Positions 1-64,000 of a stretch of DNA of 64,000 nucleotides are shown here, piece after piece (positions within the stretch are counted from its first letter, which is position 1; each line of letters opens with the position of its first letter). The notes below the pieces were generated by a model. That model had not been told where the DNA came from, ran no database searches, and saw only the letters and a list, made by a program, of their open reading frames with translations. Source of the DNA: Anaerolineales bacterium (lineage in GTDB: Bacteria; Chloroflexota; Anaerolineae; Anaerolineales; DRMV01); contig JALVVL010000039.1 of the NCBI GenBank assembly GCA_027023425.1, positions 1 to 64,000 of the forward strand. The letters are read 5' to 3'. The translations under genes were made by a program, and so were the position numbers.

Positions 1-270
1 ACAGGGCACAGCGCAGCGCGCCGCAAAAATGCCCTCGCGGGCAGAGGAAGTTAGGATTAGCGAGTTAGGAGATAGGGTTTGGCTATGGGGCGAGCGCTGG
101 GTGAAGTGTTTTTGGGCTAAAGTGCGGCATCATTTCCACAGTCCCTTTGGCGTGTTCCACAGAGGCACTGGGCATCAGCGCACGGGGCACAGGGCACAGC
201 GCAGCGCGCCGCAAAAATGCCCTCGCGGGTAGAGGAAGTTAGGATTAGCGAGTTAGGGAGATAGGATTGG
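1..270. repeat. Direct repeat pair of about 82 bp
   Basis: Positions 1-82 and 189-270 are almost identical; the few differences are single bases or indels near the right end. The second copy ends at the -10 element of the first gene. The spacer 83-188 holds no convincing gene. Short frames across this stretch change frame with the repeat and have no ribosome site. Confidence 0.85.
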
Positions 271-276
271 TATAAT
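268..276 (+). promoter_or_regulatory. Extended -10 promoter (TGGTATAAT)
   Basis: TATAAT at 271-276 is preceded by TGG, forming an extended -10. No good -35 is visible 17 bp upstream. Transcription would start near 283, giving a leader of about 15-25 nt before the sensor kinase. Confidence 0.6.
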
Positions 277-297
277 TTCCTCACTTTAGCCTGAAAC

Positions 298-1734
298 GTG
301 TTGAAAATTATGCACTCCCCCTCACCCTCTGCCCTCACCCTCTGGAAGGCGTTGGCTGCGGCTGAAGCGGCCATTGCGCTGCTATTGTTCGCTCTGTTGG
401 CGTGGCGCGGGCGGAGGAAAACCATCCCCGCGCCATTGCTGGTTGCCTTTGGGGTGTTGGTGCTGTGGGCAGGCCTGCGGCTTGTTTCCCCGCCGCTGGG
501 TGTGTGGCGGTTAGCGCGCGGCTTTTGGGTGCCGGTGACCGACCGGGCACTCTTCACCCTTTTTCTGATACTCACCGCCTACGCACTGGTGCAGCCCCTT
601 TTTCCGGCTTATCGGCCAGTGTTGCGGTGGCTGTTAGGAAGCCACCTCGGCTTTTGGGCGTTGCTCACCGTAGTGTCGTTGTACGATTTCCGGCGAGTGT
701 GGCAGCCGCGTTCCCGTTTTGCCGTCCACTGGAGCAACCTCGCGTTTGGCTTCTACCAAGCCATTTTGTTGATGGCAGTGCTCTTTGTGGTGGTTTACGT
801 CTACCGCCACGGCCGCGCCCGTTCGCTGCGATGGGCCGGAATTTCCTTTGCTATTTGGCTGCTGGCGGACCTCCTGCACCTGAGCGCGGCACTCCACGGC
901 GCCGCAGTGCCCGAGGGGCTGGGCTTGCTCACCCGCAGCGCCGAGATGCTGGGCTTTGTTTTCCTTGCTCTGGCCTATTGGCTGCCCGACCCTTCCCGCC
1001 GCGCCTTTGCCGAGCGTTATTTTGCCGACGCCCGTGCGTTGGTGCGGCGGCTGGAAAACCAATTGTCCGAGGCCATTGCCGCCCAAGCCCGGCTTGAAGA
1101 GCGCCAGCGTTTGGCGCGCGAACTGCACGATTCGGTCAGTCAGGCGCTTTTCAGCACCGAATTGCAACTCGGCACTGCCGAAATGTTGCTGGAAGGAAAC
1201 CCCGAAGCGGCGCGCGAGCGCCTTCGGCAGGCCCGCCGGACAATCCACGAGGCCGCCAACGACCTGCGCGCTCTGATTGCTGACCTGCGCCCACCGGCCC
1301 TGGCCGGAAAATCCCTCGCCGAAGCCTTGGCCGACTTGGCGCGCTCTTTAGAAGAAGCCGAAGGCCTGCCTGTGGAGTTTAGTTTGCAGGGTGGGGGACG
1401 TTTGAAAGAGGTCGAGGAGGCCGAACTTTACCGCATCGCTTACGAGGCGGTGACTAACGCCATCCGACACGCCCGCCCCAGTCGCATCGCCATTGCGCTT
1501 TGGCTGCAACCGCCCTCCTTCCGATTGGTGGTGAGCGACGATGGGCAGGGCTTCGTCCCCGACCAAGCCGCCCCCGGCCACTGGGGGCTGGTCGGCATGC
1601 GTGAGCGTGCTGAACGGTTGGGGGCTTCCTTTTCCCTAACCACTGCACCGGGCCGCGGCACGCGCATTGAGGTGGCCCGGGGCAGTGTCCCGGCTGAGCC
1701 CCTTTCAACCGCCCCTAAAACCAAAACCCCCTGA
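298..1734 (+). CDS. Sensor histidine kinase, NarX/LiaS type
   Basis: A 478-residue membrane sensor kinase. The first ~220 residues form about seven hydrophobic segments, the presumed sensing region. A short coiled stretch leads to a HisKA_3 dimerisation/phosphoacceptor segment with the motif ARELHDSVSQALF (phospho-His near residue 277). The HATPase_c domain follows, with an N-box (EAVTNAIRHA) and G-boxes (DDGQGF, GLVGMRERAERLGA). The start is GTG at 298; an ATG at 310 in the same frame is an alternative, and neither has a clear Shine-Dalgarno. The response regulator follows 13 bp downstream, so the two form an operon. The stimulus cannot be read from sequence: LiaS/DegS-like cell-envelope or respiratory sensing are both possible. 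Confidence 0.9.
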   Translation: MLKIMHSPSPSALTLWKALAAAEAAIALLLFALLAWRGRRKTIPAPLLVAFGVLVLWAGLRLVSPPLGVWRLARGFWVPVTDRALFTLFLILTAYALVQPLFPAYRPVLRWLLGSHLGFWALLTVVSLYDFRRVWQPRSRFAVHWSNLAFGFYQAILLMAVLFVVVYVYRHGRARSLRWAGISFAIWLLADLLHLSAALHGAAVPEGLGLLTRSAEMLGFVFLALAYWLPDPSRRAFAERYFADARALVRRLENQLSEAIAAQARLEERQRLARELHDSVSQALFSTELQLGTAEMLLEGNPEAARERLRQARRTIHEAANDLRALIADLRPPALAGKSLAEALADLARSLEEAEGLPVEFSLQGGGRLKEVEEAELYRIAYEAVTNAIRHARPSRIAIALWLQPPSFRLVVSDDGQGFVPDQAAPGHWGLVGMRERAERLGASFSLTTAPGRGTRIEVARGSVPAEPLSTAPKTKTP

Positions 1735-1747
1735 CGGAGAAACCCCC

Positions 1748-2377
1748 GTGATTCGTCTTGTGATCGCCGAAGACCACCAGATTGTGCGCGAGGGGCTGAG
1801 GCTATTTTTGGATGCCCAGCCCGATATGGAAGTGGTGGCCGAGGCCACCAACGGCCGTGAGGCGCTGGAAGCCGTCCGCCGTCATCGCCCCGACGTGTTG
1901 TTGCTGGATTTGATCATGCCCGAAATGGACGGGTTGGCAGTTCTGCGCGCTTTGCCGCAGGAAGCGCCCGACACCCGCGTGCTGGTGCTCACCAGCGCCA
2001 ATGACGACCGGTTGGTGATCCCTGCCGTGCGCGCCGGCGCGGCGGGCTACGTGCTCAAGACAATTTCTTCGGCCGAATTGGCCGAGGCGGTGCGGAAGGT
2101 CGCCCGCGGCGAGCCCGTGTTACACCCGGAAATCACCCGTATGCTGATGCGCGAAGTGCGCCGCGGCCCGGCGGCTGTGGCTGGCGAATCGTTTACCCAG
2201 CGTGAGTTAGAAGTGCTGAGCCTGCTGGCGCACCGCTTGACCAACAAAGAAATTGCCGCCGAGTTGGGCATCAGCGAGACCACCGTCAAGACCCATGTGC
2301 GCAACATCTTGAGCAAACTGGGGGTCAGCACCCGCGCCGAAGCCGCCCGCTACGCCCGCGAGCAGGGGCTGGGGTAG
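1748..2377 (+). CDS. Response regulator, NarL/LuxR family
   Basis: A 209-residue response regulator. The receiver domain has the acidic pair E8/D9, the phospho-acceptor D54 (LLLDLIMPEMDG) and the conserved lysine in VLKTISS. The C-terminal LuxR/GerE helix-turn-helix reads ELEVLSLLAHRLTNKEIAAELG followed by TVKTHV. I chose GTG at 1748 because GGAGA lies at 1736-1740 and the receiver fold begins exactly here. A longer reading from 1667 overlaps the kinase and adds a Pro-rich tail without domain character. It is the partner of the upstream kinase; its targets are not evident in the window. Confidence 0.93.
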   Translation: MIRLVIAEDHQIVREGLRLFLDAQPDMEVVAEATNGREALEAVRRHRPDVLLLDLIMPEMDGLAVLRALPQEAPDTRVLVLTSANDDRLVIPAVRAGAAGYVLKTISSAELAEAVRKVARGEPVLHPEITRMLMREVRRGPAAVAGESFTQRELEVLSLLAHRLTNKEIAAELGISETTVKTHVRNILSKLGVSTRAEAARYAREQGLG

Positions 2378-2487
2378 CCCCCAATTAAATGCACCTAGTC
2401 CCCGGGACAATGTCCGCCGTTCGGGGAGTGGGTTAGCGCATTCTCAGGCAAGGTTTTGGGAATTCAGAAGGGGTAAATTAGCCTTGG

Positions 2488-2637
2488 GACTCACGCAGTT
2501 GCTCGTAGAAGCGCCCGTTTTTGTGTCATGGCGAGCCGCCATAGGCGGCGAAGCCATCCCCTAAACGGTGGGGGAGACCACTTTGGCGGTCTACGATCGC
2601 TTCGCGGCGACACAAAGCAGGGGAACTGCGTAACTCC
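2488..2637. repeat. Dispersed hairpin repeat 'CATGGCGAGCCGCC', copy 1
   Basis: About 150 bp, from 'actcacgcagttgctcg' through 'tcatggcgagccgcc' to 'gcgtaactcct'. Related copies lie at 42158-42275, 42278-42440 and 48290-48442. The core has imperfect terminal complementarity (TGTCATGGCGAG versus CTCGCAACGACA in the better copies), so it can fold. The rest of the non-coding stretch 2378-2961 holds nothing else I can name except the hairpin at 2794-2856. Confidence 0.8.
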
Positions 2638-2793
2638 TGAGGCCATAACGGAACGGTTTTCTAATCAACACCGTTCTTGGTTTAGATAAAAGCGCATACT
2701 CGACCAGCGAATCCCCTTTGTATTCACGTTACGCAGCGGTGATTGACGGGCAACAATTTCACCCTATGAAACTGTTGAATTTTCTGCTTCTTT

Positions 2794-2856
2794 GCCCTCA
2801 CCACTCCCCCAGAGCCTTGCTTCGCGGCGGCTCAGCAGTGGGGGGGAGGTGAGGGC
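2794..2856. repeat. Long imperfect hairpin
   Basis: GCCCTCACC-ACTCCCCC pairs with GGGGGGGAGGTGAGGGC, and an inner GAGCC...GGCTC stem surrounds a 'TTGCTTCGCGG' loop. The same inner loop type occurs in the nested palindrome at 48076-48213, suggesting a common family. No T-run follows, so it is not a typical terminator. Confidence 0.65.
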
Positions 2857-2961
2857 GTTTAGTATGTTGATGCTCAATTGCGCAACATGAGTCATTAGAA
2901 CAAACGTCTAATGTGACATTGTCAAATTAGGAAGCGGGGACTGTTACCGCCAAAACGTGCT

Positions 2962-3762
2962 TTAGGGCTTTGGAGAAGGGGTTACCATACCCCACCGGCC
3001 ACCTTGGCCTTTGCCGCTGCCCATTCGGCCGCCGCAGCCCTGTCCGCGCCCTTGGCCATGACCTTGGCCGTGCCCTTGGCCGCGGCCGTTAGAGCCCTGC
3101 AGAATTTGCTGGAATTCGGCCTCGCTGATGTATTGCGGGGTGTAATCGGCGCCCCGAGCCCGCAGGTTGCTCATGAAGGCCCGCATGTGGTTTTCGGAGC
3201 CGCGTTTTAGGTTTTCGTACACCTGACGGATGTCGCTGTGGGTGGTGCGGGCGATGGCTTCGTTGAGGTCTTTGATGTCCAAGTCCTCAATGGTTGCGCC
3301 GACTTTCAGGGCGTCAATTTCCGAGGCCGAGCCTTGGGCAACCAATTGCTTGTAGAGGTCTTGGAGTTTGGGGCTTTCAAACACGCCGCGGGCATCTTTG
3401 GTTTTGGCTACGGGGTCGGGAATGCCGTAGGTTTTCAGCAGGTCGCCGACGGCGTCCATGTGGGTTTGCTCGGCTCTGGCGATGTTTTGGAAGACGCGGA
3501 GCCCCCATTTGTCGTAGAGGGCAAGGTAAACATCGCGCGCCAGTTTTTCTTCCTCGCGCATGTGCAACAAGTCGGCAACTTCCTCGGCCGAAAGGCCGGG
3601 AACCGAAGGCAGTGTAGCGGCTTCGGTGGGGGTCGCGCCGTTAGAAGATGCCGCAGGGGAAGTCGGTGCACTCGCTGCGGTGTTGCTTGTTGCTGAAGAG
3701 CAGGCCGTTACGGCTATTGCTAAAACTAAAATCCCTATCCAAGGAATCAGTTTGCGAAACAT
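2962..3762 (-). CDS. DUF2202 ferritin-like lipoprotein with Gly/Gln/His-rich tail
   Basis: A 266-residue predicted lipoprotein: hydrophobic signal then lipobox VTAC (Cys near residue 20), and a Ser/Thr/Ala-rich linker to about residue 50. The DUF2202 domain follows, with HMREEEKLARDVY, the EQTHMDAV segment and SENHMRAF. The Glu/His pairs resemble the four-helix metal-binding arrangement of ferritin-like proteins. The last ~45 residues are a low-complexity G-Q-G-H/R tail. The start ATG 3762 is set by GGAGG seven bases upstream; the frame stays open upstream but would read through the tRNA gene, so the longer form is rejected. Function of DUF2202 proteins is not established. A metal or redox role at the cell surface is inference. 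Confidence 0.82.
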   Translation of the reverse strand: MFRKLIPWIGILVLAIAVTACSSATSNTAASAPTSPAASSNGATPTEAATLPSVPGLSAEEVADLLHMREEEKLARDVYLALYDKWGLRVFQNIARAEQTHMDAVGDLLKTYGIPDPVAKTKDARGVFESPKLQDLYKQLVAQGSASEIDALKVGATIEDLDIKDLNEAIARTTHSDIRQVYENLKRGSENHMRAFMSNLRARGADYTPQYISEAEFQQILQGSNGRGQGHGQGHGQGRGQGCGGRMGSGKGQGGRWGMVTPSPKP

Positions 3763-3914
3763 GGTCATACCTCCATTTTGTTTTGGGTGTTGCGGCCCGA
3801 GGTGGATGCTTTCATTGTCGCCTTGAGTGTAGCCTATCGGAGCCGTTTGTGCATCGTCAATTAAGGATGAAAAGAGGAGGAGAAAGGGGGAGGATGCCGT
3901 GGATTTTCTCTGTG

Positions 3915-3923
3915 TGGTATAAT
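3915..3923 (+). promoter_or_regulatory. Extended -10 promoter of tRNA-Ser
   Basis: TGGTATAAT at 3915-3923 ends 11 bp before the mature tRNA 5' end. That is the spacing expected for a start site just upstream of a tRNA with almost no leader. Confidence 0.7.
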
Positions 3924-3934
3924 CTCGCCCGCAC

Positions 3935-4025
<91 letters not shown>

Positions 4026-4028
4026 AAA

Positions 4029-4059
4029 ATTGCGGGTCTGCGCCCGCAATTTCGTCTTT
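4029..4059 (+). terminator. Intrinsic terminator of tRNA-Ser
   Basis: ATTGCGGG (4029-4036) pairs with CCCGCAAT (4043-4050), followed by the T-rich TTCGTCTTT. It begins four bases after the CCA end. Confidence 0.75.
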
Positions 4060-4160
4060 AAACCGCAGATTACGCAGATTAGCACAGATTTTTCTGCTAA
4101 ATCTGTGCAATCTGCGGTTTTTACAATCGGTGAAAATCTGTGCTAATCTGTGGATGATAC
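4060..4160. repeat. Mosaic intergenic repeat, inverted pair
   Basis: AAACCGCAGATTACGCAG... is followed by its near reverse complement ...CTGTGCAATCTGCGGTTT, then a further 'GTGAAAATCTGTGCTAATCTGTGG' unit. The stretch can form a long imperfect hairpin. It belongs to the repeat family that fills most intergenic spaces of the window. Confidence 0.8.
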
Positions 4161-4181
4161 ACTTCCCCCCAAACAAAAAAT

Positions 4182-4288
4182 GCCTTGGGTCGGCTACCCG
4201 ACGGCACCCGACGCGTTCCCCTTAGGGCTGCTTCCTCTCGGACCTGACCCGGTTCGGGGGGCGTCGCCGCGTCGGACCCACCCAAGGC
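4182..4288 (-). ncRNA. ffs: Signal recognition particle 4.5S RNA (bacterial small type)
   Basis: On the minus strand the conserved Ffh-binding hairpin reads GGTCAGGTCCGAGAGG then AAGCAGCC (4226-4249), with a GNRA tetraloop (GAGA) and the asymmetric internal loop. The ends pair: GCCTTGGGT at 4288-4280 with ACCCAAGGC at 4190-4182. The RNA is about 107 nt, as in other short bacterial SRP RNAs, and is followed by a T-run (4175-4181). A consensus promoter lies just upstream. Role: scaffold of the SRP with Ffh, targeting nascent membrane proteins. Confidence 0.95.
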
Positions 4289-4294
4289 GGCGTA

Positions 4295-4323
4295 ATGATA
4301 CCCAACATCGCTTTCGTTGTCAA
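4295..4323 (-). promoter_or_regulatory. Sigma-70 promoter of SRP RNA
   Basis: TTGACA (4323-4318) - 17 bp - TATCAT (4300-4295). The start site would fall at the 5' end of the SRP RNA. Confidence 0.85.
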
Positions 4324-4332
4324 ATTTGTGCT

Positions 4333-7300
4333 CTACCCCAAAATCTCCCCGTGCTGTAGTTCCCACATGCGGCGGTAAAGCCCGCCGCGGGCGATCAACT
4401 CCGCGTGCGTGCCGCGCTCCACGATTTTTCCCTTGCTCAGCACCAAAATTTCGTCCATCCGCTCCATTTCCAGCAGGCGGTGGGTTATCCAAATCGTGGT
4501 GCGCCCCTCAGTCGCCGCGAACAGCGCCCTCAGCACCTCCCGCTCGGTGATGGCATCAAGGTGAGCGGTCGGCTCATCCAGCAGGAGGATGGGCGAGCCT
4601 TTTAGCAGAGCGCGCGCCACCGCCAGCCTTTGCCGCTCGCCGCCCGAAAGCCGCGCCCCCTGCTCGCCGATGTAGGTGTCGTAACCCTGCGGCAGGCTCA
4701 TGATTACATCGTGAATCTGCGCCCGCCGCGCCGCCTCCACAATTTCCTCCTCAGTGGCTTCGGGGTTGGCGAGCAACAAATTCTCGCGCACGGTCATGTT
4801 GAAAAGGTAGGTGTGTTGCGAAACCACCGCAAAATACCGCCGCACCTCGTCGGGCGGCATTGCCTTGATGTTTGCCCCGCCCAAGCGTATTTCGCCGTGC
4901 TCGTAATCCCAAAACCGCAAAAGCAGGTTGGCGATGGTGCTCTTTCCTGCGCCGCTCGGCCCCACAATTGCCAAAATTTTGCCCTGCGGAACTGTGAACG
5001 ACACATCCCGCAAAACCGGCTCTTCGTTTTCGGGGTAGGCGAAGGTGAGATGCGCCACCTCAACGCCAAAATCGCGCGGCTTTTGGGGAACGGCTTGCGC
5101 CGTCAACTGCGGCGTTTCCGGAACGGCTGGCGGAGCGTCCACAACCTCAAACAGCCTTCCGCCCGCCGTCCGCACGCTTTCCCACATTTGCGCCGCCGCG
5201 GGAAGCGGGTTTGCCGCCTCAAACGCCGCCAAAGTCAGCAAGCCGAGCGTGCCGATCATCACCCCTTCCAGATGACCGGCGCGCACCATCGGGATGCTCA
5301 GCGCAACCACGCCCCACAGCGCGAGGTCGGCAAACAGCCCGCTCAAGCCGGTGTGGACGGCGCTGAGCAAGGCAAGGCGCTTTTGGGCTTTGGCGTATTC
5401 CTCATCCACCCGAGCGATGCGCTCGCCATGCTCGGCGGCGCGGTCGTATGCCAGCAGGTCGGCAAGCCCTTGGATTCCGTCCACAATCAGCGCGCTGAGT
5501 TTGCCGCGCAGGGTTACCATTTCGCGGCCGGGCTCGCGGCTCAGCCGCCGGACGACCAACGGCAGCAGAGCCGCCGCGGCGACGAACGCCCCAATCGCCA
5601 CTAACGCAAACGAAATTCCGTACCATGCAAGGAAAAGCCCAACGCCGAGGATGGTTACAACTGCAACCAGCATCGGCGCTAAAACGCGCACGTACAGGTT
5701 TTCCAAAGTTTCAATGTCGCCTACAATGCGCGCCAACAGGTCGCCTGCGCTGTAAGAAATCAGCCGTGCGGGCGCGAGCGGCTCTATCCGCTCGTAGAAC
5801 CAAACCCGCAGGCGCGCCAACAGCCTGAGCGTTACATTGTGCGAAACCAGCCGCTCAAAATAGCGGAAGACGGCGCGGCTGATGCCGAAAAACCGCACGC
5901 CCACAATTGCCACTTGAAGCGAGCCGATGTCGGGGTGCAGAGCGGCGGTGGAAATCAGCCATGCTGAAGTGCCCATGAGCGAAACATTGGAGCCAATGGT
6001 GAGCGCGCCGAGCAAAACCGAAAGCGCCACCCATCGCTCCGAGCCGCTCAAAAATCCCACAAGGCGGAGGAAAATCCCCTTTGCTTTTGGAGAGGGCGCG
6101 AAATCCTCGGCGCTGGGAACGGCGGCGGCAGGGCGCAAGCGCGGCAACCCTCTGGGCTTGGGGGCTTCGCGCGCGGGCGCGGCTTCGGCGGCTCCGCTTT
6201 CGGGCGCGGAAAGCATCTGTGCATACACGCCGCCGCGCTTCAGCAACTCCGCGTGCGTGCCCTGCTCAACAATTTCGCCTTCGCTTAGCACCACAATTCG
6301 TGATGAATCTTGAACCGTGTGCAACCGATGGGCGATGACGAGCACCGTTCGCCCTTGCATCAGCGAACGGGTGCTTGCTTCAAGTTGTGCCTCGGTTTCG
6401 GGGTCAAGGTGCGAGGTCGGCTCGTCTAAAATCAGCCACGGTGCGTTTTTGAGGAAGGCGCGCGCCAGTGCAACGCGCTGCGCTTGCCCGCCGCTGAGCC
6501 GCGCACCCATCGCCCCCACATCGGTTTTCAGCCCGTTGGGCAGTGATTGCACAAAATTCGTCAGATTGGCATTTTGGAGGGCGCGGAAAATTTCCTCTTC
6601 GCTGGCGTCTGGGTTGCCGAGGCGCAGGTTTTCTTCCAGCGTGCCGTGGAAAAGGTGCGGCTGTTGCGGCACCCAAGCGAGGCTTTGCGGCGGGGGCGGG
6701 CTTTCAAGCACCGTGCCGTCGGCAAAAACCGTGCGGATTTTCCCCTCGGTCGGCGCGAGGAAACCGAGCAACAGCCCAGCCAAAGTGCTTTTGCCCGCGC
6801 CGCTTGCGCCTACCAGCGCCACGCGTTCGCCCGCATTTATCCGCAGGTTGATGTTGCGGAGCGCGGGCTTCTTTTCCCCGGGATAGGTGAACGAAACGCC
6901 CACGAGTTCCACCGCGGCAATGGGCGCATCGGGCGGGGTGGGGCGCTCGGTCGGGCGGAGTGGGCGCGCGTCCAGAATTTCAAAAATCCGCTCGGCGGCG
7001 GTAACGCCGTCCATCCCTGCATGGAAGCGCAACCCTAAAAGGCGGAAGGGCAGGTAAAACTCGGGCGCTAAAATCAGCACAAAAAACGCGCCCTGAAACG
7101 CCATTTTGGCATAAAGTAGGCGCAAGCCGACCTCAACCGCCACGATTGCCGTGCTGATGGTCGCCAGCAGTTCCAGCGCGAACGCCGAAAGGAAGGTGAT
7201 TTTCAGCACGTTTAGCGTGGCGCGGCGGTATTGCTCGCTCGCTTCGGCGATGGTGTCGGCGTAATCTTTGGAGCGTCCGAGCAGTTTGAGGGTGGTTAGC

Positions 7301-7908
7301 CCTTGCAGGGTGTCTAAAAAATGGGCGGAAAGGCGGCTGAGGGTGAGGTATTGGCGGCGGGTAACTTCCTCCGCGCCTTTGCCGATGAGCACCATGAAAA
7401 AGGGGATCATCGGCGCGGTCAGCAACATTACTACGCCCGAAAGCGTGTCTTTCGGGAAGACGACCGCCAAAATGGTGAGGGGAATGAGCGCGGTTACTAC
7501 CACCTGCGGCAGGTATTGGCTGAAGTAGGCGTCCAGTGCCTCAATGCCCTCAACGGCGGTGTTTGTGAGTTCGCCGGTGCGTTCGCCGCGGGTGTAAAGC
7601 GGGCCAAGCGCCTGCAGGTGGGCGAAAATTTTGCGGCGGAGTTCGCTTTTGACGCGCACGGCGATTTCTTTTGCGCCGATTTCGTGTAGTCCGACAAGGG
7701 CGGCGCGCAAAAGCATCAGCGCCAGCAGCCATTCCAGCAGGTGAAGCGCCTGCGACAGCGTGGCGTTTTTGAGGAACGCGGCATCCACGATTTTGCTCAA
7801 AAGCCATGCTTGCCCAATGGTGAGCACTCCGGCGAGCCAGATTGTGCCCACCGTGAAGGCGAAGATGCCGCGGGTGTCGCGCGCGAGGGAAATTAGCCGA
7901 CGGTGCAT
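4333..7908 (-). CDS. cydDC: Fused CydDC ABC exporter for cytochrome bd assembly
   Basis: An 1191-residue fusion of two full ABC half-transporters. The CydD-like half (to about residue 590) has six membrane segments, Walker A GASGAGKST (near 365), signature LSGGQAQR and Walker B WLILDEPTS. A Pro/Ala-rich linker (about 590-630) joins it to a CydC-like half with Walker A GPSGAGKST (near 985), LSGGERQR and ILLLDEPTA. CydDC exports thiols (glutathione/cysteine) and binds haem, and is required to mature cytochrome bd. It lies downstream of cydAB, but a strong terminator and a repeat block separate them, so it probably has its own promoter or depends on readthrough. The start ATG 7908 has no obvious Shine-Dalgarno. 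Confidence 0.93.
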   Translation of the reverse strand: MHRRLISLARDTRGIFAFTVGTIWLAGVLTIGQAWLLSKIVDAAFLKNATLSQALHLLEWLLALMLLRAALVGLHEIGAKEIAVRVKSELRRKIFAHLQALGPLYTRGERTGELTNTAVEGIEALDAYFSQYLPQVVVTALIPLTILAVVFPKDTLSGVVMLLTAPMIPFFMVLIGKGAEEVTRRQYLTLSRLSAHFLDTLQGLTTLKLLGRSKDYADTIAEASEQYRRATLNVLKITFLSAFALELLATISTAIVAVEVGLRLLYAKMAFQGAFFVLILAPEFYLPFRLLGLRFHAGMDGVTAAERIFEILDARPLRPTERPTPPDAPIAAVELVGVSFTYPGEKKPALRNINLRINAGERVALVGASGAGKSTLAGLLLGFLAPTEGKIRTVFADGTVLESPPPPQSLAWVPQQPHLFHGTLEENLRLGNPDASEEEIFRALQNANLTNFVQSLPNGLKTDVGAMGARLSGGQAQRVALARAFLKNAPWLILDEPTSHLDPETEAQLEASTRSLMQGRTVLVIAHRLHTVQDSSRIVVLSEGEIVEQGTHAELLKRGGVYAQMLSAPESGAAEAAPAREAPKPRGLPRLRPAAAVPSAEDFAPSPKAKGIFLRLVGFLSGSERWVALSVLLGALTIGSNVSLMGTSAWLISTAALHPDIGSLQVAIVGVRFFGISRAVFRYFERLVSHNVTLRLLARLRVWFYERIEPLAPARLISYSAGDLLARIVGDIETLENLYVRVLAPMLVAVVTILGVGLFLAWYGISFALVAIGAFVAAAALLPLVVRRLSREPGREMVTLRGKLSALIVDGIQGLADLLAYDRAAEHGERIARVDEEYAKAQKRLALLSAVHTGLSGLFADLALWGVVALSIPMVRAGHLEGVMIGTLGLLTLAAFEAANPLPAAAQMWESVRTAGGRLFEVVDAPPAVPETPQLTAQAVPQKPRDFGVEVAHLTFAYPENEEPVLRDVSFTVPQGKILAIVGPSGAGKSTIANLLLRFWDYEHGEIRLGGANIKAMPPDEVRRYFAVVSQHTYLFNMTVRENLLLANPEATEEEIVEAARRAQIHDVIMSLPQGYDTYIGEQGARLSGGERQRLAVARALLKGSPILLLDEPTAHLDAITEREVLRALFAATEGRTTIWITHRLLEMERMDEILVLSKGKIVERGTHAELIARGGLYRRMWELQHGEILG

Positions 7909-8183
7909 AAGGCGTTAGGTGGTTAGGTCGTTGCGTCGTTGGACTGTGAGGCCGAGGGGGAACCACAGAAAACACAGAAATTTGCAGAGGACACAGAAAA
8001 AATCTGCGCTAATCTGTGTAATCTGTGGATTTTATACTTGGCGACCTTGGCGTCCTTCCGCAAATCCTAAATCGCTAATTTTCTCATCTGTGCTAATCTG
8101 TGTAATCTGTGGTTTGTTTTACCCTTGGCGTCCTTCGTGCCCTTGGCGTCCTTGGCGCCTCTGTTTCTCTGCGTCTCTGCGTT
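7909..8183. repeat. Mosaic intergenic repeat block
   Basis: Between cydB and cydDC. It contains 'ACCACAGAAAACACAGAAATTTGCAG', two 'CTGTGCTAATCTGTGTAATCTGTGG' units, and 'CTTGGCGTCCTTCG / CTTGGCGCCTCTG' units. No open frame, RNA or promoter is recognisable inside it. Confidence 0.85.
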
Positions 8184-8224
8184 ATAAAAAAGGGGCGAAG
8201 GGGGAACAATCCCTCTCCGCCCCT
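8184..8224 (-). terminator. Intrinsic terminator after cydB
   Basis: On the minus strand AGGGGCG...CGCCCCT forms the stem (8224-8218 with 8197-8191), interrupted by GAGAGGG/CCCCC pairing, and is followed by TTTTTTAT. It starts about 20 bp after the cydB stop. Confidence 0.85.
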
Positions 8225-8242
8225 GCGGTGGCAGGTGAAGGT

Positions 8243-9253
8243 TTAGTAAACCACTTTGTCGGAGGTGATGCGGCCGCGGAACACCCAATAACTCCACGCC
8301 ACATACACCAATACGATGGGCACGAGGATGAGCGCTACAATGGTCATCACCTTCAGGGTGTAGGGCGAGGAAGAAGCGTTGTAGATGGTAAGGCTGTATT
8401 TCGGGTCAATGGTAGAAGGCATCACATTGGGGTAAAGCGAGGCGAAAAAGCCGGCCGTCACGCCCAAAATGGTGAGGCCACCGGCCCAAAAGGCCTTGCC
8501 CATTTCGCCCTTCTTGATGAAGTAGCCATCCACCAGCAGCGCCACGACTGCGATCGCGAGGAATACTGCCGCAATGCCGAAATACTGGGAGTGGGTGAAG
8601 ACTTCAGGGTAAGAATACACCAAGAAAATCACCGCCATCACTAAGGTGGCAACCCACATATTCCAAGCGATTTTCTTGGCTTGCTTTTCAAGTTTGTCGG
8701 TGAGTTTGAGCGAGAGGTAGGTCGCGCCGTGCATCATAAAGAGCACGACAAAGGTGATGCCGCCGACCAAAGCATAGGGGTTGAGCAGGTAGAAAAAGCC
8801 GCCCACATAGTTGCCGTTGGCGTCAATCGGCACACCGCGCACCACGTTGGCAATTGCTACGCCCCAAAGGAGAGCAGGCAGGAGGCTGCCGAGCCAAATC
8901 AGCCAGTCCCACGTGGCGCGCCAGCCGGGGCTTTCTTCCTTGCTGCGGAATTCAAAGCCGACGCCGCGGAAGATGAGCGCCAGCAAAATCAGCACCAGCG
9001 GAATGTAGAAGCCGCTGAACATTGTCGCATACCACTTGGGGAAGGAAGCGAACAGCGCGCCGCCGGCAGTGATCATCCATACCTCGTTCCCATCCCAGAA
9101 TGGGCCGATGGTGTTGATGATGGCGCGGCGCTCATCATCGGTTTTGCCCAAGAAGGGGAGCAAAATGCCCACACCGTAGTCAAACCCTTCAAGGAAGAAG
9201 AAACCGATGAACAACACGGTAATCAGGATAAACCACAAGGTGTTGAGATCCAT
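8243..9253 (-). CDS. cydB: Cytochrome bd ubiquinol oxidase subunit II
   Basis: 336 residues, eight to nine hydrophobic helices. The N-terminal segment FFFLEGFDYGVGILLPFLG and GPFWDGNEVWMITAGGALFASFPKWYA are diagnostic for CydB. It forms the membrane oxidase with CydA and helps hold haems b595/d. Its ATG at 9253 lies about 35 bp downstream of the cydA stop, preceded by AGGAGG, so the two are cotranscribed. Confidence 0.97.
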   Translation of the reverse strand: MDLNTLWFILITVLFIGFFFLEGFDYGVGILLPFLGKTDDERRAIINTIGPFWDGNEVWMITAGGALFASFPKWYATMFSGFYIPLVLILLALIFRGVGFEFRSKEESPGWRATWDWLIWLGSLLPALLWGVAIANVVRGVPIDANGNYVGGFFYLLNPYALVGGITFVVLFMMHGATYLSLKLTDKLEKQAKKIAWNMWVATLVMAVIFLVYSYPEVFTHSQYFGIAAVFLAIAVVALLVDGYFIKKGEMGKAFWAGGLTILGVTAGFFASLYPNVMPSTIDPKYSLTIYNASSSPYTLKVMTIVALILVPIVLVYVAWSYWVFRGRITSDKVVY

Positions 9254-9287
9254 GGCTAAACCTCCTAATAAAACGGAGCCGCGCGGG

Positions 9288-10652
9288 TTAGTCTGCCGCG
9301 GCGGGGGCTTGAGCCGGGGCTTCTTTCACATGCTTCACCACCAACTTTACGCCGTAGTAGGTGAGCACAATGTAAACGATGCCCAGACTGAGCAGCGAGA
9401 ACAGTACATGACCACCGCTGACAACACTGGTGGGTGAGAGCCCCTGTTCAGTTTTTAGCAGGCCGTACACCACCCACGGCTGGCGTCCGGCCTCGGCCAT
9501 GATCCAGCCGGTAGTTACGGCAATGTAAGGTAGCAGAATTGACCACACCAGCCATTTAGCAAAGCCCGGCTTTTCCGCCAGTGAAATTCCTTTGCTGTTC
9601 AGGTACCACAGGTACAGCAACAGCGCCAGCATCAAGAAGCCCGCATACACCATCAGGCGGAACGACCAGTATGTGAGCCACACGACCGGGATGTAATTGC
9701 CGGGGCCGTATTTCTTTTCCATCTTTTGTTGGACTTCGTCAATGCCTTCAACTTTGCTGGTGAAGTCGTTGTAGGAAAGGAAACTGAGGAACCTCGGGAT
9801 TTTGATTTCAAGCGAGTTGCTGTGGGTGCTGTCATTGGGGATGGCGAACAGCGAGAAATCGGCCGGTTGTTCGGAGTGCCATAGTGCCTCGGCAGCCGCC
9901 ATCTTGGTGGGTTGTTCGCGCACTAAGAATTGGCCTTGGAAGTGCCCAACTGTGATGACCAGAATCACGCCTATGAGGCCGTAAATGGTTGCCCATCGCA
10001 CTGACATGTCCAGCATTTCTTTGCTGCCGCGCTTGATGAGGAACATGTAAGCGCTGAGGCCGATGACCACAAACGCGGCAGTGCTCATGCCGGCAAAGAA
10101 CACATGGGGAAATTGATAGAGTACGTTCGGGTTGGTGGCGACCTTGCCGAAGTCGGTCATTACCACATGGTCGCCAACTAACTTGTAGCCCGTGGGGTGT
10201 TGCATGAACGAGTTAGCAATCAAAATCCAGATTGCCGAAAGGTTGGAGCCAATGGCGGTGAGCCACAGCACCGCAGCGTGCACTTTGGGGGAGAGTTTAT
10301 CCCAACCGAATACCCACACGCCGATGAAAGTGGACTCCAGATAGAACGCCAAAAGGGCTTCAATTGCCAGAGGCGCACCGAAAATGTCACCCATGAAGCG
10401 GGCGTAGTTTGCCCAGTTCAGGCCGAACTGGAATTCTTGCACGATACCCGAAACTACGCCCAGAGCAAAGTTGATGAGGAACACTTTGCTCCAAAACTTC
10501 ACGGCATCTCGGTACACCTCTTTGCCGGTCTTCACATAGGCCGTTTCCATGATGGCGAGGAACACGGAAATGCCTAATGTGAGCGGCACAAAGAAGAAGT
10601 GGATGACCGTGAGGATGGCGAATTGCCATCGGGCCAAGGCGAGAGGGTTCAT
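9288..10652 (-). CDS. cydA: Cytochrome bd ubiquinol oxidase subunit I
   Basis: 454 residues. The first helix holds the haem-ligand histidine in LTVIHFFFVPLTLG. Other CydA signatures are EFQFGLNWANYARFMGDIFGAPLA (20-residue core), ITVGHFQGQF and the GRQPW motif (AEAGRQPWVVYGLLKT). The enzyme oxidises quinol and reduces O2 to water with high O2 affinity at the cytoplasmic membrane. Start ATG 10652 is set by AGGAGG six bases upstream; the upstream frame extension through the intergenic hairpins is rejected. It shares orientation with the Rrf2-type regulator 116 bp upstream, the likely controller. Confidence 0.97.
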   Translation of the reverse strand: MNPLALARWQFAILTVIHFFFVPLTLGISVFLAIMETAYVKTGKEVYRDAVKFWSKVFLINFALGVVSGIVQEFQFGLNWANYARFMGDIFGAPLAIEALLAFYLESTFIGVWVFGWDKLSPKVHAAVLWLTAIGSNLSAIWILIANSFMQHPTGYKLVGDHVVMTDFGKVATNPNVLYQFPHVFFAGMSTAAFVVIGLSAYMFLIKRGSKEMLDMSVRWATIYGLIGVILVITVGHFQGQFLVREQPTKMAAAEALWHSEQPADFSLFAIPNDSTHSNSLEIKIPRFLSFLSYNDFTSKVEGIDEVQQKMEKKYGPGNYIPVVWLTYWSFRLMVYAGFLMLALLLYLWYLNSKGISLAEKPGFAKWLVWSILLPYIAVTTGWIMAEAGRQPWVVYGLLKTEQGLSPTSVVSGGHVLFSLLSLGIVYIVLTYYGVKLVVKHVKEAPAQAPAAAD

Positions 10653-10680
10653 TTGAGACCTCCTAACAAGACCGGGATTT

Positions 10681-10761
10681 GGGCGCGTGGCGCCCCAAAC
10701 TGAAGATGTGGGAAAAATGGATAATACTGCCACCACGGCAACGGCGCGCCTTTGCGCGCCG
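10681..10761 (-). promoter_or_regulatory. cydA leader with two GC hairpins
   Basis: GGGCGC-CAC-GCGCCC (around 10681-10696) and CGGCGCG...CGCGCCG (10742-10761) flank a TATTAT -10-like element (10726-10721). Neither hairpin has a T-run. They could be an Rrf2-regulated region or a partial terminator between rrf2 and cydA. The promoter lacks a recognisable -35, as expected if it needs an activator. Confidence 0.35.
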
Positions 10762-10768
10762 AAATGCC

Positions 10769-11212
10769 CTACTTGGTTGTTAGAACGGGTTGTGCTCTTG
10801 ATGCAAGAGTTTCCCTTGCTAATTGCCCGATGCTTACGCTGCGGAGCTCTTTTCTGATGACGGCGCGCAGCCTTGCCCAGCGTTTCCTCACTGGGCAATC
10901 GTGGCTCAGCGGGCAAAAATCTGGGTCGTCAATGCAAGGCGAAATTTCTATGGGTTCTTCACAGGCTTCAACGACGTCTAACAGAGTGATGCTGTCGGCG
11001 TCTTTGGCGAGTTCAAGCCCGCCTTTGGCCCCCCGCCGTGAGCGCACCAAGCCGGCGCGCGATAGATCTGCTACAATCCGCTTTACAAAGGCCAACGGTA
11101 TGAGCATTTCATCAGCAGTTTCTTGCATAGAACGTTTGCCTTCCCCTTGGTGAGTGGCTAAACTCACCAATACCCTTACGGCATAATCGGTACGCCTGCT
11201 GATTCTTAACAT
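10769..11212 (-). CDS. Rrf2-family regulator with Fe-S-type cysteines
   Basis: 147 residues. The winged helix (RISRRTDYAVRVLVSLAT at the N-terminus, MQETADEMLIPLAFVKRI, wing RRGAKGGLELAK) is typical of Rrf2/IscR/NsrR. Cysteines 93, 100 and 106 form C-x6-C-x5-C, matching the [Fe-S] cluster ligands of sensor-type members. Members with this cluster sense O2, NO or Fe-S status. Its position directly upstream of cydAB suggests control of the bd oxidase by O2 or NO, which is inference. A palindrome overlapping its promoter suggests autoregulation. Confidence 0.9.
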   Translation of the reverse strand: MLRISRRTDYAVRVLVSLATHQGEGKRSMQETADEMLIPLAFVKRIVADLSRAGLVRSRRGAKGGLELAKDADSITLLDVVEACEEPIEISPCIDDPDFCPLSHDCPVRKRWARLRAVIRKELRSVSIGQLARETLASRAQPVLTTK

Positions 11213-11238
11213 GCTTTACCTTCCCGCTTTTGGCCTTT

Positions 11239-11262
11239 GTTGCAACTTAATGTTACTGCAAC
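11239..11262 (-). promoter_or_regulatory. Candidate Rrf2 operator/promoter
   Basis: GTTGCA-N12-TGCAAC is an exact inverted repeat 27-50 bp before the rrf2 start. On the minus strand TTTACA-N18-TAACAT places the -10 inside the palindrome, a layout expected for autorepression. Confidence 0.45.
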
Positions 11263-11289
11263 TGTAATCTTTTTGTAAAGAGTTTGTGA

Positions 11290-11675
11290 GGTATTTGTTG
11301 CTTTTAGATGGTGTAAAAGGCGCCAAGGGGTTAACGCCAAGGGTAACGCAGAGACGCAGAGGAAACAGAGGCGCAGAGGAACGCAGAGGTGCCAAGGACG
11401 CCAAGAGGTTAACGCAGAGGCGCAGAGAAACGCAGAGACGCAAAGAAAAAATTCTGTGTTCTCTGTAAATTTCTGTGTCCTCTGTGGTTTTTCTACCCTG
11501 CCCACAAAGCAACGACCCAACGACCCAACGACCCAACGACTCAACGACTCAACGCCCTAATCCCTCAGTACCTCAATCCCTCTCCCTCTCTGTGTTCTCT
11601 GTAAATTTCTGTGCTTTCTGTGGTTTTCTTTCTCAATCGGTGTAAATCTGTGCCAATCTGTGGATACCTCCCCCC
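11290..11675. repeat. Mosaic intergenic repeat block
   Basis: Contains 'GGCGCCAAGGGGTTAACGCCAAGGG', 'CGCAGAGACGCAGAGGAAACAGAGG', 'TCTGTGTTCTCTGTAAATTTC', a run of 'ACGACCCA' octamer-like units (about 11510-11560) and 'AATCGGTGTAAATCTGTG'. No gene is visible. Short frames through it are repeat translations. Confidence 0.9.
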
Positions 11676-12698
11676 TCAGCGCTCGGCGCATTTAGGCCTG
11701 AGCACGGCCTCAAGCACCGGCCTCATTTCCGGAATCCAGCGTTTGTTTATCGGGTCGTAGAACTTGGTGTCAGAGTTTACTGCAAAGGGGATATGCGCCG
11801 CGTCCAGTTGGCAGGCCACAAAGGTGGCAAATTGCACTTGTTCGGGGATGGAGTAGTGGTTGCCGTGGTTGTAATCGCCGGGCATCCATGCACCGACCCA
11901 GGTGTAAATGCCGGTTTCTTTTTGCCATGCCAGAGCGGCTTCTATCTTTTTTGTGATGAGCGCTTTTTCGGCCGGAGTTCCCACAGTCCATTGCTTTTTG
12001 GGGTTGGTTTTGGAGGGGCCTGCGGCGTAAAAGTGCCATTCGGCCATCAAATAGCCGTTTGCTTGGCTGGGGATGCGGAGTTCGTGTAGCAGTTCTGGGT
12101 CTGAGCGACGCCGCGGGGAGATGAAGATTATGCGCGTCGGGTTGGTTTTTCGGATTTCGGCCACCGCGGCTTCGTATAGCCTGTTCAGCGTCTCGGGTTG
12201 GCGGCTTAGGGCATCGGTCACTTCAATTATGAGGTCAAACGAAAGTTCGGGAGGGGCGTTTTGGTAGTGCTTGGCTACCGTTCCCCACCACCATACCACT
12301 TTTTGGAAGTTCTTTTCGTTAGGGTTCTCTTTGAAATCTTCTGCTTTGTAGGCCAAAACAGGGATTAGGCCGGCGTTGAGCGTGTCAGTTATTACTCTGT
12401 CCAAGTGTTTGAGTAGTTCTGGGCTGGGGTCGTCTTTCACGCGGATGCGAACGTGCGAGAAGCCGATTTGCTTTATGGCTTTCACTTCTTCAGGGGAGTA
12501 AAGAGCCATTCTTTTGGGGAAGTGTACCCAGTCCACGTCCAAGCCTTTTCCGAGCATGCGGGCGTAGCGCGCCGGCGGAATTGCGGTTTGGGTTTGTTTT
12601 GGGGCGGTTGGGCTTGGCTGTGTTTTGCCTTGGCATGACACTGCCAGCAATGTTATTGCCGCCACGGCCGCGATTGCAAATATCTTTTTGAATTTCAT
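11676..12698 (-). CDS. GH5-like (cellulase-fold) lipoprotein, catalytic glutamates not seen
   Basis: 340 residues. Signal peptide with lipobox LAVSC, Pro/Thr-rich linker, then a TIM-barrel-like region similar in order to glycoside hydrolase family 5: GKGLDVDW, FSHVRIRV, GLIPVLAY, DLIIEVTDA, AAVAEIRKTNPTRIIFISP and YTWVGAWMPGDYNHG. GH5 enzymes carry the acid/base Glu in N-E-P after strand 4 and the nucleophile Glu in a G-E-W/F motif at strand 7. Here these positions read VTDA and GAW. It may therefore be a non-catalytic or divergent carbohydrate-binding protein. Start ATG 12698 begins the signal peptide with GGAG upstream; a longer frame is repeat-derived. It stands alone between repeat blocks. 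Confidence 0.75.
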   Translation of the reverse strand: MKFKKIFAIAAVAAITLLAVSCQGKTQPSPTAPKQTQTAIPPARYARMLGKGLDVDWVHFPKRMALYSPEEVKAIKQIGFSHVRIRVKDDPSPELLKHLDRVITDTLNAGLIPVLAYKAEDFKENPNEKNFQKVVWWWGTVAKHYQNAPPELSFDLIIEVTDALSRQPETLNRLYEAAVAEIRKTNPTRIIFISPRRRSDPELLHELRIPSQANGYLMAEWHFYAAGPSKTNPKKQWTVGTPAEKALITKKIEAALAWQKETGIYTWVGAWMPGDYNHGNHYSIPEQVQFATFVACQLDAAHIPFAVNSDTKFYDPINKRWIPEMRPVLEAVLRPKCAER

Positions 12699-12744
12699 CT
12701 TTGTGCTCCAAAAACTGCGCGGCGAGCAATAAGAGAGCGTCAAA

Positions 12745-12818
12745 TTGTCAACCGTCGCAACGACCCAACGACCCAACGACCTAACGACCCAACGACTAAC
12801 GACCTAACGCCTATTTTA
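12745..12818. repeat. 'ACGACCCA' microsatellite-like run
   Basis: Successive CGCAACGACC / CAACGACC / TAACGACC units of about 8-10 bp, imperfect. The same unit type occurs at about 11510-11560, 20480-20530, 26100-26135, 27915-27965, 29515-29550 and 31985-32045. Confidence 0.85.
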
Positions 12819-12823
12819 CAACC

Positions 12824-13618
12824 TCACCCCCCCACGGCCGTGTAATGCCTTAGGCCGTAGCGCCACGCTGCGGCTGCGAGCGCGCCCCATCCCCCTAACG
12901 CAAGCGCACCGGCTGCCAGCCTTGGGAGCGCCGGCCATCCTAACAGCACAGCGGTGGGAAAATTGGCTATCACGAGCACCGGCACCCCAAAAGTGAACAG
13001 CGCCCGCGCCGCGCCTCGGAAAATCCCTTCTGGGTAGCCCGAGAGGTTGAACATTTCCGACAGGAGCGCCGGTAGGGCGTAAATGCGCGTTAGCCAGAAT
13101 GCGAGCGAAACCGCGCTCAGCGTAATTGCAAAGCGCGCGGCTATCCCCACGGCTAAGAGCATTCCAAACCACAGCCATTGCGCCGGTGTGGGGTGTAAGT
13201 TCAGCGCTCGCATGGCGTACCATCCCAATGCTAAGGGGAGCAGGAGGGCGGGCGCGTCGTATGGCCGCATTCGGCTCACGGCCACGTTGAACAGTGGCGA
13301 GATTGGTTTTGTCAGCACGCCGTCCAGTTTGCCCTGCCATATCAGGTTTGGAATGCGCCCGATTCCTCCGCCTACGGACATGCGGTAAAGTTGTTGCGCC
13401 AGTTCGTTGACGGCGATGAGCAGCCACACCTGCCCGCGCTTCCAGCCGCCGATGCTCGGCACGTGCAGGAACAAAGTTTCAAAAAAGACCAAAGCCGTGC
13501 CCAGCCACAAGGCTTGACCGAGCAAGCGCACCCACGCGTTGCCGCGAAAGATGCTCTCCCTGCCGAGCGATATTTTCAACCATTGCAGCCAAATGTGCAG
13601 GTAGCGCTTGATTTGCAT
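12824..13618 (-). CDS. ABC-2 type exporter permease (second subunit)
   Basis: 264 residues with about six hydrophobic helices; starts MQIKRYLHIWLQWLKISL. It resembles the COG3694/COG4587 permeases that pair with a COG4586 ATPase. Start ATG 13618 is chosen because GGAGGG precedes it and the preceding gene stops only 2 bp upstream. A longer frame running from 14218 is antisense-like shadow of the first permease. It is the last gene of the exporter operon; the substrate is unknown. Confidence 0.85.
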   Translation of the reverse strand: MQIKRYLHIWLQWLKISLGRESIFRGNAWVRLLGQALWLGTALVFFETLFLHVPSIGGWKRGQVWLLIAVNELAQQLYRMSVGGGIGRIPNLIWQGKLDGVLTKPISPLFNVAVSRMRPYDAPALLLPLALGWYAMRALNLHPTPAQWLWFGMLLAVGIAARFAITLSAVSLAFWLTRIYALPALLSEMFNLSGYPEGIFRGAARALFTFGVPVLVIANFPTAVLLGWPALPRLAAGALALGGWGALAAAAWRYGLRHYTAVGG

Positions 13619-13620
13619 TT

Positions 13621-14421
13621 TTACCCTCCTACGGCTCGGAAGCGCCGCAATCCCATCCGCCATATCCATGCGTTCAACGCCCACAGCGCGGCAATCCACG
13701 CCGCTTGCTCGGCCAAACCCGCCGCGATGGCTTTGCCGCCCACCATTCCCAAATACACTTGCGCGGGGAAGAAGAGTATTTTGGCAAAAGGGAGCATTTC
13801 TAACGCCGCGGCTATTGGTTTTGGGAACAACGAAAGCGGTAAAACTGCCCCGGCCGCAAGTGGGATTACATAATCGGCGATGAGCGCCACGCCATCGGTT
13901 TCCTCCAGCCAAAACGCGCTGAGGCTCAGCAGGAAGGTGAGTTGGTATCCTAACACCATGCTTAGGAGCGCGCTTGCTCCAAAGCCCAGCCACGCGAGCG
14001 CCGAGGGCGGCCAAGCCCAACTTTGGCCTATGCTCAGGGCAAACGGCGCTACGACGCCCAATCCGATAATGCCGTATGGCAGTTTGCTGCCGAGAATTAC
14101 GGCGAAATGGTAGAGGCCGTAGTTCTGCGGGCGGAGGAGGTGGAAGACCAAATCGCCCTCGCGGATTTCGGAGGTTATGTCCCACCAAACTGTCGGCGCG
14201 GCGATTTCGTATAGCCACCTTGTAACTATGAAGTAAGTGAGAACCTCGCCGCGCCCCATCCCTGCGATTTTTTCGCCAGCGCCAACCACCTTATCCCACA
14301 GCAAGAGCATAGCAATTAGCGGCACGGCGCCCACCACGAAACTCAAGATGTGGTTCAGGCGGTAAGAAGCGGCTTCGCGCACCGCCAGCCAAGTTACCAA
14401 CGCATATTTACGCCAGTGCAT
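13621..14421 (-). CDS. ABC-2 type exporter permease (first subunit, DUF990-like)
   Basis: 266 residues with about six helices. The segment EIREGDLVFHLLRPQNYGLYHFAVILG is typical of the ABC-2 permeases that accompany COG4586 ATPases. Start ATG 14421 (MHWRKYALVTWLAVREA) has GGAGGGG five bases upstream; it overlaps the 3' end of the ATPase gene by 14 bp, indicating translational coupling. A further upstream ATG at 14445 lacks a ribosome site. Confidence 0.87.
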   Translation of the reverse strand: MHWRKYALVTWLAVREAASYRLNHILSFVVGAVPLIAMLLLWDKVVGAGEKIAGMGRGEVLTYFIVTRWLYEIAAPTVWWDITSEIREGDLVFHLLRPQNYGLYHFAVILGSKLPYGIIGLGVVAPFALSIGQSWAWPPSALAWLGFGASALLSMVLGYQLTFLLSLSAFWLEETDGVALIADYVIPLAAGAVLPLSLFPKPIAAALEMLPFAKILFFPAQVYLGMVGGKAIAAGLAEQAAWIAALWALNAWIWRMGLRRFRAVGG

Positions 14422-15409
14422 TTTCCCCTCCGGCTTGCTTTTCAAAGAAGCGGCGCATTATGTCCTCCAGCGCTGGCTCGCGCACCGTCAAGTCTTCAAT
14501 TTCGCACTGTGCCGTGAGCGCTTGCAACAGGCGAGGGACTTCGGCGCGCGGCACTTGCCAGCGCCGCCTTAGGCCGTCTGCCCCCACCAGCCAGTTTTGC
14601 CCGGGCAGGTCGCACCGAGTGGGGGAGTGGCCTTTCAGGGTGGCGGTAATTTCGCGCATCGGAGAATAGCGCTTTTTCAATTCGCTCAGACTGCCGTCGT
14701 ACTTGATTTGCCCTTCATCCAGCAAAATGACCCGGTCGCAAATTTCTTCCACATCCCGCATGTAGTGGCTTGCCATGAGCAGGGTTATTCCTTCTTCCTT
14801 TGTGTAAGCGCGCAACAGCGACCGGATTTCGTGCTGTGCCATCACGTCCAGCCCCAGCGTCGGCTCATCCAAAAACACCACCTGCGGGCGATGTAGGAAC
14901 GCCGCTATCAGTTCCATTTTCATCCGTTCGCCTAAAGAAAGGTTGCGGATGGGAGTGGTGAGCAGGTTGCCCACCCTAAAGCGTTCTGCCAGTTCGTTTA
15001 CCCGTTTTTGGAAATCGCTTTGGGGAATTTCATACATTTCTTGGAGCAAGTGGAACAAATCCATTGCGGGAAGGTCCCACCAAAGTTGGCCTTTGCGCCC
15101 CATCACAAGGGCGATGCGCTTTTTGAATTGAGCACGTCCTTCCCACGGGGTGAAGCCCAGCACTTTGACCTCGCCCGAATCGGGGAAAAGCACGCCCGCG
15201 AGGATCTTGAGGGTGGTGGTTTTGCCCGCGCCGTTTGGGCCCAAATAGCCCACGGCTTCACCGGCTTGAAGGGTGAAGGAAACGTTTTTCAAGGCGTGGA
15301 CTGTGCGGTAGCGCGGCGCAACTAAATGGCGCAAGGTCGCTTTTATCCCCGGCGAGCGCAACGGAGAGCGGTAGGTTTTGTTGAGGTTGTGAACCGAAAT
15401 TGTTGGCAT
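14408..15409 (-). CDS. ABC exporter ATPase (COG4586 type)
   Basis: 333 residues. Walker A GPNGAGKTTTLKI, Q-loop VMGRKGQLWWDL (a tryptophan-rich Q-loop region characteristic of the COG4586 group), signature LSLGERMKMEL, Walker B VVFLDEPTLGLD and switch His in MASHYMRD. An accessory C-terminal domain follows residue ~240. Start ATG 15409 has GGAGG nine bases upstream. It heads the three-gene exporter operon (12824-15409). The leader upstream carries a promoter, a short ORF and a terminator. Substrate unknown; related systems are often linked to antibiotics, peptides or lipids. Confidence 0.92.
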   Translation of the reverse strand: MPTISVHNLNKTYRSPLRSPGIKATLRHLVAPRYRTVHALKNVSFTLQAGEAVGYLGPNGAGKTTTLKILAGVLFPDSGEVKVLGFTPWEGRAQFKKRIALVMGRKGQLWWDLPAMDLFHLLQEMYEIPQSDFQKRVNELAERFRVGNLLTTPIRNLSLGERMKMELIAAFLHRPQVVFLDEPTLGLDVMAQHEIRSLLRAYTKEEGITLLMASHYMRDVEEICDRVILLDEGQIKYDGSLSELKKRYSPMREITATLKGHSPTRCDLPGQNWLVGADGLRRRWQVPRAEVPRLLQALTAQCEIEDLTVREPALEDIMRRFFEKQAGGENALA

Positions 15410-15431
15410 GGCTTTATCCTCCGCGGGGTGT

Positions 15432-15467
15432 TTAAATCAAAAGCGCCCTCCTTAGAAGCGAGGGCGC
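15432..15467 (-). terminator. Leader terminator (candidate attenuator) of the exporter operon
   Basis: GCGCCCTC (15467-15460) pairs with GAGGGCGC (15450-15443), followed by TTTTGATTT. It lies only ~35 bp before the ATPase ATG and downstream of a promoter and short ORF. Its 3' arm, GGAGGGC, is also complementary to GCCCTCC inside the leader ORF (15553-15547), so an alternative antiterminator fold is possible. Confidence 0.7.
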
Positions 15468-15508
15468 CCGTTTGGCGTTAGTAGGGATGCAGAAATGGCA
15501 ATAGAGAA

Positions 15509-15565
15509 TCAGAGTTTCATCTTTTCACTTTCCCAAACGGACGCATGGAGGGCTTGGTAGGTCAT
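15509..15565 (-). CDS. Leader peptide ORF, 18 codons
   Basis: ATG at 15565 with AGGA seven bases upstream encodes MTYQALHASVWESEKMKL and ends in TGA at 15511-15509. It sits about 30 bp after a consensus -10 and about 42 bp before the terminator stem. I recognise no known leader peptide in it. Its value as a gene rests on the arrangement promoter / SD-ATG / stop / terminator / exporter; position and base pairing suggest translation-dependent attenuation. Confidence 0.5.
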   Translation of the reverse strand: MTYQALHASVWESEKMKL

Positions 15566-15594
15566 TGTTTTTCCTGTATCAGGGGGGTGGTGAA

Positions 15595-15623
15595 ATGATA
15601 ACTGAAATAATGAAAGCGGTCAA
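15595..15623 (-). promoter_or_regulatory. Promoter of the exporter leader
   Basis: TTGACC (15623-15618) - 17 bp - TATCAT (15600-15595), about 30 bp before the leader ORF and 185 bp before the ATPase. Confidence 0.75.
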
Positions 15624-15627
15624 GATT

Positions 15628-15663
15628 CCGTAGCGGGGCTAAGCGCGCTCTGCCCCGCTACGG
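15628..15663 (-). terminator. Hairpin after pstS
   Basis: CCGTAGCGGGG pairs perfectly with CCCCGCTACGG (11 bp). It starts 18 bp after the pstS stop. There is no U-run, so termination would be inefficient or factor-assisted. Confidence 0.5.
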
Positions 15664-15680
15664 CGTTTATGTTTGCTGGC

Positions 15681-16775
15681 TTACGGCCACACTTTTTGGC
15701 CGTTGCATTCCACTTCGTGGAGTTTGGCAAGCACTTTATCGCGCACTTGAGGCGGCAGGGGGGCGTAGCCGAGCGAAGTGGCCTTTTGGGCGGCCGCTGG
15801 GTCGGTCAGCGCCCAGCGGATGAAATCCACCAGTGCCTTAGTTTTGGCGCAGTTTTTGTTGTTTTTCATGTGGATGATGAGGTAGGTGTAGCCCATTATT
15901 GGCCATGAGTCTTTGCCCGGCGCGTTGACAATCTTGGCGGTTAGGTGTTCGTCAAAGGCGTTGGCAAACGCCGCCATTGCGGCTTGCATGGTTTTGGTGT
16001 TGGCCTCTACCACGTTGCCCGCGGCGTTCACCAATTTTGCCATTGGGATTTTGTTGCTTTTCGCGTAGGCCAGTTCCACATAGCCGATGCTGTAAGGCGT
16101 GGATTGCACGGCCTGAGCGACGCCGGGGTTGCCTTTGCCGCCGATTCCGTGCCCAGCCGCGTCCGCAGGCCATTCTACCGCTTTGCCTACCCCTACCTTT
16201 TGCGCCCAAGTTGGGTCAACCGCGGCAAGGTAGGAGGTGAAAATCTCGGTTGTGCCCGAGCCGTCCGAGCGATGAACCACGGTTATGGTTTCATCGGGAA
16301 GGCTGAGGTTGGGGTTCAGTTTGGCTATTGCCGGGTCGTTCCATTTGGTGATCTTGCCCATGAAGATGCCCACCATGCTTGGGCCATCTAACACCAATTC
16401 TTTTGCGTTTGGGAGGTTGTAGATCGGCACGACCGCCCCAGCGAGAATCGGCAACATTTGCAAGTCGGGCATTTTCTTGTATTGGGCTTCGCTCAGCAAT
16501 GAATCCGAGCCGGCGAAATCAACCGTGCCGTCCATGATTGCTTTTTGTCCGCCGCCGGAGCCTATGCCCTGGTAGTTGATGGTCACATCGGGCTTGACGG
16601 ATTTGTACATTTGTATCCATTCGTTGTAGACCGGCAGCGGGAAGGTTGCACCTGCTCCATTGAGCACTATTGGCCCTGCCTGCCCGCCGTTGCCTGCTTG
16701 TTCGCTTCCGCCGCAGGCGGTTGCCATGAGGGCGAGAACTAACAATGAAACCGCGAGCATTATGGTTTTGCGCAT
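15681..16775 (-). CDS. pstS: Phosphate ABC transporter substrate-binding lipoprotein
   Basis: 364 residues. Signal peptide with lipobox MATAC, Gly-rich linker, then the PstS fold: LNGAGATFPLPVYNEW, INYQGIGSGGG, DFAGSDSLLS, the phosphate-binding VVHRSDGSGTTEIFTSYL, and YVELAYAKSN. It binds phosphate outside the membrane for PstCAB, which are not in the window, so the gene is split from its transporter. Start ATG 16775 follows GGAGGAAAC; a longer frame upstream lacks a signal peptide. A consensus promoter lies ~95 bp upstream; I found no certain Pho box. Confidence 0.95.
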   Translation of the reverse strand: MRKTIMLAVSLLVLALMATACGGSEQAGNGGQAGPIVLNGAGATFPLPVYNEWIQMYKSVKPDVTINYQGIGSGGGQKAIMDGTVDFAGSDSLLSEAQYKKMPDLQMLPILAGAVVPIYNLPNAKELVLDGPSMVGIFMGKITKWNDPAIAKLNPNLSLPDETITVVHRSDGSGTTEIFTSYLAAVDPTWAQKVGVGKAVEWPADAAGHGIGGKGNPGVAQAVQSTPYSIGYVELAYAKSNKIPMAKLVNAAGNVVEANTKTMQAAMAAFANAFDEHLTAKIVNAPGKDSWPIMGYTYLIIHMKNNKNCAKTKALVDFIRWALTDPAAAQKATSLGYAPLPPQVRDKVLAKLHEVECNGQKVWP

Positions 16776-16869
16776 TGTTTCCTCCAAATTGGTAGCGCGC
16801 TTTTTGAGCGCCGGGCTTTGGGAGGTGCTGTTTTGCCTCCACGTTTTGGGGATGACCTCCTGTGCGGCA

Positions 16870-16898
16870 AGTATAATGTGCGGATTGGGGGTAGTCAA
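16870..16898 (-). promoter_or_regulatory. Promoter of pstS
   Basis: TTGACT (16898-16893) - 17 bp - TATACT (16875-16870). The ~90 nt leader contains GGAGGT...GCACCTCC complementary segments. Confidence 0.75.
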
Positions 16899-16949
16899 GC
16901 CGCACACTGAAGCGTACTCGCGGCTGAAAGGGGAATTGCTTCGCCTTCT

Positions 16950-17036
16950 TTCGCAGGCGGTGGGCTGCCGTTTGCGCCCCGGCGACTGAAGTCGCGGGCT
17001 ATAAGTTGCGAAGTCCACTCGTGTGGACTTTTGCTC
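16950..17036. repeat. Dispersed hairpin repeat 'GCGACT-GAAGTCGC / AGTCCAC-GTGGACT'
   Basis: Two small perfect hairpins, GCGACTGAAGTCGC (about 16982-16995) and AAGTCCACTCGTGTGGACTT (about 17011-17030). Related text occurs at 41135-41290. It directly follows the stop of the metal ATPase gene and could act as its 3' end. Confidence 0.7.
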
Positions 17037-19397
17037 TCAATGATCGGTGCCTGCCGCCGCGGTGGTCAAGTCCTTGGAGTAGGGCTTGGGGGGCGGTTCT
17101 TTGTAGTTCAACAGCCGCAGGCCGTTGAGCACCACCAGCACGGTGCTCCCCTCGTGGCCGACCACGCCCCACGGCAGGGTAAGCCCTGCGCCAAACGCCG
17201 AGGCAACGAGGAGCACAATCACGCCCATCGCGAACGTGAGGTTTTGCCACACTACGCGGCGGGCTTTGCGCGCCAGCCCAATTGCGTAAGGCAGGTGGTG
17301 TAGGTTGTCGGCCATCAGCACCACATCGGCGGTTTCCAGTGCCACGTCGGTGCCTGCGCCGCCCATTGCAATGCCCACATCGGCTAAAGCCAGCGCGGGG
17401 GCGTCGTTCACGCCGTCGCCGACCATTGCAGTCGCGCCGTATTGCTTTTGCAGGCGCTCCAGCACGCGCACTTTGTCGCGCGGCAGGAGTTCAGCGTAAA
17501 ACTCATCCACGCCCACCTTGGCGGCAATTGCCGCGGCGACCTGCTCATTATCGCCGGTGAGCATGACCACGTGCTTGATGCCAAGAGCGTGCAGTTTGGC
17601 GACCACATCGGCGGCTTCGGGACGCAACGAATCGGCAACCGCCAGCAAGCCCAGCCATTGCTCACGCTCTGGGCGGTACGCGGCGACCACCGTTTGCCCT
17701 TGCGCCTCCAGCGATGCCATCTTTTCCTGCAAATCCGCGGGGATGGGCACGTTGCGCTCGGCAAACATTCGCTCATTGCCCACCCACAGCGGTTCGTCTT
17801 CCACTTTGCCCTGCACACCCTGCCCAACCACAGCGCGGAAATCCGAAGATGGGGGAATTTCCAGCCCGTGCTTTTTCGCGGCGTGCACCAAAGCGCGCGC
17901 AATCGGATGCTCCGAGCGGGCTTCCAGCGCGGCGACAAGGCGTAGCAGGTCGTTTTCGTCAACGCCGTTGGCGGGGTAAACGCCTTGCACGGAAGGCTCG
18001 CCCACGGTGAGCGTGCCGGTTTTGTCAAAGGCGACCACTTCCAGCGCCGCGGTGCGCTCCAGATGCGCGCCGCCTTTGAAGAGCACGCCCTTGCGCGCGC
18101 CGTTGGCAATTGCCGAAAGGATGGTAGCGGGCGTGGAAATCACCAAAGCGCAGGGCGAAGCCACCACCAGCCACGTCATCGCGCGGTAGAACGCCCTGCC
18201 AAAAGGCTCACCTAACGCTAACGGCGGCACCGCGGCAAGCAACACCGCGCCGCCGAGCACAAATTTGGCATACTTGCGCTCAAAATTTTCCAGCGCGCGC
18301 TGGGTTTTTGCCTTTGCCTCCTGCGCCTCTTCCACCATTTGCACGATTTTGGCAAGGGTGGTTTCCTGCGCGAGGTGGGTGACGCGCACCTCCACCGCGC
18401 CGGTGGCGTTGACCGTCGCGGCAAACACCTTATCGCCGGGCTCTTTGAGCACGGGCACTGATTCGCCGGTGATGGGCGATTGGTCAACCTCGGTTACACC
18501 TGCGACCACCTCGCCGTCAATCGGAAAACGCTCGCCCGGGCGCACGAGTACCACATCGCCCAGCCGCAGTTTTTCCACCGGCACGGTTTCCCATTCTCCA
18601 TTTTCGGCTTTGCGGGTGGCGACCGGCGGGCGCAAATCCATCAGGCTTTCAATGGCGCGGCGGGTGCGCCCAAGGGCGTAGGATTGCAGGGTGTTGGAAA
18701 GCGAAAAGAGAAAAAGGAGCACCGCGCCGTCGGCGGGTTGCCCCACCAAAGCCGCTCCCAGCGCGGCAAACACCATTAGCAGGTCAACATCAATTTCGCG
18801 CTCGGTGATGAGCAGTTCTACACCTTCAATAAGGCCGAAATAGCCGCCCGCGGCGTAGGCGAGCACAAACAGCGTCGCCGAAAGCCACGGCGGCGCGGCG
18901 AGGTGCTCCGCGGCGACCGCCCCCAGCAGGGAAATGAGCGTGACTGCGGTGAGGATGACCTCCCAAGTGATTTTGCTCCAGCCGCGGCGGGCGGAGGTTG
19001 CTTTTGGCGGAGGGGCGATTTCGGCGGCTGCGGTGGCTTTGAGCGGTGCACGCACCGGCAGGCGTGCCGCTAACACGCCGTTTTCAAGCACAACTTTGGG
19101 CGGGCGCCCAAAAAAGCGAGTGAGGTCTTCGGTAAGGTGCGCGGCGCACTGCGAGCATGCTTTTGTGCCTGCAAAGGGGCAGTGCTGAACGCGCTCCCAA
19201 GCGCGGTGCGCCGCCTCTTCGGCAATTTCCTGTGCCTGCGCGTCTTCCAACACCCGTGGGTCATAAGTGATTTGGAAGCGCGCCTCGTTGTAGTCCAAGC
19301 GGGCTTCAAGCACGCCGTCGTAGCCAATGAGGGTATCGCCAACGACGTCGGTACAGCGCCCGTGTGGAGGTTTGTGGTCGTGGTTATCCGCGGCCAT
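17037..19397 (-). CDS. P1B-4-type heavy-metal ATPase, probable Fe(II)/Co/Zn efflux pump
   Basis: 786 residues. A His/Cys-containing N-terminus (NHDHKPPHGRC, CSQC) precedes the P-type core. SPC in VVASPCALVISTP (near residue 414) and HEGST in GVVGHEGSTVLVV are the P1B-4 signatures, distinct from CPC of Cu/Zn pumps. The phosphorylation motif is DKTGTLTVG (near 456), and TGES and GDGVNDAPAL are present. P1B-4 pumps export Co2+, Zn2+ or Fe2+; those next to PerR (PfeT/FrvA) export Fe2+. The 14-bp overlap with the PerR-like gene makes the iron role the best inference. Start ATG 19397; the open frame upstream is a shadow of the regulator. Confidence 0.9.
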   Translation of the reverse strand: MAADNHDHKPPHGRCTDVVGDTLIGYDGVLEARLDYNEARFQITYDPRVLEDAQAQEIAEEAAHRAWERVQHCPFAGTKACSQCAAHLTEDLTRFFGRPPKVVLENGVLAARLPVRAPLKATAAAEIAPPPKATSARRGWSKITWEVILTAVTLISLLGAVAAEHLAAPPWLSATLFVLAYAAGGYFGLIEGVELLITEREIDVDLLMVFAALGAALVGQPADGAVLLFLFSLSNTLQSYALGRTRRAIESLMDLRPPVATRKAENGEWETVPVEKLRLGDVVLVRPGERFPIDGEVVAGVTEVDQSPITGESVPVLKEPGDKVFAATVNATGAVEVRVTHLAQETTLAKIVQMVEEAQEAKAKTQRALENFERKYAKFVLGGAVLLAAVPPLALGEPFGRAFYRAMTWLVVASPCALVISTPATILSAIANGARKGVLFKGGAHLERTAALEVVAFDKTGTLTVGEPSVQGVYPANGVDENDLLRLVAALEARSEHPIARALVHAAKKHGLEIPPSSDFRAVVGQGVQGKVEDEPLWVGNERMFAERNVPIPADLQEKMASLEAQGQTVVAAYRPEREQWLGLLAVADSLRPEAADVVAKLHALGIKHVVMLTGDNEQVAAAIAAKVGVDEFYAELLPRDKVRVLERLQKQYGATAMVGDGVNDAPALALADVGIAMGGAGTDVALETADVVLMADNLHHLPYAIGLARKARRVVWQNLTFAMGVIVLLVASAFGAGLTLPWGVVGHEGSTVLVVLNGLRLLNYKEPPPKPYSKDLTTAAAGTDH

Positions 19398-19881
19398 GTT
19401 GTTTTTCTTGTCCTTCCTTTTCAAGTTCGCGCTGGCAGTCGGGGCAAAGGCCGTAGTAGACCACGCGCGCGCCGAAAATGCGGAAACCGGTGCGCTCCGC
19501 GGCTTCTTTTTCCAATTCGGCAACGGCCTCTTCGGGCAAATCAATAATGCGGTGGCAACGGACACACATGAGGTTGATGTGCGGCTCAATTTCGGGGTCG
19601 TAATGGGTGGTATCGTCGCCCGCGTCGCCCAAGGCATGGATTGCGCCCAATTCCACCAGCGCGCTGAGCGTGTTGTAAACGGTGGCAAGGCTGAGCGAGG
19701 GGTACTCAGGCTTCAGCGCGCGGTAAATTTCCTGCGATGTTGGGTGCGTGTCGGTGTTGGCAAGGTAGCGGCAGATGGCAATTCGTTGGGGTGTAAGGCG
19801 CAAATTTGCCTTGCGCAGCGCTTGAATTAGCCGTTCTTCCTTGGACTTTGTGTCGGTTTTTGATAGGGCTACAGGGTTCAT
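19384..19881 (-). CDS. Fur-superfamily regulator, PerR-like
   Basis: 165 residues: N-terminal winged helix (HPTSQEIYRAL, SLATVYNTL), then the dimerisation domain with structural zinc cysteines (LMCVRCHRI and YYGLCPDCQREL). The regulatory-site segment THYDPEIEPHINLMC has Asp where PerR proteins have Asp and Fur has Glu (HYD versus the usual HYE), which favours PerR, an Fe/Mn-dependent peroxide sensor oxidised at histidines. It is followed with overlap by a P1B-4 ATPase, as in perR-pfeT systems. A 21-bp palindrome lies between its promoter and start codon. Confidence 0.88.
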   Translation of the reverse strand: MNPVALSKTDTKSKEERLIQALRKANLRLTPQRIAICRYLANTDTHPTSQEIYRALKPEYPSLSLATVYNTLSALVELGAIHALGDAGDDTTHYDPEIEPHINLMCVRCHRIIDLPEEAVAELEKEAAERTGFRIFGARVVYYGLCPDCQRELEKEGQEKQHGRG

Positions 19882-19893
19882 GGTTTTATCCTT

Positions 19894-19914
19894 TATAACT
19901 CTCTCAAAGTTGTA
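19894..19914 (-). promoter_or_regulatory. Candidate PerR/Fur operator
   Basis: TATAACTCTCTCAAAGTTGTA: the outer arms TATAACT and AGTTGTA are complementary at six of seven positions. It begins three bases after the -10 and ends 13 bp before the start codon, so binding would block transcription of regulator and pump. Confidence 0.5.
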
Positions 19915-19917
19915 GCG

Positions 19918-19946
19918 ATTATAAATTGGTCTGCGGTGGAAATCAA
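19918..19946 (-). promoter_or_regulatory. Promoter of the perR-like/ATPase operon
   Basis: TTGATT (19946-19941) - 17 bp - TATAAT (19923-19918). Confidence 0.75.
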
Positions 19947-19949
19947 GGT

Positions 19950-20630
19950 TTTAACGCCAAGGGCGTAAAGGAGAAACCACAGATTACACAGATTAGCACA
20001 GAGGAGAAGATTAGCGATTTAGGATTTGCGGATGCCCCTGAAATCGGTGAAAATCTGTGTCAATCGGTGGATGATAACGCCAAGGTCGCCAAGGATGCAA
20101 AGGACGCCAAGGTTAACGCAAAGATGCAGAGGAAACAGAGGCGCAGGGGAACGCGGAGACGCGGAGGAAGCAAAGAACGCAAAGAAAAATTTCTGTGTTC
20201 TCTGTAAATTTCTGTGTTTTCTGTGGTTTTCTTTTTCAATCGGTGTAAATATGTGTCAATCGGTGGATAAGGACGCCAAGGGCGCCAAGGACACAAAGGA
20301 CGCCAAGGGTAACGCAGAGACGCAGAGGAAACAGAGGCACAGAGGAACGCAGAGATGCCAAGGACGCCAAGGATAAGAACCACAGATTACACAGATTAGC
20401 ACAGATTTTTTCTGTGTTCTCTGTGGTTTTCTCCTTCAATCGGTGTAAATCTGTGTCAATCGGTGGATAATAACGATGCAACAACCCAACGACCTGACGA
20501 CCTAACGACCCAACGACCTAACGACCTAACGACCCAATCCCTCATTACCTCAATCCCTAAATTCCTAAATCCCTAAATCCCTCTTTCTTTCTGTGCCCTC
20601 TGTAGTTTTCTTACTCAATCGGTGTAAATT
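19950..20630. repeat. Large mosaic intergenic repeat block
   Basis: Nearly 700 bp between divergent units, made of all sub-units of the family: 'AACGCCAAGGGCG', 'ACCACAGATTACACAG', 'GAAAATCTGTGTCAATCGGTGG', 'GCAGAGGAAACAGAGGCGC', 'TCTGTGTTCTCTGTAAATTTC', and a run of 'CGACCCAA' units near 20480-20530. I see no gene in it. Confidence 0.9.
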
Positions 20631-20673
20631 TGTATTTTTCCGCTTTGCTTTCACGCTCTTTCCAAAGTTAGAG

Positions 20674-20679
20674 TATAAT
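20674..20679 (+). promoter_or_regulatory. -10 element of the nucleoside-type importer operon
   Basis: TATAAT, preceded by GAG, 70 bp before the first permease. A convincing -35 is not seen. Confidence 0.45.
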
Positions 20680-20749
20680 TGCCGAACCGGCTGTTCCACG
20701 GGCGAACATTCGGTAGTTGAGGTTTTATCTTTTCCATACGAGGCTTAGC

Positions 20750-21865
20750 ATGGGTGATCATGAACAAAGCATGACAAGCACAGTGTGGGAAGCGACGCGG
20801 AGGTACCTGCGCTCGGTGGCCGTGCCGTTGGGGGCAGTGCTGTTGGCGCTGATTATCGGCGCGGCGATTATCTGGATTTCAGGCGCTTCTCCGTGGCTGG
20901 CTTACAAAGCGCTGGCGAAGGGAGCATTCGGTAGCGCTGAAGGTTGGAGACGCACGCTTGAGAAGACCACCCCGCTCATTTTCAGTGGGCTGGCGGTGGC
21001 CTTTGCTTTTAAAGCGGGCTTGTTCAACATCGGCGCTCAGGGGCAACTGCTTTTGGGCGCGATAACTGCCGCATGGGTGGGCTTCGCCGTTCACGGCCTG
21101 CCTTGGGCGATCCACGCGCCGCTTGCGCTTGTCGCGGGCCTGATTGCGGGCGGCCTTTACGGCTACATCCCCGGCGCGCTAAAAACTTATACCGGCGCCC
21201 ACGAAGTTATAACCACCATCATGCTCAACTACATCGCTATGGGCTTGACCGACTACCTTGCCAACGGGCCTTGGAAGGATACCAGCGAGGGCAACATCGT
21301 GGCGCGCACACCCGAAATTTTGCCTTCTGCTCATTTGCCTACATGGGGTTGGCTGCCTTTGGGCTTTTTGTTGGCATTGGCGGTTGCCGTTTTTGCTTGG
21401 TGGGTTTTGGAGCGCACAACCATCGGCTTTGAAATCCGCACGGTTGGGCGGAATCCACACGCGGCGCGCTATGGGGGCATGAAGGTGGCGCGCACCATCA
21501 TCCTCACAATGGTCATAAGCGCTATGTTTGCAGGGATGGGCGGTGCAGTGGAAACTCAGGGCGTTATTGGCCGCTACCAGCCCGGCTTCAACGCCAATTT
21601 GGGCTTTGACGGCATTACCGTTGCCCTGCTCGGCAAAACCGATCCTTTCGGCGTGATACCAGCGGCGCTGTTGCTCGGTGCAATGCGGGCAGGCTCAAGC
21701 CAGATGCAGTTTGACGCACACGTCGCCAAGGAGATAACCGACGTCATTCAAGCATTGATGCTCTTCTTCGTGGCGGCGGATATGATAGTGCGCTGGCTGT
21801 TGAGAGTAAAGGCGGCCGAAGGTGAAGAAAAGATAACTCTCAGCACAGGCTGGGGTTCCCATTGA
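20750..21865 (+). CDS. Nucleoside/simple-sugar ABC transporter permease (BPD_transp_2), YufP-like
   Basis: 371 residues with about ten hydrophobic segments. Diagnostic stretches: TPLIFSGLAVAFAFKAGLFNIGAQGQLL, the ALKTYTGAHEVITTIMLNYIA loop and GFEIRTVGRNPHAARYGGM. This family (YufP/NupP, RnsC) imports nucleosides with a BmpA-like lipoprotein. Start ATG 20750 follows GAGG; a TTG at 20717 extends the frame without support. Followed 11 bp later by the second permease. Confidence 0.9.
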   Translation: MGDHEQSMTSTVWEATRRYLRSVAVPLGAVLLALIIGAAIIWISGASPWLAYKALAKGAFGSAEGWRRTLEKTTPLIFSGLAVAFAFKAGLFNIGAQGQLLLGAITAAWVGFAVHGLPWAIHAPLALVAGLIAGGLYGYIPGALKTYTGAHEVITTIMLNYIAMGLTDYLANGPWKDTSEGNIVARTPEILPSAHLPTWGWLPLGFLLALAVAVFAWWVLERTTIGFEIRTVGRNPHAARYGGMKVARTIILTMVISAMFAGMGGAVETQGVIGRYQPGFNANLGFDGITVALLGKTDPFGVIPAALLLGAMRAGSSQMQFDAHVAKEITDVIQALMLFFVAADMIVRWLLRVKAAEGEEKITLSTGWGSH

Positions 21866-21876
21866 GGTGGTGAGAA

Positions 21877-22896
21877 ATGAGCACACCGGCTTCTTATGCA
21901 AACCCTAAACTGTTTTGGAAGCGATGGGGCGGCCTTATCGTTACAACCGTGCTTATTTTGGCGGCGATTGCCTATTACTATGCCCGTGAGCCGCATGTTA
22001 CCGAGGCGGTTTTGGCCTCTACGCTGCGGCAATCTGTCCCGCTGGTGCTGGGTGCTCTCTGCGGTCTAATCGGCGAGCGCTCGGCGGTTATCAACATCGG
22101 CATTGAAGGCCAAATGCTCCTTGCGGCATTCATCGCTTTTATGGTGAACGTGTGGACGGGCAATTTGCTGGTCGCCGTGCTGGCGGGCGTGTTTATTGGC
22201 GCGGTCTTGGGCCTTTTGTTAGCGTTTATGTCGGTCACTTTGAAAATTGACCAAATCATCGGCGGCACAGTCATCAACATCCTCGCCATCGGCTTGACGG
22301 GCTATTTTTACCAAGTGGGCTTGAGCGCCAAGGGCAAACTCAACCCAATCCCGCTCGGTCCGTTGGCTAAGATACCGCTCATTGGGCCCGTGCTGTTTGA
22401 TAACCCGCCAATCACCTATGCGGCGATCATTTTGGTGTTTGTGGTGCACTATGTGCTGTTTTACACACCGTGGGGGCTGCGCACCCGCGCCGTCGGTGAA
22501 CATCCTCGCGCCGCCGACACTTTGGGCATCAATGTCTACCTTGTGCGCTACGTGAATGTGACCATTGGCGGCGCGTTGGCCGGTTTGGCCGGCGCTTACC
22601 TTTCGCTTGAGGCTGTTGGCTCGTTTGACCGCTTGATGACCAACGGGCGGGGCTTTGTGGCCTTGGCGGTGATGATTTTCGGAAAATGGACGCCCTTAGG
22701 CTCGTTTGGCGCGGCGCTACTTTTTGGCTTTGCCACCGCGCTCCAAACCCAACTTCAATTTGGCGGCAAGATCAATATCCCGCCGCAGTTTATCGGCATG
22801 TTGCCCTACCTGCTAACCATTATCGTGCTGGCAGGCTTTGTTGGCAAGGCGCGGCCGCCTGCGGCGGACGGCATCCCTTACGAAAAAGAAGGCTGA
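21877..22896 (+). CDS. Nucleoside/simple-sugar ABC transporter permease (BPD_transp_2), YufQ-like
   Basis: 339 residues. Hallmarks: VPLVLGALCGLIGERSAVINIGIEGQML, QIIGGTVINILAIGLTGYFY and RTRAVGEHPRAADTLGI. Pairs with the upstream permease as a heterodimer. ATG 21877 follows GAGGTGGTGAGAA. The 75 bp to the ATPase gene contains the hairpin TGCCCGC-GCATGA-GCGGGCA (22914-22933). Confidence 0.9.
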   Translation: MSTPASYANPKLFWKRWGGLIVTTVLILAAIAYYYAREPHVTEAVLASTLRQSVPLVLGALCGLIGERSAVINIGIEGQMLLAAFIAFMVNVWTGNLLVAVLAGVFIGAVLGLLLAFMSVTLKIDQIIGGTVINILAIGLTGYFYQVGLSAKGKLNPIPLGPLAKIPLIGPVLFDNPPITYAAIILVFVVHYVLFYTPWGLRTRAVGEHPRAADTLGINVYLVRYVNVTIGGALAGLAGAYLSLEAVGSFDRLMTNGRGFVALAVMIFGKWTPLGSFGAALLFGFATALQTQLQFGGKINIPPQFIGMLPYLLTIIVLAGFVGKARPPAADGIPYEKEG

Positions 22897-22971
22897 GGCT
22901 GTGCTCGGCGCTTGCCCGCGCATGAGCGGGCACTCACTACGCCCAGTTTACTTTTCTTCGCGGAGCAGAAC

Positions 22972-24501
22972 ATGAGCGAAAACGAAGTTTACGCGCTGGA
23001 AGTGCGCAACATCGTCAAACGCTTCCCCGGCGTGTTGGCGAACGACCATGTGAACTTCAACCTGCGCAAGGGTGAAATTCACGCCTTGTTGGGCGAAAAC
23101 GGTGCGGGTAAAACCACGCTGATGAACATCATTTACGGGCTTTACACCCCCGATGAGGGTGAAATTTACGTTGACGGCAAGAAGGTTGAAATTCAAAGCC
23201 CGCACGACGCCATCCGCCTTGGCATTGGCATGGTGCACCAGCATTTTATGTTGGTGCCGGTTTTCACTGTGGCCGAAAACTTGGTGCTCGGTGCAGAGCC
23301 TACCAAGGGCTGGCAACTTGATTTGAAGGCGGCGCGCGAAGCCGTCCGCCGCCTTTCGGAGCATTACGGTTTGGAGGTAGACCCCGACGCTGTGGTGGAA
23401 GATTTGCCGGTGGGCGTGCAGCAGCGCGTTGAAATTTTGAAGGCGCTTTATCGCGAAGCCAAAATCTTGGTGTTGGACGAGCCTACCGCAGTCCTGACCC
23501 CGCAAGAGGTGGAAGAACTTTTTGTGATAATGCGCGAACTCACCAAGCGCGGCGTTTCTATCATTTTCATCACCCACAAGTTGAAGGAAGTGCTTGCCAT
23601 AGCCGACCGCATCACGGTAATGCGCCGCGGGCGCGTGGTTGGCACGACCACGCCCGCTGAGGCCACGGAAGAATCGTTGGCGCGGATGATGGTAGGACGC
23701 GAGGTGGTGCTTCAAGTCCCCAAAGGGCCTGCCAAGCCCGGCGACGTGGTGCTGGAAGTGCGCGATCTGAAGGTTGAAGATGAGCGCGGTTTGATGGCCG
23801 TCAACGGGGTTTCGTTTGAAGTGCGCGAAGGCGAAATTTTAGGCATTGCGGGCGTGCAGGGCAACGGCCAAACCGAATTGGTAGAGGCCATCACCGGCTT
23901 GCGCAGTGCTCGCGAGGGCAAAGTTTTGCTCGGCGGCGTGGAAGCGCCCTTCCGCCGACCGCGCTTTTTGATTGAGCACGGCATGGCGCACATTCCAGAA
24001 GATCGCCAAAAGCACGGCTTGGTGCTTTCGTATTCAATCGCCGACAACCTTGTGCTGTGCACTTATTACAAACCGCCGTTTGCTCACGGCCTTCAGCGCA
24101 ACCAGCAAGCAATTTTGGAAAACGCCCGCCGCTTGGTCAAGGAATATGATGTCCGCACGCCAAGCATTTTCACCCCTGCTTCGGCGCTCTCGGGCGGTAA
24201 CCAGCAAAAGGTGATTGTGGCGCGTGAGTTCAGCCGCCCGGTGCGCTTGCTTGTGGCAAACCAGCCGACCCGCGGGCTGGACGTTGGCTCAATTGAGTAC
24301 ATCCACAAGCGTGTCGTGGAAATGCGCGACCACGGTGCGGCTGTTTTGCTGGTTTCGGCGGAACTGGATGAAATCATGTCGCTGTCTGACCGCATAGCAG
24401 TGATGTATCGCGGCAAAATAGTGGCAATTGTCAATGCCGGCGAGGTGGACAAGTCCCAATTAGGCTTGCTGATGGCCGGTGGGCAGTTGCAACCGGCCTG
24501 A
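22972..24501 (+). CDS. Nucleoside/simple-sugar ABC transporter ATPase, duplicated NBD, YufO-like
   Basis: 509 residues with two fused ATP-binding domains, as in RbsA/YufO. The first has Walker A GENGAGKTTLMN, LPVGVQQRVEILKAL and ILVLDEPTAVLTPQEV. The second is degenerate as usual: GVQGNGQTELVEA in place of Walker A and LSGGNQQKVIVAREF as signature. Start ATG 22972 has GGAG seven bases upstream; the longer frame from 22912 is not supported. No substrate-binding lipoprotein gene lies next to the operon. Confidence 0.92.
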   Translation: MSENEVYALEVRNIVKRFPGVLANDHVNFNLRKGEIHALLGENGAGKTTLMNIIYGLYTPDEGEIYVDGKKVEIQSPHDAIRLGIGMVHQHFMLVPVFTVAENLVLGAEPTKGWQLDLKAAREAVRRLSEHYGLEVDPDAVVEDLPVGVQQRVEILKALYREAKILVLDEPTAVLTPQEVEELFVIMRELTKRGVSIIFITHKLKEVLAIADRITVMRRGRVVGTTTPAEATEESLARMMVGREVVLQVPKGPAKPGDVVLEVRDLKVEDERGLMAVNGVSFEVREGEILGIAGVQGNGQTELVEAITGLRSAREGKVLLGGVEAPFRRPRFLIEHGMAHIPEDRQKHGLVLSYSIADNLVLCTYYKPPFAHGLQRNQQAILENARRLVKEYDVRTPSIFTPASALSGGNQQKVIVAREFSRPVRLLVANQPTRGLDVGSIEYIHKRVVEMRDHGAAVLLVSAELDEIMSLSDRIAVMYRGKIVAIVNAGEVDKSQLGLLMAGGQLQPA

Positions 24502-24530
24502 GAAGGCCAACCCCTTGGAACTTTGTAGCA

Positions 24531-24556
24531 ATGGCGGCGGGGTACAGCCCCGCCGT
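24531..24556 (+). terminator. GC hairpin between importer ATPase and folB
   Basis: GGCGGCGGGG-TACAG-CCCCGCCG followed by TTTGCG. Short U-run; weak terminator or processing hairpin. Confidence 0.35.
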
Positions 24557-24573
24557 TTGCGTGGAGGGTGCTC

Positions 24574-24945
24574 ATGGGGCGTGATTGTGTGCAAATCAAG
24601 GATTTGTTGGTGCGCGCTGTCATCGGCGTCAACGATTGGGAGCGCCGCGCGCGGCAGGATGTGCTCATCAACATCTGCATGTTCACCGACACCCGTGCCG
24701 CAGGCAAAACCGACAACATTGCCGACGCCCTAAATTACCGCAGCGTTGCCAAGCGCGTCATTGCCCTTGCCGAAGGCTCTCAATTTTTCCTCGTTGAGCG
24801 GCTCGCGGAGGAAATTGCTCGCGTTTGCGTGCAGGAGTTTGGCGTTGAGCGCGTGCGCGTGGAGGTGGAAAAGCCCGGCGCGGTGCGCTTTGCCCGCTCG
24901 GTTGGGGTGGTGATAGAGCGAACAGCGGAGGATTTCGCGGAGTAG
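24574..24945 (+). CDS. folB: Dihydroneopterin aldolase
   Basis: 123 residues, the usual size of FolB. Motifs: IKDLLVRAVIGVNDWERRARQ with the catalytic-site Glu, DALNYRSVAKRV, and FFLVERLAEEIARVCVQEF. Converts dihydroneopterin to 6-hydroxymethyl-dihydropterin and glycolaldehyde in folate synthesis. ATG 24574 lies 5 bp after GGAGGG; the GTG at 24568 overlaps the ribosome site. First gene of a folB-folK-folE cluster. Confidence 0.92.
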   Translation: MGRDCVQIKDLLVRAVIGVNDWERRARQDVLINICMFTDTRAAGKTDNIADALNYRSVAKRVIALAEGSQFFLVERLAEEIARVCVQEFGVERVRVEVEKPGAVRFARSVGVVIERTAEDFAE

Positions 24946-24948
24946 GCG

Positions 24949-25416
24949 GTGAAAGCCGTAATTTCGTTTGGCTCTAACATCAACCCCGAGGCGAATTTGC
25001 CCGCCGCGCTCGCAATGTTGCGGCAGGGAGCGGAGATTCTGGCCGTTTCGGCGGTTTACCAAACCCCGCCGGTTGGCAATCCCAACGACCCGCCTTTTTT
25101 GAACGCCGCGGTCTTGATTGAAACCGAGTTGCTACCCGCCGCGCTGCGCGGCCGCCTGCGGCGCATTGAAGCCGCTTTGGGGCGCAAGCGCACTGCCGAC
25201 CCAAACGCCCCCCGCACGATTGACTTGGATATTTTGCTCTACGAGGGCGAGCCGCCCGACTCCGACCTCTACAAATACCCTCACGCCGCAATTCCGGCGG
25301 CAGAAGTGGCGGGGGATTGGCCGCTCCCCGAAGGCAAAACCGTGAGCGCGCTCGCGGCAGAGATGATGCCCGCGGCGCGCCAGTTCTACAGAAAGGAGAT
25401 TCGTTCATGGGGATAG
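24949..25416 (+). CDS. folK: 6-hydroxymethyl-7,8-dihydropterin pyrophosphokinase
   Basis: 155 residues. HPPK hallmarks: [48 protein letters not shown] and [14 protein letters not shown] (Mg-binding aspartates). Transfers pyrophosphate from ATP to the pterin, the step after FolB. GTG start 3 bp after the folB stop, so translation is probably coupled. Overlaps folE by 10 bp. Confidence 0.93.
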
Positions 25417-26015
25417 AACATGCTGAAATTCCGGCTTCTTGGCCGGTTGAGAAAATTGCCCCCTTGGTTGAAAATTTGCTCGTCCTGCTCGGCGAAGACC
25501 CGAGCCGCGAAGGCTTGCGGCGCACGCCGGAGCGGGTGGCGCGCATGTTTGCTGAACTCACCGAAGGCTACCGCACCGACCCTGTGGCGCTGGTGAACGA
25601 CGCTCTTTTTGACGTTGCCTACGATGAAATGGTGATCGTCCGCGACATTGAACTTTACAGCCTTTGCGAACATCACTTGTTGCCGTTCTACGGCCAAGCG
25701 CACGTGGCCTACATTCCCAACGGCAAGGTGCTGGGGCTTTCCAAAATACCCCGCGTGGTGGAAATGTTTGCCCGCCGTCTGCAGGTGCAAGAAAGGCTAA
25801 CCGAGCAGATTGCTGGCTTTTTAGATGACCTACTGCACCCACAGGGGGTAGCGGTGGTGATTGAGGCGACGCATCTGTGCGCGGTGATGCGCGGCGTGAA
25901 AAAGCCGGGTGCGCGCATGGTAACCAGCGCCATGCGCGGCATTTTCAAGACCAATGCCCGCACCCGTAGCGAATTTTTGAGCCTAATTTCCAAAGGTACA
26001 AGCGGTAGCAGTTGA
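25407..26015 (+). CDS. folE: GTP cyclohydrolase I
   Basis: 202 residues. Zinc and catalytic motifs: [45 protein letters not shown] and [20 protein letters not shown]. Catalyses the first committed step of pterin/folate synthesis, GTP to dihydroneopterin triphosphate. ATG 25407 with AAGGAG upstream, inside the end of folK. With folB and folK it gives three consecutive pathway steps; folP is not in the window. Confidence 0.96.
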
Positions 26016-26021
26016 AGCGTT

Positions 26022-26440
26022 GGTCGTAAGAACCACAGAAAACACAGAAATTTGCAGAGAGCATAGAACGAGAGAGGGATTTAGGGATTGAGGTAATGAG
26101 GGATTGGGTCGTTAGGTCGTTGGGTTGTTGCGTCGTTATTATCCACCGATTGGCACAGATTTGCACCGATTGAATAAAAAACCACAGAGGACACAGAAGC
26201 ACCACAGAAAACACAGAAATTTTCTCTCTGCGTCTCTGGGCGAGGCATCGCCTCGCCCTTACTCTGCGTCTTTGCGTTACCCTTGGCGCCTCTGTGTCCT
26301 TGGCGCCTTTGGCGTTATCATCCACCGATTGACACAGATTTTCACCGATTTCAGGGGGCATCCGCAAATCCTAAATCGCTAATCTTCTCCTCTGTGCTAA
26401 TCTGTGTAATCTGTGGATTTTTCCTTTGCGCCTCTGCGGT
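26022..26440. repeat. Mosaic intergenic repeat block
   Basis: Between the convergent folE and tnaA genes. Sub-units: 'ACCACAGAAAACACAGAAATTTGCAG', 'GAGGGATTTAGGGATTGAGG', 'GTCGTTAGGTCGTTGGG', 'CCACCGATTGGCACAGATTTG', 'TCTGCGTCTCTGGGCGAGGC', 'CTTGGCGCCTCTGTG'. No gene seen. Confidence 0.9.
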
Positions 26441-27820
26441 TTATCCCACCGGCTCAAACCGCGCGGTGAAATGCCTCAGCAGTTCGGGGGCATAAGTAAA
26501 ACGGTAGCCGGGCACTTTTTCGCCCAGTTTTACCACCTCCGCGGCGCTCTCCGCTACCCAGTCCATGTGGCTTTGGGTGTAAACCCGCCGCGGGATGGCA
26601 AGCCGCACCAGTTCCAACTTGGGGTAAACCATTTTGCCGGTTTCGGGGTCGGGGTGGGCAAACATCACCGAGCCGATTTCCACGCCGCGCACCGCGCCGG
26701 CGCGGTACAACTCCACCGCAAACGCCTGCCCCGGAAACTGCGCCTGCGGAATGTGCGGCAGGGCGCGCTTGGCGTCAATGTAAACCGCGTGCCCGCCAGC
26801 GGGCTTCAGCACCGGCACGCCCAGTTCCTCCATTCGCTCGTTCAAATAGCGCACCTGTCCGATGCGGTAGGCAAGGTAGTCCTCCTGCAGGGCTTCGCGC
26901 AAACCAACGGCGATGGCCTCCAAATCGCGGCCGGCGAGCCCCCCGTAGGTCGGGAAGCCCTCGCGCAAAATCAACGCGTTGGCGGCGCGGCGATACACCT
27001 CCTCATCGTTCATCGCCAGAAAACCGCCGATGTTCACAATGGCATCCTTCTTGGCGCTCATGGTCGCGCCGTCGGCGTAGGAAAACATCTCGCGGGCGAT
27101 TTCCAGCGGGGTTTTGTCGGCATAGCCCGGCTCTCGCTGCTTGATGAACCACGCGTTTTCGGCAAAGCGGCAGGCGTCAATAAAAAACGGAATGCCGTAT
27201 TCGTGGTAGACCTCGCTCACGGCACGGATGTTCGCCATGCTCACTGGCTGACCGCCGCCGCTGTTGTTGGTGATGGTTATCATGCCAAAGGGAATGTTTT
27301 CGGGGCCGGTTTTTTTGATGAACGCCCGCAGTTTTTCTACATCCAAATTGCCCTTGAAGGGTGCGTCTAAGGTGGTGTCGTAGGCTTCGTCAACCACCAA
27401 GTTGACGGGGTGGCCGCCGCGCGCGAGGATGTTCGCCTCGGTGGTGTCAAAGTGCATGTTAGAAGGCACGTACTGGCCGGGTTTGAGCATGATTTCGGCC
27501 AATATGCCCTCGGCGGCGCGCCCTTGATGAGTGGGCACAAAGTAGCGAAAGCCAAAAATTTCGTGGATGGCCTCTGCCAAGCGGAAGAACGAGCGCGCAC
27601 CGGCGTAGGATTCATCGCCTTCCATGATGGCCGCCCACTGGTGCTGGCTCATCGCGCCGGTGCCAGAATCGGTCAGCAGGTCAATGAACACCTCATCCGA
27701 GCGCAAGCCGAAGAGGTTGTAGCCGGCGCGCTTGAGCGCGGCTTCCCGCTCGGCGGGGCTGGGCAGGCGAATGGGCTCTACCATTTTTATGCGGAAGGGT
27801 TCAGGGGGGTATTTGGGCAT
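26441..27820 (-). CDS. tnaA: Tryptophanase (beta-eliminating lyase)
   Basis: 459 residues, a PLP beta-eliminating lyase: [51 protein letters not shown] and [20 protein letters not shown] (PLP lysine region). Tryptophanase and tyrosine phenol-lyase are told apart by a few positions. Here FDTT (Asp125) matches tryptophanase Asp137, VEIG matches the tryptophanase side of the TPL Arg381 position, and LLRHFTA (His450) matches tryptophanase His463 where TPL has Phe. So it should cleave tryptophan to indole, pyruvate and ammonia. ATG 27820 is preceded by GGAGG. I see no tnaC-like leader. Confidence 0.87.
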
Positions 27821-27867
27821 GGAAGGCCTCCGAGTGGGGGATTGGGGTGCTACAATTTTGCCCGATT

Positions 27868-27895
27868 TTGGCGGCTTCTGCAAGCGCGGTAAAAT
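27868..27895 (+). promoter_or_regulatory. Candidate promoter of the membrane-protein cluster
   Basis: TTGGCG - 16 bp - TAAAAT (27890-27895). An extended -10-like TGCTACAAT also occurs at 27848-27856. A 'CAACGACT' repeat run (27915-27965) lies between promoter and gene. Confidence 0.35.
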
Positions 27896-27967
27896 ACACG
27901 GGCGTTCAATTCACCCGACCCAACGACGCAACGACTCCACGACTCAACGCCCCAACGACCAACGAAC

Positions 27968-29491
27968 ATGCTTTTCTCACTCTCCCTAATTTTTTCGCTA
28001 ACTGCGGCAGTTGCCGTGGGGGTGGCAATTGTTTTAGGCGCGCGCCAGAAAGTTTGGGCAGGGGCGACGGCGGCTTCTGCCGTTTTTGCTTTGCTCGGCT
28101 GGGCGGCTGTGTTGAGCCGCGCGGCCGTATGGCGCACCGGCATTTACGCCGCGCTCGGCGTTTCCCCGGCGAAATGGGCGCTGACGCCGCAAAGCCGTCC
28201 TTTAGCCGCGGCGGCGTTTGCTCTGCCGCTGGTGGGCTTGTTGGTGGATGCGGCGCGCTCCGAAGCCTCGCGCCGTGGCATGGGCGGATGGGCGGGCTTG
28301 CTTGCGCTTGGTGCGGTTGGCGCGGTTGCCGCTTCTGCTGCGAACTTGGTCGCCGTTTTGCTCGTTTGGGCGTTTCTCATGCTGGCCTGGGGCGCTGCGG
28401 GCCTGTGGCGCTTTGCCGACCCGCTGAACCGCGAAGCCGCCGCGTGGAGCGGCTTTTGGCGTTCGCTGAGCCTGCTTTTGCTCGGCGGGGCAATTTTCTG
28501 GGTGCACATCAACGCATTGCAGGCGGTGCGCCTCGGAATTTTAGCCGCCGCGCTCCGCCTTGCTGTTTTGCTTGCCGAACCGTATCTGCCCGATGTTGAC
28601 ATCTTGCCGTGGCATATAGCGTCTGTGGCGGTGGAGGGAGTGAGCATTGCTTCCGCCGCGGTGCTGATAGGCGCATTGGCGGGCGAAAAGCCTTTTTTGC
28701 CCGGCGGCTGGGTAGTGGTTTTGGGGTTGCTTGCGCTTTGGGGGGCGTGGCGCTGGCTTAGAGCGATACATTCCGAAGCGGCGGTGCGCGGCGCTATTGT
28801 GGCCTTTGGTTCGGTTGGTCTTATTGCCGCGGGAATGGGCTTGCCCCGTTCCGCTGTGGCTTGGTTTTTGCTCGGCATTTTCCCGCCTGTGGGGGTAGCA
28901 TTTTTGCGCTGGCGGTCAAGTGCGGCGCTTGGGGCGGCGGCGCTGTGGGCTTTGGCGCTTGCGGCGCTGCCATTTACGCCCGCGGCACCTGCCACCGATT
29001 TGCTCCGTCTGCACCACGGCGCGGCGTTTTGGTTCATTCCGCCCGTGATGGCGCTGGCGATTGCGGCGCTTGCGCGCCAAGTTGCTCTGCTTCCGGCCGA
29101 GCGCCCGCAGGTGGAAAGCGCCGCGTCGCGCCTGAGCGCCCTTGGCTCGGCGGCGTGGCTTGTGGCTTTCTATGCCCTCGTATTCCTGCCGGGAGTGGGC
29201 GGCGCGGTTGCCACAGGGTGGCTAATTGGCAGACTGGTTGTTGGCTTGGCTATGCTGGCATTTGGCGGCGCGCTCGCTTGGGTCGCCCTGCGCTGGCTTC
29301 CCGAAGAGAGTGTGCAGGCAGTTTCTGCCTCTGCCGGAATTGGTCGCAGGGCACTTGCAGGGGCTTTTTGGACGGTTTACCGTTGGTTCGCTAAAACTTT
29401 GGGCTTTTTCTCGGCGCTTTTGGAAGGCGACGGCGGTGTGATGTGGGCGCTGGTGCTCCTTGTCATGCTTGCTGTGCTTTTTGCGAGGTGA
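27968..29491 (+). CDS. Polytopic membrane protein, possibly complex-I/antiporter-like
   Basis: 507 residues, about 13-14 hydrophobic helices, very Ala/Leu/Trp-rich, with few charged loops. I recognise no definite domain. The C-terminus FFSALLEGDGGVMWALVLLVML resembles the C-terminal helix text of proton-translocating membrane subunits. Its position next to a NuoN/NuoM-like protein (30477-31874) suggests it is a partner. ATG 27968 has no Shine-Dalgarno, only repeat sequence upstream. A repeat block of ~400 bp separates it from the next gene of the same orientation. Confidence 0.75.
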   Translation: MLFSLSLIFSLTAAVAVGVAIVLGARQKVWAGATAASAVFALLGWAAVLSRAAVWRTGIYAALGVSPAKWALTPQSRPLAAAAFALPLVGLLVDAARSEASRRGMGGWAGLLALGAVGAVAASAANLVAVLLVWAFLMLAWGAAGLWRFADPLNREAAAWSGFWRSLSLLLLGGAIFWVHINALQAVRLGILAAALRLAVLLAEPYLPDVDILPWHIASVAVEGVSIASAAVLIGALAGEKPFLPGGWVVVLGLLALWGAWRWLRAIHSEAAVRGAIVAFGSVGLIAAGMGLPRSAVAWFLLGIFPPVGVAFLRWRSSAALGAAALWALALAALPFTPAAPATDLLRLHHGAAFWFIPPVMALAIAALARQVALLPAERPQVESAASRLSALGSAAWLVAFYALVFLPGVGGAVATGWLIGRLVVGLAMLAFGGALAWVALRWLPEESVQAVSASAGIGRRALAGAFWTVYRWFAKTLGFFSALLEGDGGVMWALVLLVMLAVLFAR

Positions 29492-29494
29492 GTT

Positions 29495-29880
29495 CGTGAT
29501 TCGTAGGTTGTGAAGTCGTTGGGTCGTTGGGTCGTTAGGTCGTTATTATCCACCGATTGACACAGATTTTCACCGATTGAAAAAGAAAACCACAGAAAAC
29601 ACAGAAATTTTTTCTTTGCGTTCTTTGCTTCCTCCGTGTCTCTGCGTTCCTCTGCGCCTCTGTTTCCCCTGCGTCTCTGCGTTACCATCCACAGATTGGC
29701 ACAGATTTACACCGATTGAAGAAAAAACCACAGAGAACACAGAAAAAATCTGTGCTAATCTGTGTAATCTGTGGTTTTTATCCTTGGCGTCTCTGCGTTC
29801 CTCTGCGCCTCTGCGTTACTTTCTTGGCGTCCTTCGTGCCCTTGGCGCCCTTGGCGTTAACTTCTCTGCGTTTTCGTTGC
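29495..29880. repeat. Mosaic repeat block inside the membrane-protein cluster
   Basis: 'GTCGTTGGGTCGTTAGG', 'CCACCGATTGACACAGATTTTCACCGATTG', 'CCACAGAAAACACAGAAATTTTTTC', 'CTCTGCGCCTCTGTTTCC', 'CTTGGCGTCTCTGCG'. No gene seen. It ends at the ribosome site of the next gene. Confidence 0.9.
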
Positions 29881-29895
29881 TTTCAGGAGTAACAA

Positions 29896-30480
29896 ATGCT
29901 TCCTTCATGGGAATATGCAGGAGCGTTTTGGCTTTTCATTGAAGGGCTTGCGTTGCTGGTTGCTGACGATTGGCGGTGGGTGACCGTGCATTTGGCGGTA
30001 ATGTATGCCGTCGCGGCGTCTTTGCTTACCATTTCTTGGCCTTTGGCCACCTCTGCTACGCTTTTGGTGGGGGGATGGATGGCGGCGTCGGTGCTGGCCG
30101 TTTCTCAGCACGTGGTGGGGAAAGAGCCGGAGCGCAGGCAGTTGAGCGCGGCGGTTTTTCGCTTTTTAGCGGGGCTTTTGGTCGCGCCGTTGGCGGTTTC
30201 GCTGATGCCCGCTCTCATGTCTTGGCTGCCGCCCATACACCCCGCCCAACTTTGGGGGGGCGTGGCGCTGATTGGGCTTGGCTTGTGGCATTTGGGCTTG
30301 CGGAGCGGTGAGCCTTTTCACGTAACAGTCTCGCTGCTGACTGTGCTTGCTGGTTTTGAACTGATTGAAGCCGCGCTGGAAAATTCCCTGCTGTTGGCGG
30401 GCTTGCTTGCGGGCGTTGTGGTGGCGCTGGGGCTTGCCGGAGGTTATTTGATTCTCCAGACCGCGGAGGCCGAGGAATGA
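29896..30480 (+). CDS. Small polytopic membrane protein, function unknown
   Basis: 194 residues, about six hydrophobic helices. The last helices (LTVLAGFELIEAALENSLLL) recall NuoK/hydrogenase-4 type membrane subunits, where a Glu sits in a helix, but this is weak. ATG 29896 has CAGGAG eight bases upstream. Overlaps the next gene by 4 bp (ATGA), so the two are translated together. Confidence 0.75.
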   Translation: MLPSWEYAGAFWLFIEGLALLVADDWRWVTVHLAVMYAVAASLLTISWPLATSATLLVGGWMAASVLAVSQHVVGKEPERRQLSAAVFRFLAGLLVAPLAVSLMPALMSWLPPIHPAQLWGGVALIGLGLWHLGLRSGEPFHVTVSLLTVLAGFELIEAALENSLLLAGLLAGVVVALGLAGGYLILQTAEAEE

Positions 30481-31874
30481 GCGCCCCTTTGCTGTGGATT
30501 TTGCTGCCACTGGCGTTTGGTATGCTGTTGCTGTTTGCGCGTTCCACACGGCAGTCGGCGGCTGTGGGCGTAGTTGGCGCTCTTTTGCTGGCACTGGCGG
30601 CGCTTGCCCTGCCGATTGACGCGCCAATTCGGCTTGTGGGCGATTTCGGCATTCGCATTTCGCCTTCGTTCTCGGTTTTGGGTCGGCGGCTGGTGCTGAC
30701 GAATGCGGCGCGTCCGCTTATCGCCGGCGTGTACCTTTCCGCCGCCGTTTGGTTTGCTGGAGCCTACGTTGCCCGCCTTGAGCCGACTTTTGTCGGGCTT
30801 GCTTTTGATTTGGTGGCTCTCTTGCTTGCGGCGCTTGCTGTGCGCCCGTTCCTCTACGCCGCGTTGATAATTGAAGCCGCCGTTTTGCTCAGTGTGCCTT
30901 TGCTTTCGCCGCCGGGGAGTAGCGCCGGGCGGGGCGTGCTTCGTTTCCTCACTTTGCAAACTTTGGGAATGCCTTTCATCCTCCTGACCGGCTGGATGTT
31001 GGTCGGCACGGAAACCAGTTTACCGGGGACGGCGCTCGCCCTGCGTTCTGAGGTCTTGTTGGGGATTGGCTTTGCGTTGCTGTTGGGTGTGTTCCCCTTC
31101 CACAGTTGGGCGCCCATGTTGGGCGAGGAGGTGCACCCTTACGCCGCGGCTCTGGTTTTGCTTGCGCTGACTACGGTTGTGGCGATTTTCGGCTTGTTTT
31201 TCTTGGAGCGCTACGCGTGGCTGCGCGAGGCCGAGACAGTTTATCGCTGGCTAAGGTTGATAGGTGCGCTGATGATCGTGCTGAATGGCTTGTTGGCGGC
31301 GTTTCAGCGACATGCGGGGCGCGCGCTGGGCTACGGCTTGCTGATGGATACCGGCTTTGGGTTGTTTGCCTTAGGGGCGGGCGGCAAGGCGGGTTTGGCG
31401 CTGTTTTTTGCATTGTTGCCGCCGCGGGTCTTGCTCTTTGCTCTCTGGGCGGTTGCCCTAAGCGGGCTTGGGCGGCGGCGCGACGGCCTCTCTTACCCCG
31501 AACTCGCGGGTATCGGCGCCGAAGCGCCTTTGTTGCTCGCCGCCGCTGTGCTTGCCCCCCTTGCCCTCGCGGGGATGCCGCTTTTTGTTGCTGCCCCGAC
31601 CCGCTTGGCAATTTGGAAACTTTCCTCCAACCTTGGCGCTTATTGGCTTGCCGCAATTTTGCTCGGCAGCGCGGGGCTTGCCGCCGCGGCTTTTCGCTTG
31701 CTCGGCGTCCTCGTCGCCACTGATGCTGAAAAGCCGTGGGCTTCCACCGAGACGGCCGATGAATGGATTTGGGTCGGAGGTTTGCTGTTGGCCGCCATCC
31801 TGCTCGGCGTTTTTGTCGGCTTTTGGGTGCACGGTGCGGCAAAGGCGGCGTTGCTCTTCCCGCATTTGCGGTAG
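30477..31874 (+). CDS. NuoN/NuoM-like proton-conducting membrane protein
   Basis: 465 residues, about 13-14 helices. The segment LLGVFPFHSWAPMLGEEVHPYAAA matches the F(x)FH-W-P signature and discontinuous-helix region of complex-I antiporter-like subunits and Mrp/hydrogenase homologues; LRFLTLQTLGMPFILLTGW resembles the helix before it. No hydrophilic Nuo subunit or hydrogenase is nearby, so it belongs to an orphan three-gene module. What drives or uses proton movement is unknown. Confidence 0.8.
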   Translation: MSAPLLWILLPLAFGMLLLFARSTRQSAAVGVVGALLLALAALALPIDAPIRLVGDFGIRISPSFSVLGRRLVLTNAARPLIAGVYLSAAVWFAGAYVARLEPTFVGLAFDLVALLLAALAVRPFLYAALIIEAAVLLSVPLLSPPGSSAGRGVLRFLTLQTLGMPFILLTGWMLVGTETSLPGTALALRSEVLLGIGFALLLGVFPFHSWAPMLGEEVHPYAAALVLLALTTVVAIFGLFFLERYAWLREAETVYRWLRLIGALMIVLNGLLAAFQRHAGRALGYGLLMDTGFGLFALGAGGKAGLALFFALLPPRVLLFALWAVALSGLGRRRDGLSYPELAGIGAEAPLLLAAAVLAPLALAGMPLFVAAPTRLAIWKLSSNLGAYWLAAILLGSAGLAAAAFRLLGVLVATDAEKPWASTETADEWIWVGGLLLAAILLGVFVGFWVHGAAKAALLFPHLR

Positions 31875-31894
31875 GGGGGGATTTCTGGATGGCA

Positions 31895-32375
31895 TGTCTG
31901 GCAAAGAGAAACCACAGAGAACACAGAAATTTGCAGAGGACACAGAAAGAGAGGGATTTAGGGATTGAGGTACTGAGGGATTAGGGCGTTGAGTCGTTAG
32001 GTGATTAGGTCGTTAGGTCGTTAGGTCGTTGGGTTGTTGCATCGTTATTATCCACCGATTGACACAGATTTACACCGATTGAAGAAAAAACCACAGAGGA
32101 CACAGAAAATTACAGAGAACACAGAAACTTTTTTCTTGGCGACCTTCATGCCCTTGGCGACCTTGGCGTTACCATCCACCGATTGACACAGATTTACACC
32201 GATTTCAGGGAACACCCGCAAATCCTAAATCGCTAATCTTTTCCTCTGTGCTAATCGGTGTAATCTGTGGTTTTTATCCTTGGCGTCCTTGGCATCTCTG
32301 CGTTCCTCTGCGCCTCTGTTTCCTCTGCGCCTCTGCGTTCCCCGCGCCTCCTCGGCGTTTCCGTTGCGGGCGGGC
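31895..32375. repeat. Mosaic intergenic repeat block
   Basis: 'ACCACAGAGAACACAGAAATTTGC', 'GAGGGATTTAGGGATTGAGG', 'GTCGTTAGGTCGTTAGG' run, two 'CACCGATTGACACAGATTTACACC' units, 'CTTGGCGACCTTCATGCC', 'CTCTGCGCCTCTG'. No gene seen. Confidence 0.9.
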
Positions 32376-32393
32376 TGAACAGCCACAATGGCG

Positions 32394-32402
32394 TGCTATA
32401 AT
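32394..32402 (+). promoter_or_regulatory. Extended -10 promoter (TGCTATAAT)
   Basis: TGC + TATAAT (32397-32402), 49 bp before the coiled-coil gene; CTGAAC lies 17 bp upstream as a weak -35. Confidence 0.65.
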
Positions 32403-32450
32403 CCCGCCGTGAATGCAGAAAGCCCATCAACTTTGTGAGGAAGGCTGAAA

Positions 32451-33641
32451 ATGGCGTCTGAAGATGCTTTGAAAACCCGTTTGGATTGGCTGGAAAGCGA
32501 GCACCGCAAAACTGCCAGCATTCTGCAAAAACTTCAGGAGCAGGTGCTCAGTTTGGAGGGCGATTATCGCGCCGCCTCGGAGCAGTTGAAGGCGCTCAGC
32601 GCGGAGGTCTCGGAGGTGAAAGCCGCGCTCACCAACCTTGACCGCTTGGAAGAGCGCATTTCCAAAGTGGAAGCCGCTTCCGCCGCGCGTGTTGACGAAG
32701 TGGAGCGCTCCCTGCGAAAGTCGCTTTCCGATACCCAAAGCGCCCTTCACGATGAAATTGAGGCCTTGCGCGAGCCAATTCTCAAACTTTCCCGCAAGGT
32801 AGACGTGCTGCCTTCGCTTGAGCAGGCGCTTGAGCGCCGCGCCGAGGAGGTGCAGGAACTCGGCCGCGCGCTTGATGCTCTTACGCACCGCGTGGAAGAG
32901 AACGAGCGCGCCGAAGACGATCGGCGGCGGGCGCTTCAACTTGTCAACGAAGGGCAGGAAAGGCTCACTAAGCGCGTGATTGACCTGCAGGGCGAAGTCA
33001 CCGCCTTCCGCAAGCGGTTGGACGAGCAAAGTGCGGCCGTCAAGGTGTTTGAAGAGTCGCTGCGCAAAATGGAAGCCCGACTGCAGGATTTGGCCGCCGC
33101 CGAGCAACAGCGCAAGCGCCAGCAAACCGAGTTCATTGAGGAGCAAAACCGCAATTTCCTGCGTTGGGAAAACACTTGGAAGGGTTGGGAAGAGCGCTTT
33201 GGGGTTTTGGAAGAGTTGAGCAAGGAGGTGGAGGAGCGCCTGCGCGCTTGGGATGACCTTCAGCGGGAGGTTAAGCGGGCGCAGGAGCGCTTTGAGGCGA
33301 TGACCGAGCGGATGGAACGGCGTGTCACCGAAATTGCTGAAATGCAACGCCTCGCCGAGGACCGTTTCCGCCAAGAGTGGAATGCCTTCAAGGCCGATGA
33401 CCAAAAGCGCTGGGCGAATTACCTGCTCACGCAGGAGGAGCGCGGCAGGGATTTAGACCGCCGCTTGAGCCAACTTTCCGATGATTTGACTGCACTGCGC
33501 GACGGCCTGCAGGAAGTTGACGACCTTGTGCGCCTCACCGACGAGCAAGTGCGCAAGCGTCTGCAAAGCCTCGCCGCGCTCGCCCACGATTGGGTTAGCG
33601 AATACGACCGTCTCATGGGCGCCGTGCGGGAAGAAGGATGA
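32451..33641 (+). CDS. Coiled-coil protein, function unknown
   Basis: 396 residues, almost entirely charged alpha-helix with heptad-like spacing from about residue 5 to 385 (for example QEQVLSLEGDYRAASEQLKAL and TERMERRVTEIAEMQRLAEDR). No signal peptide or membrane segment, so cytoplasmic. Resembles SMC- or tropomyosin-like rods only in composition; no ATPase heads. ATG 32451 has GAGGAAGG upstream. Downstream, after a repeat block, is an M16 peptidase pair; no functional link is evident. Confidence 0.85.
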   Translation: MASEDALKTRLDWLESEHRKTASILQKLQEQVLSLEGDYRAASEQLKALSAEVSEVKAALTNLDRLEERISKVEAASAARVDEVERSLRKSLSDTQSALHDEIEALREPILKLSRKVDVLPSLEQALERRAEEVQELGRALDALTHRVEENERAEDDRRRALQLVNEGQERLTKRVIDLQGEVTAFRKRLDEQSAAVKVFEESLRKMEARLQDLAAAEQQRKRQQTEFIEEQNRNFLRWENTWKGWEERFGVLEELSKEVEERLRAWDDLQREVKRAQERFEAMTERMERRVTEIAEMQRLAEDRFRQEWNAFKADDQKRWANYLLTQEERGRDLDRRLSQLSDDLTALRDGLQEVDDLVRLTDEQVRKRLQSLAALAHDWVSEYDRLMGAVREEG

Positions 33642-33649
33642 GCCATCCG

Positions 33650-33836
33650 CAGGGATAAACCGCAGATTGCGCAGATTCCGCAGAAAAAACCTGCTCTAAT
33701 CCGTGTAATCTGTGGTTTTTATCCACAGATTGACACAGATTTGCACCGATTGATTTTGAGATAAACCGCGGATTACGCAGGTTTCACAGAACAATCTGCG
33801 CTAATCTGCGTAATCTGTGGTTTTACATTCACCGAT
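33650..33836. repeat. Mosaic intergenic repeat block
   Basis: 'AAACCGCAGATTGCGCAGATTCCGC', 'TAATCCGTGTAATCTGTGG', 'ATCCACAGATTGACACAG', 'CTAATCTGCGTAATCTGTGG'. Inverted copies allow hairpins. The ribosome site of the next gene directly follows. Confidence 0.85.
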
Positions 33837-33849
33837 TTGGAGGTATCCC

Positions 33850-35130
33850 TTGTCCGAAGTTTTTAGCACAAAACTCCCCAACGGCCTTACGGTGATGCTG
33901 AAAGAAATCCACACCGCGCCGATTGTGAGCCACTGGGTTTGGTATCGCGTCGGCTCGCGGGATGAGGTGCCCGGCCGCACGGGCATTTCGCACTGGGTTG
34001 AGCATATGCAGTTCAAGGGCACGCGCCGCTTCCCCGCGGGTGTGCTGGATAGGCTGATTTCGCGCAAAGGCGGCAGTTGGAATGCGTTCACTTACCTTGA
34101 TTGGACGACTTTTTACGAAACCCTGCCCGCCTCAGAAGCCGAATTGGCGCTTGAAATTGAATCCGACCGCATGGTGAACAGCCTTTTTGACCCCGAGGAG
34201 GTCGCTTCAGAGCGCACGGTCGTCATTTCCGAGCGCGAAGGCAACGAAAACGAGCCGATGTTCCAACTTGCGGAGGAGGTGCAAGCCGCGGCGTTCCGCG
34301 TCCATTCCTACCACCACGAGGTAATCGGCGACCGCGCTGACCTTGAACGCATGACCCGCGACGACCTCTATTCCCATTACCGCACCTACTACATCCCCAA
34401 CAACGCCGTGCTGGCGATTGCGGGCGATTTCAAAACCGAGGAAATGCTCCGCCGGGTCCGCGAGCATTACGGCGAAATTGCCGAAGGCGCGCCGCCGCCC
34501 CGCCTTCACCGTCCGGAGCCGCCTCAGCGCGGCGAGCGCCGCGTGGTCGTTGAAGGCGCGGGCGAAACCGCCTTCATCCAAGTTTCCTTCCACGCTCCGC
34601 AGGCAACCCATCCCGACTTTTTCCCCTTCCTTGCTCTGGATAGCCTGCTCACCGGCCCCACCAACCTCAACCTGTTCTCCGGCGGCATTTCCAACAAAAC
34701 CTCAGCCCTTTACCGCGCACTGGTGGATAACGAATATGCCGTCAGCGTGGGCGGCGCGCTTCACCCGACGATTGACCCCTTCCTTTACTCAATTGTTTTG
34801 ATTGTGCACCCGCGCCGCAAGCCGGAGGAGGTGGTTGCGCGGTTGGATGACGAACTGCGCCGCGTGCAGGATTCGCCGCCAAGCGAGGACTGCTTGCAAC
34901 GGGCGCTCAAGCAGGCGCGCGCCCTCTTCGCTTACGGAAGCGAAAGCATTTCCAACCAAGCCTTTTGGATGGGCTACAGTAGCATGTTTGCCGACTACGG
35001 CTGGTATGAGAACTTTTTGGAGCGGCTCGCTGCCGTTACGCCCGCCGATGTGCAACGGGTTGCCCAGCAATATCTTCGCCCGCAAAACCGCACCTTGGGC
35101 GTGTATCTCCCTACCGGAGGAGCGCAATGA
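33850..35130 (+). CDS. M16-family zinc peptidase (active subunit)
   Basis: 426 residues. The inverted zinc motif HxxEH is present (ISHWVEHMQFKGTRR), with the distal Glu in ASERTVVISEREGNENEP. The inactive-like C-terminal M16_C domain follows. Homologues (PqqL/YmxG/MPP-beta) degrade or process peptides. TTG at 33850 is chosen because GGAGG lies six bases upstream; a GTG at 33817 would add residues encoded by the repeat. It overlaps the next gene by ATGA. Confidence 0.92.
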   Translation: MSEVFSTKLPNGLTVMLKEIHTAPIVSHWVWYRVGSRDEVPGRTGISHWVEHMQFKGTRRFPAGVLDRLISRKGGSWNAFTYLDWTTFYETLPASEAELALEIESDRMVNSLFDPEEVASERTVVISEREGNENEPMFQLAEEVQAAAFRVHSYHHEVIGDRADLERMTRDDLYSHYRTYYIPNNAVLAIAGDFKTEEMLRRVREHYGEIAEGAPPPRLHRPEPPQRGERRVVVEGAGETAFIQVSFHAPQATHPDFFPFLALDSLLTGPTNLNLFSGGISNKTSALYRALVDNEYAVSVGGALHPTIDPFLYSIVLIVHPRRKPEEVVARLDDELRRVQDSPPSEDCLQRALKQARALFAYGSESISNQAFWMGYSSMFADYGWYENFLERLAAVTPADVQRVAQQYLRPQNRTLGVYLPTGGAQ

Positions 35131-36395
35131 GCATTCCCGGCCCCGATGATGTAACCCGCGTTGAGTTGCCCAACGGAATTGTGGTGCTGGCGCGCCCCAA
35201 CTTTTCTTCGCAATCGGTGGTGGTGCGCGGCGCGCTTCAGGTTGGCGCGCTGTGCGAGCCGCGCGAAAAACTCGGACTTTCGCAATTTACCGCCGCGGCG
35301 CTCGTGCGCGGCACCCGCCGTTTCACTTTTGACGCCCTCTTTGAGAAACTTGAATCCAACGGCGCAAGCCTCGCTTTTCGGGGGCATAAGCACACAACCG
35401 GTTTTAGCGGGCAGGCGCTTGCCGAGGATTTGCCGCTTTTGCTGGAGGTGTTCAACGAGGCTGTGCGTTTCCCCACCTTTCCGCAGGATGAACTGGAAAA
35501 ACTGCGCGCCCAGTGGCTGACCTCGCTCGCCATCCGTGCCCAGGATACCGGCGAAATGGCGGCGTTGGAGTTTGACCGCCTGCTTTACGGCGACCATCCC
35601 TATGCTCTGCCTGATGAAGGTTTCCCCGAGACGGTGCAGGCGATCACCCGTGAGGATGTGGCCGATTTTCACCGCCGCTGTTACGGCGCGCGCGGCATGA
35701 TAATTGTGGTTGTGGGAGCACTTGAGCCGCAAGAGGCGGTTGAGCATGTTGCTGCGGTGCTGGGGGATTGGGAGAACCCCGACCAGCCGCCGCCCCCGCA
35801 ACTGCCGCCTTTCACGCTGCCAAATGAGCCTTTGCGCGGCGATGTGTTCATCCCCGAAAAGAGCCAGTGCGATATTGTGATGGGCTCTGCCGGTCCCTCG
35901 CGCCGTTCGCCCGATTACCTGCCCGCGATGCTGGGCAACACCATCCTCGGGCGCTTCGGCATGATGGGCAGGGTAGGGAAGTCCGTGCGCGAAAAAGCGG
36001 GTTTGGCTTACTACGCCTATTCGGAACTTCAGGGAGGCTATGGCCCCGCGCCGTGGGTGGTGAACGCGGGCGTCGCTCCGCAAAATGTGGAGCGCGCGGT
36101 GGAATTGATTGAGTCCGAAATCCGCCGTTTCGTCTCCGAGCCGGTTACCGAAGATGAACTGGCGGAATCCAAAGACGGGATTGTGGGTAGCCTGCCGCTG
36201 AGTTTTGAGCGCAACTCGGGCGTGGCAAACGCTTTGCTGACGATTGAGCGGTACGGCTTAGGGCTTAACTACTACCGGAAATTTGCCGACGCTGTGCGGG
36301 CAATCACGGCGGAGCAGATTTTGGAGACCGCGCGCCGCTACCTTCAACCTGACCGCTTGGTAACCGCCGTCGCCGGTTCGCACGCAAAGGGGTGA
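35127..36395 (+). CDS. M16-family protein lacking the zinc motif (partner subunit)
   Basis: 422 residues with the same two-domain M16 fold as its upstream neighbour. At the HxxEH position it reads LGLSQFTAAALVRGTRR, so no zinc site. It retains the C-terminal half motif SVREKAGLAYYAYSELQGG typical of M16 partners. Pairing of an active and an inactive subunit is known for MPP alpha/beta and the Sphingomonas heterodimer, so it is expected to form a heterodimer. Confidence 0.9.
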   Translation: MSIPGPDDVTRVELPNGIVVLARPNFSSQSVVVRGALQVGALCEPREKLGLSQFTAAALVRGTRRFTFDALFEKLESNGASLAFRGHKHTTGFSGQALAEDLPLLLEVFNEAVRFPTFPQDELEKLRAQWLTSLAIRAQDTGEMAALEFDRLLYGDHPYALPDEGFPETVQAITREDVADFHRRCYGARGMIIVVVGALEPQEAVEHVAAVLGDWENPDQPPPPQLPPFTLPNEPLRGDVFIPEKSQCDIVMGSAGPSRRSPDYLPAMLGNTILGRFGMMGRVGKSVREKAGLAYYAYSELQGGYGPAPWVVNAGVAPQNVERAVELIESEIRRFVSEPVTEDELAESKDGIVGSLPLSFERNSGVANALLTIERYGLGLNYYRKFADAVRAITAEQILETARRYLQPDRLVTAVAGSHAKG

Positions 36396-36404
36396 TCGCT
36401 GTAT

Positions 36405-36660
36405 GTGAGGAGAAAACACAGAAGAGAAACCGTAGGAAAATATCCACCGATTGACACAGATTTTCACCGATTGGAGAAGAAAACCACAGAGGACACAGAA
36501 AGAAAGAGGGATTTAGGGATTGAGGTACTGAGGGATTGGGTCGTTAGGTCGTTGGGTCGTAGGTGGAGAAACACCACAAACCACAGAAATTTACAGATTA
36601 CACAGAAAAATCTGCGCTAATCTGTGTAATCTGTGGTTTTTATCCTTGGCGTCCTTGACG
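36405..36660. repeat. Mosaic intergenic repeat block
   Basis: 'CACCGATTGACACAGATTTTCACC', 'ACCACAGAGGACACAGAAAG', 'GAGGGATTTAGGGATTGAGG', 'GTCGTTAGGTCGTTGGG', 'CTAATCTGTGTAATCTGTGG', 'CTTGGCGTCCTTG'. Confidence 0.9.
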
Positions 36661-36676
36661 CTATCAGGTTTTACCC

Positions 36677-37906
36677 ATGCACACCATCAAACTTGACCTT
36701 TGGGCATACGGCGGCGAAGCAATGGGGCGGCTGGAGGATGGGCGGGCAGTGTTTGTCCGCGGCGGCATCCCCGGCGAGCGAGTGCGCGTGCGCCTAACGG
36801 AAGAAAAGGCGCACTTTGCTCGCGGCGTTGCGGTGGAAGTGCTGGAGGCCGCGCCGAGTAGGCTTGCCCCGCGTTGCCCCTATTACGGCCTGTGTGGGGG
36901 TTGCCATTACCAGCATGTTGCCTATTCGGCGCAACTTCAAGCCAAAACCGAAATTGTGCGCTCGCAGTTTCAGCGCATCGGCGGCATTGCCGAGCCGCCA
37001 GTGGGGGAATGCGTCCCGTCGCCCAAGCAGTGGGGCTACCGCAACCACATCCAACTTCATCCCACGCCGGAAGGGAAGGTGGGCTTTCGCTCTGCCGGCT
37101 CGCACGCCGTCCTGCCGGTGGAGGATTGCCTGCTTGCCGCAGAGCCGTTGCGTGCCGTCATCCCCGGCTTGGAAATTGACCCGCAGAGTGGCATCACGCG
37201 CGTCCACCTGCGCGTAGGCGCAAACGATGAGTTGATGCTGTGGCTGCGCGGCGAAACCGACGTGCCGCCTGCCTTTGCGGTGGATTTCCCGACCTCGGCG
37301 GTTTACACCAACCCGTGGGGGGAATCGTTTTTGCTTTCGGGGCGCCGCTATTTGGTGATGGAAGTGGGCGGGCGGGCGTTCCGCGTTTCGGCGGAGTCGT
37401 TCTTTCAGGTAAACCTCGGCGTCGCGGAGTTGCTGTTGGAGGCGTTGCTCGGCGCGCTGCCGCCGCGGATGGGCTCGGTTTTGGAGGTTTACAGCGGGGT
37501 TGGGCTGTTTAGCGCGGCGTTGGCCGAGCGGACGGCCGAGTTGGTGGCGGTGGAATCTTCGTGGAGCGCCTGCGCCGATTTTGAGGTGAATTTGGGCGGA
37601 GTGGATAATGTTTCACTCTACGAAGCACCCGCCGAGCAAGCGGTTGCTTACCTCGCCGAGCAGGGTTTTGCGCCGGAGGTGGTGGTGCTTGACCCGCCGC
37701 GCTCCGGCTTGGAGAAGGAAGTTTTGGACGCTCTGATGAAGATGAAGCCGGAGGTGATTGCTTATGTTTCGTGCGATCCGGCCACCTTGGCGCGCGATGT
37801 AAAGCGGGTGGCGCGCCGCGGTTATCGTCTCGCCTTTGCAACCCCGTTTGACATGTTCCCCCAAACCTACCATATTGAAACCTTGGCTATCCTCAAAAAA
37901 GAATAG
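36677..37906 (+). CDS. RlmD/RumA-type 23S rRNA m5U methyltransferase
   Basis: 409 residues. N-terminal TRAM domain (about residues 1-55), then a [4Fe-4S] motif CPYYGLCGGCHYQH with the fourth Cys in VEDCLLA. The SAM fold has VLEVYSGVGLFSAAL and VVLDPPRSGLEKEV, and the catalytic Cys is in YVSCDPATLARD. The family transfers a methyl group from SAM to uridine C5 in 23S rRNA (or tRNA for TrmA-like members); the exact site cannot be told. ATG 36677 follows a repeat and has only a weak ribosome site. Confidence 0.92.
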   Translation: MHTIKLDLWAYGGEAMGRLEDGRAVFVRGGIPGERVRVRLTEEKAHFARGVAVEVLEAAPSRLAPRCPYYGLCGGCHYQHVAYSAQLQAKTEIVRSQFQRIGGIAEPPVGECVPSPKQWGYRNHIQLHPTPEGKVGFRSAGSHAVLPVEDCLLAAEPLRAVIPGLEIDPQSGITRVHLRVGANDELMLWLRGETDVPPAFAVDFPTSAVYTNPWGESFLLSGRRYLVMEVGGRAFRVSAESFFQVNLGVAELLLEALLGALPPRMGSVLEVYSGVGLFSAALAERTAELVAVESSWSACADFEVNLGGVDNVSLYEAPAEQAVAYLAEQGFAPEVVVLDPPRSGLEKEVLDALMKMKPEVIAYVSCDPATLARDVKRVARRGYRLAFATPFDMFPQTYHIETLAILKKE

Positions 37907-38080
37907 CCGCGCTTCGTGTAGCCATTTGGCGAGGACCCAACACAGAGATACCTGACACCGTAGCACTAATCACCAAACAGTGACAACCATCCCACAAAAA
38001 TAGTGCGGTTTGTCTCTTCCAACTGCGCCCTTTTCTCACTAAACTTTAAAGTGGCTCAATAGTCCGTTCAGGAGAAACCG

Positions 38081-38554
38081 ATGACATTATGGGCGCGCAT
38101 TCATGGTTTGGCGCTGGGCATACCGCTGGTAGTGCTGGCTTTCCTCTGCGTAAGTAGCATGGGCAGGGTGGGGGAAACGTGGAGACCTCGCTGGCTTCCA
38201 TTAGAAAGTAAAAGTTGGCTGTGGTTTGGGTTGCTTTTCCTTGCTTGGGCAACGCCGCTTAGCGGAATGTGGGTGATGTATTTCCGGCCGCAGGTGTGGC
38301 GCGAAGGGGGAGAATGGGCAACTTGGGCTCTGCCGTGGATGGCTTCGTGGGGGATGATGGTGCCGGTGCTGGCTACCGCATGCGTGTACCTGAACTACCG
38401 TTTATATGCTGGCAGGCGAGATCAAGGGGGCGGGCAAACATTAGTGATCGCAAGCCGGTTGTTGATGTTTGCTACTCTTGCCGTGGTGCTGATGGTGGCA
38501 TTGCTGGGTGCGCTCAGCACGAGCGGCGTTTCGTCTTCATGGTTTTTGGAGTGA
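38081..38554 (+). CDS. Four-helix membrane protein, function unknown
   Basis: 157 residues with four clear hydrophobic helices. The motif FLAWATPLSGMWVMYFRPQVWREGGEW lies between helices 2 and 3. ATG 38081 has CAGGAG upstream. The next small membrane gene starts 5 bp after its stop, so they are probably cotranscribed. I recognise no family. Confidence 0.75.
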   Translation: MTLWARIHGLALGIPLVVLAFLCVSSMGRVGETWRPRWLPLESKSWLWFGLLFLAWATPLSGMWVMYFRPQVWREGGEWATWALPWMASWGMMVPVLATACVYLNYRLYAGRRDQGGGQTLVIASRLLMFATLAVVLMVALLGALSTSGVSSSWFLE

Positions 38555-38559
38555 GGTAG

Positions 38560-38892
38560 ATGAAAGCGCCACCTCTTTCGGAGCCCCTTGGTGGACACGA
38601 GGCCGCCGCGCTCTTCGCGGCAGGCGTGGGCGTCTTTGCGTTGGGGGTAGCAAATCCGTTGGGAATGTGGGCTGTATCGGCTGGGGTGTTGACGCAAACC
38701 TCAGCGAGGCCTGCGCTTACCCTTGTAGCCCTTGCGGTATGGGTTTTTGTATGGGTTTGGTGCGACAGGCGTTGGGGAGGAAAAAGTTTTGCGACGCACC
38801 TTTTTATGTATGTGGTTGGCTTTCTCGTTTCGCTTGGTTTAGTTTTGGCTTCGCCACTGGCGTGTTATGTGTTGCAAATGCCGTGGCCGTAG
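38560..38892 (+). CDS. Small membrane protein, function unknown
   Basis: 110 residues with three hydrophobic helices. Its ATG is preceded by GGAGTGAGG, which overlaps the stop of the upstream membrane gene. No recognised domain. Confidence 0.7.
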
Positions 38893-38908
38893 AAGCCCAA
38901 TTCCCCCA

Positions 38909-38917
38909 TGCTATAAT
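38909..38917 (+). promoter_or_regulatory. Extended -10 promoter of tyrS (TGCTATAAT)
   Basis: TATAAT at 38912-38917 with TGC before it. The leader would be ~27 nt, too short for a T-box. Confidence 0.7.
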
Positions 38918-38950
38918 TGCGACAAAAGTTTTGATAACAGGAGTAAGTTA

Positions 38951-40234
38951 ATGGAGAACTCGGTTTACGAAGAACTTGCGTGGCGCGGGATGATTTACGA
39001 CGCCACCGAAGGTACGCGCGAACTGCTTGAGAAGGAAAAAATTGCTGTTTATATCGGCTTTGACCCTACCGCACCAAGTTTGCATGTTGGCTCGCTTTTG
39101 CCGATAATGGCGCTGGTGCACATGCAACGCTACGGCCACCAGCCCATAGCCGTTGCCGGCGGGGGGACGGGCATGATAGGCGACCCAAGCGGCAAATCCC
39201 AAGAGCGCCCAATCCTTAGCCGCGAGGAGATTGAGTTCAACTTGAAGGGCATAAAGGCGCAGTTGATGCGTTTTTTGGATTTTGACCGCCCTCAAAACCC
39301 TGCACTGCTTGTGAATAACGCCGATTGGCTTTTGCCATTGAATCTGATCGGCTTCCTGCGCGATATTGGCAAGCATTTCACGGTCAATTATATGCTCACC
39401 AAAGAATCGGTGCGGCGTAGGCTCCAGCAGGATAACGGCATTTCGTTCACCGAGTTCAGTTACATGCTTTTGCAGGCTTACGACTTCCTTACGCTGTACG
39501 ATGAGCGCAACTGCGTGATGCAAATGGGCGGCAGCGACCAGTGGGGCAATATCACCGCTGGAATTGACTTGATTCGGAAGGTGCGCGGCGCCCGCGCTTA
39601 CGGGCTTGTTCTGCCGCTTGTGACCAACGCCGCGGGCACAAAGTTTGGCAAAACCGAAAGCGGAGCGGTTTGGCTTGACCCTAAGCGCACGTCGCCTTAC
39701 CGCTTCTATCAGTTTTGGATAAACACCGATGACCGCGACGTTGTCCAGTACCTCAAGTATTTCACCCTGCTCGGCAAAGAGGAGATAGCCGAACTTGAGC
39801 GCGCCGTCGCCGAAGAACCGGAAAAGCGCCTCGCACAGCGCACGTTAGCCCGTGAGGTTACGCGCATGGTGCATGGCGAAGAGGCACTGGCGAAGGCCGA
39901 AAAGGCCTCTCGGGTGTTGTTTGGCGGCGACATTGCTGGCTTGAGCGCCGACGACCTGCGCGACATTTTCCGCGACGTGCCCCATGCCGTTATCCCCGCG
40001 GAGGAGGTCGCCGGCGATGGCATGGCGCTTGTGGATCTGATGGTGCGCGTCGGCGCGGCATCTTCCAAAAGCGAAGCACGGCGCTTGATAAAGAGCGGCG
40101 GTGTTTACCTCGCCAACAAGCGCGTCACCGATGCCTTGCGACGGGTGAAAACTGCCGATTTTGTGGACGGCGAGGTGTTGATACTGCGCCGCGGGCAGAA
40201 AAATTACTACCTCGTGCAGGTGAAAGACGGTTAG
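38951..40234 (+). CDS. tyrS: Tyrosyl-tRNA synthetase
   Basis: 427 residues, the normal length. HIGH-type motif in [23 protein letters not shown]-type motif KFGKTESG, tyrosine-site segments [15 protein letters not shown] and [14 protein letters not shown]-terminal S4 RNA-binding domain ([22 protein letters not shown]) spans about residues 360-425. ATG 38951 with AGGAG upstream. Charges tRNA-Tyr. Confidence 0.97.
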
Positions 40235-40345
40235 AAAAGGAGCGAAGCGTTTTTTGCGTCCACTAAACAACCCTAAACAATTATGGTAAGAATCTTACAA
40301 ACTTAAGCATCCTCAGGCAGAGTAGGGGAGTATCCTGCGCTCCAG

Positions 40346-40394
40346 AACCGGTAGAGGACGCGCTCGCTGCCGCCCTCTACCGGTTTGCTTTTTT
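40346..40394 (+). terminator. Intrinsic terminator downstream of tyrS
   Basis: AACCGGTAGAGG pairs with CCTCTACCGGTT, followed by TGCTTTTTT. It overlaps the stop codon of the convergent HAD gene (40377). The 110 bp between tyrS and it shows nothing else. Confidence 0.85.
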
Positions 40395-41015
40395 GGAAAT
40401 GGGCGTGGGAATGCCGAGGGTGCGCAATTCGGCGAAAACCTGCTCGCGCGAGCGGTATCGTATGCCGTGAATGCCGAGGGCACGCGCCGCTTGCACGTTT
40501 TCCTCGCGGTCGTCCACAAACATTGCCTCTTCCGGCCGCACCCCAACCCGCTCAAGAGTCAGGCGGTAAATCGCAGGGTCGGGCTTCATCAAGCGCTCTT
40601 CGGCCGAAATGACCATGACGTCAAATGCGTCGGCAATGCCAAGGCGGGTAAGTATTGTGCGTAAGTCGCTCCAAGCGTTGGAAAGCAAACCTGTGCGGTA
40701 AAAAGACTTGATTTCGCGTAGCCAATTTATCAAAACAAAATCAAAACGAACACCCTCCCAAAAACGCAAAGCCAACCAGCCAGACTTTCCCGCAGGCAAA
40801 CCCCAACGCCGCGCCAACTCGCGCCAAAGTTCCTCAGGGGAAATTTCGCCGCGCTGCGCGGCGAGGCTGAGCGGGCCGTCAAAAATTTCATAGCGCAACT
40901 GCTCAACGGGAATCCCGATTTCACGCGCCAACTCCTCATGTGGCTCGGGATCACCGAGTTGAAGCAACACACCGCCAAAATCCAAAATAACGGCACGGAT
41001 AGGTGATTTCGCCAT
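40377..41015 (-). CDS. HAD-superfamily hydrolase (HAD-IA, YihX/ACAD10-like)
   Basis: 212 residues. Motif I is VILDFGGVLL, with the second Asp replaced by Gly, as in the 'DFGGVL' subgroup. Motif II is TGLLSNAW, motif III Lys in LMKPDPAIYRL and motif IV VDDREENVQAA. A helical cap follows motif I. Likely a small phosphatase; substrate unknown. Start ATG 41015 is set by GGAGG six bases upstream; the longer frame from 41045 lacks a site. Confidence 0.88.
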   Translation of the reverse strand: MAKSPIRAVILDFGGVLLQLGDPEPHEELAREIGIPVEQLRYEIFDGPLSLAAQRGEISPEELWRELARRWGLPAGKSGWLALRFWEGVRFDFVLINWLREIKSFYRTGLLSNAWSDLRTILTRLGIADAFDVMVISAEERLMKPDPAIYRLTLERVGVRPEEAMFVDDREENVQAARALGIHGIRYRSREQVFAELRTLGIPTPISKKANR

Positions 41016-41134
41016 TACCAACCTCCGAAAAAACTGAATTCGCATTCATCTCATAGCAAGCCGCCACCATTTCGCTGGTATACGACCTGCCTCGCGGTGA
41101 CATAAGGCGGGGAGAGCGAAGGCAAACTCTTCAA

Positions 41135-41290
41135 ACTCTTCATCGCGACGTGAGCAGAAGTCCACGCAGGTGAACTTCGCAACCTGTAGCCAGTGACTTT
41201 AGTCGCAGGGCACAAGCGGCGGCAGTTGAAACTGCACCCACTGCTTGCGAAGTCGCCCTACGGCGACTTTTTGAGAAGAGCGATCCCCAA
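41135..41290. repeat. Dispersed hairpin repeat, second copy
   Basis: Contains AGAAGTCCACGCAGGTGAACTTC, GTGACTTTAGTCGCAGGGC, GCAGTTGAAACTGC and GAAGTCGCCCTACGGCGACTTTTTG hairpins. Similar in make-up to 16950-17036. The remainder of 41016-41464 carries a short 'AATCCCTCAGTACC'-like run (41330-41390) and the promoter below. Confidence 0.7.
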
Positions 41291-41448
41291 AATAGCATAT
41301 TGCACCCGCACTCGCGTAGGTAATACCAATAATACCCTAATCCCCACACCTTAATTCCTCAGTACCCCAGCACCTCAATACTCCGCCCCTAAATGCTTCC
41401 GATAAGTACGATTATCGCAAACACAAACTCTTGCTCCAGGCGCCGCTC

Positions 41449-41457
41449 TGCTATAAT
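41449..41457 (+). promoter_or_regulatory. Extended -10 promoter (TGCTATAAT), leaderless layout
   Basis: TATAAT at 41452-41457; the ATG is at 41465, only 7 nt after the -10, so transcription would start at or next to the start codon. Confidence 0.7.
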
Positions 41458-41464
41458 CCCCCAC

Positions 41465-42112
41465 ATGCAAAACAAACCAATCGGCATCTTTTGGGAATGC
41501 CGCGCCTGCGGCTTCCGCTTTGCAGAAGCGCCCGTCCAAAGCCATTCCGCCACGCGCCAATGCCCCATTTGCGGCGGAGAAGCCATCATTGGCGTGGCGG
41601 TGTACCCTCAGCCCACAAATCCTATGTCGCGCCCCTCCCCCACTCCGCACCCCACAATCGCGCTTCTGCTGGACAACCTCCGCTCGGCCTACAACGTCGG
41701 CTCAGCGTTCCGAACAGCCGACGGCGCGGGCATAACCCACCTCTACCTCACCGGCATCACCCCTACCCCACCCCACCAAGGAATCTCCAAAACTGCGCTG
41801 GGCGCCGAGCGCACCGTGCCGTGGAGCAAGCACCTCAACGCCCCACAACTCGCCGCCCGCCTCCGCTCTGAGGGCTGGACAATCTGGGCGATGGAAACCG
41901 CCCCAACCGCCATTCCCCTCCAAACACTGCTAAAAACCGAACTCCCCAAACACTTGCTCCTTGTCTTCGGGAACGAAGTTGCCGGAATTGACCCCGCGCT
42001 GCTCAGCCTTGCCAACGCCGTGGTCTCGCTGCCCATGTTTGGGGCAAAAGAATCGCTAAACGTGGCCTCGGCCTTGGCCGCCGCTGTCTACGCCATCCGC
42101 ACGGCATCATAG
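41465..42112 (+). CDS. SpoU/TrmH-family RNA 2'-O-methyltransferase with N-terminal zinc ribbon
   Basis: 215 residues. Residues 1-45 hold a probable zinc ribbon (WECRACGFRF ... RQCPICGGEA). The SPOUT domain starts near 60: LLLDNLRSAYNVGSAFRTADGAG (motif 1), LLLVFGNEVAGIDPALL (motif 2) and SLPMFGAKESLNVASALAAAVYAI (motif 3), forming the SAM knot. Methylates a ribose 2'-OH in tRNA or rRNA; target not predictable. ATG 41465 lies directly after the -10, so the mRNA is probably leaderless, and a longer frame from 41393 would start before the promoter. Confidence 0.88.
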   Translation: MQNKPIGIFWECRACGFRFAEAPVQSHSATRQCPICGGEAIIGVAVYPQPTNPMSRPSPTPHPTIALLLDNLRSAYNVGSAFRTADGAGITHLYLTGITPTPPHQGISKTALGAERTVPWSKHLNAPQLAARLRSEGWTIWAMETAPTAIPLQTLLKTELPKHLLLVFGNEVAGIDPALLSLANAVVSLPMFGAKESLNVASALAAAVYAIRTAS

Positions 42113-42157
42113 CATCGCTTCTCGCCTTTAGAGTGCGGCGACTTGTCGCCACAGATG

Positions 42158-42275
42158 ATGTCATGGCGAGCCGCCGTAGGCGGCGAAGCCATCCCCCGGA
42201 CGCTGAGGGAGATTGCTTCGGCGGGCTTCGCCCGCCTCGCAACGACACAGAAACCGCAAACTGGGTAACTTCTGT
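42158..42275. repeat. Dispersed hairpin repeat 'CATGGCGAGCCGCC', copy 2
   Basis: From GTCATGGCGAGCCGCC through GGCGGGCTTCGCCCGCC to TCGCAACGACACAGAAACCG. The inner GGCGGGC-TTC-GCCCGCC is a perfect hairpin and the ends are complementary. Confidence 0.85.
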
Positions 42276-42277
42276 AC

Positions 42278-42440
42278 AGGACTTACGCGGTTGAGGGGGC
42301 CCAACAGGCGAAAGTCGTTGTTCTGTGTCATGGCGAGCCGCCGTAGGCGGCGAAGCCATCCCCCGGACGCTGAGGGAGATTGCTTCGGCGGGCTTCGCCC
42401 GCCTCGCAACGACACAGAAACCGTGAACTGCGTGACTAAG
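42278..42440. repeat. Dispersed hairpin repeat, copy 3 (tandem to copy 2)
   Basis: Begins GGACTTACGCGG; the ~95-bp core (42326-42420) is nearly identical to copy 2, in the same orientation. Together with copy 2 and the terminator it fills 42113-42567. Confidence 0.85.
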
Positions 42441-42474
42441 GAATTTCCGGATAGGCTCTTAGCACTCACACCCC

Positions 42475-42504
42475 AAAAGGGCGAACTGATGTTCGCCCTT
42501 TTTT
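42475..42504 (+). terminator. Intrinsic terminator
   Basis: AAAAGGGCGAAC-TGAT-GTTCGCCCTTTTTT, a perfect stem with T-runs on both strands. It is 360 bp after the SpoU gene and 64 bp before the next ATG, so it could end the former or lie in the leader of the latter. Confidence 0.85.
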
Positions 42505-42567
42505 GTTGCCGCCAATTGGCATACTCTTTGCAACATCTTGCCACATCACAAAACAAAGGAGGCAAGT

Positions 42568-42891
42568 ATGCAAACACTCACCCCTGAACAACTGCGGATG
42601 TGGATCGGCATCTTAGTGTTCCTCAGCGGACTGGCTACCTTCGCCGTGGGCGTTTTCGTGCTGGTCACCCGCGCTCTCAGCGCTGATGTCCATCGCGTTG
42701 CCACCCGCACCGCCAAACTCGCCCAAAAAGGAATGCTTGAAGACGCCTCGGGTTTGGTCGGAAACGCCAACGCTCTCCTAATTTCTTTGAACAAACTGGT
42801 GCGCACTACCGCTGGTACAGCCCTTTTCCTCATCGCTTTGGGCATTACCATGATGGTTTACTCCTACCAATACATCCTGCACTTATCCTAA
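42568..42891 (+). CDS. Small two-helix membrane protein, function unknown
   Basis: 107 residues. Helix 1 about 12-35 (GILVFLSGLATFAVGVFVLV), helix 2 about 78-100 (TAGTALFLIALGITMMVYS). The loop between is amphipathic and holds ~40 residues. ATG 42568 has AAAGGAGG upstream. The giant TPR gene begins 16 bp after its stop, so they form one transcription unit, and it may anchor or signal to the TPR protein (inference). Confidence 0.8.
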   Translation: MQTLTPEQLRMWIGILVFLSGLATFAVGVFVLVTRALSADVHRVATRTAKLAQKGMLEDASGLVGNANALLISLNKLVRTTAGTALFLIALGITMMVYSYQYILHLS

Positions 42892-42907
42892 GGACTTGGG
42901 GCGCAAA

Positions 42908-45900
42908 ATGGCACTTCCCTTTCTGCTGGAACTGAGAGAACGCCTTTCGGAAGCCAATTTCAAAACCGTGGCGCGGGCGTTGTGGCACAACCCGCTTTTG
43001 TGGCGGGCGCTCCACTCGCCGCTTGGGAAAGCCGCACTGCAAACTTTGGGCGATGATTTGGCGGAATGGAAGCCAGCGGTGCTGGCCGCCGTTGCCGCCG
43101 ACTTGCCCGCGAGCGCGTTGCCGCAAGAGTTTGCGCGCACCCTCCTGCTTGCCCGGCGCCTCGGCGAGATTTCGGACAAAAGCCGCGATGACCTGAGCGC
43201 GGCCATCATCGCCGAAAAGCCACCCTTCCAACGGCTGGCCGCGGCGCTATCCATTGCCTTGCAGGCCGACAAAAACGACAACCTCGCCGAAGCCGTGACG
43301 GGCTCAAAAGCCGGCGAACGGGCTTACCTGCACGCTCTGCTTGCCCAACCCCAGACACCCGAAGCGCTGGCCTCGGCCATAGCCAAGTTTTTAGCAATGT
43401 TACCGCCGCAAAGCGCCTTGCGGCTTCTTTGGGAAGTGCGCCATTCTCACCCCGAAATTGCGAGCAAAATTGAAAGCCCCTCAGTTTCCAAAACGCCCCT
43501 TTCCTACAAACTTTGGCAAGCGGCAATGATAGCCGCCGCGGCAGGGCAAAACGCGGATGCCCACAAGCGCTTTGAACAAGCGCGCGGCGAGTTCTCCCAA
43601 AGTTTAGCCCTGCTTTCAGCGCAAGAAGCCGAACTCGCCGCCGAGCGCAACGATTTTGCCTCGGCGCTGGAATGGTGGAAAAAAGCGTTTAGCCTTCTGC
43701 CCCAAAATGAAGAGTACGCCGCGGGCTATGCCTTTGCCCTGAGCGAAGTCGGCGAAAACGACAAAGCCCGGCAGGTGCTCCCCCCCACCCCACAAAAAGC
43801 GGCAACGCTCGCCGTTTGGGCTTATGTGCACCATTTCCGCAGCCCCGAGGCCGCCCGCGACTACGCCTTGGCCGCCGCTGAGCGCCTCCCCAACGCCGAT
43901 GTCCCTTCCTACATCTTCAATCCCCTCGTGGAAGTGCTGGTAGCGGTGGGAGAAATGGAAGCCGCGGCCGAAACGGCGCTGTTTGCCGCCCAAAGTTCCC
44001 CAATGGACGCAGACGCTTTCAACCGCGCGGCGGCGCTGCTCGGCAAAACGGGCCAACACCCCGCCGCGGCGGAAGCGGCGCTGTGGGCAAACACCCTGGA
44101 ACGAACCCCGAACAGGCTGCGGCTTTTGGCAAATTCGGCCGCGGAATGTTGCCCGACAGTGGCACTTGAGGCATACCGCCAACTCACGGCCGAAAACCCG
44201 CGCCCCGACGACTTGTTCAACCTTGCTTCGCTGGCGCTAAACCACGGAGAACTTGACGAGGCCCGCGACGCGGCCGAAAAACTGCTCGCCGAACGGCCTC
44301 AACACGCCCCTGCCTTGGCTATTTTGGGGCGCATTGAAATTGCCAAAGGGAACTTGAAAGCAGCCAAACGCCATCTTGAACGCTCGGTCTCAATTGAACC
44401 TACCCCGCAAGCCTACCTTGCCCTCGCCGAAATAAACCGCAAGCAGGAAGGGCTGAGCGCCGCCATTGAAACTTTACAAACTGCAATTGACCTCCTGCCC
44501 AACCATGCTGCCCTGCACCGCAAACTCGGCGAGTTTTTGCTGCAAGCCCACCATCCGGCGCACGCCCTTCCACACCTTGAAAAAGCCATCACGCTGGAAC
44601 CCAACGACGCCGAAGCCACAGTTGCCCTTGCCCAAGCCCTTGCCGCTTTAGGTAAGCACGAAGAACTCAAGAATTTGCTTGAAGGCAAGCACGAATACCG
44701 CCAAAATCCCGAAGCCGCCCTTCTGCTTGCTCAGGCATATTTGCACTTGGGCAACCCCCACAAAGCCAAAGCGGTGATAGCCCCGCACGCCGAAAAGGAG
44801 GGAGCGTCCCCAATCCACCTACTCGCCTATGCCCGCGCGCTCTATGCCGTTGAAGATTACGAATCGGCCGCGCAGGTAGCGCAAAAGGCAATAGCGGCGC
44901 TCGGCAAGCCATCTGCTGGGGAAGAAAGCACCCTCCGCGCCGACCTAAACACCGTGCTGGCCGACTCGCTTTTGGCTTTGGGCAAAGCCAAGACGGCGCT
45001 GGAAGTCTACCTTGCCGCCTACGGGCAAATTCCCACTGGCGAAATTGAGCGCAAATTGAAGGTGGCGCGCGGCCTGCTCCGCGCCGCCCTCGCGGCCGGT
45101 AAGAGCGACCTCGCAGTTGAAGTGGTTGAGGAGACCTTGCCCTTTGCGCCACACGACCGCGAATTTCATTCGCTTGCCGCCTGCGCCTACGCCGCCGCTG
45201 GACTTCCCGAGAAAGCCCTTGCCGCCGCCTACAACGCTTGCCTGCTGAGCGATTTTGCCCCCGACGAAGCCCGCGCATACGCCCAACTTGCAGTGGAAAA
45301 CGGCAAAGCCCATGAAGCCGCCGAGGTGCTTCAGCAGGCGGTGGCGCGCTCGCCCAAAAATTACGGCTTGAGGCTGGTGCTGGCCGATGCTTTCCTCGCC
45401 GCCGAAAACCCAAGCGCCGCGCTGGCCGCGCTTTCGCCGCTTTTGGACGAAGATGCCTTCCCCGAAGCAGAAGTGTGCGCTGAGGCTGGCAAGCGGATGT
45501 TAGAACTGGACGCCGCGGAACAAGCCGAGCAATGCCTGCGGCGCGCGGTGCAAATGCAGGAAAACGCGCCGTTGGAATGGTATCTTGAGTTGATCCACGC
45601 CCTGCGGGCACAGAAAAAGCACCAAAAAGCCGCCGAGGCGGCGCGCATCGCCCTTTCTCTGCCCGAGGCGCTTTCAAACGCCAAAGCCTCAGCGCGGCTA
45701 CACCTTGCGCTCGCACAAAGCCTGTTTGCCCTTGGGGCAAAAGACGAGGCCAACAACACCCTGCAAGAGGCACTCAAAAACCATCCTCGCGACGCCGAAC
45801 TGCACCGCGAAGCCATGCTTTTGTGGCGCAAAACCGGCGGCCTGCGGTTCATCGTTGAAGCCGCCGAGCGCTTCTTGGCTGCCGAGCCGCAAAACTGCGG

Positions 45901-47980
45901 CTTGCGTGAAATGGCCGCCGAGGCCGCCCGTGACCTACTGATGCCTGAACGGGCGCGCCGGTTGCTGGCCGCCATTCCAGTCCAAGGAGAAGAAGCCATT
46001 GGCTGTTACCTGCTGAGCGCCGAACTTGCACTGGAAGCCGGTGAAGAAGTGGCGGCGGCCAAGATGTTGCAAAAAGCAATTTCTGCCGGAGCAAGCGGCG
46101 CGCGCGCCCTGTTTTTGCAAGCCCGGCTTGCAGAACGCTCCGGCGACCGTGCCCGCGCCGAGCGCCTGTTCGCCGAAGCGCGTGGCCGTTTGCCACACCA
46201 AGCCAATAGCGCCCTGCTTTCGGCAGCGGCTGAGGCGGCGCTTGAATTGCAGGCGTGGAAAGAGGCAAATGACTTCGCCGCACGCGCTGCCGAATCCGCC
46301 CCGTACAGCCCGCTGAATTTCTTGCGGGTGGCGCGCTTCACGGTGCTGACCGCCGAAGCGCAGGAGCGCGCCGAAGCGGTAGAAGAAATTGCCCACGCTC
46401 CGGGCAAAGAGGCTTTGGGAGCGGAGGCCGCTTCTAAATGGCAGAGCGCACTTGCTCAAGCCGCCGCGTTGCTCGGCTCTCCAAGTGAGGCAACGCCGAG
46501 CGCCCATCCGGCTTTGGAACGCTGGCAGTTGCGCGGCGAGGCAATTTTCCACGCCCGCGCCGCCGACGCCCTGCTCCACAGTCCTTGGCTGGACGATGCT
46601 GCGGCGTGGTGGAGCGCCAAACGCCGCGCAGGCGAAACGCCCAACGGCAAAACCCTGCCGGAACGCCCGCGTTTAGGCCACCATTTGACGGCATTTCAGG
46701 TAGCCCTCTACTTGGAATGGCTTGGGAAGCCACGCCCTGCCCTTGAAGCCGCCGAGGCCGCTGTGCAGGCCAAGCCGCGCTTTGCCGAGGGGCAAGCATT
46801 GGTCGCGCGCCTCGCCTTGGGGTTAGAAAAGGCCGAGCGCGCAAAATCGGCCATAGAGGCGGCCTTGGGCATTTTCCCCGGTGAGCCGCGCTGGCATACG
46901 CTCGCCGCTCGCGTTGACGAGGCCCTTGGCAACGACAAAAGCGCCATTCAGCACTACACCCGCGCTGCCGAACTGGAGCCCAACCACCTGCCACACCGCC
47001 TGCGACTCGCCAAGGCATTCTTGAAAGCAGATAACCGCCAAAGTGCCTTGGATGCACTCCGAAAAGCCGAAAGCGACTTTCCGAACAATGCCGCGGTTTA
47101 CCTTGCACTGGCAGAAGTACTGTTTGCGCTCGGTCGGCCTATGGAAGCCGCAACGTACGCTGACGAAGCCCTAAAACTCGGCGAAAATTCGCCTAAAGCC
47201 CTGAGTTTGCGGGCGCGCATAGCCCAGCACCTCGGCGATCACCAAACTGCTCTTGAAATAGCCGAGCGCTTGCGGCAAAAGGAAGGCCTTACCACCGAAG
47301 CGGCAACTTGCTTGGCGCGAGCCCTTTCCGGCCTTGGCAGAGATTCCGAAGCCCTGCAGGTGGTTGAAGAAGCCATTGCCGAAGCCGATAGCGCGCCGCC
47401 GGTAGATCTGGAAGTTTTGCAAGCGCGCCTGCTGAGCAAAGTTGCCCCGGAGGAAGGGCTGGAAAAATGGCGCGAGTTGAGCGAACAGCATCCGGACGAG
47501 CCGCGCATTCTGCTTGGGTTGGCTGAGGCGCTGGCCGATGCAAACCGCCCAAGCGAGGCACAGCAAGCGGCGCGGCAGGCGTTGCCGTTTGCCGATTTCC
47601 TCGCGCCGGAGGAACAAAGTAGGCTGTTCCTTTTGCTGGGACGCTTGGCAATGCAAGAAGGCAATCTTGACCAAGCAGTGCATTACCTGACTAAGGCCAC
47701 ACTGGCCGCGCCGCAGAGCGCTGAGGCTTGGCTCACCTTAGGGCGCGCCGAGGCGGCGCGCGGCCTTTACAAAGATGCCCTTGAAGCCTATGCCCATGCG
47801 CGGGAATATGCCCCCCATGACCCCCTGCCCTACTACTACGCCGCGCTCGCAGCAAAGGAAATTCGCGATTTCCAAACCGCCGAGGAGTTGCTACGCGAGG
47901 CCGCGCGGCTTGATCCGGATAACCTTGCTGTGCAACGGCAGTTGATGGCTGTTTCGGTGATAAACCTTGTGCACGGTTGA
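42908..47980 (+). CDS. Giant TPR-repeat protein, 1690 residues
   Basis: A soluble, Ala/Glu/Leu-rich all-helical protein, with tetratricopeptide-like units across nearly its whole length, for example HAPALAILGRIEIAKGNLKAA, NDAEATVALAQALAALGKHEE and AEAWLTLGRAEAARGLYKDA. Consensus positions (W/L-G-Y/A-A-F-A-P) recur about every 34 residues. No signal peptide, membrane segment or enzymatic domain is seen. The gene has the same bulk base composition as its neighbours. ATG 42908 is chosen over a TTG at 42896. It lies between a small membrane protein and a TPR-caspase-like protein, suggesting a scaffold of one system; function unknown. Confidence 0.88.
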   Translation: MALPFLLELRERLSEANFKTVARALWHNPLLWRALHSPLGKAALQTLGDDLAEWKPAVLAAVAADLPASALPQEFARTLLLARRLGEISDKSRDDLSAAIIAEKPPFQRLAAALSIALQADKNDNLAEAVTGSKAGERAYLHALLAQPQTPEALASAIAKFLAMLPPQSALRLLWEVRHSHPEIASKIESPSVSKTPLSYKLWQAAMIAAAAGQNADAHKRFEQARGEFSQSLALLSAQEAELAAERNDFASALEWWKKAFSLLPQNEEYAAGYAFALSEVGENDKARQVLPPTPQKAATLAVWAYVHHFRSPEAARDYALAAAERLPNADVPSYIFNPLVEVLVAVGEMEAAAETALFAAQSSPMDADAFNRAAALLGKTGQHPAAAEAALWANTLERTPNRLRLLANSAAECCPTVALEAYRQLTAENPRPDDLFNLASLALNHGELDEARDAAEKLLAERPQHAPALAILGRIEIAKGNLKAAKRHLERSVSIEPTPQAYLALAEINRKQEGLSAAIETLQTAIDLLPNHAALHRKLGEFLLQAHHPAHALPHLEKAITLEPNDAEATVALAQALAALGKHEELKNLLEGKHEYRQNPEAALLLAQAYLHLGNPHKAKAVIAPHAEKEGASPIHLLAYARALYAVEDYESAAQVAQKAIAALGKPSAGEESTLRADLNTVLADSLLALGKAKTALEVYLAAYGQIPTGEIERKLKVARGLLRAALAAGKSDLAVEVVEETLPFAPHDREFHSLAACAYAAAGLPEKALAAAYNACLLSDFAPDEARAYAQLAVENGKAHEAAEVLQQAVARSPKNYGLRLVLADAFLAAENPSAALAALSPLLDEDAFPEAEVCAEAGKRMLELDAAEQAEQCLRRAVQMQENAPLEWYLELIHALRAQKKHQKAAEAARIALSLPEALSNAKASARLHLALAQSLFALGAKDEANNTLQEALKNHPRDAELHREAMLLWRKTGGLRFIVEAAERFLAAEPQNCGLREMAAEAARDLLMPERARRLLAAIPVQGEEAIGCYLLSAELALEAGEEVAAAKMLQKAISAGASGARALFLQARLAERSGDRARAERLFAEARGRLPHQANSALLSAAAEAALELQAWKEANDFAARAAESAPYSPLNFLRVARFTVLTAEAQERAEAVEEIAHAPGKEALGAEAASKWQSALAQAAALLGSPSEATPSAHPALERWQLRGEAIFHARAADALLHSPWLDDAAAWWSAKRRAGETPNGKTLPERPRLGHHLTAFQVALYLEWLGKPRPALEAAEAAVQAKPRFAEGQALVARLALGLEKAERAKSAIEAALGIFPGEPRWHTLAARVDEALGNDKSAIQHYTRAAELEPNHLPHRLRLAKAFLKADNRQSALDALRKAESDFPNNAAVYLALAEVLFALGRPMEAATYADEALKLGENSPKALSLRARIAQHLGDHQTALEIAERLRQKEGLTTEAATCLARALSGLGRDSEALQVVEEAIAEADSAPPVDLEVLQARLLSKVAPEEGLEKWRELSEQHPDEPRILLGLAEALADANRPSEAQQAARQALPFADFLAPEEQSRLFLLLGRLAMQEGNLDQAVHYLTKATLAAPQSAEAWLTLGRAEAARGLYKDALEAYAHAREYAPHDPLPYYYAALAAKEIRDFQTAEELLREAARLDPDNLAVQRQLMAVSVINLVHG

Positions 47981-48075
47981 TTGGAAGAGAGATTGTAGAG
48001 AAACCGTACTGACTACCCGACACAAAAATAGGGCTACAGCTCTGATGGACTGACAAACCGCTGTATTCTATCCCA

Positions 48076-48213
48076 ATCTCTCCTATCCCCCGATGAGCCT
48101 CGCTTCCGCTCGGCTCATCTGCCCCCTTCCCTCCCTTAGTAAGGGAGGGAAGGGGGCGGCTCCGGCGGGCTGAGCGAAAGCAAAGCCTCGCCGGAGCGGG
48201 GGTAGGGAGAGAT
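48076..48213. repeat. Nested palindrome of about 138 bp (MITE-like)
   Basis: Outer arms ATCTCTCCTATCCCCC (48076-48091) and GGGGGTAGGGAGAGAT (48198-48213) are near-complementary. Inside are three hairpins: GATGAGCC...GGCTCATC (48092-48119), a perfect 17-bp stem GCCCCCTTCCCTCCCTT-AGT with its complement (48121-48157), and GCTCCGGCG...CGCCGGAGC (about 48159-48197). No T-run follows. The flanking text 47981-48075 and 48214-48289 shows nothing else. Confidence 0.8.
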
Positions 48214-48289
48214 CAAGTATGGAGAGATAATGCAAGATGGGATTTGTGGATCAATGAGGCGATGATTGAGTGCACCTTTTATTTTGTCA

Positions 48290-48442
48290 GGACTTACGCA
48301 GTTGCTCGTAGAAGCACTCGTTTTCATTTCATGGCGAGCCGCCGTAGGCGGCGAAGCCATCCCCCAGACAATGGGGGAGACCGCTTCGGCGGTCTACGAC
48401 CGCCTCGCGGCGACATTAAGGAGGAGAACTGTGTAACTCCTA
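48290..48442. repeat. Dispersed hairpin repeat 'CATGGCGAGCCGCC', copy 4
   Basis: Closest to copy 1, sharing the left flank 'ACTTACGCAGTTGCTCGTAG' and the inner GACCGCTTCGGCGGTC. The stretch 48443-48587 holds two 'TGGCTAYRCGAA' words and the ribosome site of the next gene. Confidence 0.85.
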
Positions 48443-48587
48443 TTTGTGTTGGGTAATCAGAAATCGTATAGAAACTGCTTTACTGGCTATGCGAAATTGC
48501 TCTTGGCTACACGAAATACCGTTGGCCGCTGTAGAACGGCTCCGCACAATGCGAGCAATCTAAAACACTCTCACAGAGGTGCAACCG

Positions 48588-51080
48588 ATGAAACTACTTC
48601 CGCGAACAGAGTGGCTGAAAATCATCAATCTCGCTATGAAAAAGCACAACTGGGAATTTGCGCGCCAAGCCACCGATGAATATCTGCAATTCGTCCCCAA
48701 CGACCTTGAAATAACCCTGCTGAAGGCGCAAGCCTTGCTCGGCTTAGGGAAGGCCGAGCGCGCCGCCAAACTCGCCGCGGCATTAGCCGAAGCCGACCCG
48801 GAGTTCGCCGAAGCCTATTTCACCTTGGGGCAAGCGCTGCCCGAAGAGGATGAACAGCAGGCTGTGGTAGCCGGTGCACTGGCCGCCCTTTCGGGCGCAA
48901 ACTCTACCAACGCGCCGGCGTGGGGCAAAGCACTGCGCCGAGCCTACGAGGCCATGAAACAAGGTGAACTTGAGCGCGCTCAAGCCGCACTGTTCGCCGT
49001 GCTCCCCGGCAACGAGCAAATTGCATTGCTCGCCGTTGCACATTTGCGCCTAATTTGGGCCGAGGGCGACTGGGCCGCCACCCTGCACCTCGCCCGCCGC
49101 TACCACAAAATGTTTCCGCGCGCCTTGCCCATCCGCCTCATCTTGGCGCACCACCTCGCCCAAAGCGGCGAAGAAGCCCAAAGCGTGGCTTTGCTACACA
49201 CCGCGGCCAACGACGACCCCGCCCAGCGCGTGGTGCGGCGGCTGTTTGGCAAAGAGCATCCTTACCGCGCCTTGTGGCCGGACGACCTGAGCGCCCCACT
49301 GGAACTGCCGCTGCCGGCCGATATTGCCGCCGCGTTGGGCATCAACATCCTGAGCGCGCCCAAAACCGCTCCCGAAAAGCCGCACACCAACGCCGAAAAA
49401 TCCTCCCCCACCCCCAAAAAGGCCGAGCAAGCGCCCAACCTGCCGCCTGAGGAAACCCCTCCCCCAACAAGCAAACCTCCGCGGCAAGCCGCGCCACCCC
49501 GCCCAAACCTCAAGGAAATTGCCAAGCGCCTCACCGTGCCTTCCCCAACCGAGGCCGACGGGCGTTTTCCCTACTATGTGGTGCTTTCATCGCGCAAGGG
49601 ATTGGAGGAGCAATACGGCCTCGGCGCAACAAAAAGCATTTTGGAGCACGCCCACAGGCTGGTGGAAGCGGTAAGCGCTCGCGAAGATTGGGAAGCCATT
49701 TTGCTGCTGGCCGACGACCCAACCTCGGCGAAACTCCACAACGTCAAGCCGGTCAACCATTCCGACCCGTGGGCGGTCAAACGGCTGCTGGCCGAGTTGG
49801 ACAAGGCGTTAGCAAAAAAGGGAAGCATGGTGGGCGCGGTGCTGATACTCGGCGGCGACAAAGTCATCCCATTCCACCAACTGCCAAACCCTGTGGAAGA
49901 TGCCGACGACGTGGTGCATTCCGATGCGCCATACGGCTCGCGGGATGAAAACTTTTTGGTGCCCGAATGGCCGGTTGGCCGCCTGCCCGACAGCGCCGAC
50001 GGCGACCCCGGGCTGCTGTTGAGCGCCCTCCGCAGAATCACAACCTACCACCGCGCGGCGGCTCGGCGCGTCGGATGGTGGAAGCGCCTGCTGGAGGCGC
50101 TGCGTGCGCGGCTAAAACGGCGCAAGCCCAACATAGGCTATACAGCCGAGGTGTGGGAGCGCGCCGCGCTGAGCGTGTTCCGCAGCATAGGCTCGCCCAA
50201 AGCGCTGTGGACATCGCCGCCCACCCACGCCGAGACAATCGGCGGTCTGCCGCGCGCCGAATTCGGCTATTTCAACCTGCACGGTCTGGTTGATGCTTCG
50301 GCTTGGTACGGCCAAAGCGACCCCACCCGCCCCAACTCCGGCTCACCCGATTATCCGGTTGCCCTGCGCCCTCAAGACGTACCCCAAAACGGCCGCTCCC
50401 CTAAAGTTGTAGCCACCGAAGCCTGCTACGGCGCTCATGTGATGGGGAAGACCTCGCAAACCTCGCTTGCCCTGCGCTTTTTGCTGAACGGCGTGCACGC
50501 CTTCATAGGCTCTACTGCAACCGCTTATGCCAGTTTAGAGCCGCCGCTGGCGGGGGCGGACTTGCTGATCAGGCTGTTTTGGCAAAGGCTAAAAGCCGGT
50601 GCGCCCGCCGGTGAAGCCCTGCGGCAGGCCAAAGTCTATTTCGCCCGTGAGATGCACCGCAAACAAGGTTTTTTAGATGCCGAAGACCAAAAAACTCTGA
50701 TGGAATTTGTGCTTTACGGCGACCCGCTTTACAGCCTGCGGGGCGCACTGGCAGCGAAAGGGGTGCTGCGCTCGCCGCAGAGCCTGCCCGTGCTCGCCGC
50801 CCGCGAAGAGGTGCTGGAAGAGGCTTCGCTGCCTCCAAAGGTGCTTTCACAGGTGAAGAAAATGGCGCGCGCGTACCTGCCTGGTGCGGAAGGATTCAGC
50901 GTGCAAGTAGCGGCGGAGGCACTGGAAAGCGAAGGAAGCCGCGCCAAAGGCAGCGGCATAAAAGGGAAAGTGGTTGTAGTGAGCAAGAGCGTGCCCGCGG
51001 CGTCGTTCACACATCGGCACTACGTGCGCATCACAATGAACGCCAAAGGCAAGGTGGTGAAAGTTTCGGTGTCGCGGTAA
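48588..51080 (+). CDS. TPR protein with C-terminal caspase-like (C25-type) cysteine protease domain
   Basis: 830 residues. Residues 1-230 are TPR-like helices; 255-310 a Pro/Lys-rich linker (PEETPPPTSKPP). From about 325 a clan CD peptidase fold begins (FPYYVVLSSRKGLEE). Putative catalytic dyad: His565 in GYFNLHGLVD and Cys613 in VVATEACYGAHV, followed by FIGSTATAYASLEPPLAGADLL as in gingipain/C25 and CHAT proteases. A small C-terminal domain (about 745-830) is Lys-rich. No signal peptide, so it should act inside the cell, unlike secreted gingipains. ATG 48588 has AGAGGTG upstream. The neighbouring giant TPR protein is its likely partner. Confidence 0.85.
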   Translation: MKLLPRTEWLKIINLAMKKHNWEFARQATDEYLQFVPNDLEITLLKAQALLGLGKAERAAKLAAALAEADPEFAEAYFTLGQALPEEDEQQAVVAGALAALSGANSTNAPAWGKALRRAYEAMKQGELERAQAALFAVLPGNEQIALLAVAHLRLIWAEGDWAATLHLARRYHKMFPRALPIRLILAHHLAQSGEEAQSVALLHTAANDDPAQRVVRRLFGKEHPYRALWPDDLSAPLELPLPADIAAALGINILSAPKTAPEKPHTNAEKSSPTPKKAEQAPNLPPEETPPPTSKPPRQAAPPRPNLKEIAKRLTVPSPTEADGRFPYYVVLSSRKGLEEQYGLGATKSILEHAHRLVEAVSAREDWEAILLLADDPTSAKLHNVKPVNHSDPWAVKRLLAELDKALAKKGSMVGAVLILGGDKVIPFHQLPNPVEDADDVVHSDAPYGSRDENFLVPEWPVGRLPDSADGDPGLLLSALRRITTYHRAAARRVGWWKRLLEALRARLKRRKPNIGYTAEVWERAALSVFRSIGSPKALWTSPPTHAETIGGLPRAEFGYFNLHGLVDASAWYGQSDPTRPNSGSPDYPVALRPQDVPQNGRSPKVVATEACYGAHVMGKTSQTSLALRFLLNGVHAFIGSTATAYASLEPPLAGADLLIRLFWQRLKAGAPAGEALRQAKVYFAREMHRKQGFLDAEDQKTLMEFVLYGDPLYSLRGALAAKGVLRSPQSLPVLAAREEVLEEASLPPKVLSQVKKMARAYLPGAEGFSVQVAAEALESEGSRAKGSGIKGKVVVVSKSVPAASFTHRHYVRITMNAKGKVVKVSVSR

Positions 51081-51094
51081 AGGTACTTGGCGGT

Positions 51095-51480
51095 ACCATC
51101 CACCGATTGACACAGATTTACACCGATTGAAGAAAACCACAGAGGACACAGAAGCACCACAGAGAACACAGAAATTTTCTCTCTGCGTCTCTGTTTCCTC
51201 CGCGTCTCTGCGTGACCCTTGGCGTCCTCCGTGTCCTTGGCGACCTTGGCGTCCCTTCTTTGTGCTCTCTGCGTCTCTGCTTTCTCTGCGTCCCTGCGTC
51301 ATCATCCACCGATTGACACAGATTTACACCGATTGAAGAAAACCACAGAGGACACAGAAGCACCACAGAGAACACAGAAATTTACAGAAAACACAGAAAT
51401 TTTCTCTCTGCGTCTCTGTTTCCTCCGCGTCTCTGCGTGACCCTTGGCGTTAACCTCTGTGCTAATCTGTGTAATCTGTG
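51095..51480. repeat. Mosaic intergenic repeat block
   Basis: Two near-identical halves: 'CATCCACCGATTGACACAGATTTACACCGATTGAAGAAAACCACAGAGGACACAGAAGCACC' recurs at about 51098 and 51302, and 'TTTCTCTCTGCGTCTCTG' also recurs, giving a ~205-bp direct duplication. No gene seen. Confidence 0.9.
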
Positions 51481-51515
51481 GTTTCCCTTTCACCAAGCGA
51501 GAAAAACACACCAAC

Positions 51516-51552
51516 AAAAAAAACGGGGCGAGGAAATCCTCGTCCCGTTTTG
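51516..51552 (-). terminator. Intrinsic terminator of the cold-shock gene
   Basis: On the minus strand AAAACGGGACGAGGA pairs with TCCTCGCCCCGTTTT, followed by a continuous T-run. It starts ~19 bp after the stop. Confidence 0.9.
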
Positions 51553-51570
51553 CGGTCAGTGGTCGCTTGC

Positions 51571-51783
51571 TCAACCAATAACGACTACATCTTGAGCCTG
51601 CGGGCCTTTGGGCGATTCAACCACCTCAAACTCCACACGCTGGCCTTCTTCCAACGAGCGGTAGCCGGTGCCGCGGATACCACTGTAGTGGACGAAGACG
51701 TCGCGCCCTTCGTCGGGGGTGATAAACCCATAGCCTTTGGTTGCATTGAACCACTTGACCGTGCCGGTTTGGCGCTCTGCCAC
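51571..51783 (-). CDS. CspA-family cold-shock protein
   Basis: 70 residues, one cold-shock domain. RNA-binding motifs KGYGFI (RNP1) and DVFVHY (RNP2) are intact, and the start [14 protein letters not shown] is typical. Binds single-stranded RNA/DNA as a chaperone. GTG at 51783 with GGAGG upstream is chosen; an upstream ATG frame would add 30 residues encoded by the leader. Has its own consensus promoter and terminator; the leader is about 75 nt. Confidence 0.95.
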
Positions 51784-51863
51784 AACACACCTCCAAAAAT
51801 AAATTCGCTCGGCAGGCGCTGGTGGGCAAGCACGGCCTCGCCAAACTGCTGCCTTGCAGTTAC

Positions 51864-51892
51864 ACTTTAGCACATACCCAAAGCGCAGTCAA
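51864..51892 (-). promoter_or_regulatory. Promoter of the cold-shock gene
   Basis: TTGACT (51892-51887) - 17 bp - TAAAGT (51869-51864), with TGC before the -10. Back-to-back with the divergent promoter at 51902. Confidence 0.75.
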
Positions 51893-51901
51893 GGGGGGTT
51901 G

Positions 51902-51910
51902 TGGTATCAT
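51902..51910 (+). promoter_or_regulatory. Extended -10 (TGGTATCAT), leaderless layout
   Basis: TATCAT at 51905-51910 with TGG before it; the ATG at 51917 starts after six bases, so the transcript should begin at or near the start codon. Confidence 0.6.
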
Positions 51911-51916
51911 CATCGC

Positions 51917-52996
51917 ATGACTGCGGAATGGCGTTTTTTGGTGGTCGGCGCAGGTGCAATAGGCACATACATCGGCGCGGCGCTGGCCGAAGCGGGGCAT
52001 GAAGTCGCGTTTCTGGTTAGGGAACGCTCCGCATCGCATCTCCGCAAACACGGCATTAGGCTGGAATGGGCTTCTGGGCGCGTCACCGCAATTCCCCAAC
52101 CGCACATAGCCGCATCCCCGGAAGAGGCTCTGGACAGGGCGCCTTACGACCTCGCCATCCTCGCTCTGAAAAACTATCACCTGCCGGCGTTTCTGGACGA
52201 AATCCACCCGCACGCTGAGCGATTTCCGCCGATTTTGAGCCTGCTCAACGGCGTGGAAGCCGAGGCGCAGTTGGAAAGGGCGCTCGGCGAGGGCAAAGTC
52301 ATTGCTGGGGCGGTCACAACGGCGGTGGCGCGCACCGCGGTGGGCAACGCAAAGGTGGAGCGTATGCGCGGGCTGGGCATTGGCGGCGGGCATCCGCTTG
52401 CGGCGGAGTTTGCCAAGGTCGCCCGCGCGGCGGGCTTGAACCCGCGCCTCTACCCCAACGCCGCGGCGATGAAATGGTCTAAAATGCTCACCAACCTGCC
52501 CGCGAACGCCACATCTGCCATTTTAGACATGACGCCAAGCGAGATTTTCGCCGACCCCGCGCTCGCCCGCCTTGAGGCCGAGCAACTGCGCGAAGCCCTG
52601 CGCGTTATGGAAGCCCTGCGCCTGCCCGTAGTGAACCTGCCTAAAGCGCCCGTGCGCGCGTTGGCTTTTGCCGTGCGCCGTCTGCCGCAGCCCTTCCTGC
52701 GGCCGTTCATGCAAAAGGCGTTGGGGAGTGGGCGCGGCGGCAAAATGCCCTCCTTTCACATTGATTTGCACAGCGGGCGCGGCGTCACCGAGGTGGAGGC
52801 GCTGAACGGCGCGGTGGCGCGGTTTGGCGCACGGCTGGGAGTGCCCACGCCCGTAAACCAAGCCCTGACCAAGATGCTAACCACCCTTGCCCACGGCAAA
52901 AGCCCAGCCGAGAAATGGCGGCGTAACCCCAAGGCGCTAATTCGCACCGTGAGAGACAATGGCAATCCACCGATTGCACAGATTTTCACAGAGTAA
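51917..52996 (+). CDS. 2-dehydropantoate 2-reductase (ketopantoate reductase family)
   Basis: 359 residues. Rossmann motif FLVVGAGAIGTYIGAALAEAG, NADPH-linked segment LVRERSASHLRKHG, LALKNYHLPAFL, SLLNGVEAE and the C-terminal helical domain with KWSKMLTNLPANATSAIL (the family's catalytic Lys). Reduces 2-dehydropantoate to pantoate for CoA synthesis, though family paralogues exist and no pan genes are near. The last ~10 codons (NPPIAQIFTE) are the intergenic repeat read in frame, so the end has been extended by repeat invasion. ATG 51917; see the -10 directly before it. Confidence 0.85.
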   Translation: MTAEWRFLVVGAGAIGTYIGAALAEAGHEVAFLVRERSASHLRKHGIRLEWASGRVTAIPQPHIAASPEEALDRAPYDLAILALKNYHLPAFLDEIHPHAERFPPILSLLNGVEAEAQLERALGEGKVIAGAVTTAVARTAVGNAKVERMRGLGIGGGHPLAAEFAKVARAAGLNPRLYPNAAAMKWSKMLTNLPANATSAILDMTPSEIFADPALARLEAEQLREALRVMEALRLPVVNLPKAPVRALAFAVRRLPQPFLRPFMQKALGSGRGGKMPSFHIDLHSGRGVTEVEALNGAVARFGARLGVPTPVNQALTKMLTTLAHGKSPAEKWRRNPKALIRTVRDNGNPPIAQIFTE

Positions 52997-53088
52997 ACTA
53001 AAAGAACCGCAGATTCCGCAGATTTCACAGAGCGATAAACTCGCGGTTTTTCTGCGTAATCTGTGTAATCTGTGGTTTTAGTTCTGGA
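52963..53088. repeat. Mosaic repeat overlapping a gene end
   Basis: Starts 'CACCGATTGCACAGATTTTCACAG' within the ketopantoate reductase reading frame, then 'ACCGCAGATTCCGCAG' and 'CTGCGTAATCTGTGTAATCTGTGG'. Confidence 0.85.
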
Positions 53089-53095
53089 GAAGGCG

Positions 53096-53902
53096 ATGAC
53101 CTCGTTCTCCATCCCCCCAACAGCGGAACTGACCGATGACGATTTGCGGCGGTATGCCCGCCACATCATCCTGCGCGAGGTGGGCGAAGAGGGGCAGCGG
53201 AGGATAAAAAGCGCTTCGGTGCTCATCGTGGGCGTCGGTGGAATCGGCTCGCCGGCGGCGCTTTACCTCGCCGCCGCGGGCGTGGGGCGCATCGGCATTG
53301 TTGACGCCGACCGCGTGGATGAAAGCAACCTCCAGCGGCAGGTGCTCTATTCCACGCCACAAGTGGGCAAGCCAAAGGTTGAGGCGGCGCGCGAACGCCT
53401 TCACAACCTCAACCCCAAAATCCAAATTGACGCTTACAACACGCGCTTCACCGCCGAAAACGCCAACCAACTCGCCGCCGATTACGACATTCTCGTGGAC
53501 GGAAGCGACAATTTCGCCACGCGCTACGCAATCAACGCCGCCGCGGTGCGCCAAAGCAAGCCCTACGTTTACGGCGCAATCCACGAATACGATGGGCAGG
53601 TTAGCGTGTTTTACGCCCCCGAGGGCCCGTGCTACAACTGCGTCTTCCCCAAAGCACCCGAAGAGGTGAAAGGAGTTCGCGGCGTGCTGGGCGCGCTCCC
53701 CGGCGTGGTCGGCACGCTGGAAGCAGCCGAAGCCCTGAAACTCATTTTGGGCGTGGGCGAGCCCCTGATCGGCAAACTTTTGCTTTACAACCTCTTCGTC
53801 ACAAGTTTTGACATCATCAAACTGCGGAAAAATCCGGAATGTGAGGTGTGCGGGAACCACGATGCCCAGAACAACGATGCCCGGTGCCACGATGCCCGGT
53901 GA
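53096..53902 (+). CDS. MoeB/ThiF-family adenylyltransferase (E1-like)
   Basis: 268 residues. ATP motif VLIVGVGGIGSPAALYLAAAGVG, Arg-finger segment ESNLQRQVLYSTPQVGKPKVEAA, DILVDGSDNFATRYAINAA, and two zinc CxxC pairs (GPCYNCVF, CEVCGN). Adenylates the C-terminus of a ThiS/MoaD-type sulfur carrier for thiamine, molybdopterin or similar synthesis; the partner is not in the window. The catalytic Cys of some members cannot be assigned. ATG 53096 has GGAG upstream. The last ~15 residues come from the 'GATGCCC' repeat. Confidence 0.9.
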   Translation: MTSFSIPPTAELTDDDLRRYARHIILREVGEEGQRRIKSASVLIVGVGGIGSPAALYLAAAGVGRIGIVDADRVDESNLQRQVLYSTPQVGKPKVEAARERLHNLNPKIQIDAYNTRFTAENANQLAADYDILVDGSDNFATRYAINAAAVRQSKPYVYGAIHEYDGQVSVFYAPEGPCYNCVFPKAPEEVKGVRGVLGALPGVVGTLEAAEALKLILGVGEPLIGKLLLYNLFVTSFDIIKLRKNPECEVCGNHDAQNNDARCHDAR

Positions 53903-53975
53903 AGGGTGCCCGGTGTCAAGTGTTCCAGTGTCAGGTGTTCCAGTGTCAAGTGTTCCAGTGTCGGGTGTTTCAGTG
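53855..53975. repeat. Two tandem repeats: 'GATGCCC' run and a 4 x 15-bp minisatellite
   Basis: CACGATGCCC / CAACGATGCCC / CACGATGCCC units end the upstream gene. Then 'GTGTCAAGTGTTCCA' repeats four times with few changes (53913-53972). A similar degenerate 'ATGATGCCC' run occurs at 55318-55375. Confidence 0.9.
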
Positions 53976-54039
53976 TTTTTGTCCCTCGGAGGAAACTACG
54001 CCCCCCGACGCCCGACGCAACGACCCACGAATTACACAA

Positions 54040-54597
54040 ATGAAACTTTCTGAACGCATGAACCAGCCCGCGCCGATAGCCTGTTGCGATTTTCCCGCGT
54101 GCCACGGCGCTTGTTGCGCTTACGGCGTTTGGGTGGGCGAAGGCGAGATTGCCAAAATAATGGAAAACGCCGAAGCCGTGCGGCGCTTTTTGCCACCCGA
54201 GGCCGAAGACCCCGCAGGCTGGTTCACCGATGAAACCGAGCCCGACCCTCACCTGCCCTGCGGGAAAGTGCGGCATACGCGCGTCCTCACCCGCCCCGAG
54301 CACCCGCTTGGCAGCGCGTGTGTGTTTTGGGTTCCGCCGGACGGCTATTGCGCCCTGCAACTTGCCTCCGAAGCATTGGGCAAACACCCGTGGGCGCTAA
54401 AGCCGTTTTACTGCGTGCTCCACCCGCTGGATATTGAGGATGACGGCACAATCACAATTGACGACGTGCAAGAACTGACCAGCACGAAGGGAGGGTGCGT
54501 CAAGCCAAGCGATGTTGCCCGTCCACCGAGGGAAATTTTTGCCGCCGAGATTGAATGGGTGAGCAAAGTTTTAAAAACCACAGATTACGCAGATTAG
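54040..54597 (+). CDS. DUF3109 / YkgJ-like cysteine-cluster protein
   Basis: 185 residues. The N-terminus has a cluster of cysteines in ACCDFPACHGACCAYGVW, and more in HLPCGK, SACVFW, GYCALQ, FYCVLHP and GGCVKP, the pattern of DUF3109, presumed to bind zinc or an Fe-S cluster. Function unknown. ATG 54040 lacks a clear ribosome site; ATG 54058 is an alternative. The final codons (KTTDYAD) are the intergenic repeat 'AAAACCACAGATTACGCAGATTAG' read in frame. Confidence 0.82.
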   Translation: MKLSERMNQPAPIACCDFPACHGACCAYGVWVGEGEIAKIMENAEAVRRFLPPEAEDPAGWFTDETEPDPHLPCGKVRHTRVLTRPEHPLGSACVFWVPPDGYCALQLASEALGKHPWALKPFYCVLHPLDIEDDGTITIDDVQELTSTKGGCVKPSDVARPPREIFAAEIEWVSKVLKTTDYAD

Positions 54598-54865
54598 CAG
54601 AGGAGGTTAACGCCAAGGGCGCCAAGGGTAACGCAGAGGCGCAGAGAGCGCAAAGAACGCAAAGAGAAGTTTTTTCTGTGCTCTCTGTAAATTTCTGTGT
54701 CTTCTGTGGTTTTCTCCTTCAATCGGTGCAAATCTGTGTCAATCGGTGGATAAAACAAACTACAGATTACACAGATTAGCACAGATTTTTTCTGTGTTTT
54801 CTGTGGTGTTTCTGTGTCTTCTGTGTTTTTTCTGCTCCACCTACGACCCAACGACCATAAGCCGA
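54578..54865. repeat. Mosaic intergenic repeat block
   Basis: 'ACCACAGATTACGCAG' (in the upstream gene), 'TTAACGCCAAGGGCGCCAAGG', 'GCAGAGGCGCAGAGAGC', 'CTCTGTAAATTTCTGTG', 'AATCGGTGCAAATCTGTG', 'ACAGATTACACAGATTAGCACAG'. No gene seen. Confidence 0.9.
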
Positions 54866-54881
54866 TAAAGGAGGCAATAAA

Positions 54882-55310
54882 ATGGAGAAGGAAATAAGCC
54901 AACAAGCGGTAGATGAAATTGAAGGAGAAAGCATAAGCATTAGCCAATCGGGGGTGAAGAAGGTCGTGGCGCAAGAAGCGCACATAAGCGAAGCGGCCGC
55001 GCAAAAAGTGAGCGCAAGCGAAGCGCAGGTTGAAAATTCGGCAGTGGCATTCCTGCAGGCGAAGAACGTGAGCATGGACGACAGCATGGGCACGGTCATT
55101 GTGGCAAACGAAGTTGCCGCTGAGGATTTGAGCGCAGTGGTGATGGCCGCCCGCGGCGTGCAGGCTGAGCAAATTGACGCCAAGGTGCTGATTGCTGGCA
55201 GAGTGGAAGGCAACGTAACCACCCTGCTGGACACGCGCCAAACCGCGCTTCTGGGGCTGATAGGCGGCGCGGTCGCGGCGGTTGTGCTGTGGATCTTAAA
55301 AAGGAAGTGA
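54882..55310 (+). CDS. C-terminally anchored protein with short polar repeats, function unknown
   Basis: 142 residues. Residues 1-105 are polar with a loose 10-11-residue periodicity (ISISQSGVKKVVAQE, AHISEAAAQKVSASE, AQVENSAVAFLQAK, NVSMDDSMGTVI), suggesting a beta-solenoid like short bactofilin or polymer-forming proteins. Residues ~120-138 are a hydrophobic helix (LLGLIGGAVAAVVLWIL) followed by KRK, so a tail anchor with the bulk on one face of the membrane. ATG 54882 has AAAGGAGG upstream. I recognise no family. Confidence 0.78.
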   Translation: MEKEISQQAVDEIEGESISISQSGVKKVVAQEAHISEAAAQKVSASEAQVENSAVAFLQAKNVSMDDSMGTVIVANEVAAEDLSAVVMAARGVQAEQIDAKVLIAGRVEGNVTTLLDTRQTALLGLIGGAVAAVVLWILKRK

Positions 55311-55462
55311 GCGATGCTCAAGGTGTGCCATGATGCCCTGTATCATGATGCCCAGTGCTATGATGCCCAGTGCCCTGTGGGAGCGATGTTCGGGGTGGAA
55401 GAGTTAGGGTGCGAGCCGCGGAGTTTCATCCCCCAACGTTTTACATTGGCTATACGAAATAG

Positions 55463-56995
55463 ATGAGCGAGCACAAGCACCTTCTACCGCGCATTGCGCG
55501 CACAACCCTCATGTTGGCATCCCTCTTGGCCGCCGACAAAGTACTCGCGTTCATCCGCATCACCGTGGTCGGCCATCGCTTCCGCCTTACCCCCGCGATG
55601 GACGCTTTCAACGCCGCCAACAACCTCCCCGACCTGCTCTTCGCACTGATTTCCGGCGGCGCGCTCGCGATGGCTTTCATCCCCGTGCTCGCCGAATACC
55701 GCACCCGCTACGGTCGCCCCGCCGCGTGGGATTTGTTTTCGCGTGTCGCCAACCTCGCCTTCGTCATCACCGCCGCCTTGGCCTTCCTCATCGCCCTGCT
55801 CGCTGAGCCGCTAATCCGCTGGAAGTTCGGCATCGCCCCCAACTTCACGCCCGAGCAACAGCACCTCACCGCCTCGTTGATGCGCTTAGACCTCATCGGC
55901 ACGCTGATTTTTTCGCTGAGCGGGCTGGTAACGGCAGGCTTGCAGGCAAACCAGCACTTCTTCCTGCCCGCCCTTGCCCCGTTGATGTACAACATCGGGC
56001 AAATTTTCGGCGCAACCGTGCTCGCCGATCGCTTCGGCATTTACGGCTTAGTGTACGGGGTGCTGTTGGGCGCGGCGCTCCATTTCGGCGTGCAGGTGCC
56101 CGGCTTGGTGAAATACGGCTTTCGCTGGACAGCGGCGCTCACAATTTCCCACCCGGGGGTGAAAAAAGTGCTGAGCCTGATGGGCCCGCGCGTTGCCACC
56201 ATGTTCTTCATCCAACTAATTTTCCTCGCCCGCGACAACCTCGCCTCGGGCTTAGGGCAAGGGGCGGTCAGCGCGCTGAGTTACGGTTGGTTCATTATGC
56301 AAGTCCCCGAAACGCTAATCGGCACGGCTTTAGGCTTAGTGCTTTTGCCAACGCTTTCGGAGCAAATAGCCCGCGGCGAATGGGAGGCCTTCGCGGCGAC
56401 GTTCAACCGCGGCGTGCGCGGCTTGCTGGCGCTCAGCCTGCCGATCGCGGCGGTGCTGGCAATTGCCCTGCCGGGGCTTGTGCCGGTGCTGGGCTTGGGC
56501 GAGGCAGGCACTCGGCTGGTGGTATGGGCGGCGCGGGCATACCTGCTCGGCCTTGCCGGGCACGCCCTGCTGGAGTTGGCGGCGCGGTCATTCTACGCCC
56601 AGCAGGACGCGCTCACCCCCCTATTCGCCTCGGCAATAAACACGGCGGTTTACCTCGCTGTGGCGATCACGCTAATTGCAACGGGGGCGCGGATTGGTGC
56701 GCGCGGCATCCTCACCGGCGTAACGGGCATCGGCACGGCAAACGCGGTCGCGTTCACCACCGAGGCAACCTTGCTCCTGATTTTGCTCAAACGGCGGGGG
56801 AAAGGGGTGCCATCCTTCGGTGCGACGGGCTGGCGCGCGCCGCTGGCGGCTTTGCTCGGCGCGGGGATTGCCGCCGCGGTGATGGCTTGGGCACCAATGC
56901 CACTGTTGGCGCGCGGAACCCTCGCCGCCGCCATAGGCTTCATCGGCGCCCTGCCACTTGTATGGAAAGAAAGCGTAGCCCTGCTAAAGTGGTGA
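55463..56995 (+). CDS. murJ: Lipid II flippase MurJ (MviN family)
   Basis: 510 residues, 13-14 helices. MviN hallmarks: LASLLAADKVLAFIRITVVGHRF, DAFNAANNLPDLLFALISGGALAMAFIPVLAEY (cytoplasmic loop 1) and the RSFYAQQDALTPLF segment. Moves lipid II across the membrane for peptidoglycan synthesis. ATG 55463 has no Shine-Dalgarno; TATACG six bases upstream could be a -10, but the same word is part of a dispersed repeat, so the promoter call is uncertain. Overlaps nothing; converges with the APC-Usp gene 11 bp away. Confidence 0.93.
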   Translation: MSEHKHLLPRIARTTLMLASLLAADKVLAFIRITVVGHRFRLTPAMDAFNAANNLPDLLFALISGGALAMAFIPVLAEYRTRYGRPAAWDLFSRVANLAFVITAALAFLIALLAEPLIRWKFGIAPNFTPEQQHLTASLMRLDLIGTLIFSLSGLVTAGLQANQHFFLPALAPLMYNIGQIFGATVLADRFGIYGLVYGVLLGAALHFGVQVPGLVKYGFRWTAALTISHPGVKKVLSLMGPRVATMFFIQLIFLARDNLASGLGQGAVSALSYGWFIMQVPETLIGTALGLVLLPTLSEQIARGEWEAFAATFNRGVRGLLALSLPIAAVLAIALPGLVPVLGLGEAGTRLVVWAARAYLLGLAGHALLELAARSFYAQQDALTPLFASAINTAVYLAVAITLIATGARIGARGILTGVTGIGTANAVAFTTEATLLLILLKRRGKGVPSFGATGWRAPLAALLGAGIAAAVMAWAPMPLLARGTLAAAIGFIGALPLVWKESVALLKW

Positions 56996-57006
56996 CCCCG
57001 GAAATG

Positions 57007-59403
57007 CTACAACTTTCTTTCCTCGGGAATGGGCAAGAGGAAAAGCGGGCGGTCGGTGCCCTGAATAACGCGCTCGGTGGTTGAGCCGACCAAAATGCGG
57101 TCTAAGCCGCCGCGGCCGTGAGTAGCCATCATTATCAAATCGGCGTTCATGCGCTCGGCAGCGGCAATTATGGCCTGTGAAGGAATGTCGCCGCCACTGC
57201 CCACGACGACAGTAACCTGCAAACCGCGCGAGCGCAAAATCGCTGCCACGCGCTCAAGGTAAGCTCGCGTCTTACGCTCAGCCTCTTTCTGCAACTTTGC
57301 TACATAATCGGCCACCGAGCCGTAAACCTCGGGCGAAACCGAAATTTCGGGCACAGAAAGCAAAGTGATACTGCTCTTGAATGCCGGGGCAAGGGAGAAA
57401 ACATAAGTCAACACCCGCTCCGAATACTCCGAGCCGTCAAGCGAAACCAAAATTTTGCTAAACCGCGGCTCAACCCTTTCTTCCTTGGGGTGAATTACCA
57501 GCATGGGGATGTTGACGCGCTGGAGGATTTTGCTGGCCTTGCTACCCAGCATCCAATAATGAATTGGATGGCGGCTGTGAGTGGTCATTGCCAGCAAGTC
57601 GGCCTTTTCAGCGCGCGCAATGCGGTCTATTGTTTCTACAATCGGGCCAACCTCAACGCGATACTCCGCCTCTAAACCCTCCCCCCGCAGCGATTGGACA
57701 ATTCCGCCGAGATAAGCGGCCTTTTCCCGACTAAGCGCCTCCAATTCTTTAGGCAAATGGTCGCGGGCCGTCCGGTAGCGCAGCACCGCGAGCAAAGTGA
57801 TGCGCGCCCCAAACGCCTTGGCAATAACCTTGGCGAAATCAAGCGCCTGCTCGGCACGCGGCGAGCCGTACAGTGGAACGAGGATGTGGTGAATCTCGCG
57901 GCGCTCGCGCGCCCACGCAGGCAATTCCTCAACAGGAGCAGGCACCGGCACCTCGGGCACCTCTTCTTCCTTCAAGACCACTTCCATCTTGGGCTCGCCG
58001 TCTATCAACAAAGAGCCGCCTTCCAGTTTGCCCAAATTCTCCTTCAATGGCGAAGGGGCACCGAGTTTGTTGCGGAAATAGGTGAGGACGGCATAAAGCA
58101 AAGGAATGAGGACGAAATAAATCCACGCACCTTCCTTCAGGCGCTCGCCGAAGATGATGAGAGTGGCAATTGTGGTGAGCACTGCGGCGATGAAACTGCC
58201 GATCAGCGTGAGCAAATGCGAAAGGTCAAACTCCGAGCGCAAATTCCTCCACAGGCGTTTCATCACCGCCCAGGAGGTCATGCTCAACAAAATAAACACT
58301 CCGGCAGCGTAGAGGGAAAGATAAGTCTCCTCGCGGGTGCCAAAAGCAATAAAGAGCAACGAAACTACACCCACCTCCGTCCACACAGGCCAAGGCGGAA
58401 CGCCATATTTGTTCCGCCGCCCGAACACAGGCGGGACGTAATGCCGGTCTTTCAAGCCCAGCGAAAGGTTTTGGATGCCCTGCGCGCTTGCGGCAGATGC
58501 CGAAAGGAGCACCACCACGCCTATCAAAGTGCCGATATAGGGCAATGGGTCTGGCAAAAGGTAATCCATCGTTTGGGTAAAGACCGAAACCTGTTCATTG
58601 AGGGGGTCGGCCACTTTGTAGATAGCAGGCCCAACGATGAGCATGGTCAGGGCGGTGCTCCCCATGATGATGAGCAAACTGCCAAAGGCCTTGCGGGCTT
58701 TTTCCTCGGGCGTGCCTTCGTAGGCGGCAACGAGGTTGGCAAACACTTCAATGCCTGTCATCAAAGCGAGGATGCGCGCGTAGCCTCCGAGCGTGTAGGG
58801 CAGATATTTGGGGGTAAAAGCCTCCAGATGAAGCGGCGGCAGGTGAAGCCCCATTTTGAGGATAGTGGCTATTATCATTGACCACAACAAAGCGAGAACC
58901 GCGAGGGTGGCCGGGCCGAAGGTGCGCGCCGCGACTTTAGGCCCCAAATTCACCAGCCAGCCGGTCAGAACGCTAAGGGCTATCGCCACCAACAACCTAC
59001 CGGTCAAGTTGGCGAGCAAAGGCTCGTTCAGAGCGGGCACTCGGTCGGCTATGAAGGTCACCAGCGCCGCGATGCTAACCAAAAAAGTAAGCGTGTACTC
59101 AATGAAGGTAATGCTGGCGTTGATTTTGACCGCCCAACCGCCAAACTCCTCTTCGGTAAGGCCACTGCCCCCGCTGCCGTCGGTAACCCATTGCATAACA
59201 AGCCGGTACATGGCCGAGACCACGGCAACGGTGAGAATCACCAGCCAAATACTGGCGCCGAACGTCACCTCAGCGACGCCGGCGACCACTATCATCTTCA
59301 AAAAAGGTCCAAAAACATAAAGGGGAGAGGTTGCCGGATCGCCTCCACCGGCAAGCGCTCCCTCAAAAGAATTTGACAGTTTGCGAGATACCGAACCTGC
59401 CAC
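57007..59403 (-). CDS. APC-superfamily permease fused to two universal-stress (Usp) domains
   Basis: 798 residues. The N-terminal 12-helix APC transporter (to about 465) begins with Gly-rich text and contains FANLVAAYEGTPEEKARKAFGSLLI and LLSASAASAQGIQNL. A linker (about 470-510, Glu/Pro/Val-rich) leads to two Usp domains. Domain 1 ends HSRHPIHYWMLGSKASKI, with a degenerate ATP motif. Domain 2 has ATHGRGGLDRILVGSTTERVI, closer to the G-x9-GS ATP loop. Probably imports an amino acid or K+-like ion under adenylate or stress control; substrate unknown. GTG 59403 is chosen since GGAGG lies five bases upstream; GTG 59409 overlaps that site. Confidence 0.87.
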   Translation of the reverse strand: MAGSVSRKLSNSFEGALAGGGDPATSPLYVFGPFLKMIVVAGVAEVTFGASIWLVILTVAVVSAMYRLVMQWVTDGSGGSGLTEEEFGGWAVKINASITFIEYTLTFLVSIAALVTFIADRVPALNEPLLANLTGRLLVAIALSVLTGWLVNLGPKVAARTFGPATLAVLALLWSMIIATILKMGLHLPPLHLEAFTPKYLPYTLGGYARILALMTGIEVFANLVAAYEGTPEEKARKAFGSLLIIMGSTALTMLIVGPAIYKVADPLNEQVSVFTQTMDYLLPDPLPYIGTLIGVVVLLSASAASAQGIQNLSLGLKDRHYVPPVFGRRNKYGVPPWPVWTEVGVVSLLFIAFGTREETYLSLYAAGVFILLSMTSWAVMKRLWRNLRSEFDLSHLLTLIGSFIAAVLTTIATLIIFGERLKEGAWIYFVLIPLLYAVLTYFRNKLGAPSPLKENLGKLEGGSLLIDGEPKMEVVLKEEEVPEVPVPAPVEELPAWARERREIHHILVPLYGSPRAEQALDFAKVIAKAFGARITLLAVLRYRTARDHLPKELEALSREKAAYLGGIVQSLRGEGLEAEYRVEVGPIVETIDRIARAEKADLLAMTTHSRHPIHYWMLGSKASKILQRVNIPMLVIHPKEERVEPRFSKILVSLDGSEYSERVLTYVFSLAPAFKSSITLLSVPEISVSPEVYGSVADYVAKLQKEAERKTRAYLERVAAILRSRGLQVTVVVGSGGDIPSQAIIAAAERMNADLIMMATHGRGGLDRILVGSTTERVIQGTDRPLFLLPIPEERKL

Positions 59404-59433
59404 TTTCACCTCCGAAGTTAGCGAACAGCCCCA

Positions 59434-59462
59434 ATTGTAGGATGGTTTGAATGGGGGGTCAA
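59434..59462 (-). promoter_or_regulatory. Promoter of the APC-Usp gene
   Basis: TTGACC (59462-59457) - 17 bp - TACAAT (59439-59434). Divergent from the gntR promoter, with the two -35 hexamers only 13 bp apart. Confidence 0.75.
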
Positions 59463-59475
59463 GAAAGGGGGAAAC

Positions 59476-59504
59476 TTGACAATTTGCCCAAGGTTTGCTA
59501 TATT
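59476..59504 (+). promoter_or_regulatory. Promoter of gntR
   Basis: TTGACA (59476-59481) - 17 bp - TATATT (59499-59504), with TGC before the -10. The first operator starts at the last base of the -10. Confidence 0.85.
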
Positions 59505-59531
59505 GGTATAGACCACCGAACCACTATACCA
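59504..59531 (+). promoter_or_regulatory. Two dre-like GntR operators
   Basis: TGGTATAGACCA (59504-59515) and the reversed ACCACTATACCA (59520-59531). TGGTnTAGACCA is the known core bound by NagR/DasR of the HutC subfamily. Both lie at or just after the transcription start, so binding would repress. Confidence 0.7.
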
Positions 59532-59568
59532 TTTTACTCGGTGACATCATTTGCCTGCGGGCGGCGCC

Positions 59569-60366
59569 ATGCTTGACAAATCCTCTCCTCTTCCACTCTA
59601 CTTTCAACTCAAGGAACTCTTGCGCGAGAAAATCGCCTCGGGGGAATGGCAGCCGGGCGACATGGTGCCTTCTGAGCGAGAACTAAGTGAGCAATACCAC
59701 ATAAGCCGCATGACAGCGCGCCAGGCTTTGCGAGAACTGGCTACCGAAGGGCTCTTACGACGGGAACCCGGGCGCGGGACTTTCGTCGCCGCCCCCAAAA
59801 TTGAACATGGCCTTTCGCGGCTGACCGGTTTCACAGAAGATATGCTGGCTCGCGGCCTTCAGCCCGGCGCCAAAGTGATTCGCTTAGCGCTTATCTCCCC
59901 GCCTTTGCGGGTGGCGCGCGCCCTCCAAATTACCCCCGACCGGAAGATCGTTTTGCTGGAGCGGTTGCGGCTGGCAGGGGGAGAGCCCGTCGCCCTGGAG
60001 AGCAGCCATTTGTATTTCAACGGCGTCTCGGCGCTTTTGGACGAGGATTTTGAGAATCATTCCCTTTACCACATCCTTTCTGAAAAATATCACATTACTC
60101 CTGCACGAGCAGTGCAAAAGATCGGGGCGGATCTGTGCAGCCGGAGAGAACAGGAATTGCTGCAAATCGCCGAAGGAGCGCCAGTACTCAGAAACAAGCG
60201 CATTACCTATGACCAATGGGGGCGACCGTTTGAATACACGGAATCGGCTTATCGCGGCGATCGGTACGTTTTCCAAGCCGAACTGAGCGCCCTTGAGCAA
60301 CAGGAGGTAAGCCATGTGAATAGAGAAAATCCTTTCTCAGTTGACTCGTATCCACATTTCACCTAA
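59569..60366 (+). CDS. GntR-family regulator, HutC/NagR subfamily
   Basis: 265 residues. N-terminal winged helix (PLYFQLKELLREKIASGEWQPGD, PSERELSEQYHISRMTARQALRELATEGLL, REPGRGTFVA) then a UTRA effector domain (RLTGFTEDMLARGLQPGAKVI; the FEYTESAYRGDRYVF end). HutC/NagR proteins respond to sugar phosphates or similar. The upstream operators match the NagR/DasR core, so an amino-sugar signal is plausible but inferred. ATG 59569 has only a weak purine-rich site. The adjacent sugar ABC importer genes start 13 bp later and are probably its targets. Confidence 0.92.
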   Translation: MLDKSSPLPLYFQLKELLREKIASGEWQPGDMVPSERELSEQYHISRMTARQALRELATEGLLRREPGRGTFVAAPKIEHGLSRLTGFTEDMLARGLQPGAKVIRLALISPPLRVARALQITPDRKIVLLERLRLAGGEPVALESSHLYFNGVSALLDEDFENHSLYHILSEKYHITPARAVQKIGADLCSRREQELLQIAEGAPVLRNKRITYDQWGRPFEYTESAYRGDRYVFQAELSALEQQEVSHVNRENPFSVDSYPHFT

Positions 60367-60379
60367 GGAGAGAAAGAAA

Positions 60380-61756
60380 GTGACCAAGAAATCTGTTTTC
60401 GCAATTTTGATAGTGCTGGCGCTTCTGGCAACAGCACTGGCCGGTTGCGGCAAGCAGGCCCAGCCGACAGCAGCCCCTCAACAACAGCCGACAGCGGCGC
60501 CACAACAGCAAGCCACTCAACCGCCTGCCAAGCCCACCCAAGCGCCAGCGACCCAGCCATCAACCACCAACAAGCCCATAACCCTCACAGTTTGGTCATG
60601 GCGCACCGAAGACGAAAAGGCCTACAACGAAATCTTCGCCGTCTACGAAAAAGAACACCCGGGCGTTAAAGTTGAATTTGTGCCGTTTGTGGCAACAGAT
60701 TACAACAACATCCTCGCCACAGGGTTGACGGGCGACAAGGGACCCGACGTCGTTCAATTGCGCGCTTACGGCGGTCTGCAGCCCTTGGTTGAAGCAGGGC
60801 AGTTGGTGCCGCTGGATGGCAAGGTCAAGACCCTTAAAAACTTCACCCCCGGCATCCTCAAAGGCGCCACAGGCATCAAAGACGGCCACATCTACGGTGT
60901 TCCCTTTGGCATTCAGGTGGTAGCCGCCTACTACAACAAGGACATTTTCAATAAACTTGGCCTGAGCGAACCAAAAACATGGGATGACTTCATCAACATC
61001 CTGAAAACCACCAAGAAGGCCGGGTATGTACCGTTGGCAGTGCCCGCCAAAGACACGTGGATGTTGCCCATTGTCCACGATGCCGTTGGTGCGCCTCGTT
61101 ACGGCGGCCCCGAGTTTGAAAAGAAGGTGCTGGCCGGCGAGACCGACTTCACGGATCCCAACTATGTAGCCTCCATCAAGTTGGTGAAAGACCTCCAGCC
61201 TTACATGCCCGATAACGTGGTGGGTGTGAGTTACCAAGATGCGCGCACCCTCTTCATCACCGGTCAGGCCGCCATCTTCATCGGCGGTTCTTTTGAGGTC
61301 GGTTTCTGGCGCGCTCAGGCTCCCGACCTCAAGATCGGCGTCTTCCGCGTGCCGCCGGCGCCCAATTCGGTGCACAACGGCCCTCTGGCTCCCGGCTGGA
61401 TGGACGGCTCTTACGGCGTGAACGCCAAAAGCAAGCACCAAGAGGAAGCCATCAAACTGGTAGAATGGATGGGTACACCCGAATTTGCCCAGATGTTCAC
61501 CGAGAAAATCAAGCAACTCTCGCCCTTGCCTTCGGCTAAGCCCACCGATCCGCTGCTGCAGAAGTTCGCCAAATTCTATGCCGAAACCCCCACCCCTTAC
61601 CTGATGCTGGTGGACTTCCGCTACGGCAACCCGCAGGGCCATGTCTTGTTGGGCAACGGCATCCAGAAGATGCTACTGGGCGAAATGACGCCCGAGCAGG
61701 TCGCCCAAAGCGTGCAAGACGGCCTTTCCCAATGGTTCAAGCCGAAGAAGAAATAG
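60380..61756 (+). CDS. Sugar ABC transporter substrate-binding lipoprotein
   Basis: 458 residues. Signal with lipobox LAGC, then a Pro/Gln/Thr-rich linker (about 25-60). The binding-protein family 1 fold begins ITLTVWSWRTEDEKAYNEIF, followed by GPDVVQLRAYGGLQPLVEAG, YGVPFGIQVVAAYYNKDIF, GSFEVGFWRAQAP and LLGEMTPEQVAQSVQDGL. GTG 60380 is chosen with AAGGAGAG seven bases upstream; a longer frame overlaps gntR. First gene of the importer, presumably strongly expressed because of the downstream hairpin. Ligand unknown. Confidence 0.93.
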   Translation: MTKKSVFAILIVLALLATALAGCGKQAQPTAAPQQQPTAAPQQQATQPPAKPTQAPATQPSTTNKPITLTVWSWRTEDEKAYNEIFAVYEKEHPGVKVEFVPFVATDYNNILATGLTGDKGPDVVQLRAYGGLQPLVEAGQLVPLDGKVKTLKNFTPGILKGATGIKDGHIYGVPFGIQVVAAYYNKDIFNKLGLSEPKTWDDFINILKTTKKAGYVPLAVPAKDTWMLPIVHDAVGAPRYGGPEFEKKVLAGETDFTDPNYVASIKLVKDLQPYMPDNVVGVSYQDARTLFITGQAAIFIGGSFEVGFWRAQAPDLKIGVFRVPPAPNSVHNGPLAPGWMDGSYGVNAKSKHQEEAIKLVEWMGTPEFAQMFTEKIKQLSPLPSAKPTDPLLQKFAKFYAETPTPYLMLVDFRYGNPQGHVLLGNGIQKMLLGEMTPEQVAQSVQDGLSQWFKPKKK

Positions 61757-61767
61757 GTTAACTCTTA

Positions 61768-61806
61768 CTGGCGGGGCGGAAGCGAACAAGTCTTCTGCCC
61801 CGTCAG
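61768..61806 (+). promoter_or_regulatory. Intercistronic hairpin after the binding-protein gene
   Basis: CTGGCGGGGCGGAAG pairs with CTTCTGCCCCGTCAG (one mismatch), loop of nine bases, no T-run. Such hairpins between binding protein and permeases stabilise the upstream message or reduce permease expression. Confidence 0.65.
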
Positions 61807-61865
61807 GCTTCTCGTGGTTTCTACCCGCTCATTCCCGCAAGGTATCCCTTTTGGGGAGCCGCCGT

Positions 61866-62843
61866 ATGCCTTTCTCCAAATGGTTGACGAAACGTAAAAC
61901 CGCTCACCGCCAAAAGCGCAAACGCGCTAAGGGCGTGGGTAATGCCGCGCCGTCTTGGGGAATTATCGCGCTTTTTATCTTGCCTGCTTTTTTGCTTTAT
62001 ACCGTCTTTATGATTTGGCCTCTGGCTCAGTCGTTTTATTTCAGCCTGTTTGAGTTCAAAGGACTGGCGCGGGGGGCTTTCGTGGGCTTGCGGAATTTCC
62101 GGGAATTGTTTACGCGATACCCTCTCAACGAGCAATTGCCCCGGGCCTTTTTGCACAATGTCTATTTTTTCATCGGCACCATGCTGATTCAGAACACCTT
62201 AGGGTTGCTATTCGCCAAGTTGTTGTATGCTCCCCGTTGGGGGAAACGCTTTTTCCAAACCGTGTACACACTGCCGTATCTAATCAGCGCCCTGGTTGTG
62301 GGGTATTTGTGGAGTTTGATGCTCAACCCGCTTTTCGGACCAATCAACCGGGCACTCAAAATGGTAGGGTTGACCGCACTTGCCCGCCCATGGTTGGGAG
62401 ACCCGGCGACCGCGCTACCGTCAATTATCCTCGCCAACGCGTGGCAGTGGATAGGTTTCCCCATGCTATTGTTTGCGGCAGGGCTGGCCAATATCGGCGA
62501 AGACCTGCGGGAAGCGGCTCGCATTGATGGCGCTACCAGTTGGAAACTGTTTTGGCACATTGAACTTCCTCTCTTGTTGCCCGTGGTGGGCATCGTCACC
62601 GTGCTTACGTTCATCGGCAACTTCAACGTCTTCGGCATTGTATGGGCAATGGGCGGTGTCAATGGGGAACCAGGCGGGGCTACCGATGTGCTGGGGCTGG
62701 TCTTTTACCGCACCGCCTTTCGCGGCGGGGTTGATGCCTTTGGCCTGGCCTCGGCGTTGGCGGTTTTGATGTTTGCCTTCATCTTTGGCGTTTCAATGTT
62801 CATGGTGGGACAATTCCGCCGCTGGGAGGAGAGCCTGAAATGA
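61866..62843 (+). CDS. Sugar ABC transporter permease, MalF/UgpA-like
   Basis: 325 residues. A basic N-terminus (KRKTAHRQKRKRAK) precedes six helices. The EAA loop is EDLREAARIDGATSWKLFWHIELP, and QSFYFSLFEFKGLARGAFVGLRNF follows helix 1. ATG 61866 has GGGGAG upstream; TTG at 61851 overlaps it. Overlaps the next permease by ATGA. Confidence 0.93.
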   Translation: MPFSKWLTKRKTAHRQKRKRAKGVGNAAPSWGIIALFILPAFLLYTVFMIWPLAQSFYFSLFEFKGLARGAFVGLRNFRELFTRYPLNEQLPRAFLHNVYFFIGTMLIQNTLGLLFAKLLYAPRWGKRFFQTVYTLPYLISALVVGYLWSLMLNPLFGPINRALKMVGLTALARPWLGDPATALPSIILANAWQWIGFPMLLFAAGLANIGEDLREAARIDGATSWKLFWHIELPLLLPVVGIVTVLTFIGNFNVFGIVWAMGGVNGEPGGATDVLGLVFYRTAFRGGVDAFGLASALAVLMFAFIFGVSMFMVGQFRRWEESLK

Positions 62844-63688
62844 ACGCCCGGAAAGTTTCTCGCCCCAGTCGGTTGAACTTGGCGGCCCTGGGCACACAAG
62901 TGCTGTTGTGGGGCTATGCCGCGGTGGTGTTAGGCCCCCTGTTATTAGTAGTGAACAACGCCTTGCGGCCGACGCGCGAAATTTTCAAAAATCCCATTGG
63001 GCTGGCGACATCGCCCACTTTTGCCAGTTTTGTCAAAGCGTGGGAAAAAGCCAACTTTCACGTTTATTTCTTCAATTCCCTTGGCATCACTGTCGCGGCG
63101 GTAGTGCTCGCCACCGCGGTTTCGGCTCTGGCGGGCTACATCTTAGGGCGTTATCGTTTCCGAGGAAGCATTTTCCTCTCAGCCTATTTTCTGGCCGGTT
63201 TGATGCTCCCTTTCCGGCTGGCTATCGTGCCATTGTTCCTCCTCTTGAACGACCTTGGACTGGTGGACAGCCGTCTGGGGCTGATCCTGGTTTACGCCGC
63301 CACGGGCATTCCCTTCTCGGTGTTCATCCTTTCCTCTTTCTTCCGGCAACTGCCGCAAGAGTTGAGCGAGGCGGCGCGCATTGACGGAGCAGGTGAATTC
63401 ACCATTTTCGGGCGTATCATGTTGCCCTTAGTGCGCCCTGCCCTCGCTACGGTTGTCGTTTTCCAATTCGTACCGCTCTGGAACGACTTTTTCTTCCCTC
63501 TCGTATTGCTCCGCTCAACTGACAAATGGACACTGCCTGTGGGCATGACCCGTTTCTTCGGTGAGTTCCAAACAGATTGGTCTACGCTTTTTGCTGGATT
63601 GATTATCACGACCCTGCCGTTGATCGTCATCTTCCTGCTGGCGACCAAGCAGATCATCGCCGGATTGACAGCAGGGATTGGCAAATAA
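62840..63688 (+). CDS. Sugar ABC transporter permease, MalG/UgpE-like
   Basis: 282 residues, six helices. The EAA loop is QELSEAARIDGAGEFTIFGRIMLPL. A typical second permease, RTREIFKNPIG and NSLGITVAAVVLATAVSALAGYILGRYRF. It pairs with the MalF-like subunit. No ATPase gene follows, so a shared MsmK-type ATPase encoded elsewhere is likely. Confidence 0.93.
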   Translation: MNARKVSRPSRLNLAALGTQVLLWGYAAVVLGPLLLVVNNALRPTREIFKNPIGLATSPTFASFVKAWEKANFHVYFFNSLGITVAAVVLATAVSALAGYILGRYRFRGSIFLSAYFLAGLMLPFRLAIVPLFLLLNDLGLVDSRLGLILVYAATGIPFSVFILSSFFRQLPQELSEAARIDGAGEFTIFGRIMLPLVRPALATVVVFQFVPLWNDFFFPLVLLRSTDKWTLPVGMTRFFGEFQTDWSTLFAGLIITTLPLIVIFLLATKQIIAGLTAGIGK

Positions 63689-63836
63689 AGGGCAGACTGC
63701 CCATTTCCGACAAAATCGCCTGCCCTGATGGGGGAAAGACCGGCACCTGTTGTGCCCTATAAGAAAAAGCGAATTTTGCCTTCTAACGCTTCTAAAGTTG
63801 TCTCTTACCAAGGTTGCGGGGTTTGAAAACGGCGTT

Positions 63837-63871
63837 TTTTGGCGTGCATTGCAAGGCAGCGCACGCCAAAA
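63837..63871 (+). terminator. Hairpin downstream of the sugar importer
   Basis: TTTTGGCGTGC pairs with GCACGCCAAAA, 11 bp. It is 148 bp after the permease stop, with short T/A runs in its arms. Terminator of the importer operon or a repeat; the rest of 63689-63925 shows nothing I can name. Confidence 0.5.
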
Positions 63872-63925
63872 CTCTCCCCGCTCCACGGCCAAAAGAGGGG
63901 TGAGCATACGACTTTTCACACCCCC

Positions 63926-63954
63926 TTGACACCGAGGCTGGTTTGGAGTATACT
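63926..63954 (+). promoter_or_regulatory. Consensus promoter of the last gene
   Basis: TTGACA (63926-63931) - 17 bp - TATACT (63949-63954). Confidence 0.85.
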
Positions 63955-63981
63955 GAGTATGCACTACATACGGAGTATGCA
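63946..63981 (+). promoter_or_regulatory. Candidate operator array 'GAGTATGCA'
   Basis: GAGTATGCA at 63955-63963 and 63973-63981 (18 bp apart), a third GAGTAT at 63946 over the -10, and GTATG-CACTA-CATAC as an inverted repeat (63957-63971). The array spans the -10 and transcription start, the layout of an autorepressor. Confidence 0.5.
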
Positions 63982-63983
63982 TC

Positions 63984-64000
63984 ATGCTAAAACACGCTTT
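63984..64000 (+). CDS. Start of a gene cut by the window end, possibly PadR-type regulator
   Basis: ATG 63984 with GGAG nine bases upstream; only MLKHAF is seen. Many PadR-family regulators begin MLKHALLG, and the operator-like sequences at the promoter fit an autoregulated repressor. With six codons this remains a guess. Confidence 0.3.

Follow-up and report, generated by a model that had tools for sequence, protein, structure and literature searches.

The closest described system is the bmrB-bmrCD locus of Bacillus subtilis, where ribosome-mediated transcriptional attenuation of a multidrug ABC transporter was shown experimentally and where read-through into the exporter rises in the presence of lincomycin and other ribosome inhibitors (PMC4191407). 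The bmrB terminator lies inside a 162-nt ORF, its antiterminator is weaker than the terminator, and an anti-antiterminator has been predicted; peptide-specific stalling is described for the ermC leader (PMC4191407).

The locus analyzed here lies in a 64,000-nt stretch of DNA (the window, meaning this whole stretch) from an uncultured Anaerolineales family known here only from metagenome assemblies. It resembles bmrB-bmrCD in that a small ORF precedes an ABC exporter, an intrinsic terminator is present, and an antiterminator draws upon the ORF sequence. The predicted logic is also alike, with efficient leader translation giving termination and slowed translation giving read-through. Unlike in bmrB, the terminator lies outside the ORF, beginning about 41 nt 3' of its stop; of the two competing folds the antiterminator, which engages both arms of the terminator, is predicted to be the more stable, and the leader folds showed no anti-antiterminator. 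The exporter is an ABC-2 ATPase with two PF06182 permeases, and the likeness of the two leaders is one of architecture.

With trpL of E. coli the window leader shares a leader ORF, an exclusive antiterminator and terminator, and a ribosome whose position decides between them. In trp attenuation, absent translation leads to super-attenuation. The window leader, in contrast, has no run of codons for a single amino acid and no 1:2 hairpin; lacking this hairpin, it is predicted to allow read-through, not super-attenuation, when translation is absent. Leaders of erm, cat and ABC-F (vmlR) genes are similar in that the ribosome is the sensor and a resistance-type gene lies downstream. Peptide-specific stalling in erm and cat leaders chiefly governs the SD, whereas the target in the window is a transcription terminator and the peptide looks unconstrained.

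Anatomy and conservation of the leader

The leader and the operon behind it comprise the following features; promoter, leader SD and terminator were read from the sequence, the helix strands from folding and six-genome pairing, and the exporter genes from Pfam.

15595-15623, minus strand: leader promoter, TTGACC-N17-TATCAT
15571-15577, minus strand: SD of the leader ORF, ACAGGAA
15509-15565, minus strand: leader ORF MTYQALHASVWESEKMKL, 18 codons plus TGA, with its ATG at 15565 and its end at 15509
15547-15553, minus strand: 5' strand of the antiterminator outer helix, GCCCUCC, codons 5-7
15533-15544, minus strand: 5' strand of the antiterminator inner helix, GCGUCCGUUUGG, codons 8-11
15464-15475, minus strand: 3' strand of the inner helix, CCAAACGGGCGC, the final 4 nt of which open the terminator 5' arm
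15434-15467, minus strand: intrinsic terminator, GCGCCCTC-N9-GAGGGCGC plus TTTTGATTT, with all paired cells kept in six genomes
15445-15451, minus strand: 3' strand of the outer helix, GGAGGGC, within the terminator 3' arm
14408-15409, minus strand: exporter ATPase, ABC_tran (PF00005), with the SD GCGGAGGA upstream
13621-14421, minus strand: exporter permease 1, ABC2_membrane_6 (PF06182, E 5e-21)
12824-13618, minus strand: exporter permease 2, ABC2_membrane_6 (PF06182, E 4e-37)

Promoter, SD, 18-codon ORF and terminator were all found on the minus strand where the first-pass annotation had placed them. That annotation had also set the terminator some 25 bp before the exporter ribosome site; the location holds, and the distance from the hairpin to the exporter SD GCGGAGGA (about 15424-15417) is shorter, at about 20 nt, with about 25 nt separating the terminator end from the ATPase start codon. 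The combination TTGACC/TATCAT at N17 spacing occurs exactly once in the whole 64-kb window, and the number of promoter-like sites in 12800-17050 is by itself not above chance. Transcription is predicted to start ~25-30 nt 5' of the leader ORF. Between pstS and the leader promoter lies an inverted repeat (CCGTAGCGGGGC...GCCCCGCTACGG, 15628-15663) that occurs only once in the genome when up to 3 mismatches are allowed and carries no T run on the pstS strand.

The three exporter genes overlap or nearly touch. The NCBIfam matches listed are all below their cutoffs, a sequence search with permease 2 found no relative of solved structure, and a search of the literature on PF06182/COG4586 substrates found nothing useful. 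A possible viologen-exporter link for this family plays no part in our reading. Elsewhere in the window, two arrays of the 8-bp unit CAACGACC (11510-11554 and 12758-12813) flank a cellulase-like ORF (11676-12776), and degenerate repeats of about 17-19 bp (AACGCAGAGGCGCAGAGG type, 11345-11485) lie upstream of an Rrf2-like ORF (10769-11212; assigned by eye).

The exporter ATPase is present in 6 of the 18 family genomes searched, the window's included, and the other five are 65-70% identical to it. The homologous operons (window, G003, G004, G008, G014 and G015) were aligned as the first-pass annotation had proposed, and SD, start codon, ORF core, exclusive pairing and terminator recur in all six, with SD, start codon, short ORF and terminator placed directly upstream of the exporter in each. 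From the start codon to codon 10 the leader alignment is gap-free. An SD-like AGG or GAGG occupies the same position throughout, and the distance from start codon to inner helix is identical although codons 2-4 have diverged. Because the start codon is held in exact register in 6/6 genomes while the columns around it vary, the leader ORF looks translated. The promoter takes the form TTGACC-N17-TATnAn in G008, G003 and G004, TTGCCA-N17-TAAACT in G015, and an extended -10, TGG-TATAAT, in G014. At the sequence level, an intrinsic terminator stands before the first structural gene and the leader has its own promoter.

The stop codon is missing in one leader only. This leader, from G004 (L056:3069-4217), has a GTG start and one broken inner pair, and its ORF continues in frame through the terminator into an intact exporter ATPase. 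Decay, constitutive expression or an assembly error could account for it; alternatively, it may be a natural loss-of-switch variant.

The gene upstream of the leader differs in all six genomes. It is pstS in the window only; in the other five it is a thioesterase, superoxide dismutase, FtsH, an iron-dependent repressor or prolyl oligopeptidase, all divergently oriented. The leader thus travels with the exporter and not with pstS. A CM of the leader matches once in each of the six genomes (E 1e-23 to 1e-28), far above the next match. Its search of the family, of 400 genomes sampled from the order and of 301 from the phylum turned up no other convincing site. Weak matches in G013 and G373 look like coding sequence on inspection, and those in G006, G009, G228, G306 and G353 were taken as chance on score. 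Upstream of order-level exporters (36-54% identity) the leader was not found by eye, terminator scan or CM, and Rfam gave no match to it down to E = 1. Judged by these comparisons, the leader is a real, conserved and previously unlisted cis-regulatory RNA.

Alternative folds of the leader RNA

The inner helix, GCGUCCGUUUGG:CCAAACGGGCGC, comprises 12 bp and is enclosed by the outer helix across a 2-nt joint, so that the nested antiterminator is modeled to capture both arms of the terminator. The first-pass annotation had recognized the pairing GCCCTCC:GGAGGGC and the two exclusive folds it permits; that pairing is real, but the fold drawn from it was incomplete, as the 12-bp GCGUCCGUUUGG:CCAAACGGGCGC helix had been overlooked. 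With its 5' strands inside the ORF and exclusive with the terminator, the two-helix antiterminator is the MFE fold of all six leaders, lying 2.1-5.7 kcal/mol below the best terminator-containing fold at equilibrium. The inner helix is predicted to form before the terminator 3' arm is transcribed and could therefore seed transfer of that arm to the outer strand. Inner helix and terminator overlap by four bases only, so the bulk of the inner helix is compatible with a formed terminator, and true exclusivity is limited to the outer helix (3' arm) and about 4 inner bp. A fast local terminator hairpin may win kinetically, even without a ribosome.

Pairing is kept across divergence, as in GCGUCCG:CGGGCGC (window), GCGUUCG:CGGACGC (G008) and GCGCUCG:CGAGCGC (G015). 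Across the six leaders, 93% of antiterminator cells are paired, versus 40-61% with a slid partner, and three inner-helix pairs have changed on both sides with pairing kept. The G008 terminator has A in place of G in its 5' arm and, compensating for it, U in place of C in its 3' arm; the new 5' arm base remains able to pair with the leader U. Covariation is modest, since only six sequences are available, two of them (G003 and G004) close, and the arms under a three-way matching constraint hardly vary. The window's leader:terminator duplex is stronger than every one of 1000 dinucleotide shuffles, and each of the five homologs exceeds 984 or more of its 1000. When random synonymous codons serve as the control, significance holds for the window, G014 and G015, is borderline for G003 and G004, and is lacking for G008. 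Whole-leader MFE z-scores are modest (-0.9 to -4.0 in the six leaders) because GC-rich sequence folds anyway, and for this reason the specific duplex test was used.

Within codons 5-10 the leaders differ by GTC/GCC, CAG/CAT/CAA, TCC/TTC/CTC and GTT/GTC, and several of these changes are nonsynonymous. Those at paired positions keep the pair; CAG/CAT/CAA sits in the unpaired joint. The silent changes in the peptide that had been expected at the outset were thus not what was found, as GCG TCC/TTC/CTC GTY alters the peptide while keeping the RNA pairs. Beyond codon 10, no conservation of the leader ORF was detected among the six genomes. Conservation of the peptide beyond the needs of the RNA, of the ermC type, is consequently absent from both the core, with its nonsynonymous changes, and the C-terminal part. 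Selection appears, from these substitutions, to act on RNA pairing rather than on a stalling peptide. Given that core changes track base pairing and not amino acids, the leader peptide is probably not the sensor; ribosome presence, rather than the peptide product, likely is.

The proposed switch and its rivals

We consider it likely that the leader is a ribosome-mediated transcription attenuator of the three-gene ABC-2 exporter operon, with poor leader translation turning the exporter on. Ribosome-dependent attenuation had been suggested from the window alone, and it draws support from the recurrence of its parts in six genomes and from predicted switching. When a ribosome footprint, modeled as a mask of 15 nt either side of the P site, is placed on codons 1-12, the prediction goes to the terminator at nearly all positions in all six leaders. 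Without a ribosome, or with one close to the stop of a longer ORF, five of the six leaders retain the antiterminator; in G015 the ribosome-free prediction varies with the length of 5' sequence included. Occupancy is thus predicted to switch the folds, and from the masks on codons 1-12 we infer that steady translation would give termination and poor loading read-through.

The proposed sequence of events is as follows. RNA polymerase would start about 25 nt 5' of the ORF and then transcribe the intrinsic terminator. Were codons 1-12 free of ribosomes when the terminator is made, codons 8-11 would zip with the strand that overlaps the terminator 5' arm, placing codons 5-7 beside the 3' arm as it emerges, so that they would capture this arm as well. 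With both arms captured, the terminator would be blocked and the exporter operon transcribed. Ribosomes that load and translate the ORF normally would melt the antiterminator, the terminator would form and transcription would stop. The switch would therefore read lost leader translation, whether through ribosome inhibition, an initiation block or starvation, and answer by making the exporter. The G008 ORF has 12 codons and its stop falls directly after the antiterminator strand; in that leader, unlike in the window's, a ribosome held at the stop would keep the antiterminator from forming. In its strictest form, which we advance only tentatively, the leader would sense the absence of ribosomes: codons 5-11 would supply both 5' strands, neither an anti-antiterminator nor a peptide code would be involved, and a block of initiation would turn the exporter on.

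The same parts could also serve a leader in which, as in ermC leaders, a drug or metabolite acting through the nascent peptide arrests the ribosome at one particular leader codon and the stalled ribosome selects the antiterminator. The core peptide does look conserved (VLQASV / ALHASV / ALQALV), a mask at about codon 16 or later leaves the antiterminator intact in most leaders, and in four of the six the stop lies 19-25 nt 3' of the 10-bp inner helix core, where a waiting ribosome would spare the antiterminator, a point that also counts against our preferred reading. However, the substitutions V/A, Q/H and S/L/F change core residues and keep the RNA pairs, the codons after 10 are not conserved, and a ribosome on codons 1-12 is predicted to favor the terminator, which is the wrong sign for activation by stalling at those positions; we regard this explanation as unlikely. 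The selection on pairing that weakens it would equally suit an RNA in which a small molecule or RNA-binding protein decides between the folds and the ORF is incidental, as would the G004 leader with its GTG start and no stop. Such independence from translation is nevertheless quite improbable, given that start codon and SD keep their register in 6/6 leaders while neighboring columns vary, that neither an aptamer-like conserved junction nor an Rfam match was found, and that a transcript starting about 25-30 nt before the ORF has no room for an upstream sensor domain.

That the hairpin is a mere 3' terminator of pstS, with the ORF there by chance, is scarcely credible. In the window pstS does end upstream on the same strand, but five genomes with different, divergent upstream genes keep leader and terminator, and this synteny refutes the explanation; moreover, a perfect 12-bp inverted repeat belonging to pstS itself (15628-15663) precedes the leader promoter. 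The concern raised in the first-pass annotation, that the terminator might belong only to pstS read-through, is thereby answered in favor of a link to the exporter.

A second leader unit and implications for the exporter family

In six genomes of one genus in another Anaerolineales family (f9, g13; G096, G062, G110, G050, G073 and G025, loci L058-L063; L020:2637-2823, L021:2613-2803), exporter ATPases 41-43% identical to that of the window are preceded by a second unit with a promoter, SD, short ORF ending LPPEAGL or QPPEAAY, and terminator. A CCTCC segment of its ORF is complementary to the ORF's own SD, and the stop codon lies within a small, varying hairpin. The unit resembles the window leader in its promoter, SD, short ORF with a CCTCC element, terminator and related exporter, but no sequence homology is evident between the two, and pairing of the ORF with its own SD sets the second unit apart. 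Another promoter-like site separates its terminator from the exporter, so control of the exporter by this unit is only a possibility. If it does control the exporter, regulation by a leader ORF would have arisen at least twice in this exporter family.

The window leader, for its part, would extend ribosome-coupled exporter attenuation to the Anaerolineales; the kind is known, and the lineage and exact design are new. A full-text literature search found no ribosome-coupled exporter attenuation described in Anaerolineales. The design is compact, as one short ORF would disarm both halves of the terminator. Its apparent reading of translation suggests that these ABC-2 exporters may handle compounds that harm the ribosome. 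If the leader does sense the absence of ribosomes, it would be, as far as the literature searched shows, the first ribosome-coupled exporter attenuator described in the Chloroflexota, and the cargo of this uncharacterized exporter family would then be suspected to be a translation inhibitor. For such an orphan exporter, regulation is one of the few clues to what it carries.
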